24,710 nucleotides of DNA from a virus: the IMG/VR virus record IMGVR_UViG_3300036712_000031, positions 1 through 24,710 of that record. One strand, 5' to 3'. A program made the position numbers and the translations under genes. Each line of letters starts with the position of its first letter. Position 1 is the first letter of the stretch. The notes under the pieces are model-generated. The model did not search any database. It saw only the letters and a list, made by a program, of their open reading frames with translations, and had not been told where the DNA came from. Of the stretch, positions 1-24,710 are shown one piece after another.

Positions 1-1321
1 CATTATCAAGTCCATTAATCCCGAGTATTGGTGTGTCTTTTTGCGGAATATAATGAATCCCCTTTTCTCCAATAGTTCTAATTATAACACCCATACAATG
101 ACCAACATTCGGAATAATTCTATCCGGTGCTAAAGTAGACGTGGCAAAAGGGTCCGTAATTTTTAACCGGTCAGCATAAATAATTCCCAGGACATCATCA
201 CTTCGTTGATAATTATTCCCAATTGTTATTAACTGGCTTTTTGTTTGATCTGCTGCAATATTAAAAATAACTTTAGGATTATCATCTCTACCCTGGCAGT
301 ATGTTTCCATAGCTTTTTGAATTGTGATATCTGAAGTCTCTGGATTAGCAATAAATCTAACTGGAAGAGTATTTAATTTTGTTAAATTTCTTGACCAATG
401 GGCCGCGGTTGTCGGGCTGGTACCATCTACACCACTGGCTAAATATGAAACCGTACTGACATTTGCTGGAAATGTATCCTCAATGCTTGCTGGAGTAGTG
501 GTTAATCTTGTAACATAAATCCATTTTGAAGTTGAAAAAACATTTTCAACATAAAAATCAGATACTTCACTTTCAGTCGTACACCATACTTTTCCTAACT
601 CGGTGTCAACTTCTCTGACAATTCCATTTATATCTTTTCTCCAGGTTTTTAGTTGAAACCCTAAAACATTGACAACATCATCGATTTGTGATGCCCCTGT
701 CGCTCCGCCGGACCATTCAATTGTATTTGTAGCTTCAGTCACATTTGTTACTTTCCTATACTCTGTAATTCCTGACGCTCCTGTCATAATAATTTCTACT
801 ATGTCACCTATTTTTATTCCTGATACTGAATCTAAAACAATTGAAGTCGCACTGGCAATAGACGCCGTTGCAACTGCAGTAGTAAATCTATTTCCATTCG
901 TAATAGTGTATCCGGTTCTATTTCCTGATATACCATATTCTAACGTTTGTTCATATGCTGCATCAATTTGCAATATTTTTTCAGGGGCCCCTTGTTGATC
1001 ATCAATTTGTATTGTTGCGACAACCGCGTCAATTGCGCTTCCATCATAACCAACATGAGATTTAACATATAATTTTCCATCCTGGCCGACAATATTTTGA
1101 AAGAATCCGTTAACAACGTCAGATCCATAATAAGAAGAATTAATATTAAATCCAAATATTTCTTGAAATTCCGTAGGATTATTAACTAAAAATGTCTGGT
1201 CATATTTTCTTTCAAACTGACCTATAATTCCGCCTATTGAGAAATCAGAAGGCTCAACGGTCCGCGCTTTTTTTGTAGGTAAGTTTTTTCCTCTTACCCC
1301 TAAAGTTCGTAAATTTCCCAT
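1..1321 (-). CDS. Phage tail sheath protein, 3' end outside the window
   Basis: This gene encodes the contractile sheath subunit that polymerises around the tail tube of a myovirus. It is open from an ATG at 1321 to the left edge, about 440 codons, so the C-terminal domain is missing. I translated the frame by hand. The N-terminus has the sheath-like pattern of a short basic lead, then SIGGIIGQFERKYDQTFLV and a phrase with an FG pair (EFQEIFGFN), as in Phage_sheath_1 proteins. A middle beta-rich insertion is followed by ASGVDGTSPTT, matching the G-x-D-G segment common to sheaths. The ATG overlaps the stop of the upstream 88-aa gene (TAATG), and a strong GGAGG lies 8 nt upstream inside that gene, indicating translational coupling. 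Family assignment is by pattern recognition; the tail tube gene would be expected next, beyond the window. Confidence 0.88.
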   Translation of the reverse strand, partial: MGNLRTLGVRGKNLPTKKARTVEPSDFSIGGIIGQFERKYDQTFLVNNPTEFQEIFGFNINSSYYGSDVVNGFFQNIVGQDGKLYVKSHVGYDGSAIDAVVATIQIDDQQGAPEKILQIDAAYEQTLEYGISGNRTGYTITNGNRFTTAVATASIASATSIVLDSVSGIKIGDIVEIIMTGASGITEYRKVTNVTEATNTIEWSGGATGASQIDDVVNVLGFQLKTWRKDINGIVREVDTELGKVWCTTESEVSDFYVENVFSTSKWIYVTRLTTTPASIEDTFPANVSTVSYLASGVDGTSPTTAAHWSRNLTKLNTLPVRFIANPETSDITIQKAMETYCQGRDDNPKVIFNIAADQTKSQLITIGNNYQRSDDVLGIIYADRLKITDPFATSTLAPDRIIPNVGHCMGVIIRTIGEKGIHYIPQKDTPILGINGLDN

Positions 1322-1587
1322 TAATTAACCTCCGTTATTATGAAATGTTTTTTACAATACTGAAAATCTTTATGTAAAATTATTCTTTCTTCAATTTTTT
1401 GTTTGCACCCTTCTTTATTCCTGGGTTCAAATCTTTGAAAAAACTTTCCTATTTGTAATTCATAGGGATAATTATGCCTGTTTTCTAACCAGTACAATTT
1501 TTCTTTTTTTTTATTATCTATTTTCTTGATGTCTTCTTTTATTTCAGATTGTTTAAATTTTTCTTCTTTTGCTGGATATTTTTCCAT
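1321..1587 (-). CDS. Small charged protein of unknown function (88 aa)
   Basis: I do not recognise this gene. It encodes a highly charged, Lys/Glu-rich protein. The N-terminal half looks helical (EKYPAKEEKFKQSEIKEDI), and the C-terminal half contains two cysteines (C61 and C78) without a clear metal site. The start is supported by AGGAG 6 nt upstream of ATG. It sits between the tail-terminator candidate and the tail sheath and shares the A of its TAA with the sheath ATG. It is therefore translated with the sheath and could be a small tail-assembly factor; that role is inferred from position only. Confidence 0.7.
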   Translation of the reverse strand: MEKYPAKEEKFKQSEIKEDIKKIDNKKKEKLYWLENRHNYPYELQIGKFFQRFEPRNKEGCKQKIEERIILHKDFQYCKKHFIITEVN

Positions 1588-1596
1588 AAAAAACTC

Positions 1597-2808
1597 CTAT
1601 ATAATATTATAAGTTCTATTAATAGTTGTCGTATTTACCAGGGTTGACCGAGTAAATCTTTCTTCTTTTATTTCAATTAACATTGTGTACTGCAATTTCG
1701 GGATCTGATTTGTCGCGTCAATTGCATCTATAAAAATAGAATCTGTATCAAATTTAATCCAAAATTTTTTCCCATTAACCCATAATTTTTCTTTTGCCAA
1801 AACATTTCTAATAATATAACTTGCATCTGCAATAAGGTCCTTTTGTCTCGCTTCAATGTCTATTCTAATAGAATAATGATATATTTGCAAACCATTTCTA
1901 ATTTTTACAGTCCGGTCCTCTCTATATGAGTCCATTTTTTCCTCTGTTTTTTCCCCTCTTGTTATCGGTAAAGGCGCAAGTTCATGAATTCCTATTCCTG
2001 GTAATAATATTTCTGTTTGATTCAATCCAAATTCTACCGGAAAATATAAATAAACTGCTGCATTTGTAAAATCATTTAATAATTGATTACCGTCATACAT
2101 TTCGGCAAGATAATAATCATTTTCATTATTTTCCCATAGCTGGTGTATTTCTGAATTAACGCCGTCATCAATTTCAATAACTGAATATTTTTCTAACCAA
2201 TCTCTTTGATAAGATCCGGAATCTTCAATCAATATTTTTACATCACTAGCTGCCCCTGTTATTATCCCTACTTGATATTTACGGTTTAAATTTATTGCAT
2301 CTCTTTCATTTTCTAATTTTGTTTTAAGATCCCTAAAAATATCATAAGGTAGTTCATCAGTGACAGCAACCATATGAGAAAAAACAAGATAACTTTCTGT
2401 ATTTGTATTACTGGTTATTCTTATTCTCTCTAGCGTATCAATATCGCTAATGTCAATAGTAATCGGAACTAAAGAATCGTAAACAGGAATCATAAAATCT
2501 TTCATGGTCTCATCAAAATCTATTTTTAATAAAAAATCATCTAAATCATTATAATAAATTCCTTTATTTTTACTTCTGACAGAAAATATATTAAAAGTAA
2601 TTTCGTTATAATTTGAAACATCAATACTTGATAATGTTTTTTCTATATATGCATTTTTTGAGTTAACATTAAAATGAACAATTAAAGATTTTGAATTATC
2701 ATTTGCAATAAATTCATCTATTTCATTTAGCCCATGAATATCTATTAATGATAAATCAGAAGAGGACCAGCCTGTATCTGTGTCAAACTCTTCAATTGCT
2801 AATTTCAT
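1597..2808 (-). CDS. Putative tail-completion/terminator protein with N-terminal beta-sandwich (403 aa)
   Basis: The gene lies exactly where contractile-tail phages usually encode the tail terminator, between the gp10-like completion protein and the sheath. Residues about 1-165 are rich in alternating hydrophobic strands (for example YNEITFNIFSVRS and ERIRITSNT) and resemble a jelly-roll or carbohydrate-binding beta-sandwich. Residues about 260-403 contain a segment (YSIRIDIEARQKDLIADAS) followed by a strand-rich end, reminiscent of phage minor tail or terminator proteins. The protein is longer than a typical tail terminator (about 130-200 aa), consistent with a fusion. Its ATG overlaps the upstream TGA as ATGA. 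The structural role is inferred from position; the domain calls are tentative. Confidence 0.6.
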   Translation of the reverse strand: MKLAIEEFDTDTGWSSSDLSLIDIHGLNEIDEFIANDNSKSLIVHFNVNSKNAYIEKTLSSIDVSNYNEITFNIFSVRSKNKGIYYNDLDDFLLKIDFDETMKDFMIPVYDSLVPITIDISDIDTLERIRITSNTNTESYLVFSHMVAVTDELPYDIFRDLKTKLENERDAINLNRKYQVGIITGAASDVKILIEDSGSYQRDWLEKYSVIEIDDGVNSEIHQLWENNENDYYLAEMYDGNQLLNDFTNAAVYLYFPVEFGLNQTEILLPGIGIHELAPLPITRGEKTEEKMDSYREDRTVKIRNGLQIYHYSIRIDIEARQKDLIADASYIIRNVLAKEKLWVNGKKFWIKFDTDSIFIDAIDATNQIPKLQYTMLIEIKEERFTRSTLVNTTTINRTYNII

Positions 2809-3380
2809 TTTTCTAGTCCTTTTAATAATCTAGATTCAATAATTTTAAATGTTTTTTCCTGACCTGCGTTAATATATAAAAAAATAGCCTTGTTTAAATC
2901 CGGTGTTATATGAACTCTTTTTTTAATGCTTATTCCATATGCACGTTGAAATGCCGGCCGTGGAGGTATTCTTATTGTCGCTTTTTTTGTCTTAATTATA
3001 GTTCCATATTCATGCACTATAAACAAACTTCTTAAAGTTAATTTCGATTTCCAATGTTTTCTATTACTTGGCCGGACTGTTATTGTATTTTTCCCTTTTC
3101 TTATAATCAACATGTTTTTATAAGTCCTGGAATCTAATCCCCCTTTTCCATATAAAGGATTTTCAGGATATTTAAAACCCTGTTTTTTTTTTCTTTTTAT
3201 TGTTTTTGGCTTTAATGGTTTAAGTGCAAATGTATTATTTGTTATACCTTTTTTAAATTCTTTTATTATTCCATTTGCATCTTTTTGTAATTTTGCCCTT
3301 AAAACATTACCGTAAAACTTCGGTAATTTTTTAATCCTATTTCTTTTGTCCTTAAGTCCTTTTGTATTTAACCGAATCAT
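2805..3380 (-). CDS. Tail-completion / neck protein, HK97 gp10- or Mu gpG-like (191 aa)
   Basis: This is probably the neck/tail-completion protein that joins the head connector to the tail. The pattern fits the HK97_gp10 / virion morphogenesis families. It is a basic protein with a K-T-I-x-R-K stretch (residues 59-66), a central PLYGKGGLDSRTYKN segment (75-89, the usual 'PL..tG.L..s' position), VHEYGT at 122-127 and IPPRPAF at 138-144. The last two match the conserved H-x-x-G and IP-R-PF signatures. It overlaps both neighbours by 4 nt (ATGA), showing translational coupling with the head-closure gene upstream. The exact family (gp10 versus gpG) cannot be fixed by eye. Confidence 0.75.
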   Translation of the reverse strand: MIRLNTKGLKDKRNRIKKLPKFYGNVLRAKLQKDANGIIKEFKKGITNNTFALKPLKPKTIKRKKKQGFKYPENPLYGKGGLDSRTYKNMLIIRKGKNTITVRPSNRKHWKSKLTLRSLFIVHEYGTIIKTKKATIRIPPRPAFQRAYGISIKKRVHITPDLNKAIFLYINAGQEKTFKIIESRLLKGLEK

Positions 3381-4009
3381 AATTGAAATAATCCAAAATT
3401 ATAAAAAACAAAATCATTATAGACCTGGGTTGTCCTGGATTTTTCTTTTATTTCGTATGACTCATTATTAAAAACAAAAGTAAATCTGATCAAATCAAAA
3501 TCCCGAAAAGTATAACCTGCATCAATCCAGGACTTTGAAGGAATTGTCACCGCCAGGTCAACCTCTTCTCTCAATCCTAATTTTTCTAAAGTGTTTGCAT
3601 TTGGAGAAAAAACAATAGGCCACGCTTTAATATAGATTTCATTTTCGATACTTTTTGTTTGAATTGATCTATATTTACCCCTGGTAATATTAGACTCATC
3701 TCTTACAAATATTTTTATGACTCCCCCTGCCTGGTTGTTTATAACTTCCTGAGCTTCTTTTAATATTTCACATTTATCTAAAAATTGGCTCGGTGTTAAA
3801 TCTGAAAATATTATATTATCTGTTCCAGTAGCAATTGAATTAGAATCAAGTGTAATTGTCGTCCCAATTATTGAAATAATTCTTGAACAGGGAATCAAAT
3901 TTGATGAATATGCATACATTCCCGCAAATAAATTTAATGTATCCTTTATGTCGGATACTATCAAAGCAGGTGAAGAGATCGTCATTGAGCAACTTATTGT
4001 CTGATCCAT
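3377..4009 (-). CDS. Putative head-closure/connector protein (210 aa)
   Basis: Position suggests a head-closure (stopper) protein: it lies between the adaptor-like protein (4009-4644) and the gp10-like protein (2805-3380), the standard order adaptor, closure, completion. The N-terminal half is a strand-rich segment, with a helix (LDKCEILKEAQEVINNQ) around residues 80-100. The C-terminal half reads like a small beta-barrel, including 'SKSWIDAGYTFRDFDLIRF' and 'ESYEIKEKSRTTQ'. Such a barrel with 'need/aspect of field' strands is typical of SPP1 gp16-like closure proteins. Start and stop overlap neighbours (TAATG upstream, ATGA downstream). The family is not certain from sequence alone. Confidence 0.62.
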   Translation of the reverse strand: MDQTISCSMTISSPALIVSDIKDTLNLFAGMYAYSSNLIPCSRIISIIGTTITLDSNSIATGTDNIIFSDLTPSQFLDKCEILKEAQEVINNQAGGVIKIFVRDESNITRGKYRSIQTKSIENEIYIKAWPIVFSPNANTLEKLGLREEVDLAVTIPSKSWIDAGYTFRDFDLIRFTFVFNNESYEIKEKSRTTQVYNDFVFYNFGLFQL

Positions 4010-4644
4010 TAATCCCCCACTACGGCGTTAAAATAATCATTAATTAAAGCTAATCCCATCCTGGCTAATTCATTTCTGATATGTGTATATTTTCCACGAT
4101 TACCATAACTTTTTGAAAATCCCTGCAAAGAGACATCCCCTCCGCCGCCTCTTCCTTCAATTTGTGATAACACTTTTTCAGCTGTTAAATATAAAATTCC
4201 TTCGGTAAGTGATTCCGGTATTTCATCAGCTTCAAAACCTACCGTAAAAGTAATTTTTATATTTTTTCTACCCTTTCTAAAAACCGGATTAGCTGATGAT
4301 GTAACTAAATCTGTTCTAATTGCTTTGATAATTCCTTCTGGACCATCTAAAACAAATTGAGTCAATGATAAATCGCTTATTACATCCCCGCCTATTACAT
4401 ATTCAACTGAATCTAAGCTTATTACATTTTTTATATTTAAAAATAGTTCATTTTTTCCATTTCCATTATAATACTGAGTATATTGTTTTTCTCCGCTCAT
4501 TGATAAGCCTGTTTTTGTTTCTATCCAATTTATGACAAATTTATCTCTTAATCTTTCAATCACTGAATCACTAATAATCGCAGAACTAATACAGTAACCT
4601 TCTAATATTGATCTTATATCTGAGGCAGTCGGAACCATTGCCAT
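4009..4644 (-). CDS. Head-tail connector/adaptor protein (211 aa)
   Basis: This is a likely adaptor that docks on the portal after packaging (HK97 gp6 / SPP1 gp15 type). The N-terminal helical part (ASDIRSILEGYCI and VIERLRDKFVINWIETKTG) is followed by a strand-rich middle (KNELFLNIKNVISLDSVEYV). Further on are FTVGFEADEIPESLTEGILY and a helix ending in EKVLSQIE. The phrase 'GF..deiPe.l..ail.l.a' is characteristic of this family. A Gly run (GRGGGGD) and a conserved 'GFSKSYG' precede a C-terminal helix. The start has AGGGG 6 nt upstream. A small hairpin (AAGAA/TTCTT, loop GGGG) at 4645-4658 presents this SD in its loop. The gene overlaps the next gene as TAATG. Confidence 0.72.
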   Translation of the reverse strand: MAMVPTASDIRSILEGYCISSAIISDSVIERLRDKFVINWIETKTGLSMSGEKQYTQYYNGNGKNELFLNIKNVISLDSVEYVIGGDVISDLSLTQFVLDGPEGIIKAIRTDLVTSSANPVFRKGRKNIKITFTVGFEADEIPESLTEGILYLTAEKVLSQIEGRGGGGDVSLQGFSKSYGNRGKYTHIRNELARMGLALINDYFNAVVGD

Positions 4645-4656
4645 AAGAACCCCTTC

Positions 4657-6480
4657 TTAATTACTTAATTCCCAGAATGTTTTACTTCCTTCTGTTATTG
4701 TTGGAGCAGGAACTTTTCTAATATAAATATCTCCATTTATATTAAAAATATATTTTGATCCTTCTGTCATGTTTTCAGTATCAGGCAAAGCTAATTCCCA
4801 ATATCCATTTGATCTGGTTGTTGTTAAAAAAAATTCCCTTTCATAAATTATATTATCTTTATATTTAACTTGTTTTTTATTTAGAATTGCCGTAACTGTT
4901 TTATTTTCTTTTGAGCCTGTCTGATAATCACTAATAAAACCGTAAACAATAGTAGTATCTATTGAATCAATATCAATTTCTACAAAATCATATGTAATTG
5001 TAATATCAGTTAAAGTAGGAGATGATATCCCTGTATCTGAATGAAAAAAAACATTTACGGATACATGAGATCCTAATTCAGATTCATTAAAAAAAGTAGA
5101 TAAATTATTTTGTATTTCTGTTAATGTATTAGATTGTGAATAAATTCCATTGCTTACCATCCAGCCACTATTATAATATCTTTCTACATTATCTTTTACA
5201 ATAGTAAAAGTTATATTATCATTTCCAGATTGAGAAAAAGTTGATAAAAATGTTAATAATGCTTCTGTATCAAATGTATCAGTAAAAGATAATTTTGGAT
5301 TTGTAGTTGAATATTGTTCTATTCTCATATTAGCTGTTAATTCAGAAACAGAACTTAAAGTATTTGAATCTGGAAATACTATCGTGAATCTTCCTTCTGT
5401 TTCTTCATCAACAGGCAACGTGTCTGCATTAATATTAAAAGTAATTAAATCTGTTGATTGCGAATAGGAATTATCTGAGACAGCCCAAGTAGAACCATTC
5501 CAGTATAAATTATTTCCAGATTCTCCTATATCTAATAATATTTTTGGAGATCCTATATAAACTAAAGATAAAGAATTAAATAATTTGATAGTTCCATCGC
5601 CTATATATTGCATTTTTGGAAGAATATCTGAAGATGTAACATATTTATATTTAGGAATATCGTCAGATGATGGTGTATAATTAGATGTATGTTGAACAGA
5701 ATCATAAATTACTAAATTATCTATTAAAAAATTAGCATTTCCATTGCCATTTAAATCCTTACCTATTCTTAATAACCCAATATTAGAGCTTCTTATTCCA
5801 GTACCTGTTTGTGTACTTCCCAATTGATTTCCATCAACAAATAATCTAGTTGCACCATTAGTAATATCCCAATTTAAAGAAATTTTATATTTTGTATCCG
5901 TTATAGGACTAAATGACTCAGCAAAAGAAACAATACTTCCGCCAGTAGAATCAGAAATAGCTACAAATAATAATGTACTTTGATGATATATTCTTATTCT
6001 ATTATTAGCATTTCCAGCTGCTTGAACAATTGTAGGTAGATATTGAAAACTTCCTGCTCCTGAATATTTAGGAATCCAGTCAAATTCTATACATCCTTGT
6101 TGTTGAGCATCTGCATTATTATTTGCATCAAAATCAATATATTTATTTTCACTGCCCGATAAATCTAATTGACCAGATGTAATTCCAGCCCCATTATAAG
6201 CAGTTCCTGTTACTACTCCTCCACTCCAATCTTCAAGATTAATATCAGTATTAAAATTAGCACCGCATAATGCATCTATTTGGCTTTTTTGTTCTATTTT
6301 ACTATCTTTAAATTCTACTAAATCTGAATCATAAGTATGTCCTGTATCATTATCAAAATTTTCAGTAAAATTAGTATTAACTTCTTGTAACTTCAATTTA
6401 AAAGTTGATCCTAAAATTTGAATTAAGTTTGAATCATAAGAAGCATTAGACAAAATATTATAAGTATTTATAAGCCCCAT
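4657..6480 (-). CDS. LamG/concanavalin-like domain virion protein (607 aa)
   Basis: A long structural protein, probably exposed on the virion. Residues about 98-262 form a LamG / ConA-like jelly-roll: GCIEFDWIP, then KYKISLNWDITNGATRLFVDG (split by strands) and FLIDNLVIYD, the usual closing strand. Residues about 280-500 contain a duplicated module, with YWNGSTWAVSDNSYSQS near 326-342 and YYNSGWMVSNGIYSQS near 435-450. The C-terminus (about 510-607) resembles a small regulatory-type beta domain ('SNGYWELALPDT'). It lies between the beta-helix protein and the connector genes, so head or neck decoration is more likely than tail fibre, but this is inference. Unlike its neighbours the gene contains no CCTGG/CCAGG site and is poor in GC-rich words, suggesting separate acquisition. 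Only a weak TAAGG lies before the ATG. Confidence 0.75.
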   Translation of the reverse strand: MGLINTYNILSNASYDSNLIQILGSTFKLKLQEVNTNFTENFDNDTGHTYDSDLVEFKDSKIEQKSQIDALCGANFNTDINLEDWSGGVVTGTAYNGAGITSGQLDLSGSENKYIDFDANNNADAQQQGCIEFDWIPKYSGAGSFQYLPTIVQAAGNANNRIRIYHQSTLLFVAISDSTGGSIVSFAESFSPITDTKYKISLNWDITNGATRLFVDGNQLGSTQTGTGIRSSNIGLLRIGKDLNGNGNANFLIDNLVIYDSVQHTSNYTPSSDDIPKYKYVTSSDILPKMQYIGDGTIKLFNSLSLVYIGSPKILLDIGESGNNLYWNGSTWAVSDNSYSQSTDLITFNINADTLPVDEETEGRFTIVFPDSNTLSSVSELTANMRIEQYSTTNPKLSFTDTFDTEALLTFLSTFSQSGNDNITFTIVKDNVERYYNSGWMVSNGIYSQSNTLTEIQNNLSTFFNESELGSHVSVNVFFHSDTGISSPTLTDITITYDFVEIDIDSIDTTIVYGFISDYQTGSKENKTVTAILNKKQVKYKDNIIYEREFFLTTTRSNGYWELALPDTENMTEGSKYIFNINGDIYIRKVPAPTITEGSKTFWELSN

Positions 6481-6488
6481 AAATTACC

Positions 6489-6629
6489 TTATTTTATTTT
6501 TTGAGATTTTTTCTCTTTTTCTTCGTCAGTATCTTTTGTTTTGATACTTACTTTTTTTTCAATTTTATTAGGTTTATTTTGAACCATTTGTTTAGATTCT
6601 TCAAAAAATATTTTTTCTTTTTCGTTCAT
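6489..6629 (-). CDS. Very small Lys/Glu-rich protein (46 aa)
   Basis: A short gene found by reading the gap between the beta-helix and LamG genes. The ATG at 6629 is preceded by AAGGAGT with 8 nt spacing, one of the better ribosome binding sites in the window. The frame is open for 46 codons to TAA at 6489. The product begins MNEKEKIFFEESKQMV and continues as an almost entirely charged Lys/Glu/Asp chain, so it is probably helical or disordered. It ends 8 nt before the LamG gene start. No family is recognised. It may be a small chaperone or peptide of the decoration module, from position only. Confidence 0.65.
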   Translation of the reverse strand: MNEKEKIFFEESKQMVQNKPNKIEKKVSIKTKDTDEEKEKKSQKIK

Positions 6630-6661
6630 AAATTTATACTCCTTATATTAAGTCATTTGAT

Positions 6662-7558
6662 TTATGCTAATGTTGTATTGTCACCAGCTGCGGACCCCGC
6701 ATCTGAAACGGCTGGTTTTGTCCTATTCTCAGTAATAATAATATCTGTAGCCTGTCCATTAACAATCCCCGTAGATGACCCAATCCCTTTATTTCTAGAT
6801 ATTTCTGATTCTGTGCAGACTGCCGTTGCTGCAATAGCTATCAAATTAGTACAATTTGTCAATTTGTTATTTCTGATAATAGAATTGTTGAACCATGCTC
6901 CCGCTGCGACATCAATACCTGTAATACATCCATTAATTATATTATTCTCTATAATAGAATTTTTTATTTCGCAACTTATACCTATAGTAACGGTTTTACT
7001 GTTATCGCCTTTTATCCAGCAATCATGAATATGCACCGCGTCGCTTGTATCTGCAAGCAACATAATTGGTATGGCATGAGCAGAATTAAAACAAATATTA
7101 GCTATTTCAAGACCTGATCCGGTAAATCCTAATACGGCAGTACTGGCTATTGCATCATCATAATTTACAACGACTCCATAATCTCCATTTGATAATGGAG
7201 AAATTCCAATCAAATGAATATTATATCCAGAAAATAATAGCTGTTCATTGTATTGTCCTGGACCAACAAACACCCATTTATGATGATCTTTAGAACTATC
7301 AATTGTAGTGGTTCCGGATTGATATCTTGCTTTATTTAGAGCATATTGTATAGTTTTGAAAGCTGTTTGCCAACTTAGTCCATCATTTGTATTACTTCCG
7401 TTTATTCCATCTACATAATATTTATCTCCGAATGGAAACCCTACGTCTCTCATTAATGCATATCTGATTTTTTCACCTAACTGCGAATTTTGATTGCCTG
7501 GCATTAATAGACTGATTTCTTGCGCTTCCGCTTCGGACAAATAATCTACATAATTCAT
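6662..7558 (-). CDS. Right-handed beta-helix (pectin-lyase-like) protein (298 aa)
   Basis: The start of the fold is recognisable at residues about 47-75: YYVDGINGSNTNDGLSW followed by AFKTIQYALN, the classic DUF1565 / pectate-lyase-like opening. It is followed by short strand repeats rich in Asn/Ile (IIENNIINGCITGI, SIIRNNKLTNCTN, SEISRNKGIG, IIITENR) that form beta-helix coils. The N-terminal 45 residues are predicted helical (EAEAQEISLLM) and may anchor the protein to the shell. Encoded directly after the capsid protein and an 87-aa protein, it is a candidate head spike, decoration or glycan-binding protein; no catalytic residues can be assigned. The start overlaps the upstream TGA (ATGA) and has GAGAGG 7 nt upstream. 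Confidence 0.8.
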   Translation of the reverse strand: MNYVDYLSEAEAQEISLLMPGNQNSQLGEKIRYALMRDVGFPFGDKYYVDGINGSNTNDGLSWQTAFKTIQYALNKARYQSGTTTIDSSKDHHKWVFVGPGQYNEQLLFSGYNIHLIGISPLSNGDYGVVVNYDDAIASTAVLGFTGSGLEIANICFNSAHAIPIMLLADTSDAVHIHDCWIKGDNSKTVTIGISCEIKNSIIENNIINGCITGIDVAAGAWFNNSIIRNNKLTNCTNLIAIAATAVCTESEISRNKGIGSSTGIVNGQATDIIITENRTKPAVSDAGSAAGDNTTLA

Positions 7559-7818
7559 TTTTTTACCTCTCTTTCATAAAAAAGAATTAAACCATTTTCA
7601 ATCAATTTATTTTTTAAATCTTCATCATAAGTTTTAAAAATCCCTTTTTTAAAATTAATTGTTTTTTCATCAATTAAATATTCTCCTGTGTATTCTTCAT
7701 CATGAAAAATACAATATTCAATTTTAGGCTTTTTTTCTTTTTCAGGTTCAATATTAATAATATTGAGAGAAGGCTTTTTATTTGCCTTCTCTCTGTATTC
7801 TTTTTGTGTGTATAGCAT
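7555..7818 (-). CDS. Small protein following the major capsid gene (87 aa)
   Basis: Unrecognised. The N-terminal 30 residues are Lys/Glu-rich (KEYREKANKKPSL). Residues 36-87 look like a compact alpha/beta unit: YCIFHDEEYTGEYL, then INFKKGIFKTYDEDLKN and a closing strand ILFYERE. Genes at this position in HK97-type phages are often small capsid-associated or decoration-linked proteins, which is the only basis for a role. The ATG at 7818 shares its A with the capsid TAA (TAATG), so it is translationally coupled to the capsid gene and likely made in stoichiometric amounts. Confidence 0.65.
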   Translation of the reverse strand: MLYTQKEYREKANKKPSLNIINIEPEKEKKPKIEYCIFHDEEYTGEYLIDEKTINFKKGIFKTYDEDLKNKLIENGLILFYEREVKK

Positions 7819-9260
7819 TAGTATGTTCTTTTTCCTCTATGCCAAACAGAAGTACCATCATAAGAAGGAGCTAACGCTGGATAAGACTTAACAAGAAATT
7901 GCATGTAATCATCAACCTCAGCAAGCTCTTTTGTTGTAACAAGCCCGCCAAAATTAGAACCTCCACGATTTGTATAGGGAACTTTTCCTAATCCTTGGAT
8001 CGGGTCCAGGTCCCATAATGCGACAATTTCAGGGACATCATGTCCAGAGTCCTGCTCAAATGAAATATCGCTTTGCATATAACTTGGAACTGTATTTCCA
8101 GAAATAGCAAGGATCAAATTTGCAGGCGCACTAATCGTTGGATTTGCACTGTTTGGATCGGTTGAAAAAGTTACAGTGGTAGTATTTGCGGTTATGTTTC
8201 CAGTCGCATCATAATTGAAACCGCTAATTTCCGCAACTAATGTTTCCGCGTGTTGAGTAGTCGAACAATAGATTTTAAATCGATATGCATCTGTTTCCGC
8301 GGTCCAGGTTAGAGTTATTGTATCATTACTAGAAGTCGTAACATTGGAAGCGTGAGCTAATGACTCACCGTCCTGGGTAACTTTTGCAACTTTGAAATAA
8401 TAAGTAGCATCTGTTAATCCGCTTCCTGCTCCTGCTGCTGATGGTGTCACAGTTCCCATAGTGTTTGTGTTCCTGGTTTGTGCACTTGGCACAATAGGAA
8501 TATCACGGTAAGAAAATAACCTCCATCCTCCTGGGATTTCTACAATACTTAATCCCTTCCCAACTGACTCCTGATTGATTCTGACATTAGTCAATAATCG
8601 TGAACAATGACTTAACATTTCAGGAGACATCAAAAAAGCTCTTCTATGAGAAGACCCTCCCTTTCTGTCTGAAATATCAATCATATCATCAAGAAATTTT
8701 AAACTAGTTGGGGTCTGCCCGAATCTAGCTTCATTTTTCCGATTATTGTTTCCTGCATTTCCGATGAAATTATCAAGTCCGCCATATTCATATTTATTTC
8801 CGTTTGGATTTCCATACAGAAAATAATTGATTAAATCGTAAATATGGCTTGTGATATGATTTTCCATTTCATAAGCTGCCGCGTCAATATTTTCCTCGGA
8901 TGTATCCTGGAGAAAATTTGTTACGGCTCCTTTTCGCTTTACAATTTTTAATGTTACTGTATCTCTGACAGTAGTACTATTTCGTGTTGGGGTAGTAGAG
9001 CTTTCTCCCTGGGCCCCTCCGATTCCTGGCAATGCAGTCAAACGATTAAACTCATGCGTTTTACCAGCAATTTTTTTAAACCCTGGCTCTAAAATAGCAA
9101 TTTCAGGAGACATTCTAATAATTGTATTAGTAATCTCTTTTTCAAGGTTTTCAGGGATTAACGCTCCGCCCACACCTGTCGCGGATGTTAAAGCCTTTTG
9201 TAATAAGCTTTTATTTTCATCCGCATATTTATTGAATCCTTTTATTGTAAATTCAGGCAT
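7818..9260 (-). CDS. Major capsid protein, HK97 fold with FN3-like insertion (480 aa)
   Basis: Forms the icosahedral head shell. Residues 28-60 (TGVGGALIPENLEKEI and on) match the segment that opens mature HK97-type capsid proteins. Residues 95-145 contain the strand pair and spine-helix region (KRKGAVTNFLQDTSEENID then AAAYEMENHI), and NYFLYGNPNG / GGLDNFIG follow as in Phage_capsid proteins. Residues about 268-378 are an insertion resembling one FN3/Ig-like module (TYYFKVAKVTQDGES and TLTWTAETDAYRFKIYCS). Removing it leaves about 370 aa, the normal core size. No long N-terminal delta domain is present, consistent with a separate scaffold gene upstream. The start has AAAGGAG 9 nt upstream. 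Confidence 0.9.
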   Translation of the reverse strand: MPEFTIKGFNKYADENKSLLQKALTSATGVGGALIPENLEKEITNTIIRMSPEIAILEPGFKKIAGKTHEFNRLTALPGIGGAQGESSTTPTRNSTTVRDTVTLKIVKRKGAVTNFLQDTSEENIDAAAYEMENHITSHIYDLINYFLYGNPNGNKYEYGGLDNFIGNAGNNNRKNEARFGQTPTSLKFLDDMIDISDRKGGSSHRRAFLMSPEMLSHCSRLLTNVRINQESVGKGLSIVEIPGGWRLFSYRDIPIVPSAQTRNTNTMGTVTPSAAGAGSGLTDATYYFKVAKVTQDGESLAHASNVTTSSNDTITLTWTAETDAYRFKIYCSTTQHAETLVAEISGFNYDATGNITANTTTVTFSTDPNSANPTISAPANLILAISGNTVPSYMQSDISFEQDSGHDVPEIVALWDLDPIQGLGKVPYTNRGGSNFGGLVTTKELAEVDDYMQFLVKSYPALAPSYDGTSVWHRGKRTY

Positions 9261-9293
9261 TTTAAAAACTCCTTTATTGATTTTTTAGATCAA

Positions 9294-9971
9294 TTATTTT
9301 TTTACCATAGCTTTTAAAATTGAAGGATTTTGAAAAGTTTTTCGAGCTATTTCTCTTGGTGTCTGATAAGTATTGCTGGTATCAGGTTTCACCTGTAAAG
9401 CTTTTGTAATCAATTCTAAGGCATTGTTGAAATCATTTTGATTCCTTAAACCTTTTTGAACCTGGTTGTTTTTATTATTATCAATTTGATAACTTTTTTC
9501 AACTTGTTCAACAACTCCCAATCCTTCTAAAATATTTTTCACAGCTATTTCTTGATCATTAACTTTCTCAGTCAATGATTTAGTCACTTTGACAATTTCA
9601 TTCAAAGTATTTAAAACCTGTGTATCTGGATTAGATACAGATTTCTGAAGACTTTGATTGTTTTTTTGAAGTATTTTAAGTAACGTTTTCGCTACGTCTT
9701 TTTCATTAATATCACCTTGTGGCGTTTGTGGGTCTGTTATTCTGGTATCAGAATCATCATTTGCCGTAGCACCGTCAGAAGGTGTTGTTTCAAGTCCTTT
9801 TTCTATCATTTCGTCATCTTCCGGTGTTCCGGTCCCTTTTTCTGCATCCGGTTGCTGATCTGGCAACGGATTATCTGGCTGCATAGCTGGTCCAGCTTCA
9901 GAAGAAATCATTTGTTGTAATTGACTAATTAATGAATTTAAATCTTGAATTAATGTTTGAAATTCCATCAT
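9294..9971 (-). CDS. Putative capsid scaffolding protein (225 aa)
   Basis: Located between the prohead protease and the major capsid gene, the expected place for a scaffold. The protein is hydrophilic. It has an N-terminal helix (residues 3-24), a disordered acidic Pro/Asp/Gln-rich stretch (about 25-85), then long amphipathic helices (about 90-170, including VAKTLLKILQKNN and EIVKVTKSLTEKVNDQE) and a basic C-terminus (ARKTFQNPSILKAMVKK). This is the usual composition of scaffolds and of head proteins removed by the protease. The start ATG at 9971 overlaps the protease TGA (ATGA) and has AAGGAGT 8 nt upstream; a second in-frame ATG follows at 9968. There is no sequence signature specific enough to exclude another internal head protein. 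Confidence 0.65.
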   Translation of the reverse strand: MMEFQTLIQDLNSLISQLQQMISSEAGPAMQPDNPLPDQQPDAEKGTGTPEDDEMIEKGLETTPSDGATANDDSDTRITDPQTPQGDINEKDVAKTLLKILQKNNQSLQKSVSNPDTQVLNTLNEIVKVTKSLTEKVNDQEIAVKNILEGLGVVEQVEKSYQIDNNKNNQVQKGLRNQNDFNNALELITKALQVKPDTSNTYQTPREIARKTFQNPSILKAMVKK

Positions 9972-10969
9972 TGTTTTTTACTCCTTTTTGATGTTTTATT
10001 GATATCATTTTGTTTAATTGAATTTTTAATATCAATAATTTTTGATGCAATGTCTTTTAAGACTCTTTGCATTTTTTCAGAATTTTCCTGTTTAACAAGA
10101 ATGGCCGGAATTTCTATATTAGTTTCGTTTTGAAACAGACCAACCGAATTTAATAATAAGTTAATCATTATGTCCTGATATTCGGAAAATATAACTTCTA
10201 ATCTTTCTTTTTTATTATTCTGAACATCAGACATAATCTCTTCAATTGTCTCTTCAAATGCATTATCAATTTCAAACTTTTTTTTAAAGTATTCGTCTTT
10301 CATTTCTTTTTCTTGAACAATTGTTCTCAACTTATTTTGAAGACTTTTTTTAATTTTTTCTTCTGTCCATGGGGGTAACACATCTAAAGCTTTGTATATT
10401 CCATTTGCGATAGAATCAGGATAAGCTGGGCGCGGACATAATATAACACCGTCCAGATCAATTTTACAGATTTTTCTTTTTCCGTCATATGATTGAGATA
10501 TAATCCCATTATTTGGTATTATCCCTTCAATTGAAAATCCTTTTTGAATTGGTTTATCATATGGAGGCAACCCGTTTAATTGTTTCCAGAGTGTGTCAAT
10601 TGTAGCTAATTTTTGAGAATAGATACTCGGGTCCAGATCATTTTGATCATACAACTCGTATGTTGTAACCCAGTTGTTATTATTATCAATCTCAGCTTTT
10701 ATTAGCTTCCCGATATCTTCACTGGCTCTAATATCATGCACATCTGGATATAACAAAATCATTCCTTCATTAGCTTGCCGCATAAAATCATCAATGGCTT
10801 CTTTTGTAATAATTTCACCATGAAGATCCGTTTTGATCCCCGATGAGATACCTTTTAGATATCTTTTTTTTATATTACTGCCCTCAATTGATTTTTCAAA
10901 GACATGCAATTTATTTTCAAATTGGAAAGGATGAAAATGTAAGGATATTTTTTTGACTTTTTCTTCCAT
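9968..10969 (-). CDS. Prohead maturation protease, S78/XkdF-like (about 333 aa)
   Basis: Serine protease that processes scaffold and head proteins during capsid maturation. Numbered from the TTG at 10972 (subtract one for the ATG start), residues 38-110 show the family core RYLKGISSGIKTDLHGE, a catalytic-type His in YPDVHD (H79) and a strand WVTTYELYD. The nucleophile motif is GFSIEG (S147), followed by DLDGVILCPRPAYP (about 172-185). The order His, Ser and a downstream acidic strand is that of herpes/HK97-type prohead proteases. Residues about 200-334 are a Lys/Glu-rich helical extension. The ATG at 10969 is preferred over the in-frame TTG because AAAGG lies 7 nt upstream of it. It is the first gene of the head operon, about 72 nt downstream of the predicted transcription start. 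Confidence 0.82.
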   Translation of the reverse strand: MEEKVKKISLHFHPFQFENKLHVFEKSIEGSNIKKRYLKGISSGIKTDLHGEIITKEAIDDFMRQANEGMILLYPDVHDIRASEDIGKLIKAEIDNNNNWVTTYELYDQNDLDPSIYSQKLATIDTLWKQLNGLPPYDKPIQKGFSIEGIIPNNGIISQSYDGKRKICKIDLDGVILCPRPAYPDSIANGIYKALDVLPPWTEEKIKKSLQNKLRTIVQEKEMKDEYFKKKFEIDNAFEETIEEIMSDVQNNKKERLEVIFSEYQDIMINLLLNSVGLFQNETNIEIPAILVKQENSEKMQRVLKDIASKIIDIKNSIKQNDINKTSKRSKKQ

Positions 10970-10997
10970 CAATTAACCTTTAAAAAAAATTATGTCC

Positions 10998-11041
10998 TGT
11001 TTTAGAACACGAATAGAACATGAATAGAACTATCATAGAAC
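10998..11041 (-). repeat. Four tandem 11-bp repeats (GTTCTA core), operator or leader element
   Basis: On the coding strand the units are GTTCTATGATA, GTTCTATTCAT, GTTCTATTCGT and GTTCTAAAACA, starting at 11041, 11030, 11019 and 11008. The GTTCTA core recurs with exactly 11-bp spacing four times, one helical turn per unit. The array begins about 7 bp downstream of the -10 hexamer, so it covers the predicted +1 to about +44. This suits cooperative binding on one DNA face, as with the 11-bp direct repeats bound by PhoB/OmpR-type regulators, or an RNA-binding site in the leader. Function is inferred. Confidence 0.7.
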
Positions 11042-11047
11042 AGTTTT

Positions 11048-11076
11048 ATTATATCTAATATGGTTAATTGTGTCTA
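11048..11076 (-). promoter_or_regulatory. Sigma70-type promoter of the head operon
   Basis: On the minus strand TAGACA (11071-11076, five of six matches to TTGACA) and a perfect TATAAT (11048-11053) are separated by exactly 17 bp. The predicted start is near 11041, giving a leader of about 72 nt before the protease ATG. It lies just downstream of a terminator, and the phased GTTCTA array begins right at the predicted start site. Confidence 0.75.
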
Positions 11077-11091
11077 TTATTTTTTTTATAA

Positions 11092-11116
11092 CAAAAAAAC
11101 CCCCTGGGAGGGGGTT
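11092..11116 (-). terminator. Rho-independent terminator (distal of a tandem pair)
   Basis: A 7-bp stem, AACCCCC/GGGGGTT, has a 5-nt loop (11098-11116). On the minus strand it is followed directly by a T run (11093-11097). It is the second terminator downstream of the MuF gene and sits immediately before the head-operon promoter. Confidence 0.8.
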
Positions 11117-11194
11117 ATATCAGATAGAAAATAAAATTTTGTCAATTTAATTATATCCTAAAAAAATTATTTTTCAATATTTTTTTTTATTTTT

Positions 11195-11231
11195 AAAAAC
11201 CCTTTCAACGGGGAAGGAATATTGAAAGGGT
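11195..11231 (-). terminator. Rho-independent terminator (proximal of a tandem pair)
   Basis: A perfect 10-bp stem, ACCCTTTCAA/TTGAAAGGGT (11199-11208 with 11222-11231), encloses a 13-nt loop. On the minus strand it runs into TTTTT. It lies 57 nt after the MuF stop codon and is backed up by the second terminator about 80 nt further on. Confidence 0.72.
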
Positions 11232-11287
11232 CTGGAAATTTGGTGATTGTAAGGATATATAAAGGTTAGTTAAATTGTAACATTTTG

Positions 11288-12100
11288 TCAAATACTTTTT
11301 GCAATGTATCTTAATTCACAATTACATCCAATTATTTCAGCTATACCGCCTGCAGGATCATGGGGTCTGGACATTCTAATTGTTTTTCCTGTTTTTTTCC
11401 ATTGCCCTTTTATTTTTTTATACTCAGGAAATTCAAAGAAGTCATAAAATCCTATTATTTTTTTATTGATATAATTATGTGATCTTCTAGGTTCTTTTGA
11501 TTGAGAAATATTTTGTATCCATTGCTTTTTCATTTCAATTTTCTTTTTGTTATTAAACATAAAAGTTTCAACATATTTTTCCCTGATCATATTAACATTT
11601 GATCTTACTTCAGTTACCGCAATATTTCTAATATTAGAGGGTACTCCATATCTAGGATCTGTTTTTTGATAATTGACAAATACATCTTTTACTTTACTTT
11701 TCATTTTTCTTATTATTTCCGGTCTTAACCTTCCACGATATCGGGTGCCTTCTTTTTCAAAATCTTGTATTGATTCCCTTAAAGCAACATTTAAATGATT
11801 TCTTAATGTCTGGGTAATCATTCGACCGCTTTCAGCTGCCTTAATAGAAAATACCCTTTTGTTTGGAATAATTGTTTTATACTCAGGAAAAGTCAAAGTT
11901 ATTGGCCGTTTTGTTTTTCTATCAATTATTTTTTCTGTCTCTTTTTTCCAGGTCCTATCAGAGATTTTAAATATTTGTGTTGTGATAGCTTCAGTATTAT
12001 CGGCTAAAATATCATTTATTACTTGCTGATATTTTTCATTTTTAATATTAAATTTCCCATATTTATCACGAAGTCTTTTTATTGATATTCTTCTTGCCAT
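11288..12100 (-). CDS. MuF-like minor head morphogenesis protein (270 aa)
   Basis: A minor head protein of the Mu gpF / SPP1 gp7 family, associated with the portal and injected DNA. The C-terminal MuF signature is clear: W194, then EPRRSHNY (residues 203-210), and finally PHDPAGG...IIGCNCELRY (246-265), matching the family 'W....d..tR..H..l.G ... P.dp..ga.e.i.CrC' pattern. The N-terminal 190 residues are basic and helical. The start is supported by AAGGA 7 nt upstream. A terminator-like hairpin lies just before that ribosome binding site and two strong terminators follow the stop, so expression may be separately tuned. It is the last gene of its transcription unit. Confidence 0.82.
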   Translation of the reverse strand: MARRISIKRLRDKYGKFNIKNEKYQQVINDILADNTEAITTQIFKISDRTWKKETEKIIDRKTKRPITLTFPEYKTIIPNKRVFSIKAAESGRMITQTLRNHLNVALRESIQDFEKEGTRYRGRLRPEIIRKMKSKVKDVFVNYQKTDPRYGVPSNIRNIAVTEVRSNVNMIREKYVETFMFNNKKKIEMKKQWIQNISQSKEPRRSHNYINKKIIGFYDFFEFPEYKKIKGQWKKTGKTIRMSRPHDPAGGIAEIIGCNCELRYIAKSI

Positions 12101-12111
12101 TTTTAATCCTT

Positions 12112-12143
12112 AAAAAAATAGGGACCCTGCTTTAAGGCCCCTA
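12112..12143 (-). terminator. Possible intra-operon terminator or attenuator before the MuF gene
   Basis: On the minus strand an imperfect stem, TAGGG plus GGCC/CC pairs against CCCTA (12119-12123 with 12139-12143), is followed by seven T's (12112-12118). It is then followed at once by the AAGGA site of the MuF gene. No convincing promoter separates it from the gene, so partial readthrough (attenuation) is the simplest reading. Confidence 0.55.
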
Positions 12144-12157
12144 TAATCAGGAAGTCT

Positions 12158-12174
12158 GACCAATGACATTGATC
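12158..12174. repeat. 17-bp dyad GATCAATGTCATTGGTC
   Basis: Arms CAATG/CATTG flank a single central base, extended outward by one mismatch and matching end bases. The 1-nt spacer rules out a hairpin, so if functional it is a protein-binding DNA site. It lies 15 bp upstream (in transcription) of the putative attenuator before the MuF gene. No promoter hexamers at proper spacing were seen. Confidence 0.35.
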
Positions 12175-12210
12175 GTATCTCTTATATAATATTCTAACTA
12201 AGTTAAATTT

Positions 12211-12402
12211 TTAAACTATTGTTTCATTAAATAAATCCTCTATTTCTTTATTTAATTCAAATTGTGTTTTATTTCTATTGTTATCTATAATTTTATCAAT
12301 TTTATCAAATAGAATGTCAAAAAAAGCAATTAAATCAAGTTCCATGGGTGCGGATATTTTTTCAATTTGTGATTGAGTCAATTTATTTTGATCAATTGCC
12401 AT
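12211..12402 (-). CDS. Small acidic helical protein (63 aa)
   Basis: Unrecognised. The protein is short and helical: residues 20-40 form an amphipathic or hydrophobic helix (ELDLIAFFDILFDKIDKII), followed by a charged helix (TQFELNKEIEDLFNE). There are no cysteines and no membrane signal strong enough to call. Its ATG overlaps the end of the 72-aa gene by 11 nt, and only a weak GAAAGA lies upstream, so translation may depend on coupling. It lies between the portal/72-aa pair and the MuF gene, suggesting a role in the portal-head module, from context only. Confidence 0.6.
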   Translation of the reverse strand: MAIDQNKLTQSQIEKISAPMELDLIAFFDILFDKIDKIIDNNRNKTQFELNKEIEDLFNETIV

Positions 12403-12610
12403 AATTATCTTTCAAAAAATTAGACATTTCTTTTACTGATTTTTTGACATTATCAATGATTTCTTTTTCTGCTTTTTTTGTATTATTCCATATTCCATAA
12501 CATTGACCAAGGGCTTGATTTTGATTTTTACCGTCATTCATTGCAATTTTAACACACCTACTGATAAAATCATTTTTATTTTCTCCTGCCTTCGGTTTAC
12601 ATTCTGGCAT
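12392..12610 (-). CDS. Conserved small phage protein with F-x-x-R-C ... Q-A-x-x-x-C-Y-x-x-W motif (72 aa)
   Basis: The N-terminal 42 residues match a motif found widely in phage head modules, often as a free peptide or fused to protease or portal proteins: P-x(7)-E-x-x-x-D-F-I-S-R-C (C19), then NQALGQCYGIW (C37, W41). Its molecular function is not established. The C-terminal part (KKAEKEIIDNVKKSVKEM) is a charged helix. AGGAG 8 nt upstream supports the ATG at 12610. It follows the portal gene by 13 nt and overlaps the 63-aa gene. The motif match is from memory of the family, not a search. Confidence 0.7.
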   Translation of the reverse strand: MPECKPKAGENKNDFISRCVKIAMNDGKNQNQALGQCYGIWNNTKKAEKEIIDNVKKSVKEMSNFLKDNYGN

Positions 12611-12623
12611 TTTTTAACTCCTA

Positions 12624-14213
12624 TTATTTATTTTGACTAACAAAATTAAAAGGATTTATATTACTGCCATCCGGTCTACTTTCCATTGCTGCCCCAGGGG
12701 GATAATTGTATTCTTCTTTATCAAAAGGCATTTCATTTAATTCGTTTATTTTAACTTCATTAGTTGCATATAATCCGGTACTCATTTTTAATTTAAGCAT
12801 TTCTAATGTTTCCCTTTCAGATTTTGTCATTTCAAATTCAAATGAATAATTAAGACCATATCGAAAAGGAGTAATATCCATATTAGCGACATTTTCAAAT
12901 TGTCCTAAAATTGGAGCAATTCCTTTACCCTGTTCAATTTCTTGCTGCGTTTCACTGGTTGACCTTCCCGAGGTATCACCTGACCCCGTCAAATTGATTT
13001 CCATGTTACTCATATTAAAAACAAGTGCCACGTCTTCCCTGATATCTCTCTGTCTTTGTGATTGTATACCCATAGTATTTTCTTTGCTTAAATCAACCAC
13101 GGTTACCTCATTTCCAGAAAAAGTCATAATACCGCCTTTTACTGGATGATTTATTTTTTCTTCAATTCTTTTTTGATCATTAGGATCTATATTAACTTTT
13201 AAATCTTTGTCTGGATCTCCAAAAGGACTATTATCATTTATAATTATCATTTTTTCTGGGAATTTTGTACCGTCTGCCTGTTCAGCCATAAGATTGTCAA
13301 ACAATAGACTTTCAGTTATTTTATTTAACAATGCCTCAATCGGGATTACTCCATAACTTCTCATTGAAGTAGGTATATACTGAGAATAACTAATTTCATC
13401 AGGAAAAAATATTTGTGGCTGGTCACCGGATATAACTTGAAAATATATAGCTTCTGAACTTACATATTTATCTCGGAAAGGAAAAGTAGTCCCCCCGGGC
13501 AGAATATAAATATTATCAATTTTATTATCACGGACCTGTTTATAAATTGTCGCAGTACTATGCAACATTAGATCTTGAACCCATTGTTTGATAAAATCTT
13601 GCCATTTTTCATTCCTGTTAGGAGTCATAAACCAATCTTTTATTTCATCACATTTATCTATTTTTTCAAATCTTATTCTTTTACGCCATCTAACAAGAGA
13701 TTTGTCAAAGTTAGATAGATCCGGTAAAATATCAGTAAGTCTTTTTCTAATTTTTGTTAAAATAAATCCAGCTGCAACTTGATATCTAATGTCACTATAA
13801 TTTTTATACTCATTATAAAGAGAATGCATGTCTTTCATTAATTCATACATTCGATCCTCTTCTTTTTTATCAGATACAATATTAAAATTAAGTCCTGATA
13901 TTCTATTCATTCTTGAAGTTATTATTCCCAGGACCGGAGCACATAATTGAAATATTCTAAATCGATCCTCAGGAGTTATATAAAAATATGGATTATCTGT
14001 TTTAGTGACAATGGTCTGCATTTTTTTATCGAGTCCGGTCAAATTTCTTAATGAAGAAATCGTCATCACTCGATAACCGCGACCATTATGTCTATTGATT
14101 ATAGAACTGGGGACCCCTTGGGGGATATCAACCCCTTGTTGATAGATAGGCTGATGAACTAGAGATTTATTAATTTGCTTTTGTAAAATTTTCTTTTTGT
14201 GTCTTTTCTTCAT
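12624..14213 (-). CDS. Portal protein (529 aa)
   Basis: Forms the dodecameric DNA channel at the head vertex and the docking site for the terminase. Recognised by the whole-protein pattern of phage portals: wing residues around 85-110 (RIFQLCAPVLGIITSRMNRISG), a strand region with a DNIYILPGGTTFPF segment and YGVIPIEALLNKI (the usual 'G.SPie.a' helix). Later comes a C-terminal stem/clip stretch with FNMSNMEINLTGSGDTSGRS followed by TSETQQE, typical of portals. The basic N-terminus (KKRHKKKILQKQ) overlaps the 94-aa gene by 44 nt. GAGG touches the ATG, so the upstream AGAG or coupling probably sets initiation. An unusual feature is that eight small genes separate it from the large terminase. 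Confidence 0.82.
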   Translation of the reverse strand: MKKRHKKKILQKQINKSLVHQPIYQQGVDIPQGVPSSIINRHNGRGYRVMTISSLRNLTGLDKKMQTIVTKTDNPYFYITPEDRFRIFQLCAPVLGIITSRMNRISGLNFNIVSDKKEEDRMYELMKDMHSLYNEYKNYSDIRYQVAAGFILTKIRKRLTDILPDLSNFDKSLVRWRKRIRFEKIDKCDEIKDWFMTPNRNEKWQDFIKQWVQDLMLHSTATIYKQVRDNKIDNIYILPGGTTFPFRDKYVSSEAIYFQVISGDQPQIFFPDEISYSQYIPTSMRSYGVIPIEALLNKITESLLFDNLMAEQADGTKFPEKMIIINDNSPFGDPDKDLKVNIDPNDQKRIEEKINHPVKGGIMTFSGNEVTVVDLSKENTMGIQSQRQRDIREDVALVFNMSNMEINLTGSGDTSGRSTSETQQEIEQGKGIAPILGQFENVANMDITPFRYGLNYSFEFEMTKSERETLEMLKLKMSTGLYATNEVKINELNEMPFDKEEYNYPPGAAMESRPDGSNINPFNFVSQNK

Positions 14214-14454
14214 CCTCTAACTCTGTCATTCTCTTAATCAATAATGTAGACTCATCAATCTTATTATAAATGATATCTCGTATTTTCTCTAGTGTTTTTT
14301 TTGCAGTTAAACCATCTTGAAAATAACTTTTTATAATTTCATTATGTATTTCCTGCAGAACATCAACATTATATTTCATTGCTAATACGGTAACTTCATT
14401 TCTAAAGTTTTCTTCTGATATTTCTACAATCTTTATTTTATTTTTTCTTCCCAT
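14170..14454 (-). CDS. Helical protein overlapping the portal gene (94 aa)
   Basis: Unrecognised. It is an entirely helical, charged protein, with residues 15-45 (FRNEVTVLAMKYNVDVLQE) and 50-75 (LTAKKTLEKIRDIIYNKI) as the main helices. Its last 15 codons overlap the portal start by 44 nt, the longest same-strand overlap in the window, which suggests coupled synthesis with the portal. AAGGA lies 9 nt upstream of its ATG. By position it is the last gene of the small-gene islet and might act with the portal or terminase; this is inference. Confidence 0.62.
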   Translation of the reverse strand: MGRKNKIKIVEISEENFRNEVTVLAMKYNVDVLQEIHNEIIKSYFQDGLTAKKTLEKIRDIIYNKIDESTLLIKRMTELEDEEKTQKENFTKAN

Positions 14455-14483
14455 GAACTAAAATCCTTCCCATAACAATCCTT

Positions 14484-14807
14484 TCATTTTTCTAACTCCC
14501 AACCAATAGAATAATCAATAGAATATTTTTCTTTTCCATCATAACATTTTATACATTCACTTTTATTTTTATAAAAATGTTTACAATTCTCACAGCACTT
14601 CATTTTTTCTATTTGTTGTTTTAACTGTTTGTTCTCTTTATTCAAATCTTCAATTTCTACATTAAGCGTCAAATTTTCAAAATCAATATTGTCAAATTCT
14701 GATTTTAATTCTTCATTCTCTTTTTCAAGATTAAATATTGATTCCATAACTTTATCCATTCCAAGTTTTAATATTCCTTTTTCGCCTATTTCTGCACTCA
14801 ATTTCAT
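14484..14807 (-). CDS. Coiled-coil protein with C-terminal zinc-knuckle (107 aa)
   Basis: Residues about 25-70 are a continuous coiled coil (LEKENEELKSEFDN, EIEDLNKENKQLKQQIEKM). It is followed by a compact metal-binding motif CCENCKHFY...ECIKCYDG (C71/C72, C75, H77, C85, C88). The C-terminus (SIGWELEK) resembles the 'W' endings of many small phage zinc proteins. This coiled-coil-plus-Cys layout is common in phage accessory genes but has no firm function. It may be a dimeric nucleic-acid or protein-binding adaptor. AGGAG 9 nt upstream supports the start. Confidence 0.68.
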   Translation of the reverse strand: MKLSAEIGEKGILKLGMDKVMESIFNLEKENEELKSEFDNIDFENLTLNVEIEDLNKENKQLKQQIEKMKCCENCKHFYKNKSECIKCYDGKEKYSIDYSIGWELEK

Positions 14808-14820
14808 TATTCTTTACTCC

Positions 14821-15345
14821 TTATTTAATTTTTCCATGAGCTAAAATCTTTTCCAAATCAATCAAACTTTTTTCAGACAATTTTAACGCAAAGTCCGGTT
14901 TATTTTTGATATACCATTTTATTGGATCATTTTTAAATTGTTTTGACATGGCCCTCAAATCACAGGCCATTTGTTTTATGTATTTTATCGGCATATTATG
15001 CCAGTTTCGTTTTGTCATATCATAGACATCTAGTCTAATTTTCCATTTTTTATGACCTGGGTGATGTTTATTTCTATTCTGATGTTTTTCCCAGGATTTT
15101 TCATATGCTTTCTTTGCATCCCTGGAATAATCAATTGTTTCATCATATCCATATTCATAATTAGCCCATTTTTCATAATAATCTTTTCCATATTTCCCGT
15201 AAAACCAGTTAGCATATGGAAAAAACTCATCCGGCAAAAACTTACTGAAATCGTGTGTGAATGCATGAAGATAGAGTCCCATTTTCCAGCATTCAATAAA
15301 GACATAATATTTATGTCTTAAAATATAAAAAAAATATTTAATCAT
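14821..15345 (-). CDS. DUF5662 family protein (174 aa), possible metal-dependent enzyme
   Basis: The family pattern is visible: an N-terminal H-K pair in ILRHKYYVFIECWKMG, then HDFSKFLPDEF (residues 31-41, with H31, D32 and K35), a YANWF segment, and HQNRNKHHPGH (88-98). Further on is NMPIKYIKQMACDLRAM (117-133, conserved acidic helix). The His/Asp clusters suggest a metal-bound active site of HD-like character, but no activity is established for the family. It occurs in many phages as an accessory gene. The start is preceded by GGAG with about 10 nt spacing and overlaps the upstream gene by 8 nt. Confidence 0.75.
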   Translation of the reverse strand: MIKYFFYILRHKYYVFIECWKMGLYLHAFTHDFSKFLPDEFFPYANWFYGKYGKDYYEKWANYEYGYDETIDYSRDAKKAYEKSWEKHQNRNKHHPGHKKWKIRLDVYDMTKRNWHNMPIKYIKQMACDLRAMSKQFKNDPIKWYIKNKPDFALKLSEKSLIDLEKILAHGKIK

Positions 15346-15613
15346 CTTTTTTTTTCTCCTTAACGTGAAATTGTCTATTTATCGTAAGAAATAATTCTTT
15401 TTTTAAAAAATTATTAAATTCTTCGATTAAATTTTTGTCACATCTATAACAAACCATGAATTCAACTTGTGAAAGGTTTTTTGTGATTTCTTCTGGTTTT
15501 TTTCTTAAATTAGATTCTAATGTATAATTATCAAATGAATAATATAAAATTCTTATTAACAATTGATCTTTTTTGAATTCTTTTTCACATATATCACAAA
15601 AGTATTTAATCAT
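15338..15613 (-). CDS. Small four-cysteine zinc-ribbon-like protein (91 aa)
   Basis: Two CxxC pairs separated by about 45 residues (C6/C9 in YFCDICEKEF and C55/C58 in MVCYRCDKNL) suggest a zinc ribbon. The rest is a charged helix (NLIEEFNNFLKKE) and a Lys-rich tail. The ATG at 15613 is chosen over an upstream in-frame GTG at 15628 because GAGGG precedes the ATG by 8 nt and the GTG has no site. It sits in the islet between terminase and portal and overlaps the DUF5662 gene. No specific function is recognised. Confidence 0.65.
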   Translation of the reverse strand: MIKYFCDICEKEFKKDQLLIRILYYSFDNYTLESNLRKKPEEITKNLSQVEFMVCYRCDKNLIEEFNNFLKKELFLTINRQFHVKEKKKDD

Positions 15614-15657
15614 CTTCTTTTCCCTCACTTTTTAAATAAAATATGTCAACTATTTTT

Positions 15658-16047
15658 TTAATTTCCATTTTTATTCTCACTTTCATTTATTTCAAAACAT
15701 TTTAAAATAGATTTATATTTTGCTTCTCTTCTTAATTCTTTAATTTTATTTTTTAATTCTTTATCATCATATTTTCTTATATATGATTGCAATAATTGTC
15801 TTTTTGCAGTTAAATAATAATCAAAAAAATCTATCTCATTTTGATAAAAAAATTCTTCTAATAACCCGAATAAAAATTCATTAGGAATTATAATTTTTAA
15901 ACCACAATTATTTATACTTAATCCATAATCAGGGTAAAAAGTAATATTGTTATAATATTCATAAACTGGTAAAAAATCTGAAATAAAATTATTCCAAGTT
16001 TTTGAATAATTTTGTGTAATTTTTTCAATCAATTTTTCTGTATTCAT
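15658..16047 (-). CDS. Hypothetical protein (129 aa)
   Basis: No family is recognised. The N-terminal half contains aromatic-rich strands (YEYYNNITFYPDYGLS, NNCGLKIIIP) and the C-terminal half two helices, the second basic (KELKNKIKELRREAKYKSI). AAAGGG 7 nt upstream of the ATG makes it a convincing gene. It lies in the small-gene islet, 26 nt after the HTH-candidate gene. The sequence is markedly AT-rich even for this window. Confidence 0.62.
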   Translation of the reverse strand: MNTEKLIEKITQNYSKTWNNFISDFLPVYEYYNNITFYPDYGLSINNCGLKIIIPNEFLFGLLEEFFYQNEIDFFDYYLTAKRQLLQSYIRKYDDKELKNKIKELRREAKYKSILKCFEINESENKNGN

Positions 16048-16073
16048 TTAATTACCCTTTATAAATTTAAAAT

Positions 16074-16457
16074 TTATTCTAAATATGACAATTCATTAAC
16101 TAATTTTATCATAATTTCAATTAATCTTTTAAAAGACATATTTCCTTTTTTTGTATAATATTTTGATAATCCCGCCCTAGTCATTCCCAGGATTTCTATA
16201 ATTTTTTTTTTGTCTGGGTAATGATCAATTACAAAAATAAAATCATCATAAAGAATTTCATATAAAGCATGGGCGTTAAGAATATCATTTATAATCATCG
16301 CTTTATATTCACTGAATAATTTCTGTATTTCAATTCGTGATGATATTTCCGCAGTCGATTGATTTTTTTTGATTTTTTTGATATCTTTTAAAAATTGATA
16401 AATCACTTCTATTTTTTGTTTGACTAAATCTCTATTCATTAAATTATTTGAGTTCAA
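16074..16457 (-). CDS. Hypothetical protein with a C-terminal HTH-like segment (127 aa)
   Basis: Residues about 83-105 (KKIIEILGMTRAGLSKYYT) look like a helix-turn-helix followed by an amphipathic helix (FKRLIEIMIKLVNEL), as in small DNA-binding regulators. The N-terminal 75 residues are helical. It uses a TTG start at 16457: AAAGGA lies 6 nt upstream of TTG, whereas the internal ATG at 16439 has no site. It begins just after the stop of the upstream gene. It might bind the palindrome in this unit's promoter, but that is inference and the HTH call is tentative. Confidence 0.58.
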   Translation of the reverse strand: MNSNNLMNRDLVKQKIEVIYQFLKDIKKIKKNQSTAEISSRIEIQKLFSEYKAMIINDILNAHALYEILYDDFIFVIDHYPDKKKIIEILGMTRAGLSKYYTKKGNMSFKRLIEIMIKLVNELSYLE

Positions 16458-16459
16458 TA

Positions 16460-16768
16460 TTATTCCTTTAGATTATTTCTTAAATTATCAATAACTTTTT
16501 TTGCTGCTCCTGCCCCATTATCTCGGTCATAAAGTCGCGGATCTAAAAAATTGTTACTTAAATCTACTTTCATTACTCGACCATAAATATAACCAAAATC
16601 TAAATTATTTTCTCCATGTTCATTTATTATTTGTTCAGCTTCAGATTTATACATTTCTTCATTTTTAAAATGAAGAAATCCTAATCCTAATGTAATAGAA
16701 TTATTATAAAGGGCTCTTAATACTTCCGCTTTATTTAAATTTGTAATATCAATCATATATTCAGACAT
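16460..16768 (-). CDS. Conserved small phage protein, 'D-x-x-x-x-x-V-L-x-x-L-Y-N' type (102 aa)
   Basis: A widely distributed phage protein of unknown function, recognisable by ITNLNKAEVLRALYNNS, then LGLGFLHF, the EAEQIINEHG helix and the C-terminal FGYIYGRVMKVDLSN and LYDRDNGAGAA. The GR-x-M-K-V-D and YDRDNG phrases are the conserved ones. These proteins may bind a ligand or ADP-ribose-like compound, but that is not established. The ATG at 16768 is preferred over the upstream TTG at 16783 because AAGGA lies 7 nt before it. It overlaps the upstream gene by 8 nt. Confidence 0.72.
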   Translation of the reverse strand: MSEYMIDITNLNKAEVLRALYNNSITLGLGFLHFKNEEMYKSEAEQIINEHGENNLDFGYIYGRVMKVDLSNNFLDPRLYDRDNGAGAAKKVIDNLRNNLKE

Positions 16769-17285
16769 ATTTTTTTCCTTCAATCTTTTTTTCCTTAATT
16801 CTTTTTTTCCTTAATTCTTTTAATTTTTCTTTTTTTTTATTTTTTATTTCTTCAATCTCTTTTAATATCTCTTCATTTCTTATCTCAAAAGGTGTTTTAT
16901 CAAACCTTTTTTCCATATCAAACATTTTATTTGTCATATTTATTGCTCTAACAAAACTAATTATTCTTACATTATTATTATATACTTTTCTTAATCTATT
17001 TATTTTTTTTGTTTCTTCATATACATACATCCTCGATTCTCTAGCCCTTTTATTTTTTAACTCCTTTTTTTCAACTTCTTTTTTTTCTATCTCTATTTTT
17101 CTATCAAGATATTTTTCATGCTCTATTTGTCTAGCATAATAATCATTTTCGACATCTTCTAAATCATCTTCAGGATCCCATCTTGTACAGGGAGGCTCAA
17201 TTGGTGCTCCTCCATAACATTTCATTCCGGTGCATTCTTCAGATAAAAAACAATCTTCACATCCGTTCATTTCATTAACTTTCAA
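16761..17285 (-). CDS. Cys-rich N-terminal motif plus coiled coil (174 aa), TTG start
   Basis: The N-terminus has a cluster of five cysteines (C9, C12, C18, C23, C33; CEDCFLSEECTGMKCYGG and PPCTRW), likely a zinc-binding motif seen in small phage proteins. It is followed by an acidic stretch (DPEDDLEDVE), a long charged coiled coil and a very Lys-rich C-terminus (KKEKLKELRKKRIKEKK). The TTG at 17285 overlaps the TGA of the 21-aa leader (TTGA) and is preceded by AAGGA with 8 nt spacing. The internal ATG at 17270 has no such site. Function unknown; DNA or RNA binding through the basic tail is plausible. Confidence 0.65.
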   Translation of the reverse strand: MKVNEMNGCEDCFLSEECTGMKCYGGAPIEPPCTRWDPEDDLEDVENDYYARQIEHEKYLDRKIEIEKKEVEKKELKNKRARESRMYVYEETKKINRLRKVYNNNVRIISFVRAINMTNKMFDMEKRFDKTPFEIRNEEILKEIEEIKNKKKEKLKELRKKRIKEKKIEGKKYV

Positions 17286-17347
17286 TTTAATTTTCCTTTT
17301 ATTCTTTCTTCTAATATTTCACAGGCTTTTATTTTTGTCGCTTCCAT
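17282..17347 (-). CDS. 21-aa leader ORF at the head of the islet operon
   Basis: Translated on the minus strand from an ATG at 17347 with AAGGGG 6 nt upstream, it reads MEATKIKACEILEERIKGKL plus N. It stops at a TGA that overlaps the TTG of the 174-aa gene by 4 nt. It begins about 20 nt after the promoter's -10, so it is the first thing translated. It may be a real micro-protein or a coupling leader that makes initiation at the TTG efficient. Confidence 0.5.
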   Translation of the reverse strand: MEATKIKACEILEERIKGKLN

Positions 17348-17367
17348 AGCTTACCCCTTTTTATTTT

Positions 17368-17396
17368 ATTATAACATATGTTAACTTTTTAGTAAA
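17368..17396 (-). promoter_or_regulatory. Promoter of the small-gene/portal unit, with embedded palindrome
   Basis: On the minus strand TTTACT (17391-17396, four of six matches) and a perfect TATAAT (17368-17373) are 17 bp apart. A perfect 12-bp palindrome TAACATATGTTA (17372-17383) occupies the spacer and overlaps the -10, which is where a repressor would block RNA polymerase. The promoter follows directly after the terL terminator. Confidence 0.65.
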
Positions 17397-17403
17397 CAAA
17401 AAT

Positions 17404-17440
17404 AAAAAAAATCCTGTTTTATTGACAATAAAACAGGATT
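17404..17440 (-). terminator. Rho-independent terminator after the large terminase gene
   Basis: A perfect 14-bp stem, AATCCTGTTTTATT with AATAAAACAGGATT (17410-17423 and 17427-17440), has a 3-nt loop. On the minus strand it is followed by a run of T's (17404-17410), and a shorter T run on the other side could make it partly bidirectional. It ends the TerS/TerL transcription unit. Confidence 0.85.
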
Positions 17441-17476
17441 TTAAGTGAGTGATGAAATATACAATTACTAAATTAT

Positions 17477-19075
17477 TTATCTCTTTGACATTAATAATAA
17501 TTTTCTTGCTATAATTACGTATACCAATGAATGAAAAAAATGATCTTGCTTATGGCCTTCCATCCAGATAAACCGGCCTTCTTTTGTTGGATCATTTTTA
17601 TTTTCTTTAAATACTCTGACAGGAGCAGTCACTTGAGAAATAAACGCTTTATTATTTTTAGCATTTTCCGGTAATATAATATTTTCCAGTTGGAGCCCCT
17701 CTTTTACTGCATCCATTGAAGTTGTCCTGTCTGTTTTATATATTCGACTTTTATCATCAATAGAATCCTTTTCATTATCGGTTAAATAATCACAGGACCA
17801 TATTTGATTTAATCTTGCTTTTAATCTTCTAACCATTCTATATTCAGGCCTGGAATCAATTACCATTACTTTTATATTATAGCATTTAAATAGATCTAAA
17901 ATTTGTTCTTCTGAAGTTAGCTCTAAAATAGCAGTTATCATTAAACTATTTTGATACTCTTCAGCAATTATGACATTTAGTATCGATCCCACGTCAACAC
18001 CAACAAAACAAGGATTTTTTGAAAATGATTTTTCTTTATAATGCCTGATGCAATCATTGATAATATCTTCCGTAATTTTTGCGCCTTTTCCAATATAAGC
18101 AAGTCCCAGATCACCATTATAAAATCGCTGCATTATTGTAGGATTGATAAGTCCTTTTTCAAATCTTTCTACAATTTCTTTTATTGTCGTGTTAGCTGAG
18201 AATAGTTTGTTGATATAACGGCCTGAAATATCAATTTCTTTTTCTTTTACCCATTCCCCATCTTTGAATCTATGAACCGGCCGTCCGCATTTTTCATTGC
18301 TGCATATTAAATTTATGTCTTTCTCAGAACCTATTTCATAATTAGGGTCCCTGATTATGAAATCATTTTCATCAACTTGTCTGACAATATTTTCAAAAAA
18401 ATCAGGAGTAAACCAATGCCCGCAAATATCGCATTTTATAAACCAATGTTTTTTGTCAGAAAGATTATATTCGTAGTCAATTCCAAAATCGGGGATTGTT
18501 GGATTACCGACTTTTCTAGTATATCTATACTCAGAGTTAGAAAGTCTTTCATAACCCATCTGAATATTTTCTTGATTACACTCGTCTAATTCATCAATAA
18601 TATAAACATCGGCAGGAAATTCCGTAAATCCTGCCGATGAATTTGAACCAACAAAAGCAATAGTCCCCTTCCCCAAATCTTTTAAAAACATAGAATCTAT
18701 TTTTTTTCGTTCATCTAATAGCCTGGTTTTCCTTTCCAATTCTTTATAGTACAGAGTATTAGAAATTGATTTATCCATTCTATTTCTAACAAATCTACTT
18801 ACTAATTTATCTGTAGGTAAAACATAAAAGACTGATAATCCTTTAATTGCAAATGCTAAAGCTTCAATATTATTTTTTTCCGTAACTCCTGCCTGGGTAC
18901 TTTTTTTATCTACCTGGTGCGGGCTCTCATCTAAATATATTGCTTTTTGAAAAGGATTTTTTGTAAAGTCTAATTTTTTATTTTTATGGGTCCGGTGATG
19001 TTTGAGAGCTAACCATAATTTAAAATTGTTTTGCTTTAATAAGATATCAAATTTTATATAATCTGTTTCATTCAT
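17477..19075 (-). CDS. terL: Large terminase subunit, lambda GpA-like (532 aa)
   Basis: Packaging motor ATPase and nuclease. The ATPase has a Walker-A-like KKSTQAGVTEKN (residues 57-68) and Walker B VYIIDELDE (157-165), with a coupling-type segment FVGSNSSAGF just before. Between the domains a zinc-binding insertion carries C215/C218 and C258/C263, a feature of the GpA group. The RuvC-like nuclease follows with GVDVG (D361), VIDSRPEY (D407) and C-terminal DHFFHSLVY (D511) as candidate metal ligands. Its length is slightly short for GpA proteins (about 600 aa). The ATG overlaps the TerS stop by 8 nt. A strong terminator follows, and unusually the portal is not the next gene. Confidence 0.9.
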   Translation of the reverse strand: MNETDYIKFDILLKQNNFKLWLALKHHRTHKNKKLDFTKNPFQKAIYLDESPHQVDKKSTQAGVTEKNNIEALAFAIKGLSVFYVLPTDKLVSRFVRNRMDKSISNTLYYKELERKTRLLDERKKIDSMFLKDLGKGTIAFVGSNSSAGFTEFPADVYIIDELDECNQENIQMGYERLSNSEYRYTRKVGNPTIPDFGIDYEYNLSDKKHWFIKCDICGHWFTPDFFENIVRQVDENDFIIRDPNYEIGSEKDINLICSNEKCGRPVHRFKDGEWVKEKEIDISGRYINKLFSANTTIKEIVERFEKGLINPTIMQRFYNGDLGLAYIGKGAKITEDIINDCIRHYKEKSFSKNPCFVGVDVGSILNVIIAEEYQNSLMITAILELTSEEQILDLFKCYNIKVMVIDSRPEYRMVRRLKARLNQIWSCDYLTDNEKDSIDDKSRIYKTDRTTSMDAVKEGLQLENIILPENAKNNKAFISQVTAPVRVFKENKNDPTKEGRFIWMEGHKQDHFFHSLVYVIIARKLLLMSKR

Positions 19076-19610
19076 TTATTTGACTATTTTCATTTTCTTC
19101 TTTATATGATTTATTTTTGGGATTTAAAAATAACCCAATTTGTTTTTTATAATCTTCTTTCTCTTCTTTTGATATTTCAATGTCAAAATTATTAACATCT
19201 AATTTTCCGGTAAGATTACTTTCAATAACATTTCTTTGCTGGTAATTATCTCGGTCATGATTAGTGATCAAAAATATAGCTGCAGTATCACTATGTATCA
19301 TTTTTGTTCGCTCTTCTACTATTTCTAAATCCCCTTTTTCATTCGCTCGCTTTATGGTCTCTATATATTCATATCCAATGGCCCTCTTATGTAACGCATT
19401 AACACATTGAATAGCAGAATTCTTTTTCCATTCGGCTCTAGCTTCTTTATATTGATCTGAAAACTCCAATTTAAATCTCGGACTTTTTTCATTTGTCCAG
19501 TCAAAAAATGTTGCTGGAGCTATACCAGCTGTTTCACAAGCATTGTTTATTGCTGATCCGTTCCTTATGGCTTCAATAATGGTATCTTCAATGTTTTTAT
19601 CATATGGCAT
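19068..19610 (-). CDS. Small terminase subunit (180 aa)
   Basis: DNA-recognition subunit of the packaging terminase. Residues about 11-45 form an HTH of the TerS type (IIEAIRNGSAINNACETAG, then TFFDWTN, the recognition helix with a conserved W). They are followed by a central helical oligomerisation region (ARAEWKKNSAIQCVNALHK) and a strand-rich segment with GDLEIVEERTKMI. The C-terminal acidic tail (SKEEKEDYKKQI) would contact TerL. It overlaps the terL start and has AGGA 9 nt upstream of its ATG. The assignment rests on the HTH pattern plus the adjacent terL. Confidence 0.82.
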   Translation of the reverse strand: MPYDKNIEDTIIEAIRNGSAINNACETAGIAPATFFDWTNEKSPRFKLEFSDQYKEARAEWKKNSAIQCVNALHKRAIGYEYIETIKRANEKGDLEIVEERTKMIHSDTAAIFLITNHDRDNYQQRNVIESNLTGKLDVNNFDIEISKEEKEDYKKQIGLFLNPKNKSYKEENENSQINE

Positions 19611-19646
19611 TTTAATTGTCCTATATTATAGTATAACCCATATTTT

Positions 19647-20126
19647 TTACTTTTTATTTTTTCCTAATAAAACATCAAATTTTGATAATCTCAATTTTTC
19701 ATAACTTTTTATATTAAAAGTTTGATCTAATTTATTTATTTTAATAAGTTTTTTATCTTTAAAAGTAAAATTATAAACAATAACAGAAAGATTATTTACT
19801 TTTTTTATTTTAAATAAAAAATTATAAATAAATTTTAATTTAAAAAGAATTAATAAATAATTATCTACCTCATATATTCTTAATGATTTTATATACTTTA
19901 AGATTATTCTTAAAACTTTGTAATCTGTCTCGGTTAATAAATCTTTTGATATCTTCAAAACTCCAATTTTAGCCGGAAATTTAATTTTTAATGGCTGCCT
20001 ATTGATACAATATGTAAAGAATTCAAAGTCATATTTTATTCCTACTATAGAATAATCTAAACTTTCTGGTATTAAATTATCATTTCCTGAATGAGCTGTT
20101 AATGCTTTTATTAATTCATTTTTCAT
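19647..20126 (-). CDS. Hypothetical protein (159 aa)
   Basis: No family is recognised. The sequence is Lys/Ile/Leu/Phe-rich, with alternating hydrophobic segments (YLLILFKLKFIYNFLFKIKK) that might be strands rather than membrane spans because lysines interrupt them. The N-terminal 30 residues (IKALTAHSGNDNLIPESLDYS) are a separate turn-rich lead. It overlaps the 249-aa gene by 11 nt and lies 36 nt upstream of TerS. The gene is among the most AT-rich here, so amino-acid composition says little. It may be a recent acquisition or a fast-evolving accessory protein. Confidence 0.6.
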   Translation of the reverse strand: MKNELIKALTAHSGNDNLIPESLDYSIVGIKYDFEFFTYCINRQPLKIKFPAKIGVLKISKDLLTETDYKVLRIILKYIKSLRIYEVDNYLLILFKLKFIYNFLFKIKKVNNLSVIVYNFTFKDKKLIKINKLDQTFNIKSYEKLRLSKFDVLLGKNKK

Positions 20127-20865
20127 TTTTTATCTCAGTTATTACTCTCGGTTCCGCATCAATATCAATATGATTCCCAGGAACAAAAGTTAATGCCTCG
20201 GCTATTGAATAAGTAAAATCTGCATTTCGTTGCTGCGTTGTTACCTGGACAATGCATCCCCCCTGAACATTGCAAACTTTTGTCGATTTCATCCAGCCCT
20301 CTTTTTTTGAAGAGGCTTTGCAAAGAAGTCTAAAGGTATCACCATCGCCGTAAACTTCTAAATCATCAATATTTTTTTTAGCTCCATTTATATCTGAGAT
20401 ATTTAATGATTTTTCGTTTATTTCTTTTTCTTTATTCTCTTTTTTATCAATTGAGTTTTTTATAATTGCATCTGATGATAAATTACCCAGTAATACCTCT
20501 TCTATTATAAAATTATCAATTCTTCTCCATTGTGGATTGTAAAAAGTTTTACTGTCAAGTCCCAGATTGATATCAAAAATAACTAAATCAAATGTTACTG
20601 GAGCAGAAAAAATTCCATCTTTTCTTCTATCATATCTTTCTATCAAAATAAAATCTAAAACTTTGATTTCTTTTTGCTTACAAATTTCATTTGCTAAATA
20701 TTCGCATGAATTTGTAATACTTGGTCCGGTATTCTCTTCTAGTTCAGTAGCTATACAAAGCATTTTATTGTCTTTAGTTTTTTTCAAAAAAATACCGCAT
20801 TTTACTAATAAACTATTATTTGCCCTATATTCAAATACAAAATCAATTAAATTATCTTCAATCAT
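20116..20865 (-). CDS. Two-part conserved phage protein (249 aa)
   Basis: Residues about 1-125 form an alpha/beta domain (NNSLLVKCGIFLKKTKDNK, ATELEENTGPSIT, CEYLANEICKQ, FILIERYDRR). This resembles a small conserved phage domain that may bind nucleotides or proteins. After a Lys/Glu/Ile-rich linker (130-165), residues about 170-240 match a separate conserved phage domain with DGDTFRLLCKASSKKEGWMK, then STKVCNVQGGCIVQVTTQQ and IAEALTFVPG. I know the second pattern from small proteins encoded near terminases, function unknown. The two parts may be a fusion of proteins that occur separately. The ATG starts 1 nt after the stop of the 55-aa gene. Confidence 0.65.
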   Translation of the reverse strand: MIEDNLIDFVFEYRANNSLLVKCGIFLKKTKDNKMLCIATELEENTGPSITNSCEYLANEICKQKEIKVLDFILIERYDRRKDGIFSAPVTFDLVIFDINLGLDSKTFYNPQWRRIDNFIIEEVLLGNLSSDAIIKNSIDKKENKEKEINEKSLNISDINGAKKNIDDLEVYGDGDTFRLLCKASSKKEGWMKSTKVCNVQGGCIVQVTTQQRNADFTYSIAEALTFVPGNHIDIDAEPRVITEIKNEK

Positions 20866-20866
20866 A

Positions 20867-21034
20867 TTATTTATCCTGTTCTATTTTTTTATTATATAAA
20901 ATATTTATTGTTTGTAATTCCTGGATTTTATTTATTATTTCATTATATGCCTGGTCTGTATCAACATATGTCATATTTGGTAATAAATTAAAAAAAATAT
21001 TTATTATCATTTCTTCATGATTTAATTTATGCAT
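20867..21034 (-). CDS. Small protein (55 aa)
   Basis: Found by reading the gap. The ATG at 21034 lies 2 nt after the stop of the 72-aa gene and the frame is open for 55 codons. The TAA is separated by one base from the ATG of the 249-aa gene, so it is positioned for re-initiation. The product starts MHKLNHEEMIINIFFNLLP and continues with a helix (YNEIINKIQELQTINILY). Only a weak GGGA precedes the ATG. No function is recognised. Confidence 0.55.
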   Translation of the reverse strand: MHKLNHEEMIINIFFNLLPNMTYVDTDQAYNEIINKIQELQTINILYNKKIEQDK

Positions 21035-21036
21035 TT

Positions 21037-21255
21037 TTAATTTTCCCAGACAATTTTTCTTTTACGCAATTTTTTCCCATTTTGAAAATCAATTAGATCA
21101 GAATGGAGCAAAGAAAGATCATTTATAATTTCAATTGGAATTTCTTTATCAAAATCAATTTCATTATTTATTAAATAATCTATAATTAATTTTATTTTAA
21201 TTAAAGAATTATAATTTTCATTTTTTGCTATTGTTATTGATATTCTATCTTGCAT
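21037..21255 (-). CDS. Small protein (72 aa) downstream of a branched terminator
   Basis: Unrecognised. The protein is mostly helical, with a hydrophobic first half (SLIKIKLIIDYLINNEI) and a basic C-terminus (NGKKLRKRKIVWEN). The ATG at 21255 is preferred to an upstream in-frame start at 21288. AAGGGA precedes 21255 by 7 nt, and the upstream part would be encoded by the terminator stem. It therefore begins 21 nt after the poly-T of the hairpin at 21277-21342. Confidence 0.58.
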   Translation of the reverse strand: MQDRISITIAKNENYNSLIKIKLIIDYLINNEIDFDKEIPIEIINDLSLLHSDLIDFQNGKKLRKRKIVWEN

Positions 21256-21276
21256 TTTTAATCCCTTTATTAAACA

Positions 21277-21342
21277 AAAAAAAGACAAAGACAGGTTTTA
21301 CCCTGCATGGTTGACATTTAACATGCCACTTTGTCTTTTTTT
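21277..21342 (-). terminator. Branched (three-way-junction) terminator-like structure
   Basis: Outer arms (AAAAAAAGACAAAG, 21277-21290, pairing with CTTTGTCTTTTTTT, 21329-21342) form a perfect 14-bp stem. Inside are two small hairpins, CAGG/CCTG (about 21292-21304) and GCATG/CATGC (about 21305-21326). On the minus strand the outer stem runs into TTTTTTTT. The 5' arm encodes the C-terminus of the 101-aa gene (LKKDKVAC). It looks like a terminator, or an element needing antitermination. Confidence 0.6.
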
Positions 21343-21623
21343 AATAATTTAAGTTTTTTTTCTAGGTGATATTCACATAAGCTATTTCGCGCGTTAAATG
21401 GATAATAATTATCAATTACTACCGCATTTTTTTCGCATTCACTGCATTTAATAATTTGTAGACCTTTTTCTATCGCTTCAGTAAGTTTATATCTATCCCA
21501 GGTATTTGTATTGTTTCCAGAAATATCCGGTATTATATTTGATCTTTTATTATCATACATGCATTTTACAAAACACAGATTTTTTTCCTTTAAAAATATA
21601 GGCATTATTAAAAATTCTTTCAT
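21318..21623 (-). CDS. Zinc-ribbon-like protein (101 aa)
   Basis: Contains CSEC at 60-63 and LCEYHLE (C83, H86), spaced like a C-C/C-H zinc ribbon, with strands between. The N-terminus (MPIFLKEKNLCFVKCMYD) has two more cysteines. The C-terminus is Lys-rich (KKLKLLKKDKVAC), and its last codons are part of the terminator stem. AAAAGGA precedes the ATG by 7 nt. It follows the RHH gene in the same unit. The role is unknown, but a DNA- or RNA-contacting metal protein is plausible. Confidence 0.6.
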   Translation of the reverse strand: MKEFLIMPIFLKEKNLCFVKCMYDNKRSNIIPDISGNNTNTWDRYKLTEAIEKGLQIIKCSECEKNAVVIDNYYPFNARNSLCEYHLEKKLKLLKKDKVAC

Positions 21624-21634
21624 TTTTAATCCTT

Positions 21635-21802
21635 TTATTTTAAAAAATTTTTAATCTTTTCTGAATCCATGACTAATTGTCTGGTAGCTGCACTTAATGA
21701 AATATAATTTTCTTCTGAAAACTTTTTAATTAAATTAAAGACTTCCGGCGGTAAAGTTATTGTTACGCTTTTATATTTGTCTTCTTTTAGTTTTTTTCTC
21801 AT
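21635..21802 (-). CDS. Ribbon-helix-helix (CopG/Arc-type) regulator (55 aa)
   Basis: A missed small gene, found by reading the minus strand. The product starts MRKKLKEDKYKSVTITLP, followed by residues 18-46 with LPPEVFNLIKKFSEEN, then SLSAATRQLVMDS. This is the beta-strand (KSVTITLP), helix and helix of the RHH fold, near the standard 45-60 residue size. AAAGG lies 5 nt upstream of the ATG. It is the first gene after a promoter that carries a perfect 10-bp inverted repeat over its -35 and -10, so autorepression is likely. Its targets could also include other phage promoters. Confidence in the fold is good; the regulatory role is inference. Confidence 0.78.
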   Translation of the reverse strand: MRKKLKEDKYKSVTITLPPEVFNLIKKFSEENYISLSAATRQLVMDSEKIKNFLK

Positions 21803-21825
21803 AATGACCTTTAATTAACAGTATA

Positions 21826-21854
21826 AATAATTATATATCTTTTTTATAATTATT
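21826..21854. repeat. Perfect 10-bp inverted repeat over the RHH promoter
   Basis: Arms AATAATTATA (21826-21835) and TATAATTATT (21845-21854) are exact reverse complements separated by 9 bp, with centres 19 bp apart, close to two helical turns. They overlap the -10 (21830-21835) and the -35 (21852-21857) of the promoter, so they are placed as an operator. AT-rich DNA makes chance repeats commoner, hence moderate confidence. Confidence 0.55.
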
Positions 21855-21857
21855 CAA
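21830..21857 (-). promoter_or_regulatory. Sigma70-type promoter of the RHH/terminase unit
   Basis: On the minus strand TTGAAT (21852-21857) and a perfect TATAAT (21830-21835) are separated by 16 bp. The predicted start is near 21823, leaving about 20 nt of leader before the RHH ATG at 21802. It lies immediately after the M23 peptidase stop codon. Confidence 0.62.
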
Positions 21858-22469
21858 CTAATTTTTTTCTTTTTGTAAATATCCGTAAACCGCTTCAGGT
21901 TGAAAATAAACATTGCCCCACTGATAAAAATAAAAACCGATAAATTCATTTTTATAAAAATCATCTATTGCATTCATTAAAGAAGTTCTTTGATATTTTT
22001 GGCATGGTTGAAAATATTCAATATGTCCATGCACTCCTTTTAAAGTTATTTGGCTATTTTTTTCCTCTTCTGTCAAAAATCTATATTTTTTTATTTTTTC
22101 ATCATATGTCATACAATAACCAGAATTCCCAAATTTACCAATTACAAAGCCTGCAGGAATAAACTTTTCTTTATCTTTCAAAACAAAAGAATCAATTAAA
22201 AAAGTATCAACATTATTTAAATGTTTAAATCTACTAAAAAAAATATCTTTTTCTTTTCCAATTATTCCTGGATTATGTTTTAAAACAATATATTTTCCTG
22301 AATCGCGGCCTATTCCAATATCAAAAAGAACCCCATCAATATTATTGATAAAATCTTGATTTTTTCCCTTCATTGAAAAATAATCAGTTCCCGTATGGAA
22401 TCCATAACTTCTACTTTCTTTGAATGGATGTGTCATTTTCAAATCTTCATAATAATTTTTATAAAACAT
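21858..22469 (-). CDS. M23-family (LytM-like) peptidase, probable endolysin (203 aa)
   Basis: A zinc metallopeptidase-like protein that probably cleaves peptidoglycan cross-bridges at lysis. The first metal motif H-x-x-x-D is FHTGTDYF (H25, D29). SRFKHLNNV (H83) matches the 'Y.HL' strand, GKFGNSGYC (111-119) the conserved 'iG..G.sG' turn, and GVHGHIEYF (H147, H149) the H-x-H motif. All three expected zinc-binding/catalytic positions are present. No signal peptide is visible, so export would need a holin; a two-TM candidate is encoded two genes upstream. AAGGGG lies just before the ATG. A virion-associated cell-wall enzyme is an alternative. Confidence 0.78.
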   Translation of the reverse strand: MFYKNYYEDLKMTHPFKESRSYGFHTGTDYFSMKGKNQDFINNIDGVLFDIGIGRDSGKYIVLKHNPGIIGKEKDIFFSRFKHLNNVDTFLIDSFVLKDKEKFIPAGFVIGKFGNSGYCMTYDEKIKKYRFLTEEEKNSQITLKGVHGHIEYFQPCQKYQRTSLMNAIDDFYKNEFIGFYFYQWGNVYFQPEAVYGYLQKEKN

Positions 22470-22478
22470 TTTTTCCCC

Positions 22479-23009
22479 TTACAAATAAAGATCAACTAAT
22501 TCTTTTAATTTTAAATCAGTATTAGAATTTATGATACCTTTTTTAATCATCATTAAAGAATAATACATTAAAAAAGCGTCAACCTCATCAGTAGAATTAA
22601 AATCTTTTTTATAAATAGATTTTGCCTGGTCTATATATGCAATTTTAGATCTTTTTGATTGTGCTTTTTTTACTTTAATTTGTGAAAAATGTTTCCAGGT
22701 TGAAATCGGTATAGAAATTATTTTAATATTTCTTTTTAAAACTAAAAATTTAATTAACCCCTTCACTTCTGCTAATGAAGTTAATGACCTAGTGTTCTTA
22801 ATATGAAAGGCATAATCTTCTATCAAACATAAAGAAATATTATAGAAATCTAAAAATCCTGTTAATCTATTTTCGAGATTTAAAAATAATTGCCTCTCTG
22901 TTTTAAACTCATTTTTAATGGTCCCAATCATTTCTTTTCCTGTTTTTTGTTTAACAAAAATTCCGATACTATTTTTTGAAGGATCTATACTGATTAAATT
23001 ATTTTTCAT
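22479..23009 (-). CDS. RuvC-like Holliday junction resolvase/nuclease (176 aa)
   Basis: RNase-H-fold nuclease that would resolve branched DNA before packaging. The expected acidic residues are present in order: D9 in LISIDPSKN, E64 in CLIEDYAF, and D141/D144 in NSTDEVDAFLMYY. The protein length (176 aa) is typical of RuvC. Strand and helix pattern agree (SIGIFVK, LNLENRLTGFLDFY). It begins 4 nt before the gene for the two-TM protein ends, so the genes are in one unit. Only a weak AGAG precedes the ATG. The resolvase assignment is confident at fold level; substrate specificity is not determinable. Confidence 0.78.
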   Translation of the reverse strand: MKNNLISIDPSKNSIGIFVKQKTGKEMIGTIKNEFKTERQLFLNLENRLTGFLDFYNISLCLIEDYAFHIKNTRSLTSLAEVKGLIKFLVLKRNIKIISIPISTWKHFSQIKVKKAQSKRSKIAYIDQAKSIYKKDFNSTDEVDAFLMYYSLMMIKKGIINSNTDLKLKELVDLYL

Positions 23010-23013
23010 AATT

Positions 23014-23208
23014 TTACTCTATAAACCGGATACATAAGCTACCTATTACTGCAGAAAAACCACTCAGAACAAATAATATCCAAAACTTTTTCATTATTTG
23101 CATATCAGTATAATAATCATAAAAAAAAGAATAAATACCAGGAATTAAAAGCAATATTAATGAGGAAATCAAAAAAAATAACCATAAATATTTTTTTATT
23201 ATTTTCAT
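23014..23208 (-). CDS. Small two-transmembrane protein, holin candidate (64 aa)
   Basis: Two hydrophobic segments are visible, about residues 7-29 (YLWLFFLISSLILLLIPGIY) and 41-62 (KFWILFVLSGFSAVIGSLC), with a short polar loop between (DYYTDMQIMK) and a basic N-terminus (MKIIKK). The size and topology fit a class II holin. The M23 peptidase lies two genes downstream, separated by the RuvC-like gene, which supports a lysis role, but many phage membrane proteins look alike. The ribosome binding site is weak. The call is inference from topology and neighbourhood. Confidence 0.62.
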   Translation of the reverse strand: MKIIKKYLWLFFLISSLILLLIPGIYSFFYDYYTDMQIMKKFWILFVLSGFSAVIGSLCIRFIE

Positions 23209-23210
23209 AA

Positions 23211-23612
23211 TTAATTTTCTTCTGGATCTTCTTCTTCTTCTTCTTCTTCTAGTTCATCAAAAAGAGATTTATCAATGGTCTCCATTAACAAGGAAACATC
23301 ATCAAATCTTTTTTCAATTACTCTCATTTCTACTTTTTTATCATACATGTTTTCAAGAATAAAAGATAATCTATCATTTGATGATAATTTACGAACTTTT
23401 ATATCAAAAATTTCAAAAATTTGATCTTCTAAAATTGTTTGACCTTCAATATCAACCATTTTTAATTTTATGTTTTCGCCTCTTAAGTCAATAATACGTT
23501 TTTCCGTATCTAAATTATATGGTATTTCAAAAGTCAATCTTAATTTATTTCCATTTCGCAATCTTCTTACTCTGACATCATATAATTCAAATTTTTCTTG
23601 ATGATCAATCAT
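23211..23612 (-). CDS. Internally duplicated acidic-tail protein (133 aa)
   Basis: No family is recognised. The protein is a tandem duplication. Residues about 8-55 (FELYDVRVRRLRNGNKLRLT and on) and 66-112 (FEIFDIKVRKLSSNDRLSFI and on) align with the same F-E-x-x-D-x-x-V-R-x-L core, giving two small beta-rich modules. The C-terminal tail is polyacidic (DELEEEEEEEDPEEN), encoded by a run of GAA codons (a CTT microsatellite on the plus strand around 23228-23250). Acidic tails are common in phage DNA-mimic and single-strand-binding proteins, so a role in DNA metabolism or host-factor inhibition is possible but unproven. The start has AAAGGAG 8 nt upstream. Confidence 0.62.
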   Translation of the reverse strand: MIDHQEKFELYDVRVRRLRNGNKLRLTFEIPYNLDTEKRIIDLRGENIKLKMVDIEGQTILEDQIFEIFDIKVRKLSSNDRLSFILENMYDKKVEMRVIEKRFDDVSLLMETIDKSLFDELEEEEEEEDPEEN

Positions 23613-23655
23613 TGTTTTTTACTCCTTTATTTCTAATATTTATTTTTTAAAATTA

Positions 23656-23946
23656 TTAACAAGGATACCCAAGATGTAAGTTTCCGTCCCTATCAGTATA
23701 GTATGAACCAGATACCCGCTGGTCCGATGATTCACAAACAATCTCTTCCCATAAATCATCTTTATACTCTAAATTATTATTTTTAGCATATTCTATTGCC
23801 TCTTCTTTATTTTCAAATCCTTGATGATTAGGACATCTAAATATTTCTCCATTTTTTCCCTTTATATCTCCATATATAATATAATCTTTAGTACCATAAC
23901 TATCTTCGTAATCTAACTCCGCTTCACAAAACTCACAAAAATACAT
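23656..23946 (-). CDS. Small zinc-ribbon-like protein (96 aa)
   Basis: Has an N-terminal CEFC (C4, C7), a CPNH pair (C38, H41), C71 and a C-terminal cysteine, with acidic loops and strands between (KDYIIYGDIKG, DRDGNLHLGYPC). The C-C/C-H spacing suggests one zinc site. Strong GGAGG lies 7 nt upstream of the ATG. It is encoded between the SMC-like ATPase and the duplicated protein. No specific function is recognised. Confidence 0.6.
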   Translation of the reverse strand: MYFCEFCEAELDYEDSYGTKDYIIYGDIKGKNGEIFRCPNHQGFENKEEAIEYAKNNNLEYKDDLWEEIVCESSDQRVSGSYYTDRDGNLHLGYPC

Positions 23947-23967
23947 TTATTTACCTCCATTTAAGCA

Positions 23968-24710
23968 TTAAATTAAATCATTTTTTTGTTTATTATTTAA
24001 AATAGAGCATTCTTTCAAAATAATCACATTTTCTTTTTCAGATTTTTCTCCTACTTCCGCAGTTATTACCTGGAATCCATCATTAATTAACTCAGTGATA
24101 ATTTTCTCTTGATTATTTTCATCTAATAATTCAAAATCATCTATAAATCTAAGTTTTAATTCTGGATTTTTTGATTTATATAGTCTGGCCACAATTAATT
24201 CCAGTTCACCTTTAGAAAAATAGGGCTCTTTTATTGGCCTGGAATTTAATAACAATTCCCCTTTATCGTTTATTTCTAATCCGTCATAAGGAAGATGAAA
24301 ACTTTTAATAAAATCTATTCGCTCTTTTTTTAAATCTGATTGCTTTTTTTTATTTGATTCAATTTCTGAAATTAAACCATCTCTTTTATTACTTTTTTCT
24401 ACAAAATTAAGATATTCATTATGTTTTATGTTAATATTTTCAGCGTTTTCTATTTTAGAAATTATCTCAGTTAAATCTTTTTTTTGTTTTGGTTGCTGTA
24501 GCGTTTTAATTTTTTCTTTTCCATTTTCAATTCTTTTTTCTAACAATTCTAATCTATTTAATAAATCATTTTTTTCATTTTCTAAATCACTCAACAATTT
24601 TTCATGTTTCATAATATCATCAGCTAAAATATCTTGATTTGAATTAAATTGTTCAATATTTTGCTTTTCATGAAGTAATTCAGAGATTGATACTTTTTCA
24701 AATTTTTCAA
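23968..24710 (-). CDS. SMC/Rad50-like ATPase, C-terminal part (5' end outside the window)
   Basis: The frame is open to the right edge, so the ATG at 24612 is internal. The visible 247 codons are the C-terminal coiled-coil arm (LENEKNDLLNRLELLEKRIE and more) and the ATPase lobe. The lobe has an ABC-signature-like EPYFSKGELELI, Walker B LKLRFIDDFELLD with a conserved ELLD end, then FQVITAEV as the D/H-loop strand. A Walker A in the missing N-terminus is expected. The combination is seen in phage AAA/SMC-like proteins that act with a nuclease in recombination or DNA repair. Its RuvC-like neighbour four genes downstream supports a DNA-processing role. Confidence 0.75.
   Translation of the reverse strand, partial: EKFEKVSISELLHEKQNIEQFNSNQDILADDIMKHEKLLSDLENEKNDLLNRLELLEKRIENGKEKIKTLQQPKQKKDLTEIISKIENAENINIKHNEYLNFVEKSNKRDGLISEIESNKKKQSDLKKERIDFIKSFHLPYDGLEINDKGELLLNSRPIKEPYFSKGELELIVARLYKSKNPELKLRFIDDFELLDENNQEKIITELINDGFQVITAEVGEKSEKENVIILKECSILNNKQKNDLI

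Follow-up and report, generated by a model that had tools for sequence, protein, structure and literature searches.

A near-consensus promoter and a candidate four-site operator ahead of the head-protease gene in an uncultured tailed phage

The window, that is, the whole stretch of DNA analyzed here, is a 24,710-base virus record from IMG/VR with a G+C content of 28.6%, and nearly all of its genes lie on the minus strand. It encodes the small and large terminases, the portal, the head-morphogenesis protein and the major head protein, and it comes from the genome of an uncultured tailed phage that is distant kin of Leptospira phages. The nearest named phages, Leptospira biflexa LE3 and LE4, share 44% identity in the capsid and 38% in the protease. 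Because several relatives are records of 47–58 kb, this record may be an incomplete genome. We searched for close relatives through the protease, through the capsid in genomes and through a small ribbon-helix-helix (RHH) protein, and found none; the capsid search of genomes matched two MAGs only, one from a Clostridia bacterium and one from a Treponema. By protease, the closest relatives are L004/L145 (55% identity) and L144 (50%), and no relative that we found exceeds ~63% identity in the capsid, the value for L144. The 333-aa putative protease itself returned no match in PHROGs or Pfam searches. Elsewhere in the window, we noticed a 46-aa open frame (6489–6629) that is absent from the gene list, lies between genes and has a good ribosome-binding site, and a strong hairpin followed by T7 (12118–12144; −16.2 kcal/mol) just upstream of the Shine-Dalgarno sequence of the head-morphogenesis gene.

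The gap between the head-morphogenesis gene and the protease gene is 318 bp long (Table 1). Along the direction of transcription it contains a terminator-like hairpin (T1), a promoter-like site (P1), a second terminator-like hairpin (T2), the promoter P2, an array of GTTCTA repeats, a weak hairpin with eight T, the AAAGG sequence and the protease ATG, which lies at 10969–10967 with a TTG in frame at 10972. T1 and T2, placed just upstream, would stop read-through and leave P2 as the source of the head-gene mRNA. We also considered the T1-P1 and T2-P2 modules as the products of a duplication and set this aside as marginal, as 17 of 1000 shuffles scored equally well. Another terminator-then-promoter module lies after the terminase gene at 17286–17476, where a 16-bp stem is followed by TTTACT-17-TATAAT and then by a 21-codon open frame; it resembles the arrangement in the protease gap but carries no array.

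Table 1 Features of the head-morphogenesis/protease gap and associated genes
Feature	Position	Strand	Basis
T1, intrinsic-terminator-like hairpin (CCCTTTCAA / TTGAAAGGG, then TTTTT) after the head-morphogenesis gene	11200..11230	-	fold -15.2 kcal/mol
P1, second promoter-like site TTGAAA-16-TATAAT, adjoining T2 upstream	11150..11177	-	11/12 consensus, pattern match only
T2, strong terminator-like hairpin AACCCCCTCCCAGGGGGTT + TTTTT	11098..11116	-	fold -12.5 kcal/mol
P2, promoter TAGACA-17-TATAAT	11048..11076	-	sequence; promoters at the same junction in relatives
Four GTTCTA units, predicted +1 to +39	11003..11041	-	sequence
Weak hairpin GUGUUCU-AAAAC-AGGACAU from the fourth unit, then AA + U8 (10989-10982)	10992..11010	-	fold -5.5 kcal/mol
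Probable Shine-Dalgarno sequence AAAGG of the protease gene	10977..10981	-	sequence
333-aa gene directly after the leader, named prohead protease in the first-pass annotation	9968..10969	-	gene order before scaffold and capsid
Major head protein, same transcription unit, downstream of the leader	7818..9260	-	phrog_212, E 6e-14
55-aa RHH protein, nearest solved relative P22 Arc repressor, candidate binder	21635..21802	-	sequence and model

On the minus strand, TAGACA at 11076–11071, a 17-bp spacer and TATAAT at 11053–11048 can be read directly, as the first-pass annotation had described. P2 therefore matches the sigma-70-type consensus at 11 of 12 positions, with a spacer of 17 bp that falls within the 16–18 bp range. 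At 29% G+C such a match alone is weak evidence, since 63 promoter-like sites were seen where 56 were expected; two promoters of this quality (11/12) lie on the minus strand within 6000–16000, and the array starts at the predicted start of one of them. Stronger evidence came from the relatives. We fetched 71 related loci by protease alignment and scanned 200 bases upstream of the protease match in 62 of them. A promoter of at least 11/12 was present in 12 of the 62 leaders versus 7 of 1240 shuffled leaders, and at a threshold of at least 10/12 the counts were 21/62 versus 64/1240. Nearby gene-internal controls gave 0/62 and 0/61 at the higher threshold and 1/62 and 1/61 at the lower one. Sigma-70-type promoters are thus conserved in position before homologous protease genes, and by these counts a promoter directly before the head-protease gene is a recurrent trait of the group. 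Because near-consensus promoters are enriched at the same junction in relatives, P2 is probably genuine, as had been proposed for a promoter ahead of the protease, scaffold and capsid genes. Within the set L144–L215, near-consensus promoters before the protease recur, for example, in L154, L192, L209, L210 and L215. If the transcription start is taken six to eight bases past the −10 element, it is predicted to fall at about G11041, which is the first base of the array, and the four sites would then occupy +1 to +39.

The array itself consists of four GTTCTA hexamers on the minus strand, at 11041–11036, 11030–11025, 11019–11014 and 11008–11003, and the uniform spacing of 11/11/11 claimed for it is confirmed; on the plus strand it reads as one TAGAAC per 11 bp. 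The first-pass annotation had the array begin at the predicted transcription start and end about 28 nt before the protease start codon. The former holds, while the gap to the ATG is 33 nt. The four units (GTTCTATGATA, GTTCTATTCAT, GTTCTATTCGT and GTTCTAAAACA) have cores that are identical at 6/6 positions and linkers that are nearly unrelated. When the window was searched for hexamers of at least three different letters in four exact copies at any period from 7 to 30, only this array was returned, and simulated sequences contained such an array in 0 of 60 cases under a first-order and 0 of 60 under a third-order Markov model. The pattern GTTCTAN5GTTCTA, with 0 or 1 mismatch, has no second occurrence in the 24.7 kb. 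In a comparison of neighbouring units, every mismatch fell within the same five linker columns (P ~2e-4, assuming mismatches spread evenly over the 11-bp units, with the block taken as observed and all 11 cyclic placements allowed). Conservation is thus higher in the hexamer than in the linkers. With perfect cores and differing linkers, the array is therefore not simply a decayed tandem repeat, and its uniqueness in the window and linker-confined mismatches favor the original impression of phased protein-binding sites. At 11 bp versus 10.5 bp per helical turn, the sites would drift by ~17 degrees per unit and 51 degrees over the array, which counts against that impression.

Conservation of the repeats in related phages, on which the earlier proposal had been staked, was not found: a hexamer, whatever its sequence, in three copies at a period of 9–13 occurs in 0 of 69 homologous leaders, and the leaders of the closest relatives, L004/L145 and L144, differ from that of the window. 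Since the repeats are missing in 69/69 leaders, the array is not a conserved head-operon feature, and with the array absent from every relative examined there is no evolutionary evidence for its function. The missing conservation does not show that the array is functionless in this phage, and the comparison covers relatives of up to ~63% capsid identity. Across 849 kb of family loci we found no four-copy hexamer array with a period of 10–12, and 21 whole records held just scattered one-mismatch pairs that did not exceed the reversed control. The junction is a variable spot in general. In L144, two tRNA genes (L144:1794-1946) lie inside the head-morphogenesis/protease gap, and the gap of other relatives holds small open frames or nothing.

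We then considered GTTCTA at 11-bp spacing as a widespread phage iteron and rejected it, as viral contigs showed no enrichment over control patterns. Three phased copies occurred in 21 of 2.9 million viral contigs, mostly as plain tandem repeats in unrelated phages; the controls were more frequent, with the reversed hexamer in 74 contigs and a 10-bp spacing in 33. The motif is not a common phage element. An array beside TATAAT was found in 20 contigs, with mostly unrelated contexts. A podovirus-like pair, L218 and L220, was likewise discarded as a source of array relatives, being of a different phage type; these two share TGTTCT in intergenic 11-bp pairs (L218:361-440; L220:7138-7220, minus strand) upstream of late genes, which may be an operator or an origin in that unrelated phage.

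Taken together, the array is real, well placed, statistically clear and seen once, and it is most likely an ordinary multi-site operator. In its full form, this interpretation makes P2 a late promoter whose operator is specific to this lineage and offers four 6-bp sites to a cooperatively binding protein; we see the case for it as evenly balanced. A position past the −10 element, over +1 to +39, would suit a repressor, and activation from there is unlikely. The protein would bind cooperatively, one unit per helical turn and roughly on one face of the DNA, and from there it would stop RNA polymerase from forming an open complex at P2 or from leaving the promoter. Transcription of the protease, scaffold, capsid and tail genes would stay low until the protein disappears, is diluted or is titrated away. 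Protein binding, repression and a phage-encoded binder are what we infer here.

Several known systems resemble this arrangement in part. The Apl protein of phage 186, a promoter repressor, acts on 6-bp operators in direct repeats 10–11 bp apart, which it binds highly cooperatively (PMC7498355). The array shares with the 186 sites the 6-bp direct repeats one helical turn apart in several copies, and it fits the Apl/excisionase-type pattern of at least three 6-bp direct repeats spaced by 10–11 bp (PMC7498355). However, its core differs, and in phage 186 the sites are located at attP and in the region separating pR from pL. Among the scanned part of the window's proteins, from a record that may be a fragment, no Apl-, Cox- or Xis-like (excisionase) protein was recognized. 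In the RelB operator relO, four 6-bp repeats are bound by RHH dimers on one DNA face (PMC2812701). The array also has four 6-bp repeats, but relO tolerates no spacing between its palindromic half-sites and has a toxin as co-repressor. The array also recalls BldC, which assembles head-to-tail into filaments whose bound molecules are one DNA turn apart (as described in PMC11963761); BldC is a Streptomyces regulator, and its repeats at whiI are 9 bp long.

The window offers one named candidate for the binder, the RHH protein singled out in the first-pass annotation, which is indeed present at 21802–21635 and has an Arc-like sequence. Phages commonly encode RHH proteins. Among solved proteins, the nearest to it are variants of Arc, with matches to 1b28 (E 0.0017) and the permuted Arc 1u9p (E 8e-5). 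The structural model is modest (mean pLDDT 78.7) and its structural matches are weak (best E 0.11), with Arc ranked first; the phage thus encodes an Arc-like RHH protein, with weak fold matches. P22 Arc recognizes a 21-bp operator with a TAGA box as a dimer of dimers; the ribbons enter neighboring major grooves and contact six adjacent base pairs (PMC12645479). The plus-strand TAGAAC of the array likewise holds TAGA, and on sequence grounds these sites could lie in adjacent major grooves, although TAGA is common in AT-rich DNA. In contrast to the single 21-bp operator of Arc, the array has four direct sites, and the ribbon residues differ: the base-contacting Gln9/Asn11/Arg13 of Arc align with Ser/Thr/Thr in the window protein. 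In the Arc operator, the known half-sites are inverted. The region upstream of the RHH gene has no GTTCTA-type site. The 127-aa protein, a second candidate, gave a model of low confidence (mean pLDDT 63.9), for which none of the structural matches was significant. In 21 records, matches to the RHH and 127-aa proteins were weak (E 0.009 in one, 6e-5 and 3e-4 in two), and their co-occurrence is uninformative because the array has one example only. The 55-aa Arc-like protein is thus the best named candidate, while its specific pairing with the array, though coherent and suggestive, is rather doubtful. The complete scenario, in which a phage Arc-like RHH protein represses the late structural operon of the phage by binding four TAGAAC boxes over the start, is improbable; we know of no late-gene timing switch by an Arc-like RHH protein described for this phage group.

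The foremost alternative to an operator is that the array is a neutral or structural repeat, a tandem duplication of a short stretch of AT-rich intergenic DNA that is read by no regulator and has drifted only in its linkers by chance. The lack of conservation in relatives favors this reading, short 11-bp repeats occur in unrelated phages without GTTCTA being favored among them, and the junction is variable, as the tRNA genes of L144 and the small or absent open frames elsewhere illustrate. The confinement of all mismatches to the linkers, the position of the array exactly at a promoter start and the lack of a comparable array anywhere else in the window speak against it, and we regard this origin as unlikely.

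Control at the level of RNA is quite unlikely. The array would be transcribed if the start is near 11041, so that GUUCUA repeats in the 5' untranslated region could be repeated sites for an RNA-binding protein or alternative partners of AGGACA. In the pairing version, AGGACA would close the weak hairpin before U8 and the Shine-Dalgarno sequence and thereby tune termination or translation. Pairing with AGGACA is possible for 4/4 units (−4.8 to −7.0 kcal/mol), and with the fourth it gives the hairpin followed by U8. However, this hairpin is weak at −5.5 kcal/mol, shuffled sequences fold as well as the complete leader (z 0.43), RNA does not need strict 11-nt spacing, and the leader has no Rfam match at gathering score, with sub-threshold matches that look like chance. 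Among the relatives, a leader (GTTCACGCGCTAACCGCGTGCCGAGG...; L162:2940-3060, L166:4790-4920, L167:4860-4980) is highly conserved between L162, L166 and L167 and ends in a strong terminator-like hairpin and T-run just before the protease, and RNA control at this junction is therefore possible in the group. That leader, also without an Rfam match at gathering score, is possibly an attenuator or structured leader RNA. A CAG..ACC..CCTG leader hairpin common to five relatives was dropped as too weak (4 pairs, covariation term 0).

The first-pass annotation had drawn an analogy to PhoB/OmpR-type regulators, which use direct repeats ~11 bp apart, but activation of P2 through the array by such a host response regulator is very improbable: activator sites of this type lie upstream of or overlap the −35 element, whereas the array lies downstream of the −10 element at predicted +1 to +39, and a near-consensus promoter needs no activator. 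Least credible is control by a leader peptide from the 18-codon open frame across the array (11036-10980, MIVLFMFYSCSKTGHNFF), which is present but begins 5 nt past the predicted 5' end without a ribosome-binding site and, with the repeats in different frames, has no repeated codons.

If the array is not an operator, it is an ordinary, well-placed repeat set. Aside from the array, the comparison points to a sigma-70-type promoter of their own that relatives of LE3 and LE4 often carry directly ahead of the head-protease gene. Should the array prove to be an operator, one binding experiment could reveal its cognate protein, and the structural operon of this phage would be under a dedicated repressor at its own promoter.
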